The translations under genes were made by a program, and so were the position numbers. The notes under the pieces are model-generated. The model saw only the letters and a list, made by a program, of their open reading frames with translations. It did no database searches and was not told where the DNA came from. This document shows, piece after piece, positions 1-64,000 of a stretch of DNA of 64,000 nt (positions are counted from its first letter, which is position 1; every line of letters starts with the position of its first letter). This DNA comes from Sphaerochaeta halotolerans (GTDB lineage Bacteria > Spirochaetota > Spirochaetia > Sphaerochaetales > Sphaerochaetaceae). Location: assembly GCF_003429665.1 (NCBI RefSeq), contig NZ_QUWK01000006.1, forward strand, positions 1-64,000, written 5' to 3'.

Positions 1-457
1 CCCGGCTTGCCTTGCTTGTAAGTTTTCCCTGTAATTCTCGCACGAACGTAGCTTGTTACACTATCGTTCTTCATTCTCTGAATTGACTGGGAAGCCCATC
101 TTGGTGGTCTTCCACTGTTCCAATCTCTCTATTCTTCCCTGCGCTAATAACTTTCAATAATCATAGTAAAACCTGACATTTACGCATCAAATTTTTCCAT
201 CCCCTCTTAAGGGGGCGTTCTTTCAGAGTATCCGATATATTCCATTTTCGTCAAGTATCGAGCGATACTTAGTTATTTGAATCAGTCTCTGTTCTCGTTG
301 CTGAACAAGGAGTGATGATAAACCCTATTTCATATATTGTCCAGCACTTTTAAAGAAATTTTTCACTATAAGTCTAAGTTGCATTCTTTCAACAAATTAC
401 ATTTTTATTGAGAAATTCCTATATTAAGGATATGGTAAGAAGAGAAAGGAAACATAC
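1..457. other. Gene-poor stretch at window edge
   Basis: No convincing complete gene is visible here. On the minus strand a reading frame from an ATG at 72-74 runs off the left edge and reads MKNDSVTSYVRARITGK; upstream in the same frame there is a stop near 137, so it could be the start of a gene cut by the window or chance. A perfect inverted repeat with 8-bp arms (aagtatcg/cgatactt) and a 2-bp centre lies at 253-270, and a short C/G-rich inverted repeat (cccct...agggg) lies near 201-216. The AT-rich DNA from about 280 to 440 probably holds the promoter of the acetyltransferase gene at 458. Confidence 0.4.
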
Positions 458-1060
458 ATGCAAAACATCAGAACTGTTTTAGCTCAGGATATCCCATATC
501 TTTATTCTATCGCACTCAAGACTGCCTTTGCAGGACTTGATGGTACCCCTTATTTCAATGACACCTGGTGTGTCGGTCATTACTATGCAGCTCCCTACTT
601 CTTTTTTGAACCTGAGCTCTGCTATGTCGCACTTGATGAAAATGGAACACCTTCTGGATATATTGTAGGAACGAGCGATACAGCATCTTTATCATCCTGG
701 CTTCTGGAAACTTGGCTTCCTCCCTTACAGAAACATTACAAACATCACCAAGCGTTCAAGAGTGAGGCAGAAGAGACGGTTATTCGAACGCTCCTCAAGG
801 GTCCTGGACAAGAGATGTGGCCAAATCTGGGATATCCAGCACATCTCCATATCAACATACTACCTCACTTACAAGGCAAGGGGTTGGGGCGAAGCCTGAT
901 GGAAACCTTCATTCAAGCGGTACAAGAGAAAGGTGTCCCAGGCATCCATCTTGGTGTGGACGGCCGGAACACCCGTGCCTACGGCTTCTATGAGCGAATG
1001 GGCTTCACTATCCTTGAACAGCAGAGCTGGGGCTCAGTGTTTGGAATACAGTTCCCCTAG
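458..1060 (+). CDS. GNAT-family N-acetyltransferase
   Basis: A 200-residue protein of the Gcn5-related acetyltransferase superfamily, predicted to move an acetyl group from acetyl-CoA to an amine. The acetyl-CoA loop is visible as QGKGLGRSLMETF at about residues 138-150, preceded by the beta-4 strand (HLHINILP) and followed by the C-terminal signature GVDGRNTRAYGFYERMGF. The long, aromatic-rich N-terminal half resembles the acetyltransferase seen with bacterial O-GlcNAcase-type proteins, but the substrate cannot be named. The start is supported by an AAAGGA box a few bases upstream. The gene converges on the metallo-hydrolase gene and the two stop codons overlap in CTAG at 1057-1060. Confidence 0.85.
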   Translation: MQNIRTVLAQDIPYLYSIALKTAFAGLDGTPYFNDTWCVGHYYAAPYFFFEPELCYVALDENGTPSGYIVGTSDTASLSSWLLETWLPPLQKHYKHHQAFKSEAEETVIRTLLKGPGQEMWPNLGYPAHLHINILPHLQGKGLGRSLMETFIQAVQEKGVPGIHLGVDGRNTRAYGFYERMGFTILEQQSWGSVFGIQFP

Positions 1061-2736
1061 TCGGCATCCACTCCCCATTTTATCTTCAGGTACTCCAAGT
1101 CACTGGCAAGCCTATTGATTGCATTGGTAAGTCGTTGTGCACGTTTTTCTTCGAGGGTCTTCTCCTTCCCTGCATTTTCCAACCGCTGAACGACAGCAAG
1201 TAAATCGGCCTCCTGCTTTTTCAACTCCGCCAAAGCCTCATTGAGCTCCCTGAAGTACGGAAGCATAATCTCTTCCATGGGCTCAGCAAGTGGCAATGTC
1301 TCTTCCTTGAGCAAATCAAACCGTTCCAGGACTTTCGGCGCATATGCCTTGATACCCAGAGTCCTGGAAACATAGGAAGCAAACCAAGGAGCCACATCCT
1401 TGTCCCCATGTACAATGAAGGCTCGTCTTGGTTCCTTCTTGAAACTGGTAAGCCATTTCACCAATCCCTTTTGGTCAGCGTGACCACTGATACCATGCAA
1501 CTCTTTTACTTCACACCGTACATCTATCTGTTCACCAAAGATGGTGACATGTCGTGCTCCCTCAAGAATGGAACGCCCAAGCGTACCCCCAGCCTGATAC
1601 CCACTGAAAAGTACCGTACATTCACTTCTCCATAGATTATGCTTCAAGTGGTGCTTGATCCTTCCTGCTTCGCACATCCCGCTGGAACTGATGATTACGC
1701 AACTCTCTTTCCGTCGATTCAAAGCCTTTGAACCCTCTACATCAGTAATGGTTACCAAAGAGGGGAACAGGATAGGATTGATACCTTTGTTCACCAGTTC
1801 CATCGTCTCCTCATCCATGTAGCCAAACAAATTTCCAGCAAACACATGGGTTGCCTTTACAGACAGCGGACTATCCACAAATACCGGAATTTCATGGACC
1901 GTCGGACAAAGTTTTTTCTCTATGATGACCCGTAACAAATAGAGCATTTCTTGTGTCCTCCCCACTGCAAAAGCGGGAATTATCACATTGCCACCACGTT
2001 TGAATGTTCTCTCGATGATATCTGCAAGTTCTTGTGCCCTCACTTTTGTAGGAATTGAGTTACCCACAGCATTCTCGGTTTTTTTATGTACCCGGTTTCC
2101 ATACGTGGACTCCATCACCACAAAATCCGCAACATCAATATAGTCTGGATCCTTGATCAAAGGCTGGTCAAAATTACCAATATCACCAGAGAATACCAAT
2201 TTGCGATGGTCCTTTCCTTCGCTGAGCCACATCTCAATGGAAGATGAACCCAGCAGGTGTCCCGCATCATTGAACCGAACCTTGATGCCCTCATCAATCT
2301 CGCAGACCGTCTCATAGTCGCAAGGAGAAAAGAAACGCATTGAATCCTTCGCATCTTCTACCGTGTATAAAGCCTCCACTCCTTTCTTGCCTGCACGCAC
2401 TGCTTTCCGGTTTTTCCATTCAGCCTCCATCTCATGGATATGGCCGCTATCGGCAAGCATAATCTCACAAAGATCAACGGTTGCTGATGTGCAGAAAATC
2501 TTTCCTTCAAACCCCTCCTTCACCAACAGTGGAATTCTTCCACTGTGGTCAATATGGGCATGGGTAAGAAACACGTAATCAATGGCATGCGCATCGAAGG
2601 GAAGATCTATTCCTGACTCTTTCTCATCATTGCCTTGGGGGAGACCGCAGTCGACAAGCAAATACTTGCCGTTTACCTCCACCAGCGTACAACTACCTGT
2701 TACCTGTTGTGCTGCTCCGAAAAACGTAATAAACAT
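1057..2736 (-). CDS. Metallo-beta-lactamase/beta-CASP RNA-metabolising-type hydrolase
   Basis: A 559-residue cytoplasmic protein of the CPSF/beta-CASP branch of the metallo-beta-lactamase fold, a family dominated by RNA nucleases. The zinc motif HAHIDH is at residues 59-64, further metal ligands lie in GHLLGSSS and SGDIGN, and the beta-CASP region carries FAVGRTQEMLYL and ISSSGMCEAGRIKHHL. The C-terminal RMMBL-like part has GISGHADQKGL and HGDKD. After it comes a charged, helical tail of about 80 residues that may form a coiled coil. An AGAGGT box precedes the ATG. Whether it is an endo- or exonuclease, or acts on RNA at all, cannot be read from the sequence. Confidence 0.88.
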   Translation of the reverse strand: MFITFFGAAQQVTGSCTLVEVNGKYLLVDCGLPQGNDEKESGIDLPFDAHAIDYVFLTHAHIDHSGRIPLLVKEGFEGKIFCTSATVDLCEIMLADSGHIHEMEAEWKNRKAVRAGKKGVEALYTVEDAKDSMRFFSPCDYETVCEIDEGIKVRFNDAGHLLGSSSIEMWLSEGKDHRKLVFSGDIGNFDQPLIKDPDYIDVADFVVMESTYGNRVHKKTENAVGNSIPTKVRAQELADIIERTFKRGGNVIIPAFAVGRTQEMLYLLRVIIEKKLCPTVHEIPVFVDSPLSVKATHVFAGNLFGYMDEETMELVNKGINPILFPSLVTITDVEGSKALNRRKESCVIISSSGMCEAGRIKHHLKHNLWRSECTVLFSGYQAGGTLGRSILEGARHVTIFGEQIDVRCEVKELHGISGHADQKGLVKWLTSFKKEPRRAFIVHGDKDVAPWFASYVSRTLGIKAYAPKVLERFDLLKEETLPLAEPMEEIMLPYFRELNEALAELKKQEADLLAVVQRLENAGKEKTLEEKRAQRLTNAINRLASDLEYLKIKWGVDAD

Positions 2737-2757
2737 TCTGAGTACCTCTCTATTACT

Positions 2758-2786
2758 ACAATACGACTGTTGTGGGCACAGTGCAA
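2758..2786 (-). promoter_or_regulatory. Sigma-70-type promoter of the beta-CASP gene
   Basis: Reading the minus strand, TTGCAC (2781-2786), a 17-bp spacer and TATTGT (2758-2763) precede the ATG at 2736 with a short leader containing the AGAGGT ribosome site. Assigned by consensus match only. Confidence 0.45.
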
Positions 2787-2858
2787 TTGCATTCTAAATC
2801 CAACGTATCTTGTAATGCAAAGCTTGATTGGGTATCCTACCCTAAAGGGAGAAAGCCT

Positions 2859-3539
2859 ATGGATGCAATTGTCAAAACGAATCGTACTTTGCAGGTACAA
2901 CGTACTATCAAGGCGCTCAACAAAAACAATATTGATGCCCGCTTCATTGAAACGGTACAGGATGTTGTTCCTGTGGTCACGTCGCTTCTCTCAAAAGGAG
3001 AGAGTGTAGCAGTGGGAGGGTCTGTGACCCTTAAGGAAACAGGAGTCCTGGATCTTCTGAGAAATGGAAATTATACCTTTTTCGACCGTTACAAACCAGG
3101 CCTGGATAAAGAGGAAGTCACGGAGGTCCTGCATAAGAGCTTCTTTGTTGATACCTATTTTGCTAGTGCCAATGCCGTTACCGAACATGGAGAGCTGTAC
3201 TGTGTTGACGGGACAAGCAACAGGGTAGCTGCCCTGCTCTATGGCCCAAAACAGGTCATCCTAGTGGTCTCTTGGGACAAGATTGTCCCTGACCTGATAA
3301 GTGCCATTCTCAGAGTAAAGCAAATTGCCGCGCCTTCCAATGCAAGACGCTTGGATACAGGTACTTATTGTGTAGAGAGTGGGAAGTGCATCAACCCAAA
3401 TTGTGATGAACGAAATCTCATGGCTCTCGCAGCAGGTGCTTGCGAACACACCATTTGCTCAAACTATGTGGTGTTCAGCCACCAACATGTACCTGGAAGA
3501 ATGAAGGTTCTCATAATCGGTGAGAGCCTCGGATATTGA
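2859..3539 (+). CDS. LUD-domain (LutC/DUF162-like) protein
   Basis: A 226-residue protein of the lactate-utilisation LUD superfamily, which binds nucleotide-like ligands and in LutB/LutC takes part in lactate oxidation. Family features are VAVGGSVTLKETGVLDLL near the N-terminus, the central AVTEHGELYCVDGTSNRVAALLYGP block, and a cysteine-bearing C-terminal segment (CVESGKCINPNCDERN). The reading frame is open further upstream to a GTG at 2772, but the ATG at 2859 has a good AAGGGAG box 8 nt before it and gives the normal family length. No LutA/LutB iron-sulfur partners lie nearby, so it is a stand-alone member of unproven function. It lies 12 nt upstream of the alcohol dehydrogenase and probably shares its transcript. 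Confidence 0.82.
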   Translation: MDAIVKTNRTLQVQRTIKALNKNNIDARFIETVQDVVPVVTSLLSKGESVAVGGSVTLKETGVLDLLRNGNYTFFDRYKPGLDKEEVTEVLHKSFFVDTYFASANAVTEHGELYCVDGTSNRVAALLYGPKQVILVVSWDKIVPDLISAILRVKQIAAPSNARRLDTGTYCVESGKCINPNCDERNLMALAAGACEHTICSNYVVFSHQHVPGRMKVLIIGESLGY

Positions 3540-3551
3540 TTTGGAGGAATC

Positions 3552-4742
3552 ATGACAACAGATTTTACGTATTACACCCCTACCCGTGTCGTCTTCGGGA
3601 AAGACACAGAGAAACAAGTCGGAACACTGGTCAAAGAACAGGGCTGCAAGAAAGTCTTGCTCCACTACGGATCAGAGAGTGCAAAGAGAACAGGATTGCT
3701 GGACCGTATCAAAGCATCACTCGATGCAGAAAACATCAGCTATGTTGAACTAGGAGGGGTAGTCCCCAACCCACGGCTCAGCAAGGTACATGAAGGTATT
3801 ATGCTGGGTAAACGCGAGGGAGTAGACTTCCTGCTCGCTGTTGGTGGCGGTTCGGTCATCGACTCAGCAAAGGCCATCGGTTATGGATTGTACCATGGTG
3901 GCGAAGTATGGGATTTCTATGACCAGAAGCGGCAGGTTGAAGGATGTATTCCAGTCGGTACTGTGTTGACCATCGCCGCAGCAGGGAGTGAAATGAGCAA
4001 CTCCTCGGTCATCACCAATGAAGACGGTAATCTCAAACGAGGCCTGAATCATGACTCCTCACGATGCAAGTTTGCCATCATGAATCCTGAATTGACATAC
4101 ACTCTGCCACAGTATCAGACTATGTGCGGGGCTGTAGACATCATGATGCATACAATGGAACGCTATTTCATCATCGATGACACCATGGATCTAACTGATG
4201 AGATTGCGGAGGGGTTGCTTAGGACTGTAATCAAATCTGCTCTCGTATTGAAAGATACATATGACGATTATGACGCACGTGCAAACATCATGTGGGCGAG
4301 CAGCCTCTCACACAACGGATTAACCGGAGCTGGGAACAGTGCCCCTGGAGATTGGGCTCCACACCAGTTGGAACACGAGATGGGCGGAATGTTTGACGTG
4401 GCCCACGGTGCCGGACTTGCCGCAATCTGGGATAGTTGGGCTCGTTATGTGTATAAGCAGAAACCCGAGCGGTTTGCGGCATTCGGTAGCGCTGTATTTG
4501 GCATCGAGAGAACTGAGGATGCTGAAGCAGATGCATTGAAAGCCATCGAGCAGGTCAAGGCATTTTTCAAGAGCATTTCAATGCCTACCAATTTCCGGGA
4601 ATTAGGAATTGCTCCTACTGAAGAGCAAATTGATGAAATGACACTGAAGGCTACCTTCTTTGGTAAGAGGACTCTAGGGAACTTCCTCGTTTTGGGAGCG
4701 AAAGAGATCAAGGACATCTATATGGATGCCAACCAAGGTTAA
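3552..4742 (+). CDS. Iron-containing alcohol dehydrogenase (butanol dehydrogenase type)
   Basis: A 396-residue group III alcohol dehydrogenase, expected to interconvert aldehydes and alcohols with NAD(P)H in fermentation. The dinucleotide motif GGGSVIDSAK lies near residue 100; metal-binding residues are in GAVDIMMHTMER and in HQLEHEMGGMFDVAHGAGLA. The ATIAAAGSEMSN-type segment and full length match BdhA/YqhD-like enzymes, where physiological substrates range from butyraldehyde to toxic short aldehydes, so the substrate is not settled. A GGAGGA box sits 6 nt before the ATG. It follows the LUD gene closely; a 550-bp non-coding stretch follows. Confidence 0.92.
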   Translation: MTTDFTYYTPTRVVFGKDTEKQVGTLVKEQGCKKVLLHYGSESAKRTGLLDRIKASLDAENISYVELGGVVPNPRLSKVHEGIMLGKREGVDFLLAVGGGSVIDSAKAIGYGLYHGGEVWDFYDQKRQVEGCIPVGTVLTIAAAGSEMSNSSVITNEDGNLKRGLNHDSSRCKFAIMNPELTYTLPQYQTMCGAVDIMMHTMERYFIIDDTMDLTDEIAEGLLRTVIKSALVLKDTYDDYDARANIMWASSLSHNGLTGAGNSAPGDWAPHQLEHEMGGMFDVAHGAGLAAIWDSWARYVYKQKPERFAAFGSAVFGIERTEDAEADALKAIEQVKAFFKSISMPTNFRELGIAPTEEQIDEMTLKATFFGKRTLGNFLVLGAKEIKDIYMDANQG

Positions 4743-5037
4743 GCATCTCCTCTGCCAAAGATAGAGCAACAAGTACTGTTCAAGGGTGCGGTGAGGACCT
4801 TTCTCCCGCCGCAGTCTTGCCAGTGCATTCCTCCTGAGAAATGAACGATACAAACGAATGACAGGTATCAATACCTTGGTTGGTCAGTTTGGAAGCCAAG
4901 GTTTGCCAGGTTCTACCTTGCATAGAGAATCCAAGATCATGATTCAGAGAACTCGAGCATTCTATAATCTCTGAAAGCGTGTATACTTCTGTAATCTTGG
5001 TTTTCAGGAGTGAAACAAGAGACGGAACATCACTACA
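4743..5037. other. Non-coding stretch before repeat copy A
   Basis: No supportable gene. Short frames on both strands lack family features. One 12-base motif, ggtatcaatacc (4864-4875), recurs at the head of both full repeat copies (5046 and 28558), so this stretch may hold a decayed or partial relative of that repeat. Confidence 0.4.
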
Positions 5038-5198
5038 CAATGAAAGGTATCAATACCCCAGGGCAAGCCCTGGACTCAGGAGGCGTTGCCTCCTTTTCCG
5101 CCCCAAGGGACGGGGTATCTCACCTTGCTTTCCCGGCACTCGCTCCAGAGAGGAACCATCATGCTGATTCCTTTCCTCTCGCTCCGTTGGGGAATGAG
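5038..5198. repeat. Structured dispersed repeat, copy A
   Basis: About 160 bp, roughly nine bases in ten identical to 28551-28709. It contains four successive inverted repeats: ccagggc/gccctgg, aggaggc/gcctcct followed by a short T run, cccc/gggg, and gagagg/cctctc. Both copies can also be read as an ORF starting ATGAAAGGTATCAATACC, and on the opposite strand as a frame, but with no family resemblance; the folding potential suggests an RNA- or DNA-level element. The first stem shows a compensatory change between copies (C-G here, T-A in copy B). Both copies lie in intergenic DNA. Confidence 0.75.
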
Positions 5199-5248
5199 AT
5201 ACCTTACGATATGATAGAACAGGGAATAAGTTCAGCTGTAACGAATAA

Positions 5249-5271
5249 AGCACCCTCGCTTTGAGAGTGCT
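5249..5271 (-). terminator. Terminator of the V-ATPase/UspA/EIIA operon
   Basis: Just past the stop of the EIIA gene the minus strand forms AGCACTCTC-loop-GAGGGTGCT with one U-G pair, followed by TTATT. It is nearly symmetrical and could work in both directions, but only the minus-strand operon ends beside it. Confidence 0.65.
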
Positions 5272-5294
5272 TTCCTTTTATTTCCAGTATATGC

Positions 5295-5747
5295 CTATTC
5301 CATGAACAGCCGTACCACCTCATCACTATCCCTGGCTTGCTCCAGCATTCGTCTGAATACCTGGCTTGTGCAACTTCGGGCAATGGAAGCAAGCAATTCA
5401 ACATGCGCGGAAGCTTCCTTTGAAGGAGCCAACACCAAGAAAAAGATTCTGCTCTTCTGTCCATCTGGCGCATCAAATTCAACAGGTAATCTGCTTATGC
5501 CAACCACCAGAGAAACATGTTCCACCACATCACTCTTTGCATGCGGGATTGCAATTCCGTTACCGATGCCGGTGGAGCCGAGACTCTCTCGATCAAGGAC
5601 AGCGTTCAAAACATCTTCAAACTGCTTAGCTGAATACCCTTTTGCTTTCGCCATCACTTCAACAAGTTCCGTAATCACACCCTGTTTGTCGGTGTGCATG
5701 AGGGGCACCTTCACCAAGTTTCTGTCCAATACATCCAGTACATTCAT
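5295..5747 (-). CDS. PTS EIIA type-2 (fructose/nitrogen) domain protein
   Basis: A single EIIA domain of 150 residues from the mannitol/fructose/Ntr family. The phosphorylatable histidine is H69 in GNGIAIPHAKSD, the family signature. An in-frame extension to 5792 exists, but the ATG at 5747 has AAGGAGC upstream and gives a normal EIIA length. No sugar-specific EIIB or EIIC is in the window, so it looks like a regulatory (PtsN-like) EIIA that reports PTS phosphorylation state. It begins 10 nt after the stop of the UspA gene and is the last gene of the V-ATPase operon, suggesting co-expression of ion pumping with a PTS-linked signal. Its target is unknown. Confidence 0.88.
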   Translation of the reverse strand: MNVLDVLDRNLVKVPLMHTDKQGVITELVEVMAKAKGYSAKQFEDVLNAVLDRESLGSTGIGNGIAIPHAKSDVVEHVSLVVGISRLPVEFDAPDGQKSRIFFLVLAPSKEASAHVELLASIARSCTSQVFRRMLEQARDSDEVVRLFME

Positions 5748-5757
5748 GCAAAGCTCC

Positions 5758-6240
5758 TTATGCTTCAAATTCCAGCCAGATATCATCATCATCCCTGACT
5801 ACCAGTACAGGGCAAGGTGAGGTACGTAGCATCCTGTCAGTCTCACTGGCAAGCTCCTCTCGTCGAGAACGGATATCCGTAACCCCTCCGAGCACCAGCA
5901 GATCAGCTTTTGAAGACTTCAACAGCTCTTTCATCACTATGTGCACAGTACCTTCCAGTTTTACCGTTTCTATGAGTACTTGCTTCTGCTGGGCAAGATG
6001 GGAGGCATGCCGTAGATATCTATCAGCATCCAATTGTAGGTCGCGTTGGTACTCATCACGTTCCACCGTCACGAATATACCCGCCTTGACCAATTCACTC
6101 AAGGCTTTGGTATTTACTACATATACGGCGGTCAGTTTTGCATCGTGTTCCTTGGCCAACTTGATGCCATACATTATGGCTGTCATCGAACTCTCTGAAC
6201 CATCGAGATACACGACGATCTGCTTAAACGGAACTCCCAT
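5758..6240 (-). CDS. Universal stress protein (UspA family)
   Basis: A 160-residue UspA-fold protein. The N-terminal strand KQIVVYLDGSESSMTAIMYGIKLAKEHDAKL and C-terminal ADLLVLGG...SPCPVLVVRDDD are typical. The usual ATP-binding pattern G-2x-G-9x-G-S/T is incomplete (GGVTDIRSRREELASET follows instead), so ATP binding is uncertain. The coding region overlaps the end of the V-ATPase D gene by 17 nt, so the two are translated from one message. Usp proteins beside ion transporters often modulate them, but no direct link to this ATPase is known from the sequence. Confidence 0.85.
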   Translation of the reverse strand: MGVPFKQIVVYLDGSESSMTAIMYGIKLAKEHDAKLTAVYVVNTKALSELVKAGIFVTVERDEYQRDLQLDADRYLRHASHLAQQKQVLIETVKLEGTVHIVMKELLKSSKADLLVLGGVTDIRSRREELASETDRMLRTSPCPVLVVRDDDDIWLEFEA

Positions 6241-6925
6241 GCAAACCTCCCTGTGATTTCATCGTATCATCATCTTCTGAAGTGGTCAAAGCCTGGACCG
6301 ATGCCTTGGCATTCTCCATCCTATCTTTCACTACCTTCAGCAGGATAAAATTCTCCCGTTCCTGTTCTTCAATGCGAGAACGCATCCAGGCAATAGTTTC
6401 CTTGTTTTCCGGAATGACAATCTTCTCCAGTGCATTTACCTTCCGTATCGTTTTCTTCACTTCTCTTGCCAGCCTCATGATTGAGACTTTCAGCTCGGCA
6501 AGCCTTCCCATCAACTGCAGTGTAGTTCGATACCTATCAATGGAAAGTTCACTCAGAATGCTGGTATCTTCACTGCTGAAATACGGACTATGGTCGGAGA
6601 ACGAGGTATTCACCTTGGGAACCGTGACCCCCATGACTCTCCGAGAGCTCAACTCAATGGAATAGTCAATATTGACGGCACCTGCCAGGTTTCCCACCCT
6701 CAGTCGCCCCATCTGCATGATAGCATCACTAAGCGAATTTTGGGCTTCACCTAGTGACTGGACCACCCTACCCTCATAATCAACTGCTTGGTCTACAAGT
6801 GTAAGGAGCTCAACCACGAGGATTGACCGTTTCTGGTCGAGCAATTCATACCCGAGTTGGGCAAACTTGAGGTCATCTATCAGTTTGAGCAGATTGCTCC
6901 TTGTAGGAGCAAGTGTAGTATTCAA
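6224..6925 (-). CDS. atpD: V-type ATP synthase subunit D
   Basis: Central rotor shaft subunit of the V1/A1 head, 233 residues. It begins with the family hallmark APTRSNLLKLIDDLKFAQLGYELLDQKRSIL and continues as a long helical coiled coil; the C-terminal helix includes KKTIRKVNALEKIVIPENKETIAWMRSRIEEQERE. It follows subunit B by 8 nt and overlaps the next gene (UspA). The last 25 or so residues are polar and less conserved. Subunit order B-D after A matches other bacterial V-ATPase operons. Confidence 0.95.
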   Translation of the reverse strand: MNTTLAPTRSNLLKLIDDLKFAQLGYELLDQKRSILVVELLTLVDQAVDYEGRVVQSLGEAQNSLSDAIMQMGRLRVGNLAGAVNIDYSIELSSRRVMGVTVPKVNTSFSDHSPYFSSEDTSILSELSIDRYRTTLQLMGRLAELKVSIMRLAREVKKTIRKVNALEKIVIPENKETIAWMRSRIEEQERENFILLKVVKDRMENAKASVQALTTSEDDDTMKSQGGLHGSSV

Positions 6926-6933
6926 AACTCCTC

Positions 6934-8355
6934 CTATCTGCCGTAATGTTCGGCAATCTCCTCATCACTAAGACGCTGCAACTCCTCGGAAGGCAGTTTT
7001 CCTAAAGCATCCCAACCAAGATCAAGTGTCTGTTCAATACTTCGATCCTCATCAAACCCTTGGTTCACAAACCGCTTTTCAAAGAAGTTTCCGAATTCAA
7101 GGTACTGTTGGTCGAGTGTGGTCAACTCCTCTTCCCCAATAACCGAAGCCAGGTTCTGTACGTCCTTCACATGACTGTAGGATGCAAATAATTGATTTGC
7201 TAGGTGCGGATGATCTTCTCGGGTCATCCCCTCCCCAATGCCGTCTTTCATTAAGCGCGAAAGAGAGGGCAAACAGTTGATAGGTGGATAGATTCCCCGC
7301 GCCTGCATTCCACGCTCAAACACAATCTGCCCCTCAGTGATGTATCCTGTCAGATCTGGCACTGGGTGGCTGATGTCATCATTAGGCATGGAAAGAATCG
7401 GAAGCTGGGTAATTGACCCGCTCTTTCCTGTTATCTTTCCAGAACGCTCATAAATCTCCGCAAGATTGGAGTACAGGTAGCCTGGATATCCTTTTCGGGA
7501 CGGAATCTCACCACGCATGGTGCCAATCTCTCTCAATGACTCACAGTAGTTTGTCATATCAGTCATAATAACCAGTACCTGTTTGCCCTTGTCAAAGGCA
7601 AGATGCTCAGCCAACGTCAGAGCCGTCTTGGGGGTAATGGTTCGCTCGATGGACGGGTCGTCAGCCAAGGAAAGAAAAAGTGCAACATTGTCCAGTACAC
7701 CACTCTCCTCAAAGCTATTCGTGAAGAAACGGGCTACGTCATGCTTGACACCCATGGCTGCAAACACAATGCAGAAATCCCCTTCACTTCCTCGGACTTT
7801 TGCCTGACGGGCAATCTGTGCGGCGAGTTGGTTGTGATCCAAGCCGTTTCCGCTGAAAATAGGAAGTTTCTGACCCTGAATCAGTGTTGTCATGCCATCA
7901 ATAACTGAAATCCCGGTCTGGATAAAATCCCTGGGATACTCACGTGCCGTTGGATTGATAGGTACCCCATTCACATCCCGCTCGGCAAAACCGTGTATGG
8001 TACCTGACCCGTCTCTGCTCTTTCCAAGTCCGTTCATAACCCGACCAAGCATTTGCTCTGAAACAGGCAATGTGAGGGGTTCTCCCATGAACCGCATACC
8101 GGTACCAGGAAGTGTCAGGCTGTCAGTTCCCTCAAAGACTTGGACGACGACAACCTCATCACTGGTGTCGAGTACCTGCCCTGAACGGCGTGCACCATCA
8201 GGAGTAACTACCTCAACCAACTCTCCAAAACCGACCGGATGGGTATTACGCATATATACCAATGGTCCATCAATCCTGCTAGCCCCACGGTATTCCCTAC
8301 CGCTTAATAGCCTCCGATCACTTTGGGCCATCAATGATTCAGTATTAGTTTTCAT
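6934..8355 (-). CDS. atpB: V-type ATP synthase subunit B
   Basis: Non-catalytic nucleotide-binding subunit of the A3B3 ring, 473 residues from the chosen start. Visible family blocks are [18 protein letters not shown] in place of a true P-loop, and a C-terminal part ending [20 protein letters not shown]. The frame extends to 8388, but the ATG at 8355 is preceded by GGAGGA and the resulting 11-nt overlap with the end of subunit A suits translational coupling. The lack of a GxxxxGKT sequence agrees with a regulatory rather than catalytic role. Confidence 0.95.
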
Positions 8356-10123
8356 AGATTCCTCCAATCTGATCAATGGAGCGCTCAAGCCTTAGCTGGA
8401 TCTTATCAATCTTATCAAGTTCATCTCCCTTGACGGTAAGACGCATCCTTGCCATCTCTTGGACAGCACGGAGTCTTCTTATCTTCACCATCGGAACTCC
8501 CTTGTTGATTGCTTCCATCCCCTTCTCATAGTAGGCAAGGATTACAGCAAGCATTTTTACCTGTTTCTCAACTGAACAGAACCGATCGACTTCATCAAAG
8601 GCGTTCTGCTGGAGGAATGCGGTCTTGAAGAGAGAACACACTTCCAGAATAAAGTTCTGGGTGTCGGGAAGGGCATCAGGACCTACAAGTTTGACGATCT
8701 GCTGCAAACGGACTTCCTTCTGCAATAAATCCATGATCCGCAGCCGGTTCTCGTACCACGATCCATCGCTGTGGTCATTCCACCACTGCGTCACATCCCC
8801 AAGATATTCGCTATAGGAGTCCAACCAGCTTATTGCAGGATAGTGCCGACTACTTGCAAGCTGTCGATCCAGGCCCCAAAAGCAACGTACGAATCGTTTT
8901 GTATGTTGCGTTACCGGCTCAGAAAAGTCACCACCTGGAGGGCTCACTGCCCCAATGATGGAAACAGAACCATCGCTTCCAGAAAGGTTTCGCATGAAGC
9001 CCGCCCGTTCATAAAACTGTGCGATACGAGTCGGCAAATAAGCTGGGAAGCCCTCCTCAGCCGGCATTTCTTCCATACGACCACTGAGCTCGCGGAGTGC
9101 TTCAGCCCAACGGCTGGTTGAGTCTGCCATGATAGCCACATGATATCCTTGGTCGCGATAGTATTCAGCCATCGTGATTCCCGTGTAGATACTCGCTTCA
9201 CGGGCACTTACCGGCATATTGGATGTATTTGCAATGAGAATGGTACGCTCCATCAATGACTGGCCGGTACGTGGATCAACTAAGAGAGGGAACTCCCTCA
9301 ATACGTCTGTCATCTCGTTGCCACGCTCTCCACAACCAATGTAAACAATGATATCTGCATCACACCATTGGGCGATGGAGTGCTGTGTCATGGTCTTTCC
9401 GGTGCCAAACCCACCTGGGATTGCCACCGTTCCTCCCTTCGCCAGAGGGAAAAGGGTGTCAATGACCCTAAGCCCTGTCACGAGAGGCTGCTTCAATGCA
9501 AGACGACTCGCTACTGGTCGCGGTATCCTGATCGGCCACTTCTGCACCATGGTAATTTTCTGTTGCTTTCCATCAGGAAGAACCAAAGTCGCTATGACTT
9601 CATCTACCGTATAGGATCCTGCGGGAACAATTTCACTGAGCGTTGCTTCTTGGTACTGGGGAGGAATAATAATCCTGTGTTGGACCCGGCTGGTCTCCTC
9701 TACTGTTGCAATGACCATTCCTGCATAGACGATCGTACCCGCTTCAACAACCGGAGTAAATTCCCATTGTTTTCCATGGTCTACCGCATCATAGGAAAGA
9801 CCACGTGAAATGAAAGCGCCACTAGCTTCCATGAGTTTCTCCAATGGACGCTGAATACCATCATAAATAGTACCGATAAGCCCAGGGGCAAGCTCGACGC
9901 TTAGACTCATACCGCTTCCATAGACGTTGTCACCTGGACAGATACCAGTTGCATCCTCATACACTTGGACAGTAGCCAATCCATCATAGAGTTTGACCAC
10001 CTCCCCGACCAGTTGTTGTTCACCGATACGGACCATTTCCATCATCATGGCATTTGTGATGTCCTTAACGATGAGAACCGGTCCATTTACTCGTTTGACA
10101 CGTCCGATTATTCTTTCTTTCAT
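8345..10123 (-). CDS. atpA: V-type ATP synthase subunit A (catalytic)
   Basis: Catalytic subunit of 592 residues. The Walker A loop GGFGTGKT is at residues 237-244, followed by [18 protein letters not shown] (Walker B/catalytic glutamate region), the [17 protein letters not shown] block and [15 protein letters not shown]. The A-type bulge domain (residues about 115-190) that separates A from F-type beta subunits is present. It overlaps subunit E by 4 nt (ATGA) and subunit B by 11 nt. With B, D and F it forms the soluble motor. Direction (synthesis or ATP-driven ion export) is not fixed by the sequence; a fermentative host favours export. Confidence 0.97.
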
Positions 10124-10716
10124 GAATGTTCCTGAATCAAAGACCTGATATCGCGGTCGAACCGTCTGAGACGGATTTCAACCTGGTTGTTGAATGAAAT
10201 GGTATCATCCATCGAGGAAACAATCACACCGAGGCCTTGCAATGGTTTTGGGTCAAGGTGCAAGGTAATCTTTGCACCAGTGGCTTCCTGCACAAGACGG
10301 GTTGCTTCTTCGAGATGTTCCTCTTTCACGGGACATTTACGAGAAGAGGCAACCTTGGCCTCCTTGAGATCCAAACCGATAGCAGCCTCTGCAATCCATG
10401 TGCTCAGATGCTTGGCAACCTTTTTTGCATCAAGCAGTTCGGTCACACGCCTAAGTACCTGCTGATAGCTCTCATCGATCTGTCGAAGGTTCGCCTTTCG
10501 CTTGGCACTTGCCAGATTAGCCTGTTTCTTCAACTCAATGTTCTTGAGTTTCTGCTCATGATCCTTCTGCAAGGAGGCTATCTCCCTGTCAATCTTGAGC
10601 TGGGCTTCCTCTGCAATACGTCCTGCTTGTTTTTGGGCATCCTCAAGCTTTTTTTGAGCAGTCAGCTCAGCTTGTTCCAAGATGCCTGAAAGCAATCGGT
10701 TGTCAGTTGTTTCCAT
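10120..10716 (-). CDS. atpE: V-type ATP synthase subunit E
   Basis: Peripheral stalk subunit of 198 residues. The N-terminal 110 residues are a charged helix (QAELTAQKKLEDAQKQ...) expected to pair with the G/H subunit; the C-terminal half is a globular domain with the typical GLGVIVSSMDDTISFNNQVEIRL ending. The TGA stop overlaps the start of subunit A as ATGA, and the gene begins 11 nt after subunit F. Confidence 0.92.
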   Translation of the reverse strand: METTDNRLLSGILEQAELTAQKKLEDAQKQAGRIAEEAQLKIDREIASLQKDHEQKLKNIELKKQANLASAKRKANLRQIDESYQQVLRRVTELLDAKKVAKHLSTWIAEAAIGLDLKEAKVASSRKCPVKEEHLEEATRLVQEATGAKITLHLDPKPLQGLGVIVSSMDDTISFNNQVEIRLRRFDRDIRSLIQEHS

Positions 10717-10727
10717 ACGAACTCATC

Positions 10728-11030
10728 CTACAATGATACCCCAATCGCTTTATTGACCAGGGCACGCAAGTCTGTACCTCCCTCTTTTGAACGGGGGGAA
10801 GGTATTTCCACAACAAGGGGGAAGGATTCGGAAAATAAAAACTGGTCCACAATAGGCCTGATCATATTTGCAACCTCATCTGTAATGATGATGATGCCAT
10901 TCTGTGAATCTTCCACCGCCTTGTCCCAGGCTCGTTTGGCCTGTTGTGCATTTGTCGCTTCCATGCCGAACACACCAACAAGGGAAAATCCAAGTACGGT
11001 ATCTTCGTCACCGATGACAAAATATTTCAT
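10728..11030 (-). CDS. atpF: V-type ATP synthase subunit F
   Basis: Small rotor subunit of 100 residues. It starts MKYFVIGDEDTVLGFSLVGV, the family signature, and contains GIIIITDEVANMIRP and LVVEIPSP. It sits 3 nt after the end of subunit K and is translated with its neighbours. It is expected to bind subunit D at the shaft base. Confidence 0.92.
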   Translation of the reverse strand: MKYFVIGDEDTVLGFSLVGVFGMEATNAQQAKRAWDKAVEDSQNGIIIITDEVANMIRPIVDQFLFSESFPLVVEIPSPRSKEGGTDLRALVNKAIGVSL

Positions 11031-11033
11031 CGA

Positions 11034-11381
11034 TTATACCTTTCCAAGGATCATCAAACTGGTGATAAATCCAAAGACAACCAGACCTTCAGCAAGTGCT
11101 ATGAAGATCAAAGCTTGGCTGGCAATCTCAGGACGCTCACTGATGGCACCCATGGCGGCACTTCCAACCTTACCAATAGCCATACCGGCAGCCAATGCAC
11201 CAAGACCAAAAGCCAATGCTGCACTAAAACATACCAGAGCGAGATTGTAATCACCACGAGTGGCAGCCTCAGTGGTTGCAGCATAGGCGCTGGGTGCGAA
11301 GATGAAGCCGCTTGCAAGAAGCAGAAGTGCTGTTGCTACAAAGGTCATCGATACTTTTCTTCTGAATGCGATGTTGGTCAT
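11034..11381 (-). CDS. atpK: V-type ATP synthase subunit K (membrane ring)
   Basis: Proteolipid of the membrane ion-translocating ring, 115 residues. A single hairpin of two transmembrane helices is clear: FSAALAFGLGALAAGMAIG, a short loop with SERPE, then ALIFIALAEGLVVFGFI, where the glutamate is the ion-binding carboxylate. In front is an additional hydrophobic segment (VATALLLLASGFIFAPSAYA) that looks like a cleavable signal peptide with an AYA-A site. A glutamine at ASQALIF and the residues near the glutamate may bear on Na+ versus H+ choice, but the specificity cannot be assigned. A GAGGGT box precedes the ATG. Confidence 0.93.
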   Translation of the reverse strand: MTNIAFRRKVSMTFVATALLLLASGFIFAPSAYAATTEAATRGDYNLALVCFSAALAFGLGALAAGMAIGKVGSAAMGAISERPEIASQALIFIALAEGLVVFGFITSLMILGKV

Positions 11382-11406
11382 ACTGTGACCCTCCTCAAAA
11401 AATTCA

Positions 11407-13401
11407 CTATCTCTGCTCGGAAGAAGAGTTCTTCAACCCAACTGGCTGATAAGCTACTCCCTTTCCGGTAAAATACCGTGAGAAGAACTCGTAATAGTTC
11501 AACCTCAAAGATTGTATTCCTGAACTTAATCCTTCCAGGACAATCACCAGGATATTTCCTAGGATGAAAATCACCACTCCGCCGAAACCATCAACCAAAG
11601 ACGAGAGTTCCTTAAATGCCTGCATCAGTGACGCATGTGCGATGCCAAGTCCTGCAACACGCATGAAGGAAAGGGTGTTGGAAAGATATCCGGTGAAAAT
11701 TTCCAGAATATCTATAAACCACTCCAGAATTGCGTCCATCGTCACGGTCCCTAAATCGTGGCGTTTTCCTCCTTGCTTAACTGAAATGTAGTAAGCAAGG
11801 AAACCCCTTATCAAGAGTAGGAAAAGGGAAACGGCAAGAACTGGGGCTATCCAAGGATCAGAAGGAAAGCTTTGATAGCCACTCTCTACAAAGGCGAAGC
11901 CCATATAGAGCCCTGTCCCAAAGAGCACACCTCCCAGCAATCCGTTCTTATCCAAGGTAAGCTGTAGATAGGATTTTTTCCTAAAAAGATTTATCCAATT
12001 CAACACCAAGCCCGTATAGATAACAATAATGCCGAACTTGACAGTCAGACCCAGAATATCATACACATCAGTGATTAGGGAACCATCCCCTCCATGTCCT
12101 GCTACTACTGCCTCATAATTGAACCAGATTGCAGGAAAGAGACTCAAGCCAAAATAACTGCCAAAAAGCGCTCCGAATATCATGGCAGAAATGCCCAGAT
12201 AGATCAGAAGATCAGTCAAATTCCGGCTGATCATCCCATCCTTCTTCAACGGATTCTTCTTATATCCATACTTTCCAAGCAAGGCAACCAATAAAAGCAC
12301 CAATCCCTGACCTACATCGGCAAACATCAGACCAAACATGCAGAGATAGGCAATCATGACAAAGATGGTAGGGTTGACCGAGCCATACTCTGGCGTGCTG
12401 TAGTTGTTTACCATTCTTTGGAATGGAGCAAGTATCTTGGGACTGGATACTGCTACAGGAACCTCATTGCGGGGAACCTGCCTAGCATCAGTCCATTCAA
12501 TGACACACTGTCCTTCACTTGCCTGTATGATCGCTTGCTCAACAACCTCCGCCTGATCAGTAGGGACCCAACCGGAGAAAAGCGTTGTATTGCGGGTATA
12601 AGCAAAGTAAGAGCGGATTTGGTCACTCAGTTCATTCAACCGAAGATTCGCCCAAATGGCAAACAACTGTGCTTGTTGGCTTGATACCATCTCATCAACA
12701 GCCTTCTCAATCTTCTCACGTTCTGCAAGTGCTGCATCGTGTTCCTTCCCAAGCTGGTCCTTGATCATGGAAATAGCTTGCTGTTGCAACTGGACATCAC
12801 TGGATTCCATCCAACCGAACTTTTCCAGAAGAGGGTCAACCTGCCCTACATCACGGCGAAGCGTCAGGGATATCCAGAGATCAGTATTTTCAACGCTTTC
12901 CAACAGGCCTCCAAAGGCAGCAATCTTTTCTTTGAGGTCCTCACTTCGGCCTTTTGTAATCTGCCCAACCCTGAGGTCAAGGTACTCTCCCTTGTCCTCC
13001 TTGATATAGCGTTGCATCTCCTCAAGGCCCATCACCATCTGGTTGCTCTCTTTCTGTTTCTCTTTCAGGGAGAGTAAGCTCGCAGTGAGGTCATCCAACG
13101 TTTTCTTGAATGCTTCAAGCTGGGGCTTTTCCAAGTTCTGCACATCGAGCACTTCACTGGTTGGTACGGTAATATGCCCCTGCTTGAGCAAGGCTTCCAC
13201 CCGATGACGCATATCTTGGAGAGCTGAACGGCTGACAGAACTCTGACGGAAGGAAAGTTTCTCCATTTGGCCAGGGTCAAGTTTGTTGATATGGACAAAG
13301 TCCAAGACACCTAGCCGAAGCAAGGATTTGACGACCCTATCACTTGTCTGTTCCAAAACCACAGCAGTAAGTAATTTCATTGGTCGTGTAAACAAATTCA
13401 T
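11407..13401 (-). CDS. atpI: V-type ATP synthase subunit I (a-subunit)
   Basis: Membrane stator subunit of 664 residues. The N-terminal half is soluble and rich in coiled coil (LKEKQKESNQMVMGLEEMQRYIKEDK and similar), and from about residue 340 there are some seven or eight membrane helices, including MIAYLCMFGLMFADVGQGLVLLL and the LSFMRVAGLGIAHASL helix carrying the essential arginine. The end contains the conserved ILVIVLEGLSSGIQSLRLNYYEFFSRYF. It overlaps subunit C by 4 nt and is followed by subunit K after 25 nt. Confidence 0.95.
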   Translation of the reverse strand: MNLFTRPMKLLTAVVLEQTSDRVVKSLLRLGVLDFVHINKLDPGQMEKLSFRQSSVSRSALQDMRHRVEALLKQGHITVPTSEVLDVQNLEKPQLEAFKKTLDDLTASLLSLKEKQKESNQMVMGLEEMQRYIKEDKGEYLDLRVGQITKGRSEDLKEKIAAFGGLLESVENTDLWISLTLRRDVGQVDPLLEKFGWMESSDVQLQQQAISMIKDQLGKEHDAALAEREKIEKAVDEMVSSQQAQLFAIWANLRLNELSDQIRSYFAYTRNTTLFSGWVPTDQAEVVEQAIIQASEGQCVIEWTDARQVPRNEVPVAVSSPKILAPFQRMVNNYSTPEYGSVNPTIFVMIAYLCMFGLMFADVGQGLVLLLVALLGKYGYKKNPLKKDGMISRNLTDLLIYLGISAMIFGALFGSYFGLSLFPAIWFNYEAVVAGHGGDGSLITDVYDILGLTVKFGIIVIYTGLVLNWINLFRKKSYLQLTLDKNGLLGGVLFGTGLYMGFAFVESGYQSFPSDPWIAPVLAVSLFLLLIRGFLAYYISVKQGGKRHDLGTVTMDAILEWFIDILEIFTGYLSNTLSFMRVAGLGIAHASLMQAFKELSSLVDGFGGVVIFILGNILVIVLEGLSSGIQSLRLNYYEFFSRYFTGKGVAYQPVGLKNSSSEQR

Positions 13402-14492
13402 ACCAACACCCCCCTGATGTACGCTTCTTCATACCCATAGTACTTCCCATTGAGAATGGCCTTCACCATACTAGTTTCTTCCTTGAAGAGGAAGAAGTAG
13501 GATAAGGAGAGCCCGATGGTAAAAGGATCTTGTGCAAGCATACGCTGGTAGATGGCTTTTCTCCGTTCAGCCAAATACCCTTCAATCTTTAATGTCTCAA
13601 GCAAACTCGCCTCATCGTAATTCGTACTTTCTCGATGTAACGGAACCGTTTCCTGCTCAAGCCCTGGATAGTAACGATTGATGATTGAATGAGGATTACG
13701 CTCAGATGCATTCTGCCTTAAATAAGCCTCAGTCTCCTTGCTTGATGCAACTTTGCCCCAAGGAAGCAGTAGTTTTTTCACAGCATCAGCATCCATATGA
13801 TGATACCATCCATAGCGTACCAACATGATTAGATTACGTAGGTCAATTTCCAACAAAAACATGGATGTAGCTACTTCTTCATCTGCTTTCTTAAGCGTTT
13901 TTACACAATCCATCAGATGTACATACCACATACGATCCAGTGCTGTTTCCAAGGGGAACAATCCTGATTGCTGCAAGTCTTGCTCGCTGAACGCAGTCAC
14001 TGTGGCATGGTATGGGCTGTCTTTCAGGGATTCTCCGACAACATCCCAGCTGGTTGCATTGATCAATGCAGTCCAATCAATGGGATAGAGGATTATTTCC
14101 TTGAACAAGTATTCACTGCGATGACGAATCGGTCGTTGCCGCATGATACTGCTGTACCAGAGTCTGAGGGTGTTCTTCAGATTGTCTATTTCAATTTTTT
14201 CAAGGAGATGGTTGATGAGATCTGCACTACTGCCCTCAAGATAGCGTGCAACCTCCTTGTACATGGAAATCTCCATCCCAAGCAAAACTAGTTCCATTTG
14301 CTGGAGGTCACCTGTTCGGTCGTATGCTTCGGCCACTGCATGGTATTTGGAGTCACGAAGCACCCCCACAGCTTCAACCAAGGAAGAAGCGTGCAAGAGA
14401 TTCTCAATAACCTTGCTTTGCCGCATTAAGCCAATCTTCGCCCGTAGCTTGGCGTTGATGAACCCATACAACGATACACGATCACTGCTCAT
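13398..14492 (-). CDS. atpC: V-type ATP synthase subunit C (d-subunit-like)
   Basis: Subunit of 364 residues that links the central shaft to the membrane ring in A/V-ATPases. It is all-helical, starting YGFINAKLRAKIGLMRQSKVIENLL, with internal repeats such as LRLWYSSIMRQRP and FLLEIDLRNLIMLVRYGWY. Sequence conservation of this subunit is low, so the call leans on size, composition and its place between the G/H stalk gene (4-nt ATGA overlap upstream) and subunit I (4-nt overlap downstream). Confidence 0.88.
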   Translation of the reverse strand: MSSDRVSLYGFINAKLRAKIGLMRQSKVIENLLHASSLVEAVGVLRDSKYHAVAEAYDRTGDLQQMELVLLGMEISMYKEVARYLEGSSADLINHLLEKIEIDNLKNTLRLWYSSIMRQRPIRHRSEYLFKEIILYPIDWTALINATSWDVVGESLKDSPYHATVTAFSEQDLQQSGLFPLETALDRMWYVHLMDCVKTLKKADEEVATSMFLLEIDLRNLIMLVRYGWYHHMDADAVKKLLLPWGKVASSKETEAYLRQNASERNPHSIINRYYPGLEQETVPLHRESTNYDEASLLETLKIEGYLAERRKAIYQRMLAQDPFTIGLSLSYFFLFKEETSMVKAILNGKYYGYEEAYIRGVLV

Positions 14493-14818
14493 TTGTGTTC
14501 CAGAAAAGCATCAAAATCGGTTTTGCAAACTTGCTCTACGATTGCATGTGCGATGGTGTCAAGGGTTTCCCCTGAAATGTTGCTGGAGATATTCAAGCTC
14601 TCTTCATACTCCTCAACTTCCGCTCTGGCCTCAGTTTCGGCCTGTTCCTGTAGTGCACGAAGACGATCACGCTCTTCTTTTACAGAGGAACGTATGAGTT
14701 CATTAGCAGTACTTTGGGCGGCGGAAATAATATCTCTGGCTGAATGTTCGGCATCTCTTATGATTTGTTGTGCTCTATCTTCAACCGATAATACATCGTT
14801 GATTATATCGCTACGCAC
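14489..14818 (-). CDS. V-type ATPase peripheral-stalk subunit (G/H type)
   Basis: First gene of the operon: 109 residues, nearly all one charged helix (IIRDAEHSARDIISAAQS...EERDRLRALQEQAETEAR), as in subunit G/H that forms a coiled coil with E. The start codon is GTG, supported by AGGAAG 7 nt upstream. The stop overlaps subunit C as ATGA. Sequence identity in such coiled coils is weak, so the assignment rests on shape and position. Confidence 0.8.
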   Translation of the reverse strand: MRSDIINDVLSVEDRAQQIIRDAEHSARDIISAAQSTANELIRSSVKEERDRLRALQEQAETEARAEVEEYEESLNISSNISGETLDTIAHAIVEQVCKTDFDAFLEHK

Positions 14819-14857
14819 AGTTTCACTTCCTATTAAAGAGTTATACAGGTTCTTTTC

Positions 14858-14887
14858 TATACTCTACCTTTTGCATAAACGTGTCAA
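14858..14887 (-). promoter_or_regulatory. Possible promoter of the V-ATPase operon
   Basis: In the 74-bp gap after the usher gene the minus strand has a perfect TTGACA (14882-14887) followed after 18 bp by AGTATA (14858-14863), or after 20 bp by TATAGA. No terminator is seen between the usher and this site, so read-through from the usher transcript is also possible. Confidence 0.4.
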
Positions 14888-14892
14888 GCAAA

Positions 14893-17800
14893 CTAAGGAG
14901 CTGCAGTGACAACCTGCTGAGCAGTTGGATCGGCCGCCTCAGAATCAACCATGGAGTCGAACAGAGTTTCATCAAAAGCAAAATCATCCTCCGTCACAAA
15001 GCCATCCTGTTCAAAGGATTCAAACCCAAAATCACTCTCATCAAACGGCGGGAAGATGATATTCCAGAACGTCTCCTCATCCATGCGTTCCACTATTTCC
15101 AGAGTGACTTGTGCATCATATCCGGTAGCAAGCTCAGAACCGAACACATCCATTTCCTCTTCAACCTGCAAACCACTGGATGTGTCTTTAACAATGATCC
15201 GCTCCTCAAAGGCAGGATCAGAAACCCAGAAGTCCTCAAGCAACAAGACCCGGTCCAAGCCCAATTCCTCCGAAGAAATGTCAGGAACGACAAACCGGAC
15301 TGCATACCAGAGGTCATCCACTTGTAGGTCAAACAGGTAGGTACCACTCACCACTTCACTGAGGATGTAGCGTCCTTCTTGGTCAGTGAAAAGATAGAGT
15401 GCATCATTGCGGATAAGCTCTTCCTCTCCTGCTGCATTCGTCCGCACCTCATACACAGGTGAGGAGTATTGCACGTAGGGAGAACCATCAGCCATGTAGA
15501 GGACTCCGCTGACCGTAAAGGATGGTTCCATATCCAGTCTTGCAACAAAGGACTGCCTGCTTCGTGGGGTTAATTCATAGACAAACGAAGTACCAGTTGA
15601 GTACTCGCTTACTCCACTACTGAATACCACGATGCTGTTCTTGGTGTTGGGAGTTAGTGAATTATACAATGCGCTTCCAAGGGGTCTGCTTAAAGCAGAC
15701 GGTGAACTATCCAAGCTCCGTGCTATGGAGATATCTGAGTCTTTCAAGTCTCCGGTTGGTTTCACCAACAGGAAGGACTCCCCGACTGCCTTGCCAATGC
15801 CGAATGCACCATCTGCATACGCCAAGGCAGTACTTGCAGTGAAGGTGGTAGTCATATCCTGATAGGAGTTGCCGATTTGTTGCCGGAGTGAGAAGTTCGA
15901 AAGCTCACCACTATGGGCCCATGCCGCAACAATGGAGTGGTTCCTCGGATCTTCCAAGCGGAACCCGCTCAGGGAAAGATTGACACTATCATCCCCGGAA
16001 GGTCTCCAACTCATTCCCATAGAGGTTGATGCAGTGCCATCAAGGAACGGAGTACCGGAACGTACACTTGTGGAGGCATTGGTACTGAGCTTGGGACTGA
16101 AGGTATAGCTCCCTGATATTTGAGCAGATACAGTTGGATCGAGAGGATTACTACTTGGTCCATTAGCTGTAATTGAACCACTGAGTGAGAATCCTGGGAA
16201 GGGAGAAAATCCTGTAGCAAAGGACGCACTCCAACCTGGATACTGAATACTGGAGTTATAGGAGAGATTTCCCGAAAGGGTATACCGAACTTTCTCGGTA
16301 AAGCTACCTGAGTATGAGAGGGAGAACGAGGTATTGGTGGTAACAGGACTTCCTGCATCCTTTGCAGGAATACTATGGTTCACGGTCCCGCTAATCGTCC
16401 CAAACCCGCTCTCCTGAGGTCCACTGTAACGGTGGCTCAGACTTGCGGAGAACGATGGAGCCAACTTTGAAGCATCCAGACCAAGAGAAAGCTGCAATTG
16501 TGAAGTTCCCACCATAGTTGCAAGCACCCCATTGAACATACCACTGAAGATACCGGGGCTAAAGGCAATCTCACTGGTTAAAGTAAAAACATCCGTCAAG
16601 CCTGTCTGCTGGTAGTAGGTGGCGGTGAAGGCATCAGGGTGGTAGGAGAGATACTGATCATTGAACCAAGGAATACTGACATCGGCGGTGGCAGTGGTAG
16701 ACTTCTCCCTAGGAACACTGAAGCCGAAGCCATAGAGGCTATCTCCCTTGCCAAGCAAACGGTAGTCATAGCCCATGTCAACATACTCAACTCTCTCATC
16801 CTCTGGATGGTTGTCTGGAATGATGGTGATCTTAATCTGATTGGCGCCCTGGGTAAAGACAAAGTCCCTGAGGCGGTAGGTACCTGCCTGGAATTTTCGC
16901 TTGAATACCTCTTCCCCGTTGATGGTAATAATGACCTCGGAGGGCTCAACCAATACAATCCGGTATTCAAACTGATTACCCTTCGCTCGTTCGGTTCCGT
17001 AGGCATAATTCTTCTCAAACGTAATACCAACATTGGTATATGAGCCAAGATTCTTATTGCTCAGATTGGTTCCTACATGACCGAAACTCAGACGATGGCT
17101 AGATTCAACAAAGTCATAGAACCCATTCCAGGTTCCCGGGTTGAAATACGGTTGTAGAGAAGAAAGTGAATAGTAGAAGTTGAGACCAATACCGAGCGTG
17201 GAAATTCTGTTGGAAACTGAGAGAGAGAGCAGTTTCTGGTTTATTGCGGAGAAATCCGCATCATAGTCGAGCATTCCATAGAGGCTGAGCGAGCTTGCAA
17301 CCGCAAATTTGGCAGGCTCCAGCACGATTGCCCCACTAATGCCGTACTGCTCCCTCCTATTGATCGAACGTGAGGTAATACTTACCGTCCGCTCAGGCAT
17401 ATCTTCCAGGCTGAATTGGAGGTATATGGCAAACTCGGCAGCGTCATATCGGGCTTCAACATTGCGACTCTGCAATGCTTCAAGGGAGATATAGGCAAGT
17501 CCATCACCAAATATGCGTTGATTTGCTGCCTCCGTAATAAACGGACCTACATACTGCGCCAGTTCATTGGTATTCAAGAGTCGTTGCTCACCTACAAACT
17601 CTACCTCAATGTCTCCTGCAATCTCATTATTGATATAAAGGCCAAGATAATAGAACCCATCCTCATATTGAATGGCAGTATCTTTTCCGACAATAAAGAA
17701 ATCTGCAAAGAAATCATCCGTATACTCCTCTTCTTCAAACGACCCTCCGTAGAAGAGATCCCACTCTTCCTCGGTAAGAACCATAGGTTCAAATAGGAAG

Positions 17801-18204
17801 GGAGGGTCAGGAACCACAGGACTAACTGCAGCCGCTTTCGCAAAGGAGGGTACACCGGGTACCTTGATATATGCAGATCTCCAACCAAATCCAGGGAAAT
17901 GGGGAAATGAAAGCAGGTGTTGTGGAGGAGGGAGTTGAGGGATGGAATCCTCTACTGTTTTTGGAATTTCTGCTCCTGATACAATCGCTTGGGGAGGCGT
18001 CTCTTCCGATTTTGTTTCCTCTCCTATTGTCGGAGCTACCACAGTGGGTTGCTTAGGAGTCGGCCGCGCGACCTTGATAACGGAGGGCAAATCTTCTGTT
18101 CTTGGTTGGTTGAAGCACGTCCAAAGAAATGCAGAAAGAAAGAGGGCAACGAGCACAAGCAAAATCACCAGGAATATTGCGTGTGCGAATCCTCTTGCTT
18201 TCAT
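14893..18204 (-). CDS. Outer-membrane usher-like protein with extended termini
   Basis: A 1103-residue protein resembling chaperone-usher pilus ushers. After an N-terminal hydrophobic helix (residues about 8-31, ending LWTC, possibly a signal anchor or relaxed lipobox) comes a Pro-rich linker. About residues 160-290 resemble the usher N-terminal domain (YYLGLYINNEIAGDIEVEF). A long Ser/Gly/Thr-rich beta-barrel region follows, including the plug/strand segment VEPSEVIITINGEEVFKRKF. Near residue 900 the usher C-terminal signature appears as SGVLYMADGSPYV...YLFTDQEGRYIL. A very acidic tail of about 130 residues follows, unlike classical ushers. The chaperone gene is 39 nt upstream; no pilin is encoded next to it. 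Confidence 0.78.
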   Translation of the reverse strand: MKARGFAHAIFLVILLVLVALFLSAFLWTCFNQPRTEDLPSVIKVARPTPKQPTVVAPTIGEETKSEETPPQAIVSGAEIPKTVEDSIPQLPPPQHLLSFPHFPGFGWRSAYIKVPGVPSFAKAAAVSPVVPDPPFLFEPMVLTEEEWDLFYGGSFEEEEYTDDFFADFFIVGKDTAIQYEDGFYYLGLYINNEIAGDIEVEFVGEQRLLNTNELAQYVGPFITEAANQRIFGDGLAYISLEALQSRNVEARYDAAEFAIYLQFSLEDMPERTVSITSRSINRREQYGISGAIVLEPAKFAVASSLSLYGMLDYDADFSAINQKLLSLSVSNRISTLGIGLNFYYSLSSLQPYFNPGTWNGFYDFVESSHRLSFGHVGTNLSNKNLGSYTNVGITFEKNYAYGTERAKGNQFEYRIVLVEPSEVIITINGEEVFKRKFQAGTYRLRDFVFTQGANQIKITIIPDNHPEDERVEYVDMGYDYRLLGKGDSLYGFGFSVPREKSTTATADVSIPWFNDQYLSYHPDAFTATYYQQTGLTDVFTLTSEIAFSPGIFSGMFNGVLATMVGTSQLQLSLGLDASKLAPSFSASLSHRYSGPQESGFGTISGTVNHSIPAKDAGSPVTTNTSFSLSYSGSFTEKVRYTLSGNLSYNSSIQYPGWSASFATGFSPFPGFSLSGSITANGPSSNPLDPTVSAQISGSYTFSPKLSTNASTSVRSGTPFLDGTASTSMGMSWRPSGDDSVNLSLSGFRLEDPRNHSIVAAWAHSGELSNFSLRQQIGNSYQDMTTTFTASTALAYADGAFGIGKAVGESFLLVKPTGDLKDSDISIARSLDSSPSALSRPLGSALYNSLTPNTKNSIVVFSSGVSEYSTGTSFVYELTPRSRQSFVARLDMEPSFTVSGVLYMADGSPYVQYSSPVYEVRTNAAGEEELIRNDALYLFTDQEGRYILSEVVSGTYLFDLQVDDLWYAVRFVVPDISSEELGLDRVLLLEDFWVSDPAFEERIIVKDTSSGLQVEEEMDVFGSELATGYDAQVTLEIVERMDEETFWNIIFPPFDESDFGFESFEQDGFVTEDDFAFDETLFDSMVDSEAADPTAQQVVTAAP

Positions 18205-18243
18205 GCGAAAAACCTTTCTAGAACAAGGAGCAGAACACTCCTC

Positions 18244-19008
18244 TTAATTCGAGTATTTGATTGTGGCTTGATAGGTAACTCCAGGATCACGGGAGAGGCC
18301 TTCAGGCCAGGGGATGTTTTTTGTCACCGATTTCTTTGCAAGAATATTCATGCCATCAATGCCATCCAATGCTTCCTCTCCCTGCAGCACTACGGTATTT
18401 CCTTTGCTGTCCTTGACTTCCAATACTGCAGAAATCAACAACTGGTGCACCGTACCAAGATTGGCGAGGGTCACGGCCAAAGCAGGAGAACCATCTTCAA
18501 GACGTGAAGGAGTTACCGCTCTCACCCCAACATTCTCAACAATCCTTGTAGGCAATACATACAAACTTGTCGTGTAAATATAGAGAAAATTGAACATTCC
18601 CTTGTCTGAACTGTTCTTCCCCTGTGAATACGGAATCTGCTCTGCTTTCAAGCGAAAAGAGAGCTCATTGGTTACTGTTCTTGGACCCCGATACTGTACA
18701 CGCACTACCCAACTGCTCTGCGGGGGAACTACCAATTTATTCGGAACAATAGAGAAATATGCATCCGCAGGTTTATTAACCTCATTTCCCTGAGCATCTT
18801 GGTCACGAATAAGTGCTGATAAGCTGATGGCGATTGAGTCATTGCTATCATTTACAATGGTGTAGGTCTTGGTGCTCTCAGCGCCCGTTGGTTGGAACGA
18901 TTGTTCGAGTGGGGAGAACTGATAAGCAAAAGCTGAAGAAAGCAACAAGCAGGTGAGCAAGAGAAAAACAATGGTCCGTTTCACTCTCTTATTCTGAATT
19001 TGGTTCAT
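18244..19008 (-). CDS. PapD-like periplasmic chaperone
   Basis: A 254-residue secreted protein with a signal peptide (KRTIVFLLLTCLLLSSAFA). It has two immunoglobulin-like domains as in fimbrial chaperones: domain 1 carries FSPLEQSFQPTGAESTKTYTIVND and the F1-G1-like stretch SIVPNKLVVPPQSSWVVRVQYRGP; domain 2 has LAVTLANLGTVHQL. It most resembles the archaic/sigma branch rather than the classical FimC. Its partner is the usher-like protein just downstream in the same orientation. Pilin subunits, normally encoded in the same operon, are absent from the neighbourhood. Confidence 0.8.
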   Translation of the reverse strand: MNQIQNKRVKRTIVFLLLTCLLLSSAFAYQFSPLEQSFQPTGAESTKTYTIVNDSNDSIAISLSALIRDQDAQGNEVNKPADAYFSIVPNKLVVPPQSSWVVRVQYRGPRTVTNELSFRLKAEQIPYSQGKNSSDKGMFNFLYIYTTSLYVLPTRIVENVGVRAVTPSRLEDGSPALAVTLANLGTVHQLLISAVLEVKDSKGNTVVLQGEEALDGIDGMNILAKKSVTKNIPWPEGLSRDPGVTYQATIKYSN

Positions 19009-19048
19009 ATTTCACTCTCTTATCATAACATTGAGTTAATTCGCTGTC

Positions 19049-19077
19049 AGTGTACGCTATCATACCTGATTCATCAA
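19049..19077 (-). promoter_or_regulatory. Promoter of the chaperone-usher operon
   Basis: Minus strand TTGATG (19072-19077), 17-bp spacer, TACACT (19049-19054), giving a leader of roughly 35 nt before the chaperone ATG at 19008. Consensus match only; a weak AGAG ribosome site precedes the ATG. Confidence 0.45.
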
Positions 19078-19093
19078 GTCATCTTGGACGCTA

Positions 19094-19660
19094 TCAAGAC
19101 AAAGCCATCCGCTTTAAGGCAGAATCAAAAGTCCCTTTAAGCATTGGAATGAACTGAAGCACGATGTCATCAATTTCACCAGGGAGTCCTGCTTGCACCC
19201 AATCGAGCAAAGTTCCCACAAACGCATGCTTGTAGAAATCAATCAGGAACGCAAGATCTTCTTCTGTTGTACCATACTCTTTTGCACGATCAACGAGGGT
19301 CCCATGGAGTAATTTCGCCATCTCACGGCAGAGATATCTGTCAAGCAACTCTCTTCCAAGACTATGATATATATTCACAATCATCGTCTTGTTTTCCACC
19401 AAATAGGTGCACATACTCCTTACTGCCGATTCTCCATCATCCCTCGTATGAATACTGGGATACCGACGGGCAAACTCTTGCCCTTCATTAATGAACAACC
19501 AATCAAGCAAATCGTAGATATCTCTGAAGTGGTAATAAAATGTCTGGCGATTCACTCCACAGCGATTCACGATTTCCTTTACGGTAATCTTATTCAAGGT
19601 GTGTTCCGCCATCAATTGCTTCAAGGATTCGGCCAGTGCCAACTTAGTCATCTGCGCCAT
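19094..19660 (-). CDS. TetR-family regulator (DhaS-like)
   Basis: A 188-residue repressor. The N-terminal helix-turn-helix reads ITVKEIVNRCGVNRQTFYYHFRDIYDLLDWLF (about residues 24-55), the form typical of the TetR_C_8/DhaS branch. The C-terminal ligand-binding half is all-helical with no recognisable ligand. AAAGGAGT precedes the ATG by 4 nt. A palindrome at 19691-19706 upstream is a likely self-operator. Its target genes cannot be told; it is transcribed toward the chaperone-usher operon and lies just upstream of that operon's promoter. Confidence 0.88.
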   Translation of the reverse strand: MAQMTKLALAESLKQLMAEHTLNKITVKEIVNRCGVNRQTFYYHFRDIYDLLDWLFINEGQEFARRYPSIHTRDDGESAVRSMCTYLVENKTMIVNIYHSLGRELLDRYLCREMAKLLHGTLVDRAKEYGTTEEDLAFLIDFYKHAFVGTLLDWVQAGLPGEIDDIVLQFIPMLKGTFDSALKRMALS

Positions 19661-19690
19661 GGGTACTCCTTTCCTGCCTCTTCGTGCATA

Positions 19691-19706
19691 TAATTGAACA
19701 CAATTA
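19691..19706. promoter_or_regulatory. Candidate TetR operator
   Basis: Perfect inverted repeat with arms TAATTG and CAATTA around a 4-bp centre, 30 bp upstream of the TetR start codon. Position and symmetry suit autoregulation; binding is inferred. Confidence 0.4.
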
Positions 19707-19835
19707 CGACGAAGTCTTAATAAATAGTATTAGTCATCCTACCGCAAAAATCTTTCTTTGACTACTAGTAATGTTTTATTGACACAAGAAACCTTTCATG
19801 GTAATGTTCCTTCCTGTCGGGTAACCGATACTGTT

Positions 19836-19909
19836 CGGGCTGTAGCGCAGGGGTTTAGCGTACATGTCTGGGGGACATGGGGTCGGCGGTTCAAATCCGC
19901 CCAGCCCGA
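19836..19909 (+). tRNA. tRNA-Pro (GGG anticodon)
   Basis: A 74-nt cloverleaf. The acceptor stem CGGGCTG pairs with CAGCCCG, followed by discriminator A; CCA is not encoded. The anticodon stem CATGT/ACATG encloses loop CTGGGGG, giving anticodon GGG and a G at position 37 as usual for tRNA-Pro. The T-arm GGCGGTTCAAATCCGCC is standard. It stands alone and is followed by a strong terminator. Confidence 0.95.
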
Positions 19910-19920
19910 TATAATACAAT

Positions 19921-19965
19921 ATCCTGTAAGAAGTATTTTCTTGCAGGATTTTTTTTATTTTTTTG
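19921..19965 (+). terminator. Rho-independent terminator of tRNA-Pro
   Basis: ATCCTGTAAGAA pairs with TTCTTGCAGGAT (one U-G pair), followed by a long T-rich run (19949-19964). Confidence 0.9.
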
Positions 19966-20091
19966 TGACCAAATTTCTCATGATTCTTGCAACCCTCCTG
20001 TTCACGCTCATCGCTCAACAGGACAGAATATTCTGCCCCAAGAAGCATCAGAAGTAGAGTCCAGCCATGCTGCCCCTCTCAGCGGAGAACG

Positions 20092-21117
20092 CTATATCCT
20101 CTTGACTGAATCCCGTATCTGAAGATAGACAGGGAGGGTCACATGAGGAGGATCAACCTTTTCACCTTCAACCAGTTTGATCAGTATATCCACAGCAAGT
20201 CGTCCCCGTTTACCAGTGTCCTGATGAACCGTAGTGATGGATGGAGTGAGGATCCTGCTGAAGATGTTGTCATCGAAGCCGATGATGGAAATATCATCCG
20301 GGACAGTTATCCCTGTTTTCTGGTAATACGATACCGCTTCACTGGCATAGTAGTCAGCAGAACAGACCACAGCGGTACAGGAAGTATCGGGGGAGGCAAG
20401 CTCCTCGTATAGAGCATAGCGTTCCTCCTTGACTCTTGAGAGGGGTATGAAATTCTCTTCGGCAAGGCTCCCTCCCTGTTCCTCAAGAGCATCCCTCAAC
20501 CCTAGAAAACGCATATAGTCGGAACCGGTCTTTTCTGGTCCGTTCGAGAGGAACACCATCTGACGGTGCCCCATTGACTGGAGATATTCAGATATCTGGT
20601 ACCCTCCTGACCTGTCTTCAATCCCGACACGGTAATATCGCATGTCGCCTTCTATATCGTAATCATAACTGTCGATGTGAACTACCGGACACGAAACCTG
20701 ATTGCTGATACGGGGTATGATCTCACGTGGCACCCACAGTATAATAACCCCCGCAAGCTTCCATGACTGGACGAATCTCAGCACCTCGTTCTGGTCACTG
20801 GTTGTATGAACCATCATATAATAGCCAAGCTGTCTGAGTTCCCATTCAATGTTACCAAGAATGGTGAAGCTGAAAGGATCTTCGAACTGCGTCTCATCCC
20901 TGCGTGGTTCACTGAAAAAGACAACCCCTACGATACGGGAATTCTCATGGGCAAGGATGTTCGCAGCCATGTTCGGTGCATAGTTGACTTCCTTCAGTAT
21001 CCTCTTGACCTTGTCTCGGACTACGGGAGACACCTTGCCGGTTCTCCCATGAATTACATTCGAGACAGTGGTAGGACTGACTCCAGCCATCTTGGAGATT
21101 TCTTTGATAGTCAACAT
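20092..21117 (-). CDS. LacI-family sugar regulator
   Basis: A 341-residue repressor: helix-turn-helix LTIKEISKMAGVSPTTVSNVIHGR at the start, the hinge VNYAPNMAANILA, then a periplasmic-binding-protein-like sensor domain ending ISIIGFDDNIFSRILTPSITTVHQD. The frame is open to 21231, but the ATG at 21117 places the DNA-binding domain at the N-terminus as is normal. It is preceded, with no Shine-Dalgarno, by TTGACA-17-TATAGT and 6 nt, so the mRNA is probably leaderless. It follows the GH4 gene and presumably controls the ABC transporter/GH4 operon through the palindromes at 25761 and/or 25834. Confidence 0.9.
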   Translation of the reverse strand: MLTIKEISKMAGVSPTTVSNVIHGRTGKVSPVVRDKVKRILKEVNYAPNMAANILAHENSRIVGVVFFSEPRRDETQFEDPFSFTILGNIEWELRQLGYYMMVHTTSDQNEVLRFVQSWKLAGVIILWVPREIIPRISNQVSCPVVHIDSYDYDIEGDMRYYRVGIEDRSGGYQISEYLQSMGHRQMVFLSNGPEKTGSDYMRFLGLRDALEEQGGSLAEENFIPLSRVKEERYALYEELASPDTSCTAVVCSADYYASEAVSYYQKTGITVPDDISIIGFDDNIFSRILTPSITTVHQDTGKRGRLAVDILIKLVEGEKVDPPHVTLPVYLQIRDSVKRI

Positions 21118-21123
21118 GGCCTT

Positions 21124-21152
21124 ACTATATGCATCTCCCCAAGCTTTGTCAA
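21124..21152 (-). promoter_or_regulatory. Strong leaderless promoter of lacI-type gene
   Basis: Minus strand TTGACA (21147-21152), 17-bp spacer, TATAGT (21124-21129), then 6 nt to the ATG at 21117. Transcription would begin at or next to the start codon. This decides the start of the regulator and gives it expression independent of the sugar operon. Confidence 0.65.
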
Positions 21153-21209
21153 AAGCCTGCATCAGATTGACTCGACTCCCCCTGCACTGCAGAGGGAGTG
21201 AGTCATTCA

Positions 21210-22565
21210 CTATTTTAGGTACCCGAGCCATTTACTCTGGACATCAATCATACGGGTCACCATGTCATTGATATGTGAGACCTGATTCACCACCGGGTTC
21301 GCGATAATTGCCTGAGTTGCCAATTCCTTACTGGCTTGCAGGACCGCTTCAGCGGTGAGATCGTAGACACCACAGTAGTTTCTCATCAGGGCAAGATAAC
21401 CCTTGGGGAGGGAGGGAACCTTGATACCCTTCACCCCATCCTTATTGATGACTGCAGGGACTTCGACCACGACCCAGGAAGGCAGGTCCTCAATCAGTCC
21501 GTCATTTATCACATTGACCGCAGCCTCTTCATATCCCAAATCGGTGATAATCCCTTCGATGATAGGAATCGCTCGCTCATGCAGCTTTAGCTCGATCTCA
21601 GGTCTCTGTTCGACGGTCAAAGTCGCACGATAATAATCATAGAAATCGAGGATTCCACGATGATCCACAATATCCCAGGCCCAGGAGAGGTATTCCCCAA
21701 AGTGACTATCCACGGTGATGGGAAGCAACTTGTAATGCTCAAGCATGAACTTCGCAATGCGTTTGTCGGTCCACTCGAAACGACCCTTCCGTCCAGGTCC
21801 CTTTTTATCGAAGGCTTCATGGCTCTCCATCTTCCCGGTCTTGAGATACGTCTCGTAGAAATCACTGTATCCTGCTTCTTGCTTGAAGAACTCGGCAGAT
21901 CTCTCGAGTACCTGTGGGTAGAGGTCTTCCCCTGTAGCTTTGTCCTTCAGCTCATACAAACAGCTGAAGTGATTGAGCCCGGCGGCACGGAAAGTGAGAT
22001 CTTCAATCTCCTTATCGAGCATGGCAGGCAACCAGCGATTCAGCCAGCCAATTTCGTGACACATACCGACGAACCTCGCCTGGGGATATTTACGCATCAC
22101 TGCAGTACCGATCGCAGTCATCGGATTGGAATAGTTGAATATCCAGGCATCAGGACAGATTTGTACGGCATCCCCTACAATATCGAGAATGTGGGGTATG
22201 ATCCGCAGTGAATGGAATACGCCTCCGGGACCTCCATTCTCCCCATAGACCTGATGCACCCCATACTGCAATGGTACTTTCCAGTCATCATCCCAGAGCT
22301 TGAAACGGTCTCCGACTTCAATCGAAGAGATAATAAAATCAGCTCCCGTGAAAGCCTCTTTGCGATTCAAGGTTGCACTCACTGTGAAATCAAGAGCTTC
22401 CTTCTTCAGGAACTCCTTTGCGATGCGCTCGACTCGCTCCATCGCAACGGCATTGATGTCAAGAAGCGTGACCTCACAGCCTGTGAGCACTTTGCTCTGA
22501 AAGATATCTCCGAGCATTCCGAGTCCGAACTGGAGTGATCCAGCTCCTACTAGTACGATTTTCAT
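21210..22565 (-). CDS. GH4 glycosidase, alpha-galacturonidase-like (CHEI motif)
   Basis: A 451-residue NAD- and metal-dependent glycoside hydrolase of family 4. The Rossmann start KIVLVGAGSLQFGLGMLGDI, the SNPMTAIGTAVM segment and the metal-site motif GMCHEIGWL are visible. GH4 subfamilies are told apart by the residues after this cysteine: CHSV in alpha-galactosidases, CHEV in the alpha-galacturonidases (LplD type). CHEI is nearest the latter, so release of galacturonic acid from oligogalacturonides is the best guess; alpha-glucuronidase or galactosidase activity is possible. It follows the two permease genes by 36 nt and belongs to the same operon. Confidence 0.88.
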   Translation of the reverse strand: MKIVLVGAGSLQFGLGMLGDIFQSKVLTGCEVTLLDINAVAMERVERIAKEFLKKEALDFTVSATLNRKEAFTGADFIISSIEVGDRFKLWDDDWKVPLQYGVHQVYGENGGPGGVFHSLRIIPHILDIVGDAVQICPDAWIFNYSNPMTAIGTAVMRKYPQARFVGMCHEIGWLNRWLPAMLDKEIEDLTFRAAGLNHFSCLYELKDKATGEDLYPQVLERSAEFFKQEAGYSDFYETYLKTGKMESHEAFDKKGPGRKGRFEWTDKRIAKFMLEHYKLLPITVDSHFGEYLSWAWDIVDHRGILDFYDYYRATLTVEQRPEIELKLHERAIPIIEGIITDLGYEEAAVNVINDGLIEDLPSWVVVEVPAVINKDGVKGIKVPSLPKGYLALMRNYCGVYDLTAEAVLQASKELATQAIIANPVVNQVSHINDMVTRMIDVQSKWLGYLK

Positions 22566-22601
22566 ACAGCGATGTTCCTTCTACCGGCTGACCCCGGTAT
22601 A

Positions 22602-23477
22602 TTATTTTATTGCTCCCTCTACCATCCCCTTTATGATGTAGCGCTGAGCGAACAGATAGAGGATGATAATAGGTACGATAGCCAAGAGAGTGGAAGTGAG
22701 AATGAGATCCCACTGTTTTAGGTATGCTCCGGCGAACGCTGTGACGGCAACCGGAAGAGTCTGCACCGCACCATTCGATCCTAGAACGAGATAGGGAAGC
22801 AGATAATCGTTCCAGATCCATATTCCGTTGAGAATCATTACAGTCACGATAATCGGCTTCAGAAGAGGGAATACGATTTCGAAGAAAATCCGCGGGTAAG
22901 AGCACCCGTCAATCGTCGCGGCCTCTTCCAGTTCATAGGGGATATTCTTGATAAACCCGTGAAACACGAAGATTGAAAGAGAGGATCCGAATCCGAGATA
23001 TGCGAACACAATTCCTCTCACGGTACCAAGAAGACGCAGGTTCAACACATTGCCGAGTATCCTCAGCCATCTCACCAGGGGGTACATCAAAACCTGGAAG
23101 GGAATGACCATAGCAGCTACGAAGACCATGAAAATGATAATCGACCATGTCTTCTTTTCGTTTCTCACAAGAACCCAGGCTGCCATCGATGAGAACGTGA
23201 TGATTACAAGCAGTGAAAGAACCGTGATAATCACCGAGTCCCCGAATGCGCTGAGGTAGTCGACCGTAGGATTGTTGAAAATTCTTGAGATGTTGTTGCC
23301 CAGCTGTCCCCAGTTCTCAGGCAACGCAACTGCATTTATGATAATCTCTCGGGAAGTCTTTGCTGAATTGAGCACGACCATTGCAAAGGGAATCATGAAA
23401 AGAATGAAGAGAAGAATCGTGAAAGCTTCAAGAATGAGCATGGGAGCCCGCCGTTTGAATGACATGGTATTCTTCAT
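22602..23477 (-). CDS. ABC sugar permease, MalG type
   Basis: A 291-residue inner-membrane permease of the CUT1 importers, with six predicted helices and the EAA loop EEAATIDGCSYPRIFFEIVFPLLKPI that docks the ATPase. The ATG at 23477 overlaps the preceding permease stop (TGATG), supporting it over the GTG at 23480. Together with the MalF-type partner and the binding protein upstream it imports an oligosaccharide. No ATPase is encoded here; such systems usually borrow a shared MsmX/UgpC-type subunit. Confidence 0.92.
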   Translation of the reverse strand: MKNTMSFKRRAPMLILEAFTILLFILFMIPFAMVVLNSAKTSREIIINAVALPENWGQLGNNISRIFNNPTVDYLSAFGDSVIITVLSLLVIITFSSMAAWVLVRNEKKTWSIIIFMVFVAAMVIPFQVLMYPLVRWLRILGNVLNLRLLGTVRGIVFAYLGFGSSLSIFVFHGFIKNIPYELEEAATIDGCSYPRIFFEIVFPLLKPIIVTVMILNGIWIWNDYLLPYLVLGSNGAVQTLPVAVTAFAGAYLKQWDLILTSTLLAIVPIIILYLFAQRYIIKGMVEGAIK

Positions 23478-24364
23478 CACATTTCCACCTCTTTCTTCTT
23501 GTTGTTCGAAACCTGGATCAAGGATACCACGACCAGGACGACAAAGAGCACAACAGCCTTTGCCTGCGCTTCGGCCATCTTGTTCGCAGTCGCGGTGTCG
23601 AAGATGTTCATCGCCAGCAGCTGGGAAGCTTTCACAGGGACCCCCATGAATCGGGTAGCCGGTCCACCATTCGTCAAGGTCAGGTTCATGTCAAACTGCT
23701 TGAACGAATTGGTCAGGGTCAGAAACAAACTGATGGTGAAGGCGTTGGCCATCATCGGGATCAGGATGTTGAAGACGTTGCGCACGAAACCCGCACCATC
23801 GACAGAGGCAGCTTCCATGAGCGACTTTGGAATGCTCTGGATCGCCGCGACGTAGATCAGCATGATGTAGCCGGAGAACTGCCAGGTATTGACCACCGAC
23901 ATCACCCAAATGACCGTCTCAGGTCTGCTCAGGAATGAGGACTGGAGCATTTCTATTCCGTAGGTTGTTCCAAGCGAAACCAGAATATTGTTCATGATGA
24001 ACTGCCAGATATAACCGAGAACGATGCCTCCGATCAGGTAGGGGACGAAAAATCCTGCACGGTAGAAGTTACGGAACTTCACCTTGCTCGTCACGATAAG
24101 CGACAGGGTAAAGCTTACTATGTTGACAAGAATGACGTTGATTATAGTGTAACCAACAGTTATTAGGAAGGAATGGATAAAATCGGGTGTATTGAACAGT
24201 TTCGAAAAGTTCTTGAAACCGACGAAGTGGATGTTGGGACTCACCCCGTTCCAGTCTGTGAGTGAATAATAGATACCCAGTGAGAAGGGCACAATGATGA
24301 TCATAATGAATGTGAACACGACCGGTGCCAGAAACAGGATATTCACTACGCTGCGCTGCTTCAT
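23477..24364 (-). CDS. ABC sugar permease, MalF type
   Basis: A 295-residue CUT1 permease. Six hydrophobic helices and the EAA loop MEAASVDGAGFVRNVFNILIPMM are present. A GGAGGAG box precedes the ATG. It lies 72 nt downstream of the binding-protein gene, with a strong hairpin in the gap, and is coupled to the second permease by TGATG. Confidence 0.92.
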   Translation of the reverse strand: MKQRSVVNILFLAPVVFTFIMIIIVPFSLGIYYSLTDWNGVSPNIHFVGFKNFSKLFNTPDFIHSFLITVGYTIINVILVNIVSFTLSLIVTSKVKFRNFYRAGFFVPYLIGGIVLGYIWQFIMNNILVSLGTTYGIEMLQSSFLSRPETVIWVMSVVNTWQFSGYIMLIYVAAIQSIPKSLMEAASVDGAGFVRNVFNILIPMMANAFTISLFLTLTNSFKQFDMNLTLTNGGPATRFMGVPVKASQLLAMNIFDTATANKMAEAQAKAVVLFVVLVVVSLIQVSNNKKKEVEM

Positions 24365-24391
24365 TCGGGGCTCCTCCTTGTTATTTTGAAT

Positions 24392-24423
24392 ATGATGTAC
24401 GGGCGGTTTCGCCCGTACATCAT
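24392..24423 (-). promoter_or_regulatory. Intercistronic hairpin between binding protein and permeases
   Basis: A perfect 14-bp stem with a 4-nt loop lies between the binding-protein stop and the permease start; no T run follows on the minus strand. Such hairpins commonly stabilise the upstream cistron so that binding protein is made in excess over permease. The role here is inferred. Confidence 0.65.
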
Positions 24424-24436
24424 TCGTGTAATAGTC

Positions 24437-25708
24437 CTACATGGTCGGCAGACTTGCGATGGCCGCCTTCATGTCTGAAATGAACTGATTCAGATTATTC
24501 TGGTTCTGGGCGAAGAGGTCGTACACAGGACCGAACACATTCTGGCCTGCACCGTCAGGAAGCATTCCGAAGAATACACCATAGTTTCCACCCTTGGCAT
24601 TGGCTTCCATAAGAGCTTGACTCAACTGTCCGGAGGGCTTGAGTGTGACCGACTTGAAGGCGGGGATCATACCGGCCTTGTTGACGATGTAATCATGTCC
24701 TTCAGCAGTTGTTGCCATCGACGCCAGGAACGCTTTCGCTTCTTCAACCCGCGGGCTCTGTGCATTTACGACGTACCAGCTGGGAGCGAACAGGTAGAGA
24801 CCGGTCTGCGGGGTATTCGTGAACGCGTGAGGAGCATATCCCATCTTGAAGGTGACGCCCATCTGAGCCATGTTGGGATCTACCCAGTTGCCCTGGTGCA
24901 GGAAAGCGGTCTTGCCCTGAGCAAATGAACCGACCTGGTCGTCATAGCTTCCGTTGAGCAGAATGTTCTGATCGGCATATTTGAAAAGGAGCTGTACATA
25001 TTTTGCGTACTCAGTGAAGCGTGCTTCATCCATCTTTCCCTTCAGAGCATCCTCAATTACGCTTGTATCAGTGAAATCAAGGCCTCCGCCCCAATAAACT
25101 GCAAGGTTGTGCTGAGCAGCGACCCACCACATTCCTCCTGCGAGGGAGGCTGCCATCGCCACAGGAGCGTCGATGCCGAGCTCTGCCTTCTTCGCTTCAA
25201 GGGTCTTGAATGCCTTCTCATAGGCATCGCGGGTCGTCAGAGTGGAGGGATCGATACCGGCCTTTGCCAGGATCTCTGCATTGTAGGCAAGTCCATATCC
25301 TTCAATGGCCACAGGGAAACCATACACGGTTCCATCCACGACGAATTCCAAGTCTGTATCGTCTACCCAAGGCTCTCCTTCCATGCTGGCAATATAGTCT
25401 TTCCAGACATTGTAACCGCCGAGTCCTTCGATCTGGAAGATATCGGGCATATCACCGGCCTGTGCTTTAGCCTTCAGAGCGCCACCATAATCAGCACCTC
25501 CGCCAAGCGTCTCGACTTCCACGGTCACACCGGGAGTTGCAGCAGAGTACTGTGCAGCATACTCATCGAGAGCATCTTTGATCTCAACCTTCAAATGGAA
25601 CATCTTCACGGTTGTTTTATCGCTGGACGCTGCTTCCTGTGCACCGCCGGCGAACACGCTGGTCACCAGAAGAACTGAGAACAGAACTACTGCGATCTTT
25701 TTCTTCAT
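24437..25708 (-). CDS. ABC sugar-binding protein (family 1)
   Basis: A 423-residue extracytoplasmic solute-binding protein. The N-terminus KKKIAVVLFSVLLVTSVFAGGAQEAASS is a signal peptide; there is no cysteine for a lipid anchor at the usual place, so it may be free in the periplasm. Family 1 features include FAQGKTAFLHQGNW and SWYVVNAQSPRVEEAKAFL. An AAGGAGG box lies 8 nt before the ATG. It heads the operon with both permeases and the GH4 enzyme. The ligand is inferred from the neighbour: a galacturonide- or galactose-type oligosaccharide. Confidence 0.92.
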   Translation of the reverse strand: MKKKIAVVLFSVLLVTSVFAGGAQEAASSDKTTVKMFHLKVEIKDALDEYAAQYSAATPGVTVEVETLGGGADYGGALKAKAQAGDMPDIFQIEGLGGYNVWKDYIASMEGEPWVDDTDLEFVVDGTVYGFPVAIEGYGLAYNAEILAKAGIDPSTLTTRDAYEKAFKTLEAKKAELGIDAPVAMAASLAGGMWWVAAQHNLAVYWGGGLDFTDTSVIEDALKGKMDEARFTEYAKYVQLLFKYADQNILLNGSYDDQVGSFAQGKTAFLHQGNWVDPNMAQMGVTFKMGYAPHAFTNTPQTGLYLFAPSWYVVNAQSPRVEEAKAFLASMATTAEGHDYIVNKAGMIPAFKSVTLKPSGQLSQALMEANAKGGNYGVFFGMLPDGAGQNVFGPVYDLFAQNQNNLNQFISDMKAAIASLPTM

Positions 25709-25760
25709 GCGAATCCTCCTTAGTACGGGTTAACCCACCCGGTACTGTTTGCATTTATAG

Positions 25761-25782
25761 ATAGGTGTTACGTAACACCTAT
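25761..25782. promoter_or_regulatory. 22-bp perfect palindrome, sugar-operon operator
   Basis: A fully symmetrical 22-bp palindrome with arms ATAGGTGTTAC and GTAACACCTAT lies just downstream of the -10 box, around the expected transcript start of the binding-protein operon. A central CG is typical of LacI-family operators, and a LacI-family gene ends the operon. Confidence 0.7.
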
Positions 25783-25787
25783 AGCTA

Positions 25788-25815
25788 ACACTACCACACC
25801 ATTTCTGGTTGTCAA
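25788..25815 (-). promoter_or_regulatory. Promoter of the ABC/GH4 operon
   Basis: Minus strand TTGACA (25810-25815), 16-bp spacer, TAGTGT (25788-25793). Flanked by one palindrome downstream (25761-25782) and one upstream (25834-25847), an arrangement that suits repression with two sites. Confidence 0.6.
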
Positions 25816-25833
25816 GAAAAAACTTTAAAAAAA

Positions 25834-25847
25834 TGGAAGCGATTCCA
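25834..25847. promoter_or_regulatory. Second LacI-type operator
   Basis: TGGAA-GCGA-TTCCA, an inverted repeat close to the general LacI/CcpA-type operator pattern, about 20 bp upstream of the -35 box. It could be a second site for the local regulator or a site for another family member. Confidence 0.5.
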
Positions 25848-26135
25848 CTTGTCTCCATCAGGAGTATATGGAGCTTTTCACTGGGCAGCGCATGAATCCT
25901 GTCTGGTTGAAGAAAAATATACGTTTCATAACGCTTTTTGGAGTGAATACACATACGTGATCATATGCATGAATATGCGATACTCCCCAAGCAGCAACTT
26001 TATGAACGACTTCCCTGCAAAATTGGGAGCGAATTATGAATAAGGTTGCATTCATAAAGCACAGTGAACCATCCCTTGTATCGCAAGGGGTATTGATCTT
26101 CTTCATCTGTTTGCCGTACCTCCCCTGGCTCTAAG
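25848..26135. other. Non-coding stretch with one possible micro-ORF
   Basis: No gene of known family. A CCCTTG/CAAGGG hairpin lies near 26079-26096. One small frame (26036-26134) with a ribosome site is listed separately. The rest shows nothing recognisable. Confidence 0.4.
26036..26134 (+). CDS. Possible 32-residue small protein
   Basis: ATG at 26036 with GGGAG 6 nt upstream opens a 32-codon frame starting MNKVAFIKHSEPSL and ending in a hydrophobic stretch (ILIFFICLPYLPWL-like). No family is recognised. It lies beside a transposase relic and may itself be debris from a mobile element. Confidence 0.2.
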   Translation: MNKVAFIKHSEPSLVSQGVLIFFICLPYLPWL

Positions 26136-26684
26136 TCATCCATACAGCAAGAGAACCTTTCTTACTTTTTTCACTGTAGTGAGAAGAATGGGGAGTGCTA
26201 TCTCATATCTTGCATGGCAACCACGCTTATAGATCTTGTCCCGAAAATATCCATCCCTCGGTTCACTACTCGTATGCTCTACGGTTGTACGCGCCTTATA
26301 GCGTGTGGCAGATGCAGGATTGAAAAGAACCGGTTGGACTCCCTTAGAGATCCTTTCTTTTTCCTTCCAGGGGATTTCGGTACTGAGATATCCTATCACT
26401 ACCCGGCCCAAAGAAGTGTTGTATTCACCTATAACCCTCTCATGAAGTCGATAAGGATCCAGAATCTCCACAACATCCTAAGAGAGTCTACTCATAGTTC
26501 CTTCACTGGGAACCTTCGTAAGACCCAGCAGGTCTATCGGATTGCTATGCTCCTGCAACGAAAGCAATGCGTCTTTCATCGTGGCATGTCGGAAAAAGAG
26601 TTTCATCAACGGTAAGAAGGCTCTGCGCTGACTCATACAATTGAGTGAACAACAAGATGGTTCTCGTAATAAACAGTGCCTCAT
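26136..26684 (-). pseudogene. Internally deleted transposase remnant
   Basis: The minus-strand frame reads as two ends of a DDE transposase joined together. The first part has DLLGLTKVPSEGTMSRLS, then an in-frame TAG near 26475, then YRLHERVIGEYNTSLGRVVIGYLSTEIP. It passes directly into a typical C-terminal block: RYKARTTVEHTSSEPRDGYF, then the DKIYKRG segment. The central catalytic region is missing. This resembles IS1182/IS4-like transposases in which that C-terminal block reads 'RYKxRTxVERxNSxLKDxY'. The gene cannot be functional. No flanking inverted repeats were found by eye. Confidence 0.72.
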
Positions 26685-26889
26685 ATCGTCATGTGAGAGG
26701 AAAGGGATTGTGGGGAGACTGAAGTTTGTGTGGTGTGATACATGCTATTTGTATCCTGTATGGTACACAAGTATTGGCAGACAGCTCTCAACAGTGGAAA
26801 AGTGAATGAGACGCCATTGGCATACCCTGCATATTTGTTCATGTCATGCAGGCTGAATTTCTATTTTAAAATTGGCTCTGCAGGATTTT
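26685..26889. other. Non-coding stretch
   Basis: Between the transposase relic and the amylase stop. No gene, clear hairpin terminator or repeat was seen. Confidence 0.35.
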
Positions 26890-28377
26890 TTATGCATTGG
26901 ATACAGAAGCTCTGCTCCTCACCCACAACGAGAGGGATTCTCCCCCGCAAGGAAAGATTCCAAAACCTTCTGCATCTGTCTTGATATGTTCCCTTATATT
27001 GCCGGTACAATCTTCAAATTCAGTATCAGGAAGGCCTGTCTCCATGCTTTTACTACCTTCTTCTCCATTGCAAAGGACTACTGCCAGCGCCTTTTCTCCT
27101 GAATAAGACCAGCCAATGGTATTTGGATGATCGAAGTAATCGTGCTGTTCTCCCTCAAGATGTTCACTTCTCAACCTAAGCATGAGATCAAGCAAATGCT
27201 TGAATGAAGGCATTTCAATCACATGTTTTTCTCCATCTAAGCCATAATCCTCATACGTTGCACCTTCGTAATCTGCGATGAATACACAGGGATATCCTTC
27301 CCTTCTGAGCAGGATCAACGCATAGGCCAGGGGTTTGAACCAGGGCTCCACTACTGACTCAAGCGCTTGCAAAGCCTGCGAGTCATGGTTGGCTACAAAT
27401 GTGATTGCATGCGCAGGGTCTTGCTCCACCAGGGTCCCGGAGAAAATAGAATCGAGGGGGAATTCCCTCCTTTCAATCCCTGCCTGATAAAATTTGAAAT
27501 GCAACGGAACATCGAAGAGTGAAAGAGCACCCTTACTCTGCTCGATGTATGATTTGAGCTGTTCGATGTCTGGATCCCAGAATTCAGCAACTGCAAACAA
27601 ATCACGGTTTGCATGGGAATGTATGGAAGCAAGCCACTCGGGAAAAAACCATGAAGGGATATGTTTCACTGCATCAATTCTAAAGCCATCGACCCCTGTG
27701 GTGTCCAGATACCATTTCCCCCACCGCGTAAGTTCTTCTCTTACTTCCTCCGCCCCGAAATCAAGGTCACAACCCATCAAGTAGTCGTAGTTTCCGAACT
27801 CAGCGGAAACATAGTCATCAAACTGCTTGCCTTCCAGTACGTAGATTCTCTGGTTATCCTCAGGATGTTCCTCCGCATGATCCACTGCATCAAAATGGTG
27901 CCACATCCACTGGAAATCCGAATAGGTAGAACCTCTGCCAGGAAAGGTAAAACGTGTATAAACCGTTACTTGCTCTTTAGATCCATTTGGCTCTGACCGA
28001 TTATCTCTCGAATACGGGATTGCAAGGACCTGTTCTTTCTCATCAGCACCCATGCGATGGTTAAATACAATATCTGCATAGACAGCAAGTCCCTGGGAAT
28101 GAATCGCATCAATGGCTTTGAGGTACTCTGTTTTGGTTCCATACTTGGTGGCAGTACTCCCCTTCTGGTCGAACTCTCCTAAATCGTAGAGGTCATACAC
28201 CCCGTAACCGGTGTCATAGCCACCACCAGCTCCCTTGTATGCAGGAGGAAGCCAGATTGCTGTGAACCCTGCCTTTTTCAGCGATTCAGCCTGCTTAGCA
28301 AGCTTGTTCCAGAGGACACCACCGCCTTCACTACACCAATGGAAATATTGGAGCAATACTCCCCGTCTCTTTTGCAT
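26890..28377 (-). CDS. Alpha-amylase, GH13 subfamily 5 type
   Basis: A 495-residue enzyme without signal peptide, so a cytoplasmic alpha-amylase acting on imported or stored alpha-1,4-glucans. The four GH13 regions are visible: DIVFNHRMG, GVDGFRIDAVKHI (nucleophile Asp), FAVAEFWD (acid/base Glu) and FVANHDSQ (transition-state Asp). The start QYFHWCSEGGGVLWNKL and GYGVYDLYDLGEFDQKG are typical of the AmyS/AmyA-type GH13_5 group. It is a single gene flanked by accessory DNA, with no maltose transporter alongside. Confidence 0.93.
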   Translation of the reverse strand: MQKRRGVLLQYFHWCSEGGGVLWNKLAKQAESLKKAGFTAIWLPPAYKGAGGGYDTGYGVYDLYDLGEFDQKGSTATKYGTKTEYLKAIDAIHSQGLAVYADIVFNHRMGADEKEQVLAIPYSRDNRSEPNGSKEQVTVYTRFTFPGRGSTYSDFQWMWHHFDAVDHAEEHPEDNQRIYVLEGKQFDDYVSAEFGNYDYLMGCDLDFGAEEVREELTRWGKWYLDTTGVDGFRIDAVKHIPSWFFPEWLASIHSHANRDLFAVAEFWDPDIEQLKSYIEQSKGALSLFDVPLHFKFYQAGIERREFPLDSIFSGTLVEQDPAHAITFVANHDSQALQALESVVEPWFKPLAYALILLRREGYPCVFIADYEGATYEDYGLDGEKHVIEMPSFKHLLDLMLRLRSEHLEGEQHDYFDHPNTIGWSYSGEKALAVVLCNGEEGSKSMETGLPDTEFEDCTGNIREHIKTDAEGFGIFPCGGESLSLWVRSRASVSNA

Positions 28378-28550
28378 GGTCAGCTCCTATATTTACTTTG
28401 AATCAACAATATGCTTATGTTGCACAATATACAATGGTTTCATGTGGTTGTATGTCTGCATCCTCATGAACTTGAACAGGAAGGTACCCTTCCTTATGCT
28501 TTCAGTACTGTTTTCTTAAATCTCAGTGTACAGCATGGATGGCAGTTATC
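28378..28550. other. Upstream region of the amylase gene
   Basis: AT-rich DNA that should hold the amylase promoter on the minus strand. No convincing consensus boxes or operator palindromes could be singled out. Confidence 0.3.
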
Positions 28551-28709
28551 AATGAAAGGTATCAATACCTCAGGGCAAGAGCTGAACTCAGGAGGCGTTG
28601 CCTCCTTTTTCGCCCCAAGGGACGGGGTATCTCACCTTGCTTTCCCTGCACTCGCTTGGGAGAGGAACCAGCATGATGATTCCTTTCCTCTCGCTCCGTT
28701 GGAGAATGA
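28551..28709. repeat. Structured dispersed repeat, copy B
   Basis: Second copy of the element at 5038-5198. The aggaggc/gcctcct stem, the cccc/gggg stem and the gagagg/cctctc stem are kept exactly. The first stem is shorter than in copy A but its outer pair is T-A where copy A has C-G, a compensatory change. It lies between the amylase promoter region and the 3' end of the broken lipoprotein gene. Confidence 0.75.
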
Positions 28710-28776
28710 CCCCAAACGGATTTAGAGAGTTGGAAGCAAGGGTTTGATCTCAAAGAGTTTGTCATCATCCCAAAGC

Positions 28777-30970
28777 TCACAGGTCTTCTGGAGAGTCCAA
28801 AGCCGTGCCTCTTCCCCCCCCTTCCCCATTGGAGGTGATTGCCCAAGCGTCATAAGCAACAGGGTAGATGCTTCCAACCATGGTAGCTTGGTTACCATTA
28901 ATCTCAAACTTACCCAACCCCTTCCCTGAGGCTACACTCCAGAAATGGCCATCATGCCAAGCAATGTCATTGCCGAGGGTGGTTGGCAAGGTAATTTCGG
29001 TAAAATTGGTAGGGTCATCGAAATCAATTCGATACAGCACAGATTGATCACGACTGGGCAGGAGAAGGTTCTCTCCATCATAGGTCAATCCCATGGTGCC
29101 ACCATCATCTTCATCAGCATTGGGGATATCAATCCAATCATCTTCTGTTATCTCTATTTTAGTATCTTTAGTAATTACATCTGGTGGAGAAAATCGGTAA
29201 ATCTTCTTCTCACTGAAATCATTAACGTAGAAGTACTCTCCATCATGGGTTAGTCCCCTGGGGTTAACAACCCAGTCTGTTCCCATCTTGGTCACTTCGG
29301 TGATGCCAGTGTCGTTGAAGGTAATTCTGATGAAATCCAAGCCCTCCCCATACTCCCCGTCGCCAATACTGAATCGCCAGAGATAGCCGTCGTAGTAGTG
29401 AAGAGCCCAACCGAAACCAAGACCGGTATCAGCTCCCATTGTTTGCGTAACCTCACGAGTAGAATCAATTGCATCATACACATAGAGGTACTCATCTCCC
29501 TCTGTAGCAGGACGATAACCAAGATCATAGTCAGTGGGAACGGTGTAATCGAAACTTAGACCAGCAGGTTCCGATGATACTTCAGTATTATTTGATTTAG
29601 TTATTTGAGTGATACTCTCATCAGTCGGTGACTCCCCATCAGGATCTTCCGTGTTCAGTATGGGCACATCTTCGACATCCCCGATTGCATAGAGGGTGTT
29701 CCCCTGAACCGTTACCTCAGAATCCATACCTGCAGTCAATGCATGTTTCTTATAGGTGTCAAACACATTACCTCGCACGGTTCCACCACTGTTTTCAAAG
29801 TGTACTCCTACATGACCATCCCTGAAGTAGTTGTTTTCTATGAGAACATTGGTATTAAATTGCTCAAGTGCAATCTCGTGATACCCATTCTGATACAGGG
29901 TGTTGTTGATAATCGTAGGAGAGGACTGCTCTGCATAGAGCCCCTCGGTATTATTCCATCGGATTACTGAGTTTGATATGGTAACAGCGGACTCAAACTG
30001 CTCTACTCCAATTTCTGCATACTCCACTACCGTATAATCCAGGATGGAGGTGTCGGTATTCATCAAGGTAATACCAAACCAATCTCCGTTTATGGCATAT
30101 GGATACGTTTCCCGCTCGTAGTCTGCAGTGAAGAAGATTTGCTCAGCTGGGGTTCCTTCTGCAATCAAGGTACCACCTGCTACCTGGAGGCCACCTTTAT
30201 CCAGATCGATATACCCACGGTCAAATTTGAATTTTACGATTGTCCCTGGCTCGATAGTAAGCGTTACACCTTCAGGTACCTCCACATAATTCACCTGTAC
30301 CACTCCTGACCAAGTGGTATTTCCTGACAATGCTCCTTCCCAGATGGTTTGCTCAGGAACAGTATATGGAGTAGCAGAAATGGTCATAGTAAGCATTGCT
30401 GTTTCTTCAACATCTTCTCCAGCACAAACCTTTACCGTAAATGAATAAGCTCCCGGAGAACCGTTCGGATCATCTACATCACCAGCCACTGGTGCTGTGA
30501 AGTCTTCAGTAGTTATCTCAAAGGATACCTCATCATTATGTTCTAGCAGTTCCTGTACGAGTGCATTTGCTTTTGCTTTAGCCTCGTCCATATTCTCTAC
30601 TTCAGCTTGAGAAGCAGAATATTGAGCTTCTTCTACAAGATGTGTTGCTCCTTCGATAACAGTTACAATCTGGATCGTTTTTTCCCCAATCACTCCAGAA
30701 TCATCATTGGCTGCCACCTTCACTGTCACACTACCAACTTCTATGGGAGTAATAAGGCCACTTTGGTCGATAGTCGCACTACCGGTACCATTTTCTACCG
30801 ACCAGGTGAGAGAATCATCTGTGGCTTTGGAGGGAGTTAACCACAGCATGCAGCTGAAGGGTCTCCCCTTCAACTACATAGGTAACATCACTGGATATGC
30901 TTATTTGCTCTACCGGAATTACCATGGGAGTTTCAGGACTACATGAGACCATGAACACCAAACACAATAG
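28777..30970 (-). pseudogene. Large surface lipoprotein gene, frameshifted and cut by an IS
   Basis: The intact part encodes about 690 residues: a BIG_2-type Ig domain (ATDDSLTWSVENGTGSATID), a parallel beta-helix with right-handed repeats (SAVTISNSVIRWNNTEGLYAE), and a beta-propeller-like end (GLTHDGEYFYVNDFSEKKIYRF). The N-terminus lies in another frame: LCLVFMVSCSPETPMVIP, a lipoprotein signal end with cysteine, continues to LHAVVN near 30840, where a single extra base switches frame to PSKATDD. Upstream the signal peptide meets the inverted repeat of the IS at 30971, with no start codon left. An 8-C run (28814-28821) near the 3' end controls which C-terminus is read. Confidence 0.78.
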
Positions 30971-32179
30971 CTCTATTTGATTATTTGTGTTGAAATACTA
31001 CAAAACAGTTGCCAAATGCAGTATAATTGAAGAATGAAGAAGCCAAAACTCAGCAAGGAAGCCCTTGAAGCCTACAAAGCGTTGATGAACCTTTCAGAAG
31101 AAGAACAAAAGCTCGTTTTTCGCAAGATTTCACAGCCTGAACCGGCAGAAACTGTCCAGGAACCACCCAAAGAGAAGGAGAATTGCCCCCATTGTGGAAG
31201 TTCCCATGTCAGCAGGTATGGGAAGACCCCAGCAGGTTACCAAAGGTTCATCTGTGTGGATTGCCGCAAGACTTTTGGAGTAAAGGAAAGACCTGTATGG
31301 ATCGGGAGCCATTTTCCCAAGGAAGTCTGGATCGAGTACATGCGCCTCATGAATACGGGTGCGACACTCAAGGATCTGGCCGAGGCCTTGCACATCAACG
31401 TCACCACCGCATTCCATTGGAGGCACAAGATCCTCACAGCACTTAAGGATGGTAAGTCCGATGCTGTATTGGAGGAACATACGCAAGCCGATGAGACCTT
31501 CACATACCTGAATACCAAAGGCAACAAGAACGCCAGCAACAACTTGCATATGCACAAGCCCACTAACAGGGCCCCTGATTACAAGAGTGTCAGAAAATCC
31601 GGACATAGACATGGAAGGGGATCATGCAGCAGCACAAGAGGCTTGAACCAAGGTTTTGTATGCACTCCTCTAGCCATAGGGGGGAACGAGATTTGCTGGG
31701 GAAGACCCTCAAATATGGGTGCCCCCTCCTCAAGTGACCTTGATTCCGTGTATACCGGGCATCTTGGTGAGACTGTAATCCTGGTCACTGATGCATCTCG
31801 GGCTGCCGGGAAATATGCACAGGAGAAGGAGCTTCCCATCATCCAGCTGAAAAGCGCAACTGAATCCAGACAAGGCAAATATAACCTGCAGAAGGTCAAC
31901 AAGTTGCATTCTGCCTTCAAGCAGGATTTGGCTAGATTCAACGGTGTGAGCACCAAGTACTTGGAAAACTATGCAAACCTGACCATTTTCAAGCAGGAGA
32001 CCCCTAGCATCTCAGGCATAGCCAGGGCAACCCTGCTTGTTGAGAAGCTTAGCAATGTCCCCCGTGTAGCAAGATGGAAAGAACTGAGAAATATCGATTA
32101 CCCTTCATTTGTCTATGAGGTGCTTGATATGAATGAGACATCAGAAAATGAGGTTTCAACATAACCTGTCAAATAGAGC
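30971..32179 (+). mobile_element. IS1595-like insertion sequence
   Basis: About 1.2 kb bounded by imperfect inverted repeats: GCTCTATTTGA...TGTTGAAA at 30971-30996 and its complement at 32154-32179 (outer 11 bp identical, inner 8 bp identical). It carries one full transposase gene. No target-site duplication is apparent next to the ends (acacaata on the left, ctttaaaa on the right), which suggests deletion or rearrangement after insertion. Confidence 0.82.
31034..32164 (+). CDS. IS1595-family transposase
   Basis: A 376-residue DDE-type transposase. The N-terminal zinc ribbon is ENCPHCGSSHVSRYGKTP...RFICVDC, then a helix-turn-helix (TLKDLAEALHINVTTAFHWRHKIL) and the catalytic core starting ADETF, with a second acidic residue in VILVTDASRAAG and the late block ESRQGKYNLQKVNKLHSAFK. 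The frame is unbroken and ends inside the right inverted repeat, so it may be active. Confidence 0.88.
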   Translation: MKKPKLSKEALEAYKALMNLSEEEQKLVFRKISQPEPAETVQEPPKEKENCPHCGSSHVSRYGKTPAGYQRFICVDCRKTFGVKERPVWIGSHFPKEVWIEYMRLMNTGATLKDLAEALHINVTTAFHWRHKILTALKDGKSDAVLEEHTQADETFTYLNTKGNKNASNNLHMHKPTNRAPDYKSVRKSGHRHGRGSCSSTRGLNQGFVCTPLAIGGNEICWGRPSNMGAPSSSDLDSVYTGHLGETVILVTDASRAAGKYAQEKELPIIQLKSATESRQGKYNLQKVNKLHSAFKQDLARFNGVSTKYLENYANLTIFKQETPSISGIARATLLVEKLSNVPRVARWKELRNIDYPSFVYEVLDMNETSENEVST

Positions 32180-32200
32180 CTTTAAAATTGGAGTATTATT

Positions 32201-34870
32201 ATGACAACAGTTTCCAAACTGCAGATCAACTATCTCGACCATGTCGTAGGAATAACAGAAGGGCCACAATTTTCTTGGGCTATTGATACACCTTTTAGAA
32301 ATTGTCGACAAAAACAGTATCAGATTCAGATTGCCGATGAACCTTCTTTCGCCTCCCCTCTCTTCGATACCGGCCTTGTTGAAAGCAACGATTCTGCACA
32401 GGTTCGAGTCCCAGGATTCACCCCAGAGGAAGGCATTAAGTACTGGGCTCGAGTTAAAGTAGTCACCGAAGCAGATGGCCAGGGAATCTCAACCACTCCT
32501 TTCAGTGGTAGTGCAACCATCCTTGGAGGTTTGAAGGATCCAGATTCGCTGAAGGAGCATTTCATTACTGCAGAGACTGAAGAGGATATCAAGCTCTCGA
32601 AAGGCACCTATCTTAGAAAAGCAATCTCACTGAAGAAAGAGGTGAAATCAGCAGTAATTTTCTCCACAGCACAGGGCGTATACCAGCTGCATCTCGATGG
32701 CAAGAAGGTATCTTGCGATGAACTTGCACCTGGGTGGACCAGCTATGACCATCGCCTGCTCTACCAAAGCTATGATGTCACGAATATGCTTTCCCCGGGC
32801 GAACACGTACTTGGTGTACATCTTGGGTCACTTTGGTATAAAGGCACCATCAGCTTCCTGATGATCCATAACTTCTATGGAGATTATGCATCGCTATCCC
32901 TGCGCATGGATGTCACCTATACTGATGGAAGCAAAGAGACGTTCTATACAGATGAAAGTTGGAAAGGCAGCTACAGTCCGGTCTTGAATTCACAACTGTA
33001 TGATGGAGAGGCCTATGATGCATCCCTGGAACAGGAAGGTTGGGACAACCCAGAGTTCAATGATGATGCATGGAGAACTGCAAAAGCTGTTCCCTGTACA
33101 TCAGAACATATTGAAGCACAGGAGGGTTCCCCTGTTGCTCTCCAGGAAATCATGGCCCCGACCCTCGCCTTCTACACTCCCAAGGGAGAGCGGGTGATTG
33201 ACTTCGGACAGAACATGAGTGCCCTGCCGGAGATCAGGGGACAGGGCAAGGCTGGCGAAACCATAGTACTGAGATGCTTCGAGGTATTGGATAAGGACGG
33301 CAATGTCTACACCGACAACCTTCGTAGAGCGGAACAGAGAATCACCTACACCATCAAGGATGATAAACCGTTCGTCTATCGTCCCTACTTTACCTTTTTT
33401 GGATTTCGGTTCATCCATGTAGAATCGTTCCCTGGACGTGCAGACCTTGATAATTTCAAGGCTTACGTGATTCACTCCGACATGCCACAGACAGGTAGTT
33501 TTGCGTGTTCCAACCCGGATTTGAACCAACTGCAACACAATATCCTGTGGGGATTGAAGAGTAATTTTGTGGATGTCCCCACCGACTGCCCTCAGCGTGA
33601 CGAGCGCCTTGGCTGGACAGGGGATGCACAGATTTTCTGCCAGACAGCAAGCTACAATGTAAACACCTATACCTTCTTCAAAAAATGGCTCAAGGACCTT
33701 GCCCTTGACCAGACCCAAGAAGGAGGCGTCCCCCATGTAGTCCCAGATGTACTGTACAAATACCCGTTTGACAACTGGTTGTTGAACCAAGGAACCCACT
33801 CAGCCACTGCGTGGGCTGATGCCGCAATCATCAATCCCTGGGTGCTCTATCTCACCTTTGGGGACACAGCCATTCTGGAGACTCAGTACGAGAGCATGAA
33901 GGGCTGGATTGATTTTATGAAAACCCATGCAAAGAACAACATCTGGAACTACAAGCTTCAGTTTGGAGATTGGGTCGCCTTGGATGCTGAGGAAGGAAGC
34001 TACTTTGGAGCCACTCCAAACGATTTGACCTGTACCGCGTACTATGCCTATTCCACCAGTCTTTTCGTAAAGATTGCAAGAATACTCGGGAAGGAAGCTG
34101 TCGCGAAGGAGTATGAAGCACTGTACAACAACATTGTGAAAACATTCCAAGAAACCTTCTTCAATACCGACGGAACAATGACAGCCCAGACACAGACTGC
34201 TCATATTCTTGCCCTACACTTCAACCTTGCTCCCAAGCAGTTCATTGCCAAGACGGTAGAGAATCTGAAGCAGTTGTTGGCCGAGCATGATGGACACTTG
34301 GTGACGGGTTTTGTCGGCACCCCGTACTTCTGTCATGCACTCTCTTCCAACGACTGCTTGGATGAAGCCTATGCGTTGTTACTCAAGGATGACTTCCCCT
34401 CTTGGCTGTACCAGGTAAAAAAAGGTGCCACAACCATATGGGAACACTGGGATGGTATCAAGCCTGATGGCTCGATGTGGAGCCCCGATATGAACTCATT
34501 CAACCACTACGCCTACGGCGCAATTGGAGAGTGGTTGTACCGGGTTGTTGCTGGTCTGAACATTGATGAGAACGAGCCAGGATACAAGCATACGGTTATC
34601 GCCCCGAGGATTGGAGGAAACCTCACATGGGTGGAAGCTGCATATCAATCGGTCTATGGTGAAGTCGGAATACGTTGGGAACGAGAGAGTAAATCAAACG
34701 TCATTACCTTGCAAGCAACGGTTCCGGCAAATACCACTGCCACCATCCGCCTCTTGGATGGAGCTTCCTTGGTTGATGGGGATGCTCTCACGTTTGCACA
34801 GCGTGATGACATCCTCGAGGCCGAAGCAGGTTCAGGCATGTACACGATTCGCTATACATTGAACTCATAA
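32201..34870 (+). CDS. Alpha-L-rhamnosidase (GH78)
   Basis: An 889-residue family 78 enzyme that cuts terminal alpha-L-rhamnose from glycosides or rhamnogalacturonan fragments. The order is N-terminal Ig-like and beta-sandwich domains, then the (alpha/alpha)6 barrel with the signature DCPQRDERLGWTGDAQIF around residue 465 and WEHWDGIKPDGSM, and a C-terminal beta-sandwich. There is no signal peptide, so it works in the cytoplasm on imported substrate. GGAG lies 8 nt before the ATG. The IS ends 21 nt upstream, so the native promoter has been replaced; transcription may come from the IS. A role with the GH4 locus in pectin-side-chain use is an inference. Confidence 0.95.
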   Translation: MTTVSKLQINYLDHVVGITEGPQFSWAIDTPFRNCRQKQYQIQIADEPSFASPLFDTGLVESNDSAQVRVPGFTPEEGIKYWARVKVVTEADGQGISTTPFSGSATILGGLKDPDSLKEHFITAETEEDIKLSKGTYLRKAISLKKEVKSAVIFSTAQGVYQLHLDGKKVSCDELAPGWTSYDHRLLYQSYDVTNMLSPGEHVLGVHLGSLWYKGTISFLMIHNFYGDYASLSLRMDVTYTDGSKETFYTDESWKGSYSPVLNSQLYDGEAYDASLEQEGWDNPEFNDDAWRTAKAVPCTSEHIEAQEGSPVALQEIMAPTLAFYTPKGERVIDFGQNMSALPEIRGQGKAGETIVLRCFEVLDKDGNVYTDNLRRAEQRITYTIKDDKPFVYRPYFTFFGFRFIHVESFPGRADLDNFKAYVIHSDMPQTGSFACSNPDLNQLQHNILWGLKSNFVDVPTDCPQRDERLGWTGDAQIFCQTASYNVNTYTFFKKWLKDLALDQTQEGGVPHVVPDVLYKYPFDNWLLNQGTHSATAWADAAIINPWVLYLTFGDTAILETQYESMKGWIDFMKTHAKNNIWNYKLQFGDWVALDAEEGSYFGATPNDLTCTAYYAYSTSLFVKIARILGKEAVAKEYEALYNNIVKTFQETFFNTDGTMTAQTQTAHILALHFNLAPKQFIAKTVENLKQLLAEHDGHLVTGFVGTPYFCHALSSNDCLDEAYALLLKDDFPSWLYQVKKGATTIWEHWDGIKPDGSMWSPDMNSFNHYAYGAIGEWLYRVVAGLNIDENEPGYKHTVIAPRIGGNLTWVEAAYQSVYGEVGIRWERESKSNVITLQATVPANTTATIRLLDGASLVDGDALTFAQRDDILEAEAGSGMYTIRYTLNS

Positions 34871-34892
34871 TCTGATGCAGGTTTTCATAGTG

Positions 34893-34930
34893 AAACCATG
34901 AGTGTATCCAATCGATATGCTCATGGTTTT
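34893..34930 (+). terminator. Terminator of the rhamnosidase gene
   Basis: AAACCATGAG (34893-34902) and CTCATGGTTT (34920-34929) form a perfect 10-bp stem followed by a T-rich stretch. It reaches the stop codon of the convergent arylsulfotransferase-like gene. Confidence 0.75.
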
Positions 34931-36438
34931 TACTGCAACAAGGCTGGATGATAGAGCGGATAACGCTCCGCCTGATACACCCGATACCCCGCATAGCTCG
35001 CAGGGTCAGGATCATTGAATGAGAACATCAGTACTTCCTTCGCCGGATTGTCAGCAGTAACCTCGATGACCTTTGCTGAGATTTTCATGTCATGCAGAGA
35101 GTTGTTCGCGAAATCAAAGAGCTCAACCGCATCCCCTTCCAGATTCTTGGTTATTCCCCCAAAACAAATCAGGCGATTCCCATTCTCCAGATAGTTTGCA
35201 TCTCCGATGAACGGGGTGAAAGTACTGCTCCCGTTCTTTGTCCCATACTCCCAAACTTGTCGTACGGTCATGGAAGCCTCATCAATCTCATACTCAACTG
35301 CGCGAGAATAATTCTCAGAGGGGTCGAGTGGATCAGTACAAGATCGCTCATTGCCATTGTCATAGAGAAGTACCCTTCCTTGCTGCTCAGGATGCACCAT
35401 AGGGGCATGCTGTCCCCATTGCCAGGCAAAAGGATCTCCCGCAAGGTACAGCAGGTAGGGCTGGAATGATTCATTCCAAAGCTCATGATTACCCAGGATC
35501 CACCGAAGGTCCCCACTCTTTCTATCTATCTCAGCTACCGTACTCTGGTCCCTTCCGCTGACAATGAAGCTGTCATCGCGGCTGTTATAATCGATTCCAT
35601 TGAGATGGAGCCAGTCTGAAGGTTCCAAATTTCGTGGCAGAGGTGGACGATCCTTGTCGAGTATATCGCGAAAGTCCCAACCTTGGAGGTATTGGCCTGT
35701 CTCTCCATCGAGTTCCACCACCCCGTCCTCAAACGAAGAAGGGGCTGTACTCAAGGCCAGAATATTGCCGTTTTCCATGATCGACACATCGTGATGGAGG
35801 CCGTACATGAGCGGAGGAAGTGTCCGTATCGTTCTTCCCAACAGGTCAATCTCTACAAGGGAACTCCCTTCCTGAATCAAAAGGGTACCTTGCCCAGTCA
35901 TTTTCATGACATGACCGATATCACCTTGGTAGAACCAACGCACAGCTCCATAGGAATCAACGGCACTGGGGAGTGCCCGGTAGTTTCCTTCTGCATCATA
36001 GTGACCTAGGTGTAAAAAAGTAAAACCTTCAGCAATCTGTTCTGGAAGCAAGCGTTCATATCCTATCTCAGGGAAGGTTTCTGGGAGTGGATCGGTCTTG
36101 ATATGTACTGTCTCTTTGTAGAGCCTCCCGTCTTCCGCGACAAGATGGAATTCCACTTCATTCTCACTATCTGGATAGAGTGCGAGCATTGGAATTTCAT
36201 GGTACGTCTCATAGCCAGCAAACGTGACAGGCAAGTCATCATGGTTTCTCCCTCGTATGATGAGGGACACTTGGGTTGCTTCCCTGGTCTCAATTACAGC
36301 CAAGGCACTTAGCGGGGATTTCTCAAAACGTGTAATAGCAATGGTGAATGGTCTTCTCACAAGAAAAACAAAGAGGAAGAGAACGATAAGAAGCATGAGA
36401 CATGTAAGCATAATGAGACGACGTAACTGCTTATTCAT
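34930..36438 (-). CDS. Arylsulfotransferase (ASST)-family membrane-anchored protein
   Basis: A 502-residue protein of the bacterial aryl sulfotransferase superfamily (PF05935 type). An N-terminal membrane anchor (LIMLTCLMLLIVLFLFVFLV) places the rest outside the cytoplasmic membrane. Six-bladed propeller repeats and conserved His-containing blocks are seen: GLHHDVSIMENGNILAL, WLHLNGIDYNSRDDSFIVSG, WGQHAPMVH and LLYDNGNERS, in line with the catalytic/phenol-binding histidines of ASST. True sulfotransfer is not certain, as many members are uncharacterised. The frame is open to 36612, but the ATG at 36438 gives the anchor at the N-terminus; TACACT ends 7 nt before it, pointing to a leaderless mRNA. 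Confidence 0.82.
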   Translation of the reverse strand: MNKQLRRLIMLTCLMLLIVLFLFVFLVRRPFTIAITRFEKSPLSALAVIETREATQVSLIIRGRNHDDLPVTFAGYETYHEIPMLALYPDSENEVEFHLVAEDGRLYKETVHIKTDPLPETFPEIGYERLLPEQIAEGFTFLHLGHYDAEGNYRALPSAVDSYGAVRWFYQGDIGHVMKMTGQGTLLIQEGSSLVEIDLLGRTIRTLPPLMYGLHHDVSIMENGNILALSTAPSSFEDGVVELDGETGQYLQGWDFRDILDKDRPPLPRNLEPSDWLHLNGIDYNSRDDSFIVSGRDQSTVAEIDRKSGDLRWILGNHELWNESFQPYLLYLAGDPFAWQWGQHAPMVHPEQQGRVLLYDNGNERSCTDPLDPSENYSRAVEYEIDEASMTVRQVWEYGTKNGSSTFTPFIGDANYLENGNRLICFGGITKNLEGDAVELFDFANNSLHDMKISAKVIEVTADNPAKEVLMFSFNDPDPASYAGYRVYQAERYPLYHPALLQ

Positions 36439-36445
36439 GTCTTCC

Positions 36446-36474
36446 AGTGTACGCTGCCAGTAAAAATATGGAAA
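36446..36474 (-). promoter_or_regulatory. Leaderless-type promoter of the ASST-like gene
   Basis: Minus strand TTTCCA, 17-bp spacer, TACACT (36446-36451), then 7 nt to the ATG at 36438. The GGAAG in the gap is too near the ATG to serve well as a ribosome site. Confidence 0.4.
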
Positions 36475-36504
36475 GAAGTCTTTTCCAACAGACAGGGACA
36501 TTTC

Positions 36505-36534
36505 TTGTCTTCCTAATCTTAGGTTTGCTATACT
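36505..36534 (+). promoter_or_regulatory. Leaderless-type promoter of the DUF1295 gene
   Basis: TTGTCT (36505-36510), 18-bp spacer, TATACT (36529-36534), then gattacc and the ATG at 36542; no Shine-Dalgarno sequence. Confidence 0.55.
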
Positions 36535-36541
36535 GATTACC

Positions 36542-37432
36542 ATGAAAGCAAATCGAACGACCATCCTTATCTTCTTTGTCATGGTGGCCATCTTGTCTGG
36601 CTTTGTAGTCATAGGGCCATTCGCTCAAGAATCAGCACTGTACCAGATAGCCAATATTACATTGGGCTCCGTGCTGATAAGCCTCTGTTTTTCACTACTC
36701 ACTGAAGATTACTCCTGGACCGACCGCCTCTGGAGCACGCTCCCTGTTGTCTTCACATGGATCTATGCCTACAAAGCAGGCTTCTCCACCCCAGTGGTGG
36801 TTGCAGCCCTGCTTGCCACCCTTTGGGGAGCGAGACTGACGTTCAACTTCGCCCGACGTGGAGGATACAGAGGAGAAGAAGACTATCGTTGGAAAATTCT
36901 TAAACAGAAGATCGGGAACCCTGTTGGATGGTTCTTTTTCAATGTATTCTTCATCGCTTTCTATCAACAATTCCTGTTTATCGCATTCACCAGTCCGATC
37001 GGGATACTCCCCTCCTCAAATGCTCCATTCAGCCCCCTTTCCTTCATTGCAATCTTCTTGTTTATCTGTTTCTTGAGCATTGAGACGATAGCAGACCAAC
37101 AGCAGTACACGTTCCAGCAGGCCAAGTACCAATTGCTTCCAAGAAAGGATACCCTTGAAGATGAGTATGCCCAGGGCTTCCGTAGTTCGGGACTCTTTAC
37201 ATACAGCCGGCACCCCAACTACTTTGGAGAATTAGGAGTGTGGTGGTCCATCTATCTGTTCTCAGTCTCTTTCCACGGCTCCTTGCTGCACTACACCATA
37301 GTAGGACCTCTCTTACTGACACTCCTGTTTATAGGTTCTACCATCTTCACTGAAAGTATCACTTCCTCGAAGTATCCTGCGTATGCAGCATACAAAGAGA
37401 AAGCAGGTGCAATTCTCTTTAGATTCTGGTAG
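36542..37432 (+). CDS. DUF1295 / steroid 5-alpha-reductase-like membrane protein
   Basis: A 296-residue integral membrane protein with seven or so hydrophobic segments. The C-terminal signature GLFTYSRHPNYFGELGVWW is that of the DUF1295/steroid-reductase-like and isoprenylcysteine-methyltransferase-like fold, which binds NADPH or SAM near the membrane face. The bacterial substrate is unknown. It is divergent from the ASST-like gene with about 100 bp between starts and precedes the Msr gene by 35 nt. Confidence 0.85.
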   Translation: MKANRTTILIFFVMVAILSGFVVIGPFAQESALYQIANITLGSVLISLCFSLLTEDYSWTDRLWSTLPVVFTWIYAYKAGFSTPVVVAALLATLWGARLTFNFARRGGYRGEEDYRWKILKQKIGNPVGWFFFNVFFIAFYQQFLFIAFTSPIGILPSSNAPFSPLSFIAIFLFICFLSIETIADQQQYTFQQAKYQLLPRKDTLEDEYAQGFRSSGLFTYSRHPNYFGELGVWWSIYLFSVSFHGSLLHYTIVGPLLLTLLFIGSTIFTESITSSKYPAYAAYKEKAGAILFRFW

Positions 37433-37467
37433 CCCCATGCTACAGTGATTCAAAGGAGAATCAATAG

Positions 37468-38463
37468 ATGAAAACAGTACTACTCATCATTGCTTTGCTT
37501 TTGGTTGTGCTCCTACTGCTCTCACTCACCTTATACAAACGGAATGCCCCGACAACAATACGTGAGGAAGAAGTGCCTATGACCGATATAGAACGATTTA
37601 CCTACAAACCTCTTGATGATACGCTGAAGAACTCCCTTACCAGTGAAGAACGATCAATCATCGTAGGAAAGGCCACCGAACGGGCTTTTTCTGGGGAGTA
37701 CACCGATACCAATGATTGGGGAACCTACTACTGCAAGTGGTGTGGCTCCCCCCTCTACAGCTCTGAAAGCAAGTTCCACTCCGGTTGTGGATGGCCCTCC
37801 TTCGATGAGGAGATTCCCCATGCGGTCATGCGGAAGACTGATGCTGATGGTATACGTACAGAAATACTGTGTGCTACGTGCGGCGGACATTTGGGACATG
37901 TTTTTGAAGGGGAACGCTTTACAGAAACCAATACACGGCACTGTGTAAATTCCCTTTCCCTGGTTTTCAAGGATGGGGCGCCTGTAGCTGAGGCAGTATA
38001 TGCCGGAGGATGTTTCTGGGGAGTCGAACATTTGTTTGCCCAGAAGGATGGGGTGTACTCTGCAGTTTCTGGGTATACCGGGGGAAATGTAGAGAATCCA
38101 AGCTACCAGGATGTACTGACCCATACCACGGGTCACCTGGAAGCGGTCAAAGTACTCTATAATCCACTGGAAATCTCGTATGATGACCTTACAAAGTATT
38201 TCCTTGAGATCCACGACCCCACCCAGACAAATGGGCAGGGACCTGATATCGGGAACCAGTATCTTTCTGCCATATTCTACCGGTCACGACATGAGTTTGA
38301 TGTGGCTGTACACCTTATTGAAATCCTTGAAGAGAAAGGGTTGCAGATTGCCACCACCCTCCGCCCGGCTGCTGTTTTCTACCCAGCGGAGGAGTATCAT
38401 CAGGATTACTATGAGCGGAAGGGAACAGTTCCCTACTGCCACGCATATACCAAACGATTCTAA
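37468..38463 (+). CDS. msrBA: Membrane-anchored MsrB-MsrA methionine sulfoxide reductase fusion
   Basis: A 331-residue fusion. A hydrophobic N-terminus (VLLIIALLLVVLLLLSLTLY) anchors it with the enzyme domains outside the membrane. MsrB comes first (about residues 50-170), with zinc cysteines in CKWC and CATC and catalytic NTRHCVNSLSL; MsrA follows (about 178-331) with catalytic AGGCFWGVEHLF and EYHQDYYE. MsrB reduces the R and MsrA the S epimer of methionine sulfoxide. The domain order B-A is the reverse of the neisserial MsrAB. AAAGGAG precedes the ATG. It overlaps the next, convergent gene at the stop codons (38460-38463). The electron donor in the periplasm is not encoded nearby. Confidence 0.95.
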   Translation: MKTVLLIIALLLVVLLLLSLTLYKRNAPTTIREEEVPMTDIERFTYKPLDDTLKNSLTSEERSIIVGKATERAFSGEYTDTNDWGTYYCKWCGSPLYSSESKFHSGCGWPSFDEEIPHAVMRKTDADGIRTEILCATCGGHLGHVFEGERFTETNTRHCVNSLSLVFKDGAPVAEAVYAGGCFWGVEHLFAQKDGVYSAVSGYTGGNVENPSYQDVLTHTTGHLEAVKVLYNPLEISYDDLTKYFLEIHDPTQTNGQGPDIGNQYLSAIFYRSRHEFDVAVHLIEILEEKGLQIATTLRPAAVFYPAEEYHQDYYERKGTVPYCHAYTKRF

Positions 38464-39224
38464 TCGGTCAGCACATCGGCACTGATCGCACAGCTTGCAA
38501 CTACGTAGGAGCCCTTTTTTAGGGGCTTCTCTAGTTGTTCTGGGGCAAAAACGAGATCAAGATGACCCATTTCCGTAGAGATGGTAGCTACTGTACACCC
38601 GGTATCCTTAAACCCATGCTTGCGATTCTGCACTCCGAGAACCGGACCACAAAGCAACATCATCTGCTCCTCCTGTGCAAAACGTTCTCTATTCTCTTCA
38701 CTAAGACTCTCATCACGAGCCATGATGTAGTTGAAAGGAAGCAATTTTTTATCCTCAAGCCGGGCACCTTCTTCGGTAACCATCTCATACGCTTCCCTGC
38801 TGTCGAATACATCCAACGCCTGTGGGAACGCACATACCTGCAGGTCCAAGAGGGTATCCTCATCAATCTGCTCAAGGGTGGCTGCATGGACAAGAGTGGC
38901 AATGAAAGCACTCTTTTCAGAGCCATTGGTCATCAAGAGGGTGATTGAAAGTGGTTCACCCTTGCCAATCTGGACCAAAGGTTTTCCCGACCAAATGCAA
39001 CGTCCGCTCATATGCATATCCAAACCAACAATCTGCAGGTCTTCATTATCTACAACTGTACGAAAGACGATGGTCAGCCCGCTGTCCAGCATCTTCGTAT
39101 AATATGCTCCTTGGTGTGCTGAAATACGCTTGGCTTCATGAAACCATTGCATCAAGGGTTCCTGGTCGAGGGTCCCGTTTTTGCTGAGTAATTGCAATCC
39201 GGTATTTGCGAGATAGACAGCCAT
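38460..39224 (-). CDS. Uncharacterised conserved-looking protein
   Basis: A 254-residue soluble protein without signal peptide or membrane segment. No family is recognised. It has an even alpha/beta composition, with features such as VDNEDLQIVGLDMHMSGRCIWSG and a C-terminal CTVATISTEMGHLDLVFAPEQLE. The ATG at 39224 is chosen over the GTG two codons earlier because AGGAGG lies 6 nt before it. It is convergent with the Msr gene and divergent from azlC. Confidence 0.7.
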   Translation of the reverse strand: MAVYLANTGLQLLSKNGTLDQEPLMQWFHEAKRISAHQGAYYTKMLDSGLTIVFRTVVDNEDLQIVGLDMHMSGRCIWSGKPLVQIGKGEPLSITLLMTNGSEKSAFIATLVHAATLEQIDEDTLLDLQVCAFPQALDVFDSREAYEMVTEEGARLEDKKLLPFNYIMARDESLSEENRERFAQEEQMMLLCGPVLGVQNRKHGFKDTGCTVATISTEMGHLDLVFAPEQLEKPLKKGSYVVASCAISADVLTD

Positions 39225-39263
39225 ATACACCTCCTAGGGGGTGTAGTCTATCATGAATGCCAC

Positions 39264-39292
39264 TTGCAGGAAACTAGCAGAATCACTAATCT
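39264..39292 (+). promoter_or_regulatory. Leaderless-type promoter of azlC
   Basis: TTGCAG (39264-39269), 17-bp spacer, TAATCT (39287-39292), then gctaacc and the ATG at 39300; no Shine-Dalgarno is present. Confidence 0.5.
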
Positions 39293-39299
39293 GCTAACC

Positions 39300-40013
39300 A
39301 TGAAACCAGAAACGCTACACAGACTCACGTTCAAACAAGGTTGCCAGGAGGGCTTTCCCATTTTTGTTGGGTATTTCCCTACTGCCATGGCCTTCGGCCT
39401 TGTCTGCAGAGATTTGGGGATGCGTATCTGGGAAGCGGTCCTTTTCTCGGTAACCAACTTTGCAGGCAGCGGACAATTTCTGGCAGCAAATCTCATCGGA
39501 GGGGGAGCCCTCCTCGCAGAACTGTTCATCAGTGTCTTGTTGGTGAACCTGCGTTACTCTTTCATGGGAGCCGAGCTGAACAGAAATCTCGAAAAAGGGA
39601 TCAGGGGCTGGAGAAAGGCATTACTAGCCCATGGTACCACCGATGAAGTATTCAGTGTCGCGGTCCTGCATAGAGGGCCCATAAGCAAAGAATATCTGGC
39701 AGGGTTGGAGTTGACCGCCTACAGCGGATGGGTCAGCGGCACTGCCGTTGGATTTCTTGTTGGTATGATCCTCCCCCCTGCACTCCAACTTGCAGTTGGA
39801 GTAACCCTGTATGCCATGTTCAGTTCACTCCTGGCTCAAGAGTTCCATCAAAAAGGATTCATGGTTCTTGCAATTGTGGGAGTCTCTGCAACTTTGAACT
39901 CCTTCCTGATACTGCAATGTTCCCTGGCCATCGGCTGGTCCTTTGTCATCAGTATGCTTGCTGCAAGCTTCTTTGGTGCCTTGACAACCAGTGACAGTGA
40001 GGAAGTACTTTGA
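39300..40013 (+). CDS. azlC: AzlC-type branched-chain amino acid exporter, large subunit
   Basis: A 237-residue membrane protein of the AzlC/YgaZ family, which exports branched-chain or other hydrophobic amino acids together with AzlD/YgaH. Family features are FKQGCQEGFPIFVGYFPTAMAFG at the start and FAGSGQFLAANLI, with NLRYSFMGAEL after it. The frame is open upstream to 39192, but the ATG at 39300 gives the usual family N-terminus. The stop overlaps azlD (TGATG). Substrate range is not readable from sequence. Confidence 0.93.
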   Translation: MKPETLHRLTFKQGCQEGFPIFVGYFPTAMAFGLVCRDLGMRIWEAVLFSVTNFAGSGQFLAANLIGGGALLAELFISVLLVNLRYSFMGAELNRNLEKGIRGWRKALLAHGTTDEVFSVAVLHRGPISKEYLAGLELTAYSGWVSGTAVGFLVGMILPPALQLAVGVTLYAMFSSLLAQEFHQKGFMVLAIVGVSATLNSFLILQCSLAIGWSFVISMLAASFFGALTTSDSEEVL

Positions 40014-40318
40014 TGAACACATTTCCCTTCCTCACACCCATCCTCATAAGTGCACTAGCTACCTTCCTGGTGAGAGCCCTCCCCTATTACGCATCATTCC
40101 TAGACCGGCTTCCCAGGTTTCTCTCTAAAAGCCTCCGTCTCCTACCCATTGCCGCGCTGGGGCCTCTGATCTTTCCCGGTGTCATCCTCGACTTCCAGGA
40201 ACACTGGTATGCGGGGCTGATCGGTATCCTCTGTGCAGCATTCATTGCCTACCGGAAGAACAGTATAATCATCCCGATACTCCTGAGTATCTTGGTAACA
40301 TATCTGCTGTTGCTCTAA
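40013..40318 (+). CDS. azlD: AzlD-type exporter small subunit
   Basis: A 101-residue protein with about four membrane helices, containing TFLVRALPYYASFLDRLPRF and GVILDFQEHWYAGLIG as in AzlD/YgaH. The ATG shares its A with the azlC TGA, so the pair is translationally coupled and forms one exporter. Confidence 0.92.
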   Translation: MNTFPFLTPILISALATFLVRALPYYASFLDRLPRFLSKSLRLLPIAALGPLIFPGVILDFQEHWYAGLIGILCAAFIAYRKNSIIIPILLSILVTYLLLL

Positions 40319-40319
40319 C

Positions 40320-40348
40320 TTGACGGAGCATGCTCCTTTTCCTAGGAT
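40320..40348 (+). promoter_or_regulatory. Leaderless-type promoter of the TatD-like gene
   Basis: TTGACG (40320-40325), 17-bp spacer, TAGGAT (40343-40348), then 6 nt to the ATG at 40355; no ribosome site. The spacer holds the perfect palindrome GGAGCATGCTCC (40325-40336), which could be an operator or part of the azlCD transcript end. Confidence 0.55.
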
Positions 40349-40354
40349 TGTACC

Positions 40355-41017
40355 ATGTTTGATGCACACCGCCATTTTGGCTCCAGCATGCAAGAGAACG
40401 CACTCTATGCCACCAGTAGCAGTGATGAGTGGGATGTATTATCCTCACTCAAGGATCCAGCGCTGGGCGGGGTTGGTGCACTTGCCGACAAGCCATTGCC
40501 GGAAATAAACGATCTGGAACGCATACTGAAAGCTCATCCTTCCCTCCAGATAGCTGAGGTAGGACTGGATAGAAGATTTCCTGATATTGAAAGACAGGAA
40601 GTATTTTTGAAAGATACCCTTACCCTGGGCTTTGAGCTGGGACGTAGTGTATCCTTGCACTGTGTGCATGAGCAGGGAAGAATGCTTTCCACTCTTCACT
40701 CGCTCCAGCCAGATCTCCCGCCTCTCATTTGGCATGGGTATACAGGAAGTTGGGAGACCGCACAAGAAGCAGCAAAGCTTGGAGTCATTCTCAGCTATGG
40801 GAGAAAGCTCTTTTTGAGCAAACTGGCAAGAGAAGGTGCAAGGTTGGTCACCATTCCCTATGCCTTGGAAACTGATTTTGAACAAGGGGATTATACCCAG
40901 ATGCTCTGGGCTCAGGTAAAGGCATTCAGCTCACTGAGCGGGTGCACCCGGGAAGAACTGATAAGGAATAATGATGAGATCAGAACAATTCTTACGCATA
41001 ACACGGCTACTCGGTGA
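40355..41017 (+). CDS. TatD-like metal-dependent hydrolase
   Basis: A 220-residue protein of the TatD amidohydrolase branch. Metal-binding positions appear as DAHRHFG at the N-terminus, AEVGLDRRF (Glu), SLHCVHEQG (His) and IWHGYTGS (His). It is shorter and more divergent than standard TatD nucleases, so DNase activity is doubtful. It has its own leaderless-type promoter and overlaps tcdA by 44-47 nt at its 3' end. Confidence 0.8.
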   Translation: MFDAHRHFGSSMQENALYATSSSDEWDVLSSLKDPALGGVGALADKPLPEINDLERILKAHPSLQIAEVGLDRRFPDIERQEVFLKDTLTLGFELGRSVSLHCVHEQGRMLSTLHSLQPDLPPLIWHGYTGSWETAQEAAKLGVILSYGRKLFLSKLAREGARLVTIPYALETDFEQGDYTQMLWAQVKAFSSLSGCTREELIRNNDEIRTILTHNTATR

Positions 41018-41774
41018 GGAGCCGGTAGCACGCCTCCATGAGAAACATGTAGTCGTAGTCGGCTTGGGCGCAGTTGGGGGAATGGCATTGGAGTCATTGG
41101 TCAGAAGCGGTGTCGGCAACCTGAGAATCGTTGATTTCGATACGGTGGGGATTACCAATCTGAATCGACAGATCCTCGCTACCTATGAAACCTTGGGGAA
41201 ACCCAAGACAGAGGTGGCTAAGGAGCGTATCCTCGCCATCAACCCAGCGTGTAATGTGGAAGTTCTTCCCCTCTTCGTCGAACACGAGACATTGGATGAA
41301 ATTCTTTCTGGGCCCATCGATTTGGTGGTAGATGCCATCGATTCACTCAACCCAAAATGTGCTTTGCTGGAAGCAGCATATGCACACAACATCCCGGTAG
41401 TCAGCAGCATGGGAGCTGCACTGAGAAGAGATCCCTTCCTTGTCCGCAAGGCCGATCTGATGGATACCTTCGGGTGTCCACTTGCCCGTCAGGTGAGAAC
41501 GAACCTGCGTAAGCGAGGGGTTGGACGCGGGATTGAAGTCATCTTCTCCCCAGAGCTGGTGAGGTATACCTATAAATCTCCGGAGGAAGAGGACCATGCT
41601 GATTTCAATGAACAAGTCAGCAACAAAGGCAGAAGGCGAAATGTGCTGGGTAGTTTGCCTACCATTACAGGAATATTTGGCCAGAATCTTGCCCACCTAG
41701 CCCTTACCCGACTCTTGGATGAGGAGATGCTCAGCGGAGAAGAAGCTTGGAATCCCCAGAAAAAACAAGCCTAG
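40971..41774 (+). CDS. tcdA: tRNA threonylcarbamoyladenosine dehydratase (TcdA/CsdL)
   Basis: A 267-residue E1-like ATP-using enzyme that cyclises t6A37 to ct6A on ANN-decoding tRNAs. Features: RITRLLGEEPVARLHEKHVVVVGLGAVG (ATP-binding Rossmann start), IVDFDTVGITNLNRQ, VDAIDSLNPK, and LGSLPTITGIFGQNLAHLAL at the end. The start has AAGGA 6 nt upstream (an ATG directly follows at 40974). It overlaps the TatD-like gene, so the two are co-translated. Its stop overlaps the stop of the convergent next gene in CTAG (41771-41774). Confidence 0.93.
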   Translation: MMRSEQFLRITRLLGEEPVARLHEKHVVVVGLGAVGGMALESLVRSGVGNLRIVDFDTVGITNLNRQILATYETLGKPKTEVAKERILAINPACNVEVLPLFVEHETLDEILSGPIDLVVDAIDSLNPKCALLEAAYAHNIPVVSSMGAALRRDPFLVRKADLMDTFGCPLARQVRTNLRKRGVGRGIEVIFSPELVRYTYKSPEEEDHADFNEQVSNKGRRRNVLGSLPTITGIFGQNLAHLALTRLLDEEMLSGEEAWNPQKKQA

Positions 41775-42376
41775 AGGAACTCCAAAGCCATAAAAGCTGA
41801 AGGAACTTCCACATTGGGTTCCAAGGTTCCTGTCTCATGTGCCAGCAGATAATACTTCTGGTCAGTCTGCTCAGCGCAGCTGTAGAAGTTTCCAAAGAGC
41901 GGGCCATCAGTATCAATTTTTAAGGCCTTTAGATCCAGATGCATCTCGACGCTCCAACGGCTTTGTGCATTGGAGTTCTCCAAGATTGTCACCGTAACCG
42001 GTATCGTCTCCAGGAGCGAAGAAGGAAGCAAAGTCCTCTCTCCTTCATTGCTGACCCACCATGAGCGAAGGGCTCCTGAGGCGCTGCATTGAAGGTGAAG
42101 ATACTGCTCTGATTCCTTGCTCTTGAGCAAAAGCCCAACACAGGAGTCGTCACAGACTTCCAGGTTGTGCTCTTGCACCATCCGTCTAAGGAGTGGGGAG
42201 CGTAGCATATACCGTAGGGAAAGCGTATCCCCCTGTTTCGCGAGACGCAACGATCCTTCGGTCTTTTCATATGATCCCCAACAAGGAACAAGTGCAACGG
42301 GGAGACTTCTTTCAAGCATGCTTCCAACGGTGATTGTGGGTTGTGTTTCCATGGATGCCAGTATAAACGAGTGCAT
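41771..42376 (-). CDS. CBM9/DOMON-like beta-sandwich protein
   Basis: A 201-residue soluble protein. The end, GPLFGNFYSCAEQTDQKYYLL, resembles the carbohydrate-binding family-9-like fold found in stand-alone proteins, and the rest is beta-rich (LHLQCSASGALRSWW). There is no signal peptide. The frame starts at a TTG (42388); the ATG at 42376 is 6 nt after GGAG and preferred, although 42379 is also possible. A sugar- or heme-binding role is a guess. Confidence 0.65.
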   Translation of the reverse strand: MHSFILASMETQPTITVGSMLERSLPVALVPCWGSYEKTEGSLRLAKQGDTLSLRYMLRSPLLRRMVQEHNLEVCDDSCVGLLLKSKESEQYLHLQCSASGALRSWWVSNEGERTLLPSSLLETIPVTVTILENSNAQSRWSVEMHLDLKALKIDTDGPLFGNFYSCAEQTDQKYYLLAHETGTLEPNVEVPSAFMALEFL

Positions 42377-42453
42377 CATTCTCTCCAAGAGGAATCTGAA
42401 GCAATAAGGGTGGAGTTTCTTCTTCTCTGGTATCCCAACATAGGAGATTATCC

Positions 42454-43449
42454 ATGAAATTGAAGATGCTCACAAAATCACTCATGATCTTTTTCGCCGT
42501 GGTGCTTTTGGCCACCGGATGCAAAGAGGAAGCACATGCAGAAACAACCGATTTGAGACTATTGCTAACCACAGAGCAATTCACATCGGAAAGAAGCCTG
42601 ATACCTGAATCACAGAAGATGGTCATCACCGACTACCACCTCAGTGGTACTGGTCCCGCAGGACAGACATTCTCGGTGGATTCTGTGGAAAAAACTATTG
42701 CAATCGGGAATCTTATGATCGGTCGATGGACGATTGAGGCCATAGGCTACAATGCAGATGGGCTACCCCTTGTATCAGGAACCATTACCACACTGCTCAG
42801 CAAGGTCACAAGCACTGCCACACTTCATCTCACCGACCTTGTGGGAACGGGAACACTGGAAACATTGGTGACATGGGACCCAGATCAAGTTGCGGAGGAC
42901 GTCTCCCTGCAAGTAGTATTGCAGGACCAACAGGGCAATACCATCGATTTGAATGTACCGGTATTGGACAGTGGCAACGGCGAAGTGCTTCTTGCATCCC
43001 CGCTGCAAAGTGGATCCTACTTGCTCCAGCTACGACTTTTCAGTCAGGATATGTTGGTAAGCGGAGCCACTGAGGCTATCCGGATTCTCTCAGACACCGT
43101 CAGTGATGGAACGGTGCATATGGTCATCGGAGATCTTTCCACCAATTTTGAGATCACGGTCATCAACGACACCATGTTACCCATCGAGGGGACCATAACC
43201 GCAACTCCTGCAAGCCCTGTTGCCGGAGATCAGGTAACATTGAACTATACACCAACAAATCTCCCAGAAGGAGTCTCATTGGGTGATTTGGAGATTGACT
43301 GGTATTGCGAAGGTTCCATTGCCCAGGAACAAAGCAACACCTATACCTCCATACCAGAGGCAGGAACACATCGTTATGATGTAGTTGTCCGTCATGAAAA
43401 ACTGGGAAGCTTGGGCAACACCACCCTCTTGGTGACGATGCCCTATTGA
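42454..43449 (+). CDS. Lipoprotein with Ig-like beta domains
   Basis: A 331-residue exported lipoprotein: signal MKLKMLTKSLMIFFAVVLLATGC with lipobox LATGC. The mature part is beta-rich, with no enzyme motifs; the C-terminal ~80 residues (ITATPASPVAGDQVTLNYTP...GTHRYDVVVRHEKLG) look like a PKD/Ig-like domain. AGGAG precedes the ATG by 6-7 nt. It converges on the thioesterase gene with only two bases between stops. Surface or periplasmic location is expected; the role is unknown. Confidence 0.82.
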   Translation: MKLKMLTKSLMIFFAVVLLATGCKEEAHAETTDLRLLLTTEQFTSERSLIPESQKMVITDYHLSGTGPAGQTFSVDSVEKTIAIGNLMIGRWTIEAIGYNADGLPLVSGTITTLLSKVTSTATLHLTDLVGTGTLETLVTWDPDQVAEDVSLQVVLQDQQGNTIDLNVPVLDSGNGEVLLASPLQSGSYLLQLRLFSQDMLVSGATEAIRILSDTVSDGTVHMVIGDLSTNFEITVINDTMLPIEGTITATPASPVAGDQVTLNYTPTNLPEGVSLGDLEIDWYCEGSIAQEQSNTYTSIPEAGTHRYDVVVRHEKLGSLGNTTLLVTMPY

Positions 43450-43451
43450 GA

Positions 43452-43865
43452 TCAGAGCGCATGAACTGCTGGAGAGAACCAAGAAGGTAAAGGTGTGGGA
43501 CGAAGTGTTTCACTGTTGATTGAGGCCACCCGCACCTTGAGAACACAGAGCACCTCATCCCCCCGTTTCACTGTCTGGATGAAGGTGATGGAGAAGCGCT
43601 TCTCACTCTCGATTTCCGTACATACTTCCAAGAGATCATCCAGCCGCCCCGGTTTTTGATAGTCCACCGTGATTGATTTCACCACAAAGGCCATCTTGCC
43701 CAAGTCGATCATACTGCTCTGGGATCCATCGAGGTCCTGCTTCTGAGCCACTTCCCTGAGCAGTTCGGTGCGGGCATGTTCTGCAAAATCAAGATACCGA
43801 GCGTGGTAGACGATGCCACCACAATCAGTATCGCTGTAATACACCCGTATGTTGAATGAATGCAT
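43452..43865 (-). CDS. YbgC/FadM-type acyl-CoA thioesterase
   Basis: A 137-residue hotdog-fold thioesterase with the family start RVYYSDTDCGGIVYHARYLDFAEHAR, which carries the catalytic Asp and the substrate-pocket residues. It overlaps the lysA stop by one base (TAATG) and so is the last gene of the lysine operon. Members hydrolyse short or long acyl-CoA; no link with lysine synthesis is known, and co-transcription may be for convenience only. Confidence 0.9.
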   Translation of the reverse strand: MHSFNIRVYYSDTDCGGIVYHARYLDFAEHARTELLREVAQKQDLDGSQSSMIDLGKMAFVVKSITVDYQKPGRLDDLLEVCTEIESEKRFSITFIQTVKRGDEVLCVLKVRVASINSETLRPTPLPSWFSPAVHAL

Positions 43866-45130
43866 TAGACCTCCACAAGAGCCCCTTCGAAGCGAAGGGT
43901 TGCCACATAGTCATCATAGGTTTGTGCACGCCTGATCATCTTCACAGAACCATCTCCCATGAGCAGATACTCGCCGCTGCGCAACTTGGCATTATAGTTG
44001 AATCCCATGCTATGCCCGTGGGCGCCTGCATCATGGATTACCAAGACATCACCACGTTCCACCTTGGGCAACTCTCTGTCGATGGCAAACTTATCGTTGT
44101 TCTCACAAAGACTTCCAGTCACATCATAGAGGTGGTCATGAAAATTTTTTTCTTTCCCCACTACCGTAATGTGGTGATATGCTCCGTAGAGCGCAGGCCG
44201 CATCAAGTCAGCCATGGAAGCATCGATGCCTACATAATCCTTGTACTTCTTGGTGACATGCAATACCTTGCTTACCAGGTATCCGTATGGACCGGTGATC
44301 ACCCGACCACATTCAAAGACTATCTGCAAAGGATCAAGACCAGACGGGACTATGATCTCATCATAGAGAGCTTTCATCCCATCGCTTACCATTTGCAGGT
44401 CCATCGCATCCTGGTCAGGACGGTAGGGAATCCCAATTCCACCACCCATATCGATGAATTCAATGGTGGCACCTGTTTCCTTTTTGATTCTCACTGCCAA
44501 ATCGAAGAGCATCCTTGCCGTTTCAACAATATAGGAACCATCCAGTTCATTTGACGCAACCATGGTATGCAGGCCAAAATGTTTCACACCCTTGTCCTGC
44601 ATGATCCGGTAACCCTCGACTATCTGGTCATCAGTTAAACCGTACTTTGCTTCCACTGGATTTCCGATGATTGCATTTCCGGTTCGGTTCTTTCCCGGGT
44701 TGTAACGGAAGCAGATGGTCTCTGGGACTGTACCGATAGCGTTCTCAAGCGTCTCAATATGGGTAATATCATCAAGGTTGATAATGGCTCCAAGCTCATA
44801 AGCGGCGCGGAACTCCTCCTCAGGGGTATCATTACTGGTGAACATGATTCTCTCCCCGGTTATCCCACTTGCCTTGCTGAGAAGCAACTCCGGGAGGGAG
44901 GAACAGTCACAGCCGAACCCTTCCTTTTCCAGAAGCTTAAGGATGGTGGGATTGGGGCACGCCTTCACTGCAAAGTAGTTTCGGAACCCAGGAGCCCATG
45001 AAAAGAGCTGATTAAATCGTCTGGCATTGTCCACGATGGCCTTCTCATCATAGAGATAGAAGGGAGTGGGAAGCTGGTAAGCAAGTTCCAGGAAATCGCC
45101 ATGCCCCATGGGAAGCGTTTTTTCACTCAT
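43865..45130 (-). CDS. lysA: Diaminopimelate decarboxylase
   Basis: A 421-residue PLP enzyme of the alanine-racemase-like fold that makes L-lysine from meso-diaminopimelate. PLP lysine is in NYFAVKACPNPTILKLL; other blocks are GFGCDCSSLPELLL, FIDMGGGIGIPYRP and FECGRVITGPYGYLVSKVL. The frame is open to 45259, but the ATG at 45130 overlaps the dapL stop (ATGA) and starts MSEKTLPMG, matching family length. It completes the dapB-dapA-dapL-lysA series; the epimerase DapF needed between DapL and LysA is not in this window. Confidence 0.95.
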   Translation of the reverse strand: MSEKTLPMGHGDFLELAYQLPTPFYLYDEKAIVDNARRFNQLFSWAPGFRNYFAVKACPNPTILKLLEKEGFGCDCSSLPELLLSKASGITGERIMFTSNDTPEEEFRAAYELGAIINLDDITHIETLENAIGTVPETICFRYNPGKNRTGNAIIGNPVEAKYGLTDDQIVEGYRIMQDKGVKHFGLHTMVASNELDGSYIVETARMLFDLAVRIKKETGATIEFIDMGGGIGIPYRPDQDAMDLQMVSDGMKALYDEIIVPSGLDPLQIVFECGRVITGPYGYLVSKVLHVTKKYKDYVGIDASMADLMRPALYGAYHHITVVGKEKNFHDHLYDVTGSLCENNDKFAIDRELPKVERGDVLVIHDAGAHGHSMGFNYNAKLRSGEYLLMGDGSVKMIRRAQTYDDYVATLRFEGALVEV

Positions 45131-46356
45131 ACCTGTAAGTTCTCCTCTATCTGGGCCATGGCTTTCATTACATTTTCCCGGTGTCCGTAGGAGGAAACTC
45201 GGACAAATGATGCACCTGCCGGCCCGAAACCTCCACCTGGGGTCACCACTACATGGCATTTGTCGAGCAGGATATCGAAAAACTCCCAGCTATCCATACC
45301 GTTCGGGGTTTTTGCCCAGATGTAAGGGCTATTGACACCACCGTACACCGTAAGGCCGATTTTCTCCAGTCCTTCCCTAATGATTCTGGCGTTCTCAAGG
45401 TAGTATTCCACCAGTGCACGGCTCTGGTCGTATCCATCACCCTCCAAGGCTGCAATGCCACCGCTTTGTGCAATATTGCTCGCTCCGTTGAAAAAGGTAG
45501 ATTGTCTGCGATTCCACATGGAGTTCAAGAGGCCAGAGGGGGCATCCTCGCACTCCAACTCCTCGGGAACAATCGTCCAACCCAAGCGCACGCCGGTAAA
45601 ACCGGAGAACTTGGAGAAACTATTGATCTCAATAGCGCAACGTTTTGCCCCCTCCACCTCATAGATGCTTCTTGGATAGCCTTCTTCGGTGATATATTCA
45701 CTGTAGGCACTATCGAAGATGATAATGCTCTTATGCTTGATGGCATAGTCAACAAATGCCTTCAGCTGAGCATGGGTGGCAACTGCGCCGGTAGGATTGT
45801 TCGGACTGCAAAGGTAGATTAGATCAACCTTCTGCTCTGGAGGACTGGGAATGAACCCATTCTCTTCATTACTTGAGAGATAGACAAATCCGTCGTAGAG
45901 ACCCATTTCCTTGTTGAATAGACCAGTTCTTCCTGCTACGACATTGCTGTCGACATACACCGGGTAGGCTGGGTCCTGGATAGCGACCACATTCTCAGAG
46001 GAGAAAAGATCCTGGATATTTGCCGCATCACTCTTGGCACCATCACTGATGAAAAACTCTGTACTTTTGAGTTCCACACCATAACGTTGATAGTAACGAA
46101 CCAGGGCTTCCCGAAGCGCAGTATCGCCCTGTTCATCGCCATATCCTGAGTAGGTAGCACGATCAGAGAGCTTTTCAATTTTTTCTTTCATTGCATCACA
46201 GACTGCAGGAGGGAGGGCCTCGGTGGTATTCCCGATACCAAGACGGAGCACCTCTGCTCCTTGGTGGGATTCCTGCCATACCTTGGTCCTACGGGCTATC
46301 TCAGGAAAAAGATATCCACTCGCCAGCTTCTGGAAGTTCATATTAATTGTCGCCAT
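45127..46356 (-). CDS. dapL: LL-diaminopimelate aminotransferase
   Basis: A 409-residue fold-type I PLP aminotransferase that converts tetrahydrodipicolinate directly to LL-diaminopimelate, bypassing the succinylase or acetylase steps. Signature parts: RLGIGNTTEALPPAVCDAM, YSGYGDEQGDTALREAL, SDGAKSDAANIQDLF, YLCSPNNPTGAVATH and the PLP-lysine segment EINSFSKFSGFTGVRLGW. The gene lies 8 nt after dapA and overlaps lysA by 4 nt. Confidence 0.96.
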   Translation of the reverse strand: MATINMNFQKLASGYLFPEIARRTKVWQESHQGAEVLRLGIGNTTEALPPAVCDAMKEKIEKLSDRATYSGYGDEQGDTALREALVRYYQRYGVELKSTEFFISDGAKSDAANIQDLFSSENVVAIQDPAYPVYVDSNVVAGRTGLFNKEMGLYDGFVYLSSNEENGFIPSPPEQKVDLIYLCSPNNPTGAVATHAQLKAFVDYAIKHKSIIIFDSAYSEYITEEGYPRSIYEVEGAKRCAIEINSFSKFSGFTGVRLGWTIVPEELECEDAPSGLLNSMWNRRQSTFFNGASNIAQSGGIAALEGDGYDQSRALVEYYLENARIIREGLEKIGLTVYGGVNSPYIWAKTPNGMDSWEFFDILLDKCHVVVTPGGGFGPAGASFVRVSSYGHRENVMKAMAQIEENLQV

Positions 46357-46364
46357 ATACTCTC

Positions 46365-47276
46365 TTATCTCCTTATGATTGCACCCAGTGCTTCGAGCTT
46401 ATCCAATTCTTCATACAGGGCATTTCTGTGCTCTTCTCGTTCAAAGGTACACATGGGAAGCCTGAAAGACTCCTCGCACCAACCATAGCGGGCCATCGCC
46501 GTCTTGATGGGAATCGGATTGGTTTCAAGGAAACACGCCTGGAAGAATCCACTGAGCTGGGATTCCATCTCCCTTGCCTGCTCCCACTTCCCTTCGAGTG
46601 CAAGGTGAATCATCTTAGCAATATATCCAGGAGCGATATTCGATGCAACCGACACTACTCCGTCTCCACCACTCTCTATCAAGGGAATGGATAGTTTGTC
46701 ATCTCCACTGAGCACATGGAACTTCCCATGCGTTGCATCAATGACGGAGCGCATCTGCTCAAGGCTCCCACTGGCTTCCTTTACCCCAACAATGTTGGAG
46801 CAAGCATCACTGAGTGCCTTCACTGTCTCTGTCTCGATGTTTACACCGGTTCTCCCCTTGATATTATAGAGGATGCATGGGATGTCTACACTGTCAGCAA
46901 TAGCTTTGAAGTGATAGTACAACCCTTTCTGGGTTGGCTTGTTGTAGTATGGATTGACCAGCAGGACTGCATCTGCTCCCACCTGCTGTGCATGTCGTGA
47001 AAGTCTCACTGCCTCACTGGTTGCATTCGACCCAGTTCCAGCGATGACGGGAACCCTGCCATTGACGAACTTGACCGTCATTGCAATCATCTGGTCGTGT
47101 TCATCATGGCTGAGGGTTGGGCTCTCTCCGGTAGTACCGCAGGGGACCAAACCATTCACTCCACTGGTGATTTGCGCTTCAATGAGCTCTCCGAGACGTT
47201 CCTCGTCCAGATTGTCCTTCTTGGTAAATGGGGTAATCAGGGCAGTATGTACCCCTTTGAAATTAATGTCTTTCAT
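46365..47276 (-). CDS. dapA: 4-Hydroxy-tetrahydrodipicolinate synthase
   Basis: A 303-residue TIM-barrel lyase that condenses pyruvate with aspartate semialdehyde. It has GVHTALITPFTKKDNLDEERL, the active-site VPCGTTGESPTLSHDEH, NPYYNKPTQKGLYYHF (Tyr) and the Schiff-base lysine in IVGVKEASG. Start and dapB stop overlap by 4 nt (ATGA). Confidence 0.96.
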   Translation of the reverse strand: MKDINFKGVHTALITPFTKKDNLDEERLGELIEAQITSGVNGLVPCGTTGESPTLSHDEHDQMIAMTVKFVNGRVPVIAGTGSNATSEAVRLSRHAQQVGADAVLLVNPYYNKPTQKGLYYHFKAIADSVDIPCILYNIKGRTGVNIETETVKALSDACSNIVGVKEASGSLEQMRSVIDATHGKFHVLSGDDKLSIPLIESGGDGVVSVASNIAPGYIAKMIHLALEGKWEQAREMESQLSGFFQACFLETNPIPIKTAMARYGWCEESFRLPMCTFEREEHRNALYEELDKLEALGAIIRR

Positions 47277-48046
47277 TGTGTCTTCTCCACTGATAGATAT
47301 ACATCTTCGAGCATGTCATCAAGCGTAAAAAAACCTTTACGACCCGATGCGATCCAGGCTGCTGCCTGTACGGCTCCCACGGCAAATCCTTCCCGTGAGC
47401 GCGCCCTATGTGTCAATTCGATTGTGTCCTGCGGACTGTCAAAGTAGACCGTGTGGGTACCTGGAACCCATCCACCCCTGACTGACGCTAGGTGGATTGC
47501 CTCGTCCTCACGTTTGTGGTGCAGGGTCTCCTTTTCCACCAAGTGTTTGCTGGGATAGTTTTCCAGTACCAAGGATCCCAGCATCTCCGCAGTACCGGAG
47601 GGGCTGTCTGCCTTTTGTGCATGATGGATTTCTGTCAGGAATGGATCATAGAGACCACTTTTGGCAAAAAGCCTGGAGGCTTCCCTTACCACCTGCATGA
47701 AGAGAGCCACTCCCAGGGAATAGTTCCCACTATAGATGATGGCACCATCAGACTGTGCCACTATTTTCTGTAGTTCAGGTATCCTGTCATACCAGCCTGT
47801 AGTACCGATGACCGCAGGAATGCCAAGCTCTGCATACAGGATGATGTGGTCTACAACTACCGAGGGGTGGGTGAAATCGATGACGACCTCACACTCGCTC
47901 AAGTGTTCACTGCTGACCTGATTTGCCGTAACTTCACGCTCCTGGCAGATCGGGTCAATAACAGCGGCAATCGTATGTCCCCGTTTCAAGGCTTCAGAGT
48001 GGATGAGTTTTCCCATCTTCCCAAATCCAATAATACCTATGCGCAT
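47273..48046 (-). CDS. dapB: 4-Hydroxy-tetrahydrodipicolinate reductase
   Basis: A 257-residue NAD(P)H reductase. The Rossmann start is MRIGIIGFGKMGKLI (GFGKMG in place of the more usual GAxGRMG), followed by FTHPSVVVDH, VIGTTGWYD and the catalytic/substrate block EIHHAQKADSPSGTA. AGGAGGAG precedes the ATG. It is the first gene of the lysine operon; a separate promoter may lie in the 89-bp gap after topB, where the minus strand holds a TATAAT (near 48118). Confidence 0.95.
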   Translation of the reverse strand: MRIGIIGFGKMGKLIHSEALKRGHTIAAVIDPICQEREVTANQVSSEHLSECEVVIDFTHPSVVVDHIILYAELGIPAVIGTTGWYDRIPELQKIVAQSDGAIIYSGNYSLGVALFMQVVREASRLFAKSGLYDPFLTEIHHAQKADSPSGTAEMLGSLVLENYPSKHLVEKETLHHKREDEAIHLASVRGGWVPGTHTVYFDSPQDTIELTHRARSREGFAVGAVQAAAWIASGRKGFFTLDDMLEDVYLSVEKTQ

Positions 48047-48135
48047 ACACTCCTCCTGTGATGCAGGAAGAGTAGCAGAAAGTTACAAATATGTCCATAG
48101 TTTAACAGAATGTTTTTATTATAACAAAAATAACC

Positions 48136-50448
48136 CTATTTTCTCTTTTTATCGCGCTTTTTTCGCGCTTCGCTTGCTTTCAGGAAATCGGCGAAACTCC
48201 CTCCGCTGGAAGGTACATCCTCTACGATATGTTGCGACTGTACAGGTGGTTTCCACCCTCCCCGGTCCTGGTGCTCATCTCTATGTGGGCCACGGGAGAC
48301 CAACTTGCTGGGCCGAACGACCTCGATAACTGTCTCCCATGTAAACTTGGGCCCTTGGTCATCAGGAAGAGAAAAGGACTGCATCGCAGGTTTCTTGACT
48401 GTTGTTTTCTTCAGTACCACACGTTTCTTGGTCCCGTCGGCAGGTACGCTTTTCGCCTTCACCACCACCTTCGCTGGTTTCTCCTTTCCAGGAACCATGA
48501 CACGTTTCTTGATCTCCATTTCCTCATAGGAGCAGGAGAGCCGCTGACACAGAAAGTGGTTCTGTCCGATGTCGTCAACCACCTTCATCATGGGACCTTT
48601 ACAGAAGGGGCACTGCTTGGCATCAGAGAAACGGGGTGAGAATATCTCGCTGCTCCTAACAACCTCATCAACCAGCTTTACGGCATGAGCCTTTATGTCC
48701 TCTATGAATCGATGGCTATCTTCCTTACCATCTGCGATGGCTCCAAGGCGTTGTTCCCAGAGCCCGGTCAGTTCAGGGGAGCACAGCTCCTCGGGTGCAA
48801 GACGAACCAGCTCTCTTCCCTTTGGAGTGGGGACCAACTCCTTGCCCTGGCGTTCCACATAGTGGTTCTGAATTAACTTCTCAATGATGTCTGCACGGGT
48901 TGCTGGAGTTCCGAGCCCTCCTCCCAACTGTTTCTTCAGCTTTGCATCCTCAACAAACCGGCCCGCATGTTCCATGGCAGAGAGCAGCGTTGCCTCTGTA
49001 TAGCGAGCTGGAGCTGGTGTGGAAAGTCTTCTGAGTTTCACACTGGCGATGGTTAAGGGATCCCCCTCCTTCAAGGAAAGCAGGAAAGGGCTGGCATCCT
49101 CCTCATCAGTAAGCGAGGGCTGCGCACTGCGTTTGCCGATTATGCGTGCAACATCACGCCAACCCTGTTCCACCGGAAGGGTAAGCCGGGTCTTGAAACG
49201 CGACCCCTGCACTTCAGCAACCAGGGTGGTGGTACGATAGGTGTAATCGGGACTGAGTACCTCGAGGAACCGCAGAACGATCAACTCCCAGAGCACCCGC
49301 TCCCTCGCATTCAGTCGACCCAGGTCCACGCGTTGCTCGGTTGGGATGATGGCATGGTGGTCGCTCACTTTCAAATCCTGGACAAACCGCTCTTGGTCGA
49401 CACGATACCCCTGCCTCCGGTAGGAGATGGCAAGACTGCCAAACGGGGTTGCATCGAGGGCTTGCAGCCGCTTGTCCAGTGTGGATACGATATCGCTGGT
49501 GATATAGCGGCTGTCAGTTCTTGGATAGGTAACAATCTTGTGCTGCTCATAGAGTGACTGTAGGGTATCGAGGGTCTCTTTCGCACTAAAATCGAGAAGG
49601 TTGTTTGCGTCCCGTTGCAGTTCAGTCAGGTCATAGGCAAGGGGAGGTTGTTCAATGCGTTCAACGGTCTCCAAGGAGACAACCTGTCCAGTCTTTCCTA
49701 CAAGTTCCTCCTCTTTCTGCTTGGCAACCTGCTCATCAGCAATTCTGATGGAGTCCTCGGTGGGGTAATAGGAAGCAGTAAAATCGGTGAAGTCAGCCTT
49801 GAGTGTCCAGTAGAACTGGCCACTGAACGCCTCTATCTCATCCTCTTTCTGGGTCATCAAGGCAAGGGTTGGGGTTTGCACCCGCCCTGCTGAGAGCTTT
49901 GCATCATAATGGCAGGTCAATGCTCTGGTAACGTTCATCCCGATATACCAGTCAGCAGCAGCACGACTTTCTGCCGCTGCATACAAGTCGTCATAGAGTT
50001 TTGCATCCTTGAGATTGCTGAATCCTTCCTTGATGGCACCTTCGGTCTGGCTGCTGATCCACAGTCGTTTGGCCTTCCCTTCATAGCCTGCAAGCTTCAT
50101 GATCCACCGAGCAACCAATTCACCCTCTCTTCCTGCATCAGTTGCTATGATTACAGAATCAACATCCTTACGCTGGATGAGCTGTTTGACCACAGAAAAC
50201 TGTTCCTTGCTCTGTTCAATCACTTCCTGCTTCAGTACAGGTGGCAACATAGGGAGGTCCTTCAGCGACCATCTTCTGTAGCGGTCACTGTAGGCAGCGG
50301 GTTGGGCAAGCTCCACCAGATGGCCAAGAGCCCAGGTTACGATGTAATCGTCCCCTTCTCGGTAACCCTTTTCTGATTTCCAGCAGTGTAACACCCGCCC
50401 CAGTTCCCTTCCGACACTCGGTTTCTCCGCCAATACCAGTTGTTTCAA
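48136..50448 (-). CDS. topB: DNA topoisomerase III (type IA)
   Basis: A 770-residue TopB. The TOPRIM domain opens QLVLAEKPSVGRELGRVL and holds IIATDAGREGELVARWI; the active tyrosine is in IVTYPRTDSRY (about residue 310); LSAGRVQTPTLALM and GLGTPATRADIIEKL are further signatures. One zinc-ribbon-like element (CPFC...C...C) follows at about residue 625, then a basic, low-complexity tail of over 100 residues. The start codon is TTG, supported by GGAGGAG 7-8 nt upstream. It relaxes and decatenates DNA. Confidence 0.95.
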   Translation of the reverse strand: MKQLVLAEKPSVGRELGRVLHCWKSEKGYREGDDYIVTWALGHLVELAQPAAYSDRYRRWSLKDLPMLPPVLKQEVIEQSKEQFSVVKQLIQRKDVDSVIIATDAGREGELVARWIMKLAGYEGKAKRLWISSQTEGAIKEGFSNLKDAKLYDDLYAAAESRAAADWYIGMNVTRALTCHYDAKLSAGRVQTPTLALMTQKEDEIEAFSGQFYWTLKADFTDFTASYYPTEDSIRIADEQVAKQKEEELVGKTGQVVSLETVERIEQPPLAYDLTELQRDANNLLDFSAKETLDTLQSLYEQHKIVTYPRTDSRYITSDIVSTLDKRLQALDATPFGSLAISYRRQGYRVDQERFVQDLKVSDHHAIIPTEQRVDLGRLNARERVLWELIVLRFLEVLSPDYTYRTTTLVAEVQGSRFKTRLTLPVEQGWRDVARIIGKRSAQPSLTDEEDASPFLLSLKEGDPLTIASVKLRRLSTPAPARYTEATLLSAMEHAGRFVEDAKLKKQLGGGLGTPATRADIIEKLIQNHYVERQGKELVPTPKGRELVRLAPEELCSPELTGLWEQRLGAIADGKEDSHRFIEDIKAHAVKLVDEVVRSSEIFSPRFSDAKQCPFCKGPMMKVVDDIGQNHFLCQRLSCSYEEMEIKKRVMVPGKEKPAKVVVKAKSVPADGTKKRVVLKKTTVKKPAMQSFSLPDDQGPKFTWETVIEVVRPSKLVSRGPHRDEHQDRGGWKPPVQSQHIVEDVPSSGGSFADFLKASEARKKRDKKRK

Positions 50449-50625
50449 GATTCACTCCTCCACGAGGCTGACTATATATCCAAGACATGCCTCTTTGCAA
50501 GGGAAACTCGGTTTCTGGTTTTTGTCATTCACAATATTTGCTAGTAACAACCATTTGACAGGATGCTCTTTTTTAGCTATGGTTCTGGAATCACACTACA
50601 CTGCATTATCAAGGAAAAAACCACC

Positions 50626-50880
50626 ATGGCATTTGACTTCGCATCATTTTTTGGATTGAAACAGGCTGGTCCCAAAGAACCAAAAGTATTGACCGTACTA
50701 ACCCACAAATGTCCGCAGAACCACCGCTGCCCTGCGGTAGGAGTTTGCCCATCCGGTGCATTGACCCAGAAAGGGGTAGCTGCTCCAAAAGTAGATAAAA
50801 GGAAATGTACAGATTGCGGAAAATGCACTCGTTACTGTTTTCCCGGAGCTCTTAAGATGAAACGGAAGGAGGGTGTATGA
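50626..50880 (+). CDS. 4Fe-4S ferredoxin-like protein
   Basis: An 84-residue protein with two cysteine clusters: HKCPQNHRCPAVGVCPSGAL and KCTDCGKCTRYCFPGAL. The spacing in the first is unusual; the second is a classic CxxCxxCxxxC site. The frame is open to 50563, but the ATG at 50626 has AAGGA upstream and avoids an odd tail. It overlaps the next gene by 4 nt (ATGA) and likely passes electrons to or from it. Confidence 0.82.
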   Translation: MAFDFASFFGLKQAGPKEPKVLTVLTHKCPQNHRCPAVGVCPSGALTQKGVAAPKVDKRKCTDCGKCTRYCFPGALKMKRKEGV

Positions 50881-51446
50881 CAAAGAAATCCAGAGGATTG
50901 CTTCCAGGCTTATTCATCATAACCCTCGCCTATTTTGCCTTGGGTTTTGTTTCCATACTCTTTGCCAATCTTGCAATCCTTTGCATGGCCCTTCCTTTCA
51001 TTCTGCTCTCGAGAGCCAAGAAGAAAGTGTGGTGCCAGCGCTATTGCCCTCGGGCAAGCTATCTCAACCAAATAGGGAAAAAACACAACCGGAAAAACAA
51101 CCCTCGAATCATCACCAGTGGCAAGGCAAGGTACTACATGCTTTGGTACTTTGGCTTGAACCTGTTGTTCATCACTGGTTCTACGACCCAAATAGCCATG
51201 GGGAACATGGAAGCAATGCCCTATATCCGTCTATTCATTGCCATCCCACTGGTTCCTCTTCCACAAGTATTGCAGGTAGCAGTACCACCGTTTCTCCTGC
51301 ATCTTTCCTACCGATTGTACTCCATGATGCTCAGCACCACGATTCTTGCCAGTATCCTGGCACTCATCTATCGGCCTCGAATCTGGTGTGCCATCTGCCC
51401 AATCGGAACACTCTCGGGTAAGGCATTATCATGGATGAAAGAATGA
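50877..51446 (+). CDS. Membrane-bound 4Fe-4S protein (NosR/NapH/CcoG-like)
   Basis: A 189-residue membrane protein with about four helices and two short cysteine motifs on its polar ends, VWCQRYCPRASYLNQ and IWCAICPIGTLSG, as in NapH/NosR/RdxA-type proteins that carry electrons across or along the membrane. Each motif has only two cysteines in CxxxC/CxxC form, so a shared or partner-completed cluster is possible. Translationally coupled to the ferredoxin-like gene. The acceptor or donor is unknown. Confidence 0.78.
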   Translation: MTKKSRGLLPGLFIITLAYFALGFVSILFANLAILCMALPFILLSRAKKKVWCQRYCPRASYLNQIGKKHNRKNNPRIITSGKARYYMLWYFGLNLLFITGSTTQIAMGNMEAMPYIRLFIAIPLVPLPQVLQVAVPPFLLHLSYRLYSMMLSTTILASILALIYRPRIWCAICPIGTLSGKALSWMKE

Positions 51447-51650
51447 AAGGTATTAACTCCAGTATTACGTTGGAGTTACTTGATAACATAAGTGTTTTTG
51501 CAATTTGTAAGATTACTATAACTTGTAACCCATAGAAGAATATCGCGGCATAAGCATAGCTATCAGTACATATACCTCACATTCCTTGACTTGAATACCA
51601 AGATAGGTATATAGTCAGAAATAACGAAAACGAAGTAAGGAGTCACTATC
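51447..51650. other. Intergenic stretch with ferredoxin promoter
   Basis: A 7-bp inverted repeat AACTCCA/TGGAGTT right after the stop at 51446 may end that transcript, though without a T run. The sequence ATGAAAGGTATTAACT at the end of the gene resembles the head of the dispersed repeat, but the similarity stops there. The remaining DNA holds the ferredoxin promoter. Confidence 0.45.
51586..51613 (+). promoter_or_regulatory. Promoter of the ferredoxin gene
   Basis: TTGACT (51586-51591), 16-bp spacer, TATATA (51608-51613); the start of transcription would be near 51620, giving a leader of about 30 nt with TAAGGAG before the ATG. Confidence 0.6.
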
Positions 51651-51818
51651 ATGGCTTACAAAATCACCGATGCATGTACTGCATGTGGAACGTGTCTGCC
51701 GGAATGTCCTACCGATGCGATTTCTGAAGGCGATATCTATGTAATTGATGCAGATGCATGCATCGATTGCGGGGTTTGCGCTGACGTATGCCCTTCTGAT
51801 GCTATCTTTCAGGAGTAG
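51651..51818 (+). CDS. 2[4Fe-4S] ferredoxin (clostridial type)
   Basis: A 55-residue ferredoxin too short for many gene finders. It reads MAYKITDACTACGTCLPECP at the start and continues to a second CIDCGVCADVCP motif, giving two CxxCxxCxxxC sites for two low-potential clusters. Acts as a soluble electron carrier for pyruvate:ferredoxin oxidoreductase, hydrogenase and similar enzymes. TAAGGAG lies 8 nt before the ATG, it has its own promoter and a strong terminator, so it is a single-gene transcript, probably well expressed. Confidence 0.95.
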   Translation: MAYKITDACTACGTCLPECPTDAISEGDIYVIDADACIDCGVCADVCPSDAIFQE

Positions 51819-51835
51819 GACAACAACTAAGATTG

Positions 51836-51868
51836 AGAGACAGCGTACGTAGCTGTCTCTTTTTTTTT
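51836..51868 (+). terminator. Terminator of the ferredoxin gene
   Basis: AGAGACAGC pairs perfectly with GCTGTCTCT around a 7-nt loop, followed by nine T. Confidence 0.93.
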
Positions 51869-51890
51869 ACAATATTAAGAAGGAACATAC

Positions 51891-52547
51891 ATGCAAAGTG
51901 AAATCACAACCATCGGTGCCCCTGTGATGCTTATCGGCCTTCTTGTAGGCTTCTTTCTCTGCTTTTACGGCTATGTGATCAAGAGTCTGCTTATCAGGTT
52001 GCGAAGCGTCATCTCAGGGTCAATCGTCTTTCTCTTTATTGCTCTGATGAGCTATGGAAGGGAATCCTTCATGCGAGTTCTCCAGGATGCAAATCCTCTT
52101 GGAGCCCTTTGGAAGGTGCTTTTCAATCCTTCTGATTATCGTGGTGTCCTGCTCTACCTGGTTTCCTTTGCTGCTGGTGGACTGGTCTTGTTTTTGCTCG
52201 CAAGGAAAAACCACAAAGCTATTGAACTGATTGTTGCTCTCTTTACGGCATTTTCCATGAGCCTGATCATCTTCTTCCTGCTTTTAAGCTTCCTGCCGCT
52301 TACTCCGAGCTTCATCGTTACAGCAGTGGCATTGGTCGTCATCCTTGCACTCAGCATTGCACACTTTGAATCGTACATGGCACTTGAAAGCGCCATCGCT
52401 GGTTCCTTGATGGTGGCCTGGCTGCTTTCCCGTTTCTGGTACCTTCAGTTCTGGCTCTTCTTCGCACTTTGGGCAGTTTTTGCCTTCCTTGGTATTCTCA
52501 ATCAAATGCACATGATGACCAAAAGAAAGGAAGTAGCGCATGCATGA
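51891..52547 (+). CDS. Multi-pass membrane protein of unknown function
   Basis: A 218-residue protein with about seven hydrophobic segments (for example LIGLLVGFFLCFYGYVI, VLLYLVSFAAGGLVLFLL, LIIFFLLLSFLPLTPSFIV). The layout is like the DUF4203 family of bacterial membrane proteins, but this is only a resemblance. AGAAGGA precedes the ATG. It overlaps xseA by 8 nt and so is co-translated with the exonuclease VII genes. Confidence 0.75.
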   Translation: MQSEITTIGAPVMLIGLLVGFFLCFYGYVIKSLLIRLRSVISGSIVFLFIALMSYGRESFMRVLQDANPLGALWKVLFNPSDYRGVLLYLVSFAAGGLVLFLLARKNHKAIELIVALFTAFSMSLIIFFLLLSFLPLTPSFIVTAVALVVILALSIAHFESYMALESAIAGSLMVAWLLSRFWYLQFWLFFALWAVFAFLGILNQMHMMTKRKEVAHA

Positions 52548-53724
52548 ATTGTTTCAGACTGAGCTCACTGTCAGTGAACTGACAAGCTTGATCAAAAGGA
52601 CTCTAGAAGAAGGGTTCTATGGGCTCAAGGTTACAGGAGAAATTTCCAACTTTCGCCCTTCCTCCACCGGTCACTGGTTTTTCACGCTCAAGGATACAAA
52701 TTCCCAGATCAGCGCTGTCATGTTCAAAGGGAGTACGTGGAAGGTCGATTTCACCCCCTGTGAAGGCGACAAGGTCACGGTAACCGGCAATCTCGATGTC
52801 TATGGGGCAAGAGGAACCTACCAAATCAAATGCGAGAGCATGGAGAAGGCAGGACAAGGAGAGATCCTTGCACTGCTGGAAGCACGCAAGCAGCGCTATG
52901 CTAGCAAGGGCTACTTTGATGCGTCATTGAAGAAGCCCATCCCCCGCCAACCTCAACGGGTGGGCGTGGTAACCAGTGCAACCGGTGCTGCTTTGCAGGA
53001 CATCCTCAACGTACTGAATCGTCGCGCCCCTTCCTTGGATGTATTGGTGCTTCCTGCAGTGGTACAGGGAGAAAGCAGTGCCATTTCCATCGCAAACCGC
53101 ATTATGCAGGCAAACAGCCTGTTGCTCTGCGATGTCCTGATCGTTGGACGGGGCGGTGGTTCCTTGGAGGATTTGCTACCCTTCAGCGAGGAAGTAGTCC
53201 TGGAAGCGATGCACCAATCAGAAATACCCATCATCAGCGCAGTAGGGCATGAGATAGACTGGGCACTCTCTGACTATGTTGCAGATTTGAGAGCACCCAC
53301 CCCTTCTGCTGCAGCAGAACTGGTGAGCCAAGGGTATCTCGACCTGAGGCAGAATCTGAAAACTCTCAAGGCAGAACTTAAAAAGGCCATGGAGTATCGT
53401 CTTACCCTGGCCACCCACCAATTGGGCAAGCTTGAAGCAAGACAGATTCACACGATTATCGACAACCGGGAGTACCTTTTGGCAAATGCAAGCCAGAATC
53501 TCATCAATGCCGGCCAGCAAAAAATAAGGGAATTCCAAGCAAGATATCAATCAGCGGTAAGAGAGTTGCAAGCCCTTTCCCCCCTTGCTATACTAGCCCG
53601 GGGCTATGCTACCGTCCAGAGTGAGAGTGGGACGCTCATCAAAAGCAAGGATCAGGCAACCATTGGGGAAGTCGTACGTCTGACATTCATTGATGGTCAG
53701 CGAATCGCCAAGATAAAGGAGTAA
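52540..53724 (+). CDS. xseA: Exodeoxyribonuclease VII large subunit
   Basis: A 394-residue nuclease subunit. The N-terminal OB-fold holds YGLKVTGEISNFRPSSTGHWFFTLKD; the catalytic region contains RVGVVTSATGAALQDIL, IVGRGGGSLEDLLPFSEE and PIISAVGHEIDWALSDYVADLRAPTPSAAA; a coiled coil follows and the end has ARGYATVQSESG. Works with XseB on single-stranded DNA. Slightly short relative to E. coli XseA, with the coiled-coil arm reduced. Confidence 0.96.
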   Translation: MHELFQTELTVSELTSLIKRTLEEGFYGLKVTGEISNFRPSSTGHWFFTLKDTNSQISAVMFKGSTWKVDFTPCEGDKVTVTGNLDVYGARGTYQIKCESMEKAGQGEILALLEARKQRYASKGYFDASLKKPIPRQPQRVGVVTSATGAALQDILNVLNRRAPSLDVLVLPAVVQGESSAISIANRIMQANSLLLCDVLIVGRGGGSLEDLLPFSEEVVLEAMHQSEIPIISAVGHEIDWALSDYVADLRAPTPSAAAELVSQGYLDLRQNLKTLKAELKKAMEYRLTLATHQLGKLEARQIHTIIDNREYLLANASQNLINAGQQKIREFQARYQSAVRELQALSPLAILARGYATVQSESGTLIKSKDQATIGEVVRLTFIDGQRIAKIKE

Positions 53725-53726
53725 CC

Positions 53727-53936
53727 ATGAGTTTTGAATCGGATGTATCCAGAATCGAGGAGATAGCTCAGAAACTCAATAAGCCAGAGACATCTCTTGA
53801 AGAGAGTCTTTCCTTGTTCGAGGAAGGTATGCGCTTATCCAAAGCCTTGGAGAAAACGCTCACTGAGGCAAAACGCAAAGTAGAGGTTATTCTCTCAGAG
53901 GACCTCACGGAAGCAGAGACTACAGTACTTGAATAA
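53727..53936 (+). CDS. xseB: Exodeoxyribonuclease VII small subunit
   Basis: A 69-residue helical protein, SFESDVSRIEEIAQKLNKPE then TSLEESLSLFEEGMRLSKALEK, the full XseB pattern. It begins 2 nt after the xseA stop. Confidence 0.95.
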   Translation: MSFESDVSRIEEIAQKLNKPETSLEESLSLFEEGMRLSKALEKTLTEAKRKVEVILSEDLTEAETTVLE

Positions 53937-53948
53937 AGGTAGACATCC

Positions 53949-54821
53949 ATGGCGAGCAAACAGAAAAAAATCATTTTCCTCATCCAGTGTGAGGATCGTA
54001 AGGGCATACTGAGCGCAACATCAACCTGGTTCTACCAGCGTTCTTATAACATTCTTCACTGCCAACAGCATACAGACAACATTGAAGGCCGGTATTTCAT
54101 GCGTATCGAACTTGATATGGCAGACCTGAAAACAACAAGAAAGGAGCTTGAGGAAGATTTTGCAGTCTTCGCAAAAGAGTACAACCTCTCTTGGGAGTGT
54201 CATTACAGCGACTATCGATCCAGAATGGCCATTCTGGTAAGCAAGACCAGTCACTGCCTCTATGACCTTATCGCAAGAAAGGATGAAGGTGATCTTCAGT
54301 GTGACATTCCCTTGATCATCAGCAACCACCCAGACCTTGAAATCATTGCAAACCAGTTCAGAATTCCTTTCTATTATCTTCCGGTCACTCCAGAGACCAA
54401 AGCAGAACAGGAATTGAAGGTACGTACCCTGCTCAAGCGTTTTGATATAGATGTAGTGGTGCTTGCGCGGTACATGCAGATTCTTTCTTCGGAATTCATT
54501 GAAGAGTGGCAAGGAAAGATCATCAACATCCATCATGGGTTCCTTCCCGCCTTCCAGGGTGCAAATCCCTATCGGAGAGCCTACGAACGTGGGGTAAAGA
54601 TGATTGGTGCAACGGCACACTATGCAAGCAAAGACCTGGACCAGGGACCGATCATCGAACAGGATGTTGTCAGGGTAAACCATGAGCTAGGGCCATCAGG
54701 CCTGAGGGATGTGGGCAAGGATGTAGAGAGAAGAGTCCTCGCAAAAGGGGTGCAAGCACATCTGGAAAGCCGGATAATCATCTTTAAGAACCGCACCATT
54801 GTCTTTGGCTCCGAACAGTAA
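53949..54821 (+). CDS. purU: Formyltetrahydrofolate deformylase
   Basis: A 290-residue enzyme that hydrolyses 10-formyl-THF to formate and THF. An N-terminal ACT domain (IIFLIQCEDRKGILSATSTW, about residues 8-85) precedes the formyltransferase-like domain with LARYMQILSSEF, the catalytic NIHHGFLPAFQGANPYRRAYERG and TAHYASKDLDQGPIIEQD (Asn-His-Asp triad). It lies 12 nt after xseB. Confidence 0.96.
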   Translation: MASKQKKIIFLIQCEDRKGILSATSTWFYQRSYNILHCQQHTDNIEGRYFMRIELDMADLKTTRKELEEDFAVFAKEYNLSWECHYSDYRSRMAILVSKTSHCLYDLIARKDEGDLQCDIPLIISNHPDLEIIANQFRIPFYYLPVTPETKAEQELKVRTLLKRFDIDVVVLARYMQILSSEFIEEWQGKIINIHHGFLPAFQGANPYRRAYERGVKMIGATAHYASKDLDQGPIIEQDVVRVNHELGPSGLRDVGKDVERRVLAKGVQAHLESRIIIFKNRTIVFGSEQ

Positions 54822-54844
54822 GAGATACGTTGGGCCATGAATGA

Positions 54845-54876
54845 GAAGAAACGCACCGTTTTAGGTGCGTTTCTTC
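54845..54876. terminator. Bidirectional terminator between purU and amt
   Basis: GAAGAAACGCACC pairs with GGTGCGTTTCTTC around a 6-nt loop. A-rich and T-rich arms serve both convergent genes. Confidence 0.8.
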
Positions 54877-54894
54877 TTGTAATATGAACAGAGC

Positions 54895-56568
54895 CTATTC
54901 AGGGACAACTTCATCCTGTAGTGCATCGTACCCTTCCTCTCCGGTACGGACCTTGATGACATTGTCCACTGTATACACAAATATCTTGCCGTCTCCGACA
55001 TGCCCGGTATACAGGGCCTTTTTTGCCGTTTCTATCACAGTACGTACCGGCACTTTGCTAACCACCGTCTCAACCTGCATCTTGGGAAGCAATGTAGGAG
55101 ATACCGGTACTCCGCGATAGTATTCCTTCTGGCCTTTCTGCATTCCGCAACCCATTACCTGGGTCAGCGTCATCCCCATGACCCCGATATCATTCAATGC
55201 CTGTTTGAGCGCATTGAACTTGCTCTGGCGACTGACAATAACCACCTTATACATCTCTGCTTCCCGTGAAGGAGTTGAAGCAGATGGTACCTTATGTACC
55301 ACCGGTATCGCCTCATCGATAGATGCAGTTGTCTTGAATCCAGCTACAAATGGCATAAAGTCAGCATAACTGGAGGCAAGGCCGTGTTCCTCCAGATCCA
55401 ACCCAGCGATTTCCTCTTCCCTGCTTACACGAAGTCCTACCGTTTTCTTGAGAAGGAGGAAGACTAGTCCCATAGTAATGGAGACCCAAAGCATTACAGA
55501 GAGAACACCAATGCTCTGTATGCCTAGGAGGCGGGGACCACCGCCGTAGAAGAGTCCACCATCGAGGGCGAACAAACCCGTGAGGATGGTACCCAAAACA
55601 CCACAGACCCCATGTACAGAGATGGCTCCTACAGGGTCATCGATATGTGCTACTTTTTCAAAGAATTCTACAGAGAATACAACAACAACTCCGCTGATTA
55701 TTCCAATGATGGCGGCCCCCGTCGGAGAAACTGCATCACATCCTGCTGTGATGGCGACCAAACCAGCAAGGGCACCATTAAGTGTCATGGAAACGTCGGG
55801 TTTCTTGTACCTTAGCCAAGTCAAGACCATGGTGGCAGTCGCTGCAAAGGCTGCAGCAAGGTTCGTGGTGACCATGATGGTTGCAGTGGATACAATGGCA
55901 TCATCACCGGTGAGCGAGAGGGAGGATCCACCATTGAAACCGAACCAACAGAACCAAAGGATGAATACCCCGAGTGCACCGAGGGTCAAACTATGCCCTG
56001 GGATTGCCTTGGCTCCACCATTCTCATCGTACTTGTCAATTCTCGCCCCGAGGATCTTTGCACCCCAAAAGGCTGCGACTCCTCCCACCATATGCACAGC
56101 CGTTGAACCTGCGAAATCGTGGAATCCCAATGTTGAGAGCCACCCTCCTCCCCAGATCCAATGACCACTGATTGGATAAATTACGGCACTGATCACAATG
56201 GAATACAGGCAATAGGAGGAAAACTTGGTTCTCTCTGCCATTGCACCACTGACAATGGTAGCTGCAGTAGCACAGAACACAGTCTGGAAGATCAGAAATG
56301 CTGCGGTGGGAATGTTCGAGTCATAGGAACCACGGACAAACAGATCAAGGGAGCCGATGAAGGGATTGCTTCCCCCAAACATCAGTGAGAATCCCAGGAC
56401 CCAAAACACTGCACTTCCGAGACTGAAGTCCATCAGGTTCTTCATGATGATATTCCCTGCATTCTTTGCCCTGGTAAACCCGGTTTCAACCATGGCAAAC
56501 CCGGCTTGCATGAAAAACACCAGAATAGAGCCCAACAACACCCACAGGGTGTCTACCGATACAAACAT
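54895..56568 (-). CDS. amt: Ammonium transporter fused to a PII signalling domain
   Basis: A 557-residue fusion. Residues 1 to about 400 form an eleven-helix Amt channel with the twin-His pore: one in HDFAGSTAVHMVGG, the other in ISVHGVCGVLG. A linker of about 45 residues leads to a PII (GlnB/GlnK) domain from about 445: MYKVVIVSRQSKFNALKQAL, the T-loop GMQKGQKEYYRGVPVSPTLLP and GDGKIFVYTVDNVIKVRTGE. In most bacteria GlnK is a separate trimer that plugs Amt under nitrogen sufficiency; here each transporter subunit carries its own. The T-loop keeps a YY where the uridylylated tyrosine normally sits. AGGGGG precedes the ATG. Confidence 0.95.
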   Translation of the reverse strand: MFVSVDTLWVLLGSILVFFMQAGFAMVETGFTRAKNAGNIIMKNLMDFSLGSAVFWVLGFSLMFGGSNPFIGSLDLFVRGSYDSNIPTAAFLIFQTVFCATAATIVSGAMAERTKFSSYCLYSIVISAVIYPISGHWIWGGGWLSTLGFHDFAGSTAVHMVGGVAAFWGAKILGARIDKYDENGGAKAIPGHSLTLGALGVFILWFCWFGFNGGSSLSLTGDDAIVSTATIMVTTNLAAAFAATATMVLTWLRYKKPDVSMTLNGALAGLVAITAGCDAVSPTGAAIIGIISGVVVVFSVEFFEKVAHIDDPVGAISVHGVCGVLGTILTGLFALDGGLFYGGGPRLLGIQSIGVLSVMLWVSITMGLVFLLLKKTVGLRVSREEEIAGLDLEEHGLASSYADFMPFVAGFKTTASIDEAIPVVHKVPSASTPSREAEMYKVVIVSRQSKFNALKQALNDIGVMGMTLTQVMGCGMQKGQKEYYRGVPVSPTLLPKMQVETVVSKVPVRTVIETAKKALYTGHVGDGKIFVYTVDNVIKVRTGEEGYDALQDEVVPE

Positions 56569-56591
56569 ACGCTACCCCCTAAAAATGCCGA

Positions 56592-56625
56592 AAGGGTGCA
56601 CGATGGTAATCCACCGTACACCCTT
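56592..56625 (-). promoter_or_regulatory. Leader hairpin 2 of amt
   Basis: On the minus strand AAGGGTGTACGGTGG pairs with CCATCGTGCACCCTT (15 bp with two G-U pairs, loop ATTA), followed by TCGGCATTTTT and then the ribosome site. It could be an attenuator or a folding element of the amt leader. Confidence 0.6.
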
Positions 56626-56657
56626 GTACGACTGCCCAACGGACAGCAAAACGAAGA

Positions 56658-56689
56658 AAGGGCGATGCGGATTATTCCACATCGCCCTT
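56658..56689 (-). promoter_or_regulatory. Leader hairpin 1 of amt / possible aminopeptidase terminator
   Basis: AAGGGCGATG and CATCGCCCTT form a perfect 10-bp stem around a 12-nt loop, followed on the minus strand by TCTTCGTTTTG. It lies downstream of the promoter at 56701-56730, so it is within the amt leader, and also downstream of the aminopeptidase stop, which it might terminate. Confidence 0.6.
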
Positions 56690-56700
56690 GACGTTTCCTC

Positions 56701-56730
56701 TTTATAGCGAATTATCGTCTGGTCTGTCAA
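56701..56730 (-). promoter_or_regulatory. Promoter of amt
   Basis: Minus strand TTGACA (56725-56730), 18-bp spacer, TATAAA (56701-56706). Transcription would begin near 56694, giving an amt leader of about 125 nt that holds both hairpins. No sigma-54 -24/-12 pattern was seen. Confidence 0.65.
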
Positions 56731-56736
56731 GCATTC

Positions 56737-57846
56737 CTAGAGGGAAAGATTCAGGCAGGTCAACTTGGGGTGGACGAAAACCCCATCCTTCCTGATTAGC
56801 TCTCCATCGAAGTACATCTCTCCCCCGCCATACTCACTTCTCTGGATTTGCACCAAATCCCAGTGGACCGCTGACTTGTTCCCGTTGTCACAATCTTCAT
56901 AGGCATTACCCGGGGTAAAATGAATCGAACCATAGATTTTTTCATCGAACAGGATGTTATCCATTGGGTTCATGATACCGGGATTGCAGCCAAGCGCGAA
57001 TTCCCCGATGTACCGGGCCCCCTCATCGATATCGAGGATTTCATTGATCAGGGCATCATCGTCGCTATGGGCTTCCACAATCTTTCCATCCTTGAAGGTG
57101 AATCTCACATCCTTGAACTGGTGCCCATGATAGGTACTTGCGGTATTGTAGGTGATTGTCCCATTCACTGAATCCTTGATCGGGCAGGAATAGATTTCTC
57201 CATCTGGGATGTTCATCTCCCCAGCACAAGGAATCCATCCCATACCTTTTACCGAAAATTTCAAGTCGGTTCCTGGTGCTTTGATATGGACTTGATCAAC
57301 GGTATCAAGGAAGCTCTTCGCTTCTGCCATCGCCTTGGCCATCGCCTCATAATCAACCTCGGTACAGACCTTGTAGAAGAACTCCTCGAACTCCCTCGTT
57401 CCCATACCACCCTGCATCGCCATAATCTCTGTGGGATAGCGAAGTACTACCCACTTGGTATAGGGAAGACGGGTCTTCATATGCACTGGAATATTGTAGT
57501 AGGTACTGGCCAGGTTGGTCTGGGCAGGTATGGTTGCAAGCTCACGGACATTTGCGATACCCCTGATGCCGATAAAAGCATCCATCTGCTTCATCCTGTA
57601 GGTATCAACATCGGCCCAAGCCTGTAAGGATTCCTTGCTCGCATGTTCCACCATCGCCCGTTCTATTCTCTGGTTCCAGAGATTGACTACAGGATAACCA
57701 CCTGCATCATAGACAGCTTTGATCAATGCCTCAGTCATACTGGTGGGAACATCCACTGCATTGATCAAGCAAGATTCCCCCTTCTGTAGTTTGACTGAAT
57801 ACTCCACCAGAAGCTTTGCCAGCTTCTCTTCTCTAGGATCTGCCAT
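56737..57846 (-). CDS. M29-family aminopeptidase
   Basis: A 369-residue metallo-aminopeptidase of the AmpS/PepS family. Signature parts are KLAKLLVEYSVKLQKGESCLI at the start, GWIPCAGEMNIPDGEIYSCP (metal Glu), TYHGHQFKDVRFTFKDGKIV, ARYIGEFALGCNPGI and SAVHWDLVQIQRS toward the end. The ATG at 57846 has AAGGAGT 8 nt before it and replaces an upstream ATG at 57864. It lies 20 nt after the pseudouridine synthase gene. Confidence 0.93.
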   Translation of the reverse strand: MADPREEKLAKLLVEYSVKLQKGESCLINAVDVPTSMTEALIKAVYDAGGYPVVNLWNQRIERAMVEHASKESLQAWADVDTYRMKQMDAFIGIRGIANVRELATIPAQTNLASTYYNIPVHMKTRLPYTKWVVLRYPTEIMAMQGGMGTREFEEFFYKVCTEVDYEAMAKAMAEAKSFLDTVDQVHIKAPGTDLKFSVKGMGWIPCAGEMNIPDGEIYSCPIKDSVNGTITYNTASTYHGHQFKDVRFTFKDGKIVEAHSDDDALINEILDIDEGARYIGEFALGCNPGIMNPMDNILFDEKIYGSIHFTPGNAYEDCDNGNKSAVHWDLVQIQRSEYGGGEMYFDGELIRKDGVFVHPKLTCLNLSL

Positions 57847-57866
57847 TATAGTTGACTCCTTCAAAA

Positions 57867-58598
57867 TTAAATTCTAATTTCCATCGGATTGGTCGTGACA
57901 GGATGGGGAAATTCCACTGCCACAGCATTGAGTGCCAGATTTTCTGCCTCTATCCCTTCGTACATGATATCCCCATCGATTGGCCACCCACTCCAAGCAA
58001 GATGGGTCCTGACCTGATGGCGGAATCCAGAGCTCAAGCGACATGTAAACTGATGGGACTCCCCAACTTCCCCGCTGTACCATACTTTTGTGAGATACCA
58101 TGTACCGGTTGTCTTGTCGAGCAGATGCCGCGGGCTATCAGCGAGCACCGGCCGGACCTCCTTTCGATGGTCTCCATACCGCCTGAACAGGCTACCGATG
58201 GAGACTTCCTTGCCTTTGCAGAAAAAGGGATCTTCATAAGGGTAAGGGGGAAAACCAGGAAGTAATGTGGGTTTATACGATTGAGAAAGAGCTTGGTACT
58301 CTTTTATGAAAAGATCTGCCTTCTGTATAGCCTGCAAGGAAGCATATGCTTCTTTTGTTCGTGCAATAACCACCAAGCCACTGGTCGCAGTATCCAAGCG
58401 GTGCACTACTCCACCTTCCCAAGTATTTGCTCCCTGGACATCCAGCACCTCAGGGAAAGCGCGGGCAACCAATCCAAGCAATGTTAGCTTGTCCTGGGAA
58501 TCGGTCTTCAACGGTACGGTTGGCAAGTTTGCCTGTTTGTTCACCACCAGGATATCATGGTCCTCATAGACAAGTTCCAATTGCATAGTATCATTCAT
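57867..58598 (-). CDS. RluA-family pseudouridine synthase
   Basis: A 243-residue RNA pseudouridine synthase with the catalytic HRLDTATSGLVV motif, the early LELVYEDHDILVVNKQANLP strand and the end FRHQVRTHLAWSGWPIDGD. No S4 domain is present, so it is like the short RluA/RluC-core or YlyB-relatives; the RNA target is not evident. The central part (residues 115-165) differs from common relatives. AAGGGG lies very near the ATG at 58598, and an ATG at 58586 is an alternative start. Confidence 0.9.
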   Translation of the reverse strand: MNDTMQLELVYEDHDILVVNKQANLPTVPLKTDSQDKLTLLGLVARAFPEVLDVQGANTWEGGVVHRLDTATSGLVVIARTKEAYASLQAIQKADLFIKEYQALSQSYKPTLLPGFPPYPYEDPFFCKGKEVSIGSLFRRYGDHRKEVRPVLADSPRHLLDKTTGTWYLTKVWYSGEVGESHQFTCRLSSGFRHQVRTHLAWSGWPIDGDIMYEGIEAENLALNAVAVEFPHPVTTNPMEIRI

Positions 58599-58668
58599 AC
58601 CCCTTCAATATAGCAAATATTCAGAGGTTCGGCACCTGAAAAACCTAAAAGAGAGAAAACGAGTTGCT

Positions 58669-58696
58669 TTGCACCGGGGGAAAGCTGTTGTATACT
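58669..58696 (+). promoter_or_regulatory. Leaderless-type promoter of the CBS/HATPase gene
   Basis: TTGCAC (58669-58674), 16-bp spacer, TATACT (58691-58696), then 6 nt to the ATG at 58703 with no ribosome site. Confidence 0.6.
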
Positions 58697-58702
58697 CTGC
58701 CT

Positions 58703-59617
58703 ATGCAAGAGATACCAATAAATACCTATAACTCGCCCAATGTCATCCTGGAACTGATTTACAAACTGAAAATCAAGGATGTCATGACGACAAATCTGGT
58801 TACCGCTACCAAGGAGACACCACTACGGGAAATACAGTATATTATGCGGGAAAGGCAGGTCACAGGACTACCGATCGTACTAGGCAAGCGTCTTATCGGG
58901 ATTGTTAGCATGGATGACATCATCCAAGCACTCGACAAGGGGTATATCAATGAGAAAGCCCAAGACCATATGACCCGTAACCTCATCGTCCTTGAGGATG
59001 ACATGCCGATCTCTTTTGCAATCAGCTACTTTGACCGTTTCAGTTATCATCGCTTCCCTGTCCTGAACAAACACAAAGAGCTGGTGGGAATGATCACCAG
59101 CAGAGATATTACCAGTACACTTTTGGTAGAGATCAACCGCGAAATCGAGGACCTTGAGAAAAGAACCCGCACCACCGGTCTCAGTGAGGAGATGAGCGGG
59201 GAGATTCACACCTATTCAATTCTCAAGCATGACTTTGAGAATGCAGGGTATGCCAGTACCGAGATCAAGAAACGTCTCAAGAGTGCAGGCATCGCTCCGC
59301 ATATCATCCGTCGAGCTGCCATCGCAAGTTATGAGCTTGAGATGAATTTGGTGGTACACTCTGATGGAGGTGAATTGATTGCAGAGTACTCTCCACAAAC
59401 TATCCAGATAACCGCTCGTGATAGTGGACCAGGCATTAGTGATGTGGAATTGGCAATGACAGCGGGATGGACTACCGCCAGTGAATGGATCCGGTCCCTC
59501 GGTTTTGGTGCCGGGATGGGACTGCCCAATGTAAAATCAGTAGCAGATGACTTCACCATAGAAAGCACACTCAATGGCACCACTGTTGTCTGTGTCATTG
59601 AATTGCACCCAAATTAG
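58703..59617 (+). CDS. CBS-pair protein with anti-sigma-like HATPase domain
   Basis: A 304-residue regulatory protein. Two CBS motifs (KDVMTTNLVTATKETPLREI and DHMTRNLIVLEDDMPISFAI) form an adenosine-ligand sensor over about residues 25-145. A short helical linker follows, then a GHKL ATPase resembling SpoIIAB/RsbW: N-box ELEMNLVVHSDGG, G1 ITARDSGPGI and G2 GFGAGMGLPNVKSVAD. It lacks a phospho-accepting His, so serine/threonine kinase or anti-sigma-type binding is more likely than a two-component role. It is followed by the DRTGG and PHP genes, a combination also known near [FeFe]-hydrogenase genes in anaerobes. Confidence 0.9.
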   Translation: MQEIPINTYNSPNVILELIYKLKIKDVMTTNLVTATKETPLREIQYIMRERQVTGLPIVLGKRLIGIVSMDDIIQALDKGYINEKAQDHMTRNLIVLEDDMPISFAISYFDRFSYHRFPVLNKHKELVGMITSRDITSTLLVEINREIEDLEKRTRTTGLSEEMSGEIHTYSILKHDFENAGYASTEIKKRLKSAGIAPHIIRRAAIASYELEMNLVVHSDGGELIAEYSPQTIQITARDSGPGISDVELAMTAGWTTASEWIRSLGFGAGMGLPNVKSVADDFTIESTLNGTTVVCVIELHPN

Positions 59618-59629
59618 GAGGAAAGATAC

Positions 59630-59980
59630 ATGCATGTACATGACCTTGCGGCCTTGGAAGGCTTCAAAGCAGAACATAAAGAGTTGAAGAACTGGGAAAT
59701 TAACGATGCCTACTGCGGGGACCTGCTCAGCGATGTAATGGGAAATGCTCCTTCTGAGAGTGTCCTTATCACCATTCAGGCCCACAAAAACACGGTAGCC
59801 GTCGCATCCTTGGCAGGAATCCGAGCCCTAGTGATTTGCAACAACCGAAGTGTTCCTTCCGATATGCTGGAAGCAGCAAAGGAAGAGGATATTTCCATCT
59901 TTACTACCAAGGATACCCAGTTTGAGGCAAGCTGCAAGATTGCAAAGGCTTTGGGGAGACTTGATGCTGGTACCGATTGA
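59630..59980 (+). CDS. DRTGG-domain protein
   Basis: A 116-residue stand-alone DRTGG-type domain: YCGDLLSDVMGNAPSESVLIT and QAHKNTVAVASLAGIRALVI match the family, whose literal DRTGG motif is absent here. Usually fused to CBS or phosphotransacetylase proteins. AGGAGGA precedes the ATG; the gene lies 12 nt after the CBS gene and overlaps the PHP gene by 17 nt, so the three are one operon. Confidence 0.85.
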   Translation: MHVHDLAALEGFKAEHKELKNWEINDAYCGDLLSDVMGNAPSESVLITIQAHKNTVAVASLAGIRALVICNNRSVPSDMLEAAKEEDISIFTTKDTQFEASCKIAKALGRLDAGTD

Positions 59981-60674
59981 CCTACACAACCATAGCTGTC
60001 TGTCCCCTTGTGGGGATGACGATTTCACCCCTTCCCTCCTTGCCGTCGAGGCGATGGAACAGGGTATCGAAATCCTTGCCTTGACTGACCACAACTGTGC
60101 CAGAAATCTTCCAGCCTTCGCTGAGGCATGTGAGCTTTGTTGTATTCTCCCCCTTTTTGGACTGGAAGTTACCACCAGTGAAGAGGTGCATGTGCTTACC
60201 CTCTTTCCGAAGTTGGAGGATGCTCTCGAGTTCGGGTCATTTGTGGAGTTTCTGCTGTCTCCGATTAAGAATGACAGGAGGTTGTTCGGCAGGCAATTGG
60301 TGGTAAATCTGGAAGGGGAGGTACAAGAGGAAGTGGAAACAATGCTTGCATTCGCCACCTCACTACCCTTCTCTGATGTCGTAGAGGAAGCCTTGAGTCG
60401 GGATGCCTTGGTCATCCCAGCCCACATCGACCGGTTCGCGAACAGCGCCTTGGCGAATCTGGGATTTCTTCCAGACCTACCTTACAGTGCCCTGGAAGCG
60501 ATACATCCACCAGTACATGCAGATACCCATGACCTGGTGGTGCTTACCGGCTCTGATGCACATACGCTCGAGCAGGTAGGAAGAAGAACCTGCTCTTTAG
60601 AGATGCATGACTGTTCCTATGAATCACTCAAGAATGCACTGGCCAAAAGAAACGAAGTTTCCTACCGTTCTTGA
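59964..60674 (+). CDS. PHP-family phosphoesterase
   Basis: A 236-residue PHP-domain protein with metal motifs IDLHNHSCLSPCGDDD, ILALTDHNCARN, GLEVTTSEEVHVL, PAHIDR and LTGSDAHTLEQVG. Family members hydrolyse phosphoester bonds, including those in nucleotides. The frame is open to 59850, but the ATG at 59964, with GGGGAG 5-6 nt upstream, places the first metal motif at the N-terminus. Substrate unknown; its genetic link to a CBS sensor suggests an adenine nucleotide signal. Confidence 0.87.
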   Translation: MLVPIDLHNHSCLSPCGDDDFTPSLLAVEAMEQGIEILALTDHNCARNLPAFAEACELCCILPLFGLEVTTSEEVHVLTLFPKLEDALEFGSFVEFLLSPIKNDRRLFGRQLVVNLEGEVQEEVETMLAFATSLPFSDVVEEALSRDALVIPAHIDRFANSALANLGFLPDLPYSALEAIHPPVHADTHDLVVLTGSDAHTLEQVGRRTCSLEMHDCSYESLKNALAKRNEVSYRS

Positions 60675-60713
60675 TGAAACGGAGTCTGTATCATTTGGCC
60701 AGTGAGTCCCTCT

Positions 60714-61421
60714 CTAGCGGTTTGAGCGACCGAATATCCGTAGGAGGAAGAGGAACATATTGATGAAATCGAGATACAGGGAAAGCGCTCCGATAATGCT
60801 CAGCTTGGTGAAGGTCTCTTCATCGATACCTGTTCCATAGCTCTGGTTCCAGCGTACAATCTTCTGGGTATCCCATGCGGTGAGACCAAGAAAGATGGCA
60901 ACACCGGCGAAGCTAATCAAGTAATCAAGACCGCTTGAGCCGAGGAACATGTTGAGTACCATCGTTCCGATCAAGCCCCACATTCCCATGACAAGATAGG
61001 AACCAATTCTGTTGAGATCCCGTTTTGTTGTCATGGCATACAGACTCATCCCTGCAAACATGAGCGCCGCGGTAAGGAAACTCTTGTAAATGACAGCCCC
61101 TGTATACACGATGAATATCGTACTCAACATGATGCCGTTGAGTGCGGAATAGGCTAAAAAAGCACCTATGGCACTTGCTTGACTCATCCTATCCAATCGT
61201 GCAGTGAGATAGAATACCAATGCAAACTCTCCGATGACGAGCAAGAAGAAGCCCATCATATTCCCGACAAGCGCCTGCAACAAAGCAGGATTACTTGCTA
61301 CAAAATAGGAAATCAAGGCCGTAAGGCCGAGCCCTGCGGTCATCCAAAGATATACGTTCTTCAATATCGTCCGTTCACGAGCTTGTACATTTTGAAGTAT
61401 TGAACTGTTGTATTCTGCCAT
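60714..61421 (-). CDS. Bax inhibitor-1/YccA-family membrane protein
   Basis: A 235-residue protein with seven membrane helices, starting with ERTILKNVYLWMTAGLGLTALISYF and ending LSIIGALSLYLDFINMFLFLLRIFGRSNR, the family ending with its conserved aspartate. Members leak Ca2+ or regulate membrane proteases. AGGAGG precedes the ATG. It converges on the PHP gene. Confidence 0.93.
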   Translation of the reverse strand: MAEYNSSILQNVQARERTILKNVYLWMTAGLGLTALISYFVASNPALLQALVGNMMGFFLLVIGEFALVFYLTARLDRMSQASAIGAFLAYSALNGIMLSTIFIVYTGAVIYKSFLTAALMFAGMSLYAMTTKRDLNRIGSYLVMGMWGLIGTMVLNMFLGSSGLDYLISFAGVAIFLGLTAWDTQKIVRWNQSYGTGIDEETFTKLSIIGALSLYLDFINMFLFLLRIFGRSNR

Positions 61422-61538
61422 TGTTGTTAGCCTCCTAACCCATCTCCTAATCTATCTTACCATAATTTCATCAATCCTGAAGAAAAGGTCAAGTGTTTGC
61501 TTGCGTTCAACCTGCTATGCAATTCCAATTCCTGATGA

Positions 61539-61544
61539 TATAGT
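61539..61544 (+). promoter_or_regulatory. -10 box of a leaderless-type promoter
   Basis: TATAGT lies 7 nt before the ATG at 61552 with no ribosome site between; the -35 region is poor. Confidence 0.35.
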
Positions 61545-61551
61545 TACGTTT

Positions 61552-62238
61552 ATGACAAACAAGCCTCTTCTACCCCTCATTGTTATCTTCATTGTTCTGC
61601 TCATGGGATGCACTTCCACGGGCCGAGAGGAACATGTCAGTGCACTCGAGGCTGAAAATGCCCTTCGTGAAGTGACCAAGTTAGCTAGCCAGACAGTGGA
61701 CGTGAATCTCTTCAATGAAATGGCCTTGCAGGATCTCCTACCGAAAGAGGCTGCACACTTTTCACAGATGGAAGGTATCCCGCTTTTCCTCGATCATCTT
61801 CAGCAGTGGCAGACCCAAGTCCAGCAAGCGTTTCGTAGCGTGTTGGTGCAGACTCCCCTCATTGTAGAGGAAAACACGAAGGAGGTGGTTTGGGAGAACC
61901 CTGTGGCAGCATTGAAGCAAGGAAATCAAAGTGCCACTCGAGAGTTGACCAAACAAAGAGGGGAAGAAATCAAGGCTCAAGTCATGAAACTGCTCCATGA
62001 AGCCCTGCAAGAAAGTGATGAAACATGGGATTTGGTCCTTGACCGCTATGGCATATGGCAAAAAGGAACGAGCCTTTGGGGAGAAGCCGTGCTCGCTGAG
62101 GTCACTAATAACCCATTTGAACACCTTTCAACGTTGTTCCTCCAGACCTATTTTGAAGAACTTGGAAAACAGGAGGAAATCCTGAGAACCACACCGGTTC
62201 CAAAAGGAAGCGGTTCCTTTCTGGAACTCTTTTGGTAG
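61552..62238 (+). CDS. Lipoprotein, DUF4197-like helical domain
   Basis: A 228-residue exported protein with the signal LLPLIVIFIVLLMGC (lipobox LLMGC). The mature part is helical and its composition (LREVTKLASQTVDVNLFNE, DLVLDRYGIWQKGTSLWGE, FLQTYFEELGKQEEILRTTP) resembles DUF4197 lipoproteins only loosely. The frame is open to 61408, but the ATG at 61552 starts the signal peptide and follows a -10-like box by 7 nt. rarA begins 11 nt after its stop, so they may be co-transcribed. Confidence 0.75.
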   Translation: MTNKPLLPLIVIFIVLLMGCTSTGREEHVSALEAENALREVTKLASQTVDVNLFNEMALQDLLPKEAAHFSQMEGIPLFLDHLQQWQTQVQQAFRSVLVQTPLIVEENTKEVVWENPVAALKQGNQSATRELTKQRGEEIKAQVMKLLHEALQESDETWDLVLDRYGIWQKGTSLWGEAVLAEVTNNPFEHLSTLFLQTYFEELGKQEEILRTTPVPKGSGSFLELFW

Positions 62239-62249
62239 GATGCACAGGT

Positions 62250-64000
62250 ATGAATCTATTTACCGCAGCAAATGAAGCTGAAGAGAGAAAAAACCAACCA
62301 CTTGCTTACCGAATGCGACCGCGTAACCTGGATGAGTACATCGGCCAGGATGCGATTATCGGGAAAGGTCGTTTGCTTAGGCGTGCGATACAGGCCGACC
62401 AACTTTCCTCAGTTATTTTCTATGGTCCACCAGGAACGGGGAAAACCACCCTTGCGAGAGTCATTGCAAACACCACAAAACGGCATTTTTCCACGCTTAA
62501 TGCAGTACTCTCCGGAGTGAAAGAACTTCGCTATGAGATTGAACAAGCACGCCAACGCTTGGAGTTGTACAGTCAAGGAACGATTCTTTTTGTGGATGAG
62601 GTACACCGCTGGAACAAGAGCCAGCAGGATGCCCTACTCCCCTGGGTTGAAAATGGGACAGTTATTCTCATCGGCGCTACAACGGAAAACCCCTATTTCG
62701 AGGTAAATGCGGCACTGGTGAGCAGGTCACGCATATTCCAATTGAAGAGTCTGACAAGTGAAGATCTTTTTGCCATCGCAAGGCAAGCTCTGAGGGATAA
62801 AGATCGAGGATATGGTGAATATTCTGTACAGTTTGAGGAAGGAGCCCTGGAGCATTTGGTCGAGGTTTCGAACGGAGATGCAAGGAGCTTGCTCAATGCA
62901 CTGCAACTTGCTGTCGAAACTTCCCTTGACGTCTTTCCTCCTGCCCCGGGAACCGAAATATTTATATCCAAAGATGCCGCAGAACAATCGATACAGAAAA
63001 AAGCAGTGCTGTATGACAAAGAGGGTGATTACCATTTTGATGTCATCAGTGCCTTCATCAAGAGCATTCGTGGCAGTGACCCCGATGCTACACTCTATTG
63101 GCTTGCGCGGATGGTCAGCGCAGGTGAAGACCCAAAGTTCATATTCAGAAGGATGCTTATCAGTGCCTGTGAAGATGTAGGGCTGGCCGACCCCTCAGCT
63201 ATTGTTGTGGTACAAGCGGATGCTCAGGCGTTTGAGCGTATTGGATTGCCTGAAGGACGGTTTCATCTTACCCATGCTGCTCTCTACCTAGCTACCACCG
63301 AAAAAAGCAACTCAACCATGGCTTTCTTTGATGCCCTTAAAGGTGTTGAACAACAAGCCCAAGATGAGGTGCCAAACCATCTTCGTGACGGCAACCGTGA
63401 TGCGAAAGGATTCGGGCATGGGGAAGGATACCTCTATCCTCACGCTTATCAAGATCACTGGGTTGCCCAGCAATACCTCCCCTCTTCTCTGCAAGGGAAG
63501 GTCTATTACCAGCCCAGTGACCAAGGGTATGAGAAAAGTATCAAGGAGAAGGTGCAGAGACACAGGGAAGAGCAGCTGGAAAGTGCCCAAAGCGATGCGT
63601 TCGTGGAGAACCTCACCTACTCTCCAGGCGACAAGAGCAGGCAAAGGTGGGTGAACAGGACCATCAGTGAACGAGGGGCGTTGCTCAAGGAGATACGGGA
63701 GCAACTCTTTCAAGGTATCCACCTGAGGCGGAGTGACCGGGTGCTTGTATGCAATGCCGGGCATGGATTGCTGCTTTGGGAAGCATATCGGGCAACTCCT
63801 GAAGGGTTGGTGGTTGCCCAGGTACGAAGCAAGGACCAGGAAGAACATATCAACCACTATGCGGCAACACTCTCTTCAGTGGAACGCCCCCATGTATACG
63901 CTGAGCCTCTTGAAACACTGCTACCACGCCTTGAAGATGGATTACACTTTGAAGCAATCATGGGAAGAAACGTGCTCAGTAGGGCAAAGCTCTCTGGACC
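62250..64000 (+). CDS. rarA: RarA/MgsA AAA+ ATPase with C-terminal fusion (partial, cut by window end)
   Basis: At least 583 codons, open at the right edge. Residues about 1-410 are Rar[16 protein letters not shown], Walker [11 protein letters not shown], Walker [17 protein letters not shown], sensor 1 [12 protein letters not shown], and the clamp-loader-like end ([24 protein letters not shown] and [18 protein letters not shown]). The conserved RarA end is followed by an added region: [20 protein letters not shown], then [20 protein letters not shown], which looks like a Rossmann methyltransferase-type domain with a glycine-rich loop. RarA acts at stalled replication forks. The start at 62250 has AGGA 9 nt upstream. 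Confidence 0.92.

Follow-up and report, generated by a model that had tools for sequence, protein, structure and literature searches.

A chaperone gene and an usher gene of Sphaerochaeta halotolerans appear to encode the assembly proteins of a non-classical chaperone-usher system with dispersed subunit genes and an usher tethered to the inner membrane. The probability of this reading is put at roughly 0.7. It was reached by computation, from sequence homology and conservation, the presence of subunit genes and their co-occurrence with the usher, and the hydrophobic segments, in both their number and their pattern. Judged from sequence, the type of the system is non-classical, either archaic or alternative. 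The pair lies in the window, the 64-kb stretch of DNA that was analysed, which is the start of contig C46 in a genome of 2.93 Mb. The features described below are collected in Table 1.

Table 1. Features of the chaperone-usher locus and of the unlinked subunit genes. Positions without a contig prefix are those of the window; residue numbers are those of the usher.
Feature	Position	Strand	Basis or remark
V-type ATPase gene cluster, downstream of usher	5295..14818	-	identities by sequence reading
Usher, 1103 aa, with extra N-terminal anchor, linker and C-terminal tail	14893..18204	-	homology
Acidic C-terminal tail, residues 999-1103	14896..15210	-	not in other-family ushers
Tail motif FWNIIFP, residues 1046-1052	15049..15069	-	conserved
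Usher core (N-terminal domain, barrel, plug, C-terminal domain), residues 186-998	15211..17649	-	hhalign 8e-70
Plug domain, residues 421-480	16765..16944	-	usher profile against PDB 3fcg_A, E 4.8e-4
Family-conserved motif DDFFADFFIVGKD, residues 163-175	17680..17718	-	alignment and pattern scan
Pro/Glu-rich linker (predicted periplasmic), residues 30-162	17719..18117	-	
Single hydrophobic segment, residues 9-29	18118..18180	-	hydropathy; read as uncleaved inner-membrane anchor
PapD-like periplasmic chaperone, 254 aa	18244..19008	-	PapD_N match, relatives' profile against PDB, alignment
TetR-family regulator, upstream of the pair	19094..19660	-	DhaS-like, below cut-off
Two-domain subunit gene	C3:15745-16830		profile match
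Two-domain subunit gene	C3:16923-18053		profile match
Single-domain subunit gene	C49:46083-46616		profile match
Single-domain subunit gene	C49:48332-48868		profile match
Single-domain subunit gene	C47:165469-166128		profile match

The first-pass annotation had described a PapD-like chaperone and an usher-like protein with no subunit gene in the window, and the two open reading frames are indeed present in this arrangement, separated by an intergenic gap of 39 bp. No subunit-like frame was found when six subunit profiles were run against the 433 open frames of the 64-kb window; the best match (E 0.03) is the chaperone's own N-terminus. Among 297 genomes of the class, usher relatives were detected in 57 and chaperone relatives in 80. 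As the pair is kept throughout the family and the class, a chance pair of reading frames is excluded. In a phylum-wide sample, matches were found solely within this class. Most copies of the usher are intact single frames, across some 15 genera, and the frame of one relative (L001) is broken into two. Extra genes that seemed to lie between the chaperone and usher matches in relatives were rejected, as these gaps are the unaligned usher N-terminus.

The chaperone matches the PapD_N model at 7e-6, above the model cut-off. Its signal peptide, as read from the sequence, comprises residues 1-28, with the cleavage site between SSAFA and YQF. The F1/G1 region is conserved in the alignment, and the Pro that follows G1 in the superfamily is present (P153). 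When a profile of 26 chaperone relatives was compared with the PDB, EcpB was the best match (1.1e-4) and CsuC reached 1.3e-4; at E<=0.01 there were four matches, namely EcpB, CsuC (two sequences) and a further pili chaperone. The AlphaFold model of the chaperone has a pLDDT of 53.

The window usher gave no match to an usher model in Pfam or NCBIfam, and its identity came through its relatives. The Pfam Usher model matches 12 of the 33 aligned ushers from the family and from other families (best 5.6e-17), and six usher members show weak matches to TcfC. Compared as profiles, 18 family ushers and 15 ushers from other families align over 748 columns at 21% identity (hhalign, 8e-70). The best PDB match of the usher profile falls in the plug domain and is 3fcg_A, an usher named F1 capsule-anchoring protein. 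Taken together, the profile, Pfam and PDB matches mean that both names, chaperone and usher, are right. Ushers of this pathway form a 24-strand barrel in the outer membrane. The N-terminal, barrel, plug and C-terminal domains are present here by homology alone, from hhalign, the plug match and Pfam in the relatives; the AlphaFold model of the usher core (pLDDT 33, from an alignment of 8 sequences) is too poor to judge the barrel. The earlier proposal is upheld in that this is a divergent chaperone-usher system for assembly at the surface, found beyond the proteobacteria, with an unusual and apparently membrane-anchored usher.

Ushers beyond the window's family are mostly about 800 aa, and the set of anchor, linker and tail is absent from the aligned ushers of other families of the class. 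The 28 family ushers form one clade with a support of 1.0 in a FastTree phylogeny of ushers from this and the other families. All of them carry added N-terminal helices, one in 21 members, three in four and five in three, so that the number is always odd by hydropathy, from which both the counts and the topology were taken. Such odd numbers, with basic residues at the beginning, are what would be needed to place the N-terminus in the cytoplasm and the linker in the periplasm. In the window usher, the anchored N-terminus proposed in the first pass corresponds to a real hydrophobic segment (residues 9-31 at its widest), and the Pro-rich linker proposed with it is also found, with about 135 residues and 27% P+E. 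In the 17 members delimited by pattern scan, the linker that joins the last helix to the usher domain spans 104-224 residues with 18-48% P+E. At ~0.3 nm per residue, a linker of ~135 residues would be long enough to cross the periplasm.

The usher domain opens with a motif whose family form is DDFFADFFxxG. In known ushers, the N-tail binds chaperone-subunit complexes (PMC9452303). By its position and by analogy with that N-tail, the DDFFADFFIVGKD motif is probably the chaperone-binding N-tail of the window usher. At the other end of the protein, the tail is acidic, as had been claimed (27% D+E in the last 110 residues), but its length is about 105 residues in place of ~130, with usher homology stopping near residue 998. 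In 22 of the 28 family ushers, the tail carries the motif FWxxx(F/Y)P or a near variant.

Ushers are usually exported via a cleaved signal peptide. The system could be an ordinary one, with the hydrophobic segment acting as a cleaved signal peptide or lipoprotein signal and the usher residing in the outer membrane alone. The usher would then begin with a long disordered extension. A single helix close to the N-terminus, with K/R before it, does fit a signal, and in many single-helix copies the segment ends in Cys, yet the reading is rather unlikely. The seven relatives with three or five helices are impossible to explain by a signal peptide, and the helix counts are all odd. In length, the segment usually exceeds the signals of the chaperones, and an AxA-like cleavage site is missing in most copies. 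Such sites were seen in 4 of 21 single-helix ushers, but in 15 of 26 chaperones and in 14 of 18 subunits; the pattern is crude, being present in 7 of 15 other-family ushers and missed in 8 of the 15. Lipidation is possible for the single-helix ushers in which Cys follows the anchor (WTC, RTC, HTC). However, the Cys is missing in several other single-helix copies, and LWTC and VRTC are poor lipoboxes; a lipoprotein reading of the WTC site was set aside as not general across the family. Hydropathy and helix counts argue against cleavage of the N-terminal segment.

The likely substrates of the pair were found through its relatives. Other families of the class have the pair in an ordinary four-gene operon of ancestral type, made up of a pilin (~165 aa), the chaperone, the usher and a tip (~310 aa), with a sigma-54-type regulator preceding the pilin; pilins and chaperones were told apart by length and content. 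The SCPU domain (Spore Coat Protein U) is the subunit domain of archaic pili. It is detected in 16 of 17 tips of these families (best 9.4e-13), and CsuE is the best PDB match of the tips. In the window's family, the pair stands mostly alone, adjoining a V-ATPase cluster. A nested clade, made up of genus g3 and two g6 loci, has an array of genes for secreted subunit-like proteins (c12-c15 and c2) after the pair.

The first-pass annotation had proposed a search of the genome for Ig-like subunits elsewhere, and pilin profiles recovered subunit genes scattered through genomes of the family. In the genome of the window, there are at least five subunit-like genes at three loci (contigs C3, C49 and C47). 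These genes are unlinked to the pair and weakly SCPU-like. The single-domain subunits are ~180 aa and the two-domain subunits ~365 aa. By hhalign, the single-domain subunits match the operon pilins of other families (99.5%, 1.5e-22) and the c2 arrays (4e-14). Against 177,635 PDB sequences, the single-domain profile has four matches at E<=1, all of them chaperone-usher subunits: CS17 (1.8e-4), CsuE (0.0035), CS1 (0.063) and Caf1 (0.7). The first PDB match of the two-domain profile is CsuE (0.004). As the sequences end at the F-strand motif, the subunits are predicted to have an incomplete Ig-fold. Searches of the genome with the Pfam Usher and SCPU models gave zero matches, and its genes therefore lie below Pfam sensitivity. 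Beyond the genus, a number of the subunit matches are weak. Many subunit-profile matches at E 0.001-0.1 were discounted, as they cover the signal peptide only.

In 61 family genomes, the presence of subunit genes follows that of the usher. At E<=1e-6, subunits were found in 38 of 45 usher-positive genomes as against one of 16 usher-negative genomes (Fisher 3e-8, or 8e-10 with the c2-array genomes counted as positive); four usher-positive genomes are without a clear subunit match. The direction is clear. The figure is an upper view, biased upward because usher-positive genomes supplied the seeds of the profile and kinship is ignored.

These genes bear on the earlier suggestion that the pair is a divergent surface-secretion machine exporting a non-pilin substrate. 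The pair has no adjacent subunit gene in most of the family, and none in the window, which would suit such a machine. It is nonetheless very unlikely, given the pilin-like subunits in the same genome and those adjoining the pair in relatives, and the suggestion is not supported in view of their match to solved chaperone-usher pilins. Pilin genes paired with this usher, which the first-pass annotation had named as evidence against it, are found in substance in the genome itself and in the operons of relatives, with no direct link from the usher to any one gene of its own genome. That the pair is a non-functional relic whose pilins have been lost, as the window without linked subunits and the split usher frame of L001 might suggest, is scarcely credible against the intact frames, the conservation of motifs in the tail and ahead of the usher domain, and the subunit genes that have been kept.

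The TetR-family gene stays adjacent to the pair within the genus, and its product is a possible regulator of the pair. On the other side, 74 bp separate the usher stop from the V-type ATPase cluster, and a same-strand terminator-like site is absent from this gap. This linkage is kept in many genera of the family; in genus g116, a lone subunit-F-like gene follows the usher and the remaining V-ATPase cluster does not adjoin it. The cluster may be a historical neighbour. A functional tie between usher and V-ATPase is possible in view of the persistence in many genera and of the subunit-F-like gene in g116.

For the tethered system we infer a mechanism, which takes in the membrane topology, the assembly of these subunits by the usher, the formation of a fibre, and what the tether and the tail are for. 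Subunits supplied by unlinked, scattered genes would cross the inner membrane by Sec. The chaperone would cap their incomplete Ig-folds and escort them through the periplasm. Kept close to the inner membrane by the tether, the N-terminal domain of the usher would take them up, and the usher would then exchange donor strands. A short fibre or surface polymer may leave through the usher barrel. The tether probably keeps the chaperone-binding domain near the exit of subunits from the Sec channel. The usher is proposed to retain its N-terminal hydrophobic segment or segments in the inner membrane, unlike known ushers, so that one chain would run from the inner membrane through the linker to the outer-membrane barrel. 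A proposal at about even odds is a family of ushers whose single chain permanently spans both membranes, with helices in the inner one, a barrel in the outer one and a linker that crosses the periplasm.

Known ushers are described in the outer membrane alone, and secretion through them is attributed to the folding of subunits and to contact energy (PMC9452303). If the present reading is true, an inner-membrane-tethered usher would be a second way of organising the chaperone-usher pathway and a natural test of whether an inner-membrane link alters assembly. A double-spanning usher would couple the release of subunits at the inner membrane to their secretion at the outer membrane. It may also link an ATP-independent process to inner-membrane machinery such as the adjacent V-type ATPase. 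One pair would serve many unlinked subunit genes, an arrangement missed by operon-based annotation, and the spirochaetes would join the phyla with chaperone-usher systems. In the open-access literature, where absence is weak evidence, Sphaerochaeta is not linked with ushers; within the part of that literature covered, an inner-membrane-anchored usher likewise appears to be undescribed.

Among known systems, the archaic (sigma) Csu pili of Acinetobacter (CsuA/B-C-D-E) resemble the operons of the other families, which have SCPU-type subunits and CsuE-like two-domain tips. The spirochaete chaperone profile also matches CsuC, and the usher relatives match Pfam Usher. Unlike in Csu, the subunits of the Sphaerochaetaceae are unlinked or in long divergent arrays. 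The usher also differs, by its predicted membrane anchor, its linker and its acidic tail. Archaic systems have been reported in proteobacteria, Cyanobacteria and Deinococcus-Thermus, with spirochaetes not listed (PMC4654587). There is also a likeness to the alternative (alpha) systems CS1, CS17 and the E. coli common pilus (EcpA-E), as EcpB is the best match for the chaperone and the CS17 major subunit for the single-domain profile, and as the weak TcfC matches of six usher members point the same way. The operon form of the relatives, with SCPU pilins and a CsuE-like tip, is in contrast archaic, and reports of alternative systems are confined to the beta- and gamma-proteobacteria (PMC4654587). 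A further parallel, as far as the account in PMC4793230 goes, is the P-usher of Pseudomonas, in which a component of the usher pathway is fused to a transporter domain (Ruer et al. 2008). Both cases would have such a component carrying an additional module; in the P-usher this is an outer-membrane translocator domain, whereas here it is a set of predicted inner-membrane helices with a linker.

Arrays consisting of four secreted genes (c12-c15) together with several c2 paralogues lie behind the ushers with three or five N-terminal membrane helices. The c2 paralogues are ~200 amino acids in length and share 17-27% identity with the first c2. The c12-c15 and c2 arrays are a divergent candidate subunit set.

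At one conserved site (L157, L158 and L159), flanked on one side by a glutamine-synthetase-like gene and on the other by a UvrD-like helicase, two to five two-domain subunit genes form a cluster whose gene count and orientation differ among species. The neighbours of the single-domain subunit genes in two Sphaerochaeta genomes are a cluster whose genes were named from sequence reading as TonB-receptor, ExbB, ExbD, ExbD and TonB-like.

The usher frame of one assembled relative (L001) is broken into two ORFs of 340 and 749 amino acids, through either assembly error or decay. In another relative (L101), a single chaperone gene is surrounded by a tip gene and four that are pilin-like, all upstream of the usher. 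At L097, a second pilin and a tandem run of three two-domain tip-like genes come after the usher. In genus g116, the usher is succeeded by a lone gene of 78-90 amino acids which on reading resembles V-ATPase subunit F, and the remaining V-ATPase cluster is absent there.

Coordinates of the features in loci from relatives' genomes
Feature	Locus	Placement
c12-c15 and c2 array	L077:561-6718; also in L078, L079, L080, L081, L082	behind usher
Single-domain subunit genes with TonB/Exb-like cluster	L164:12521-16280; L191:11014-14700	
Subunit-F-like gene, g116	L195:4233-4469; L196:10150-10422; L197:6001-6243	after usher
Split usher frame	L001:1089-4403	
Pilin-like, tip and chaperone genes	L101:1064-5838	upstream of usher
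Tip-like genes and second pilin	L097:7357-11174
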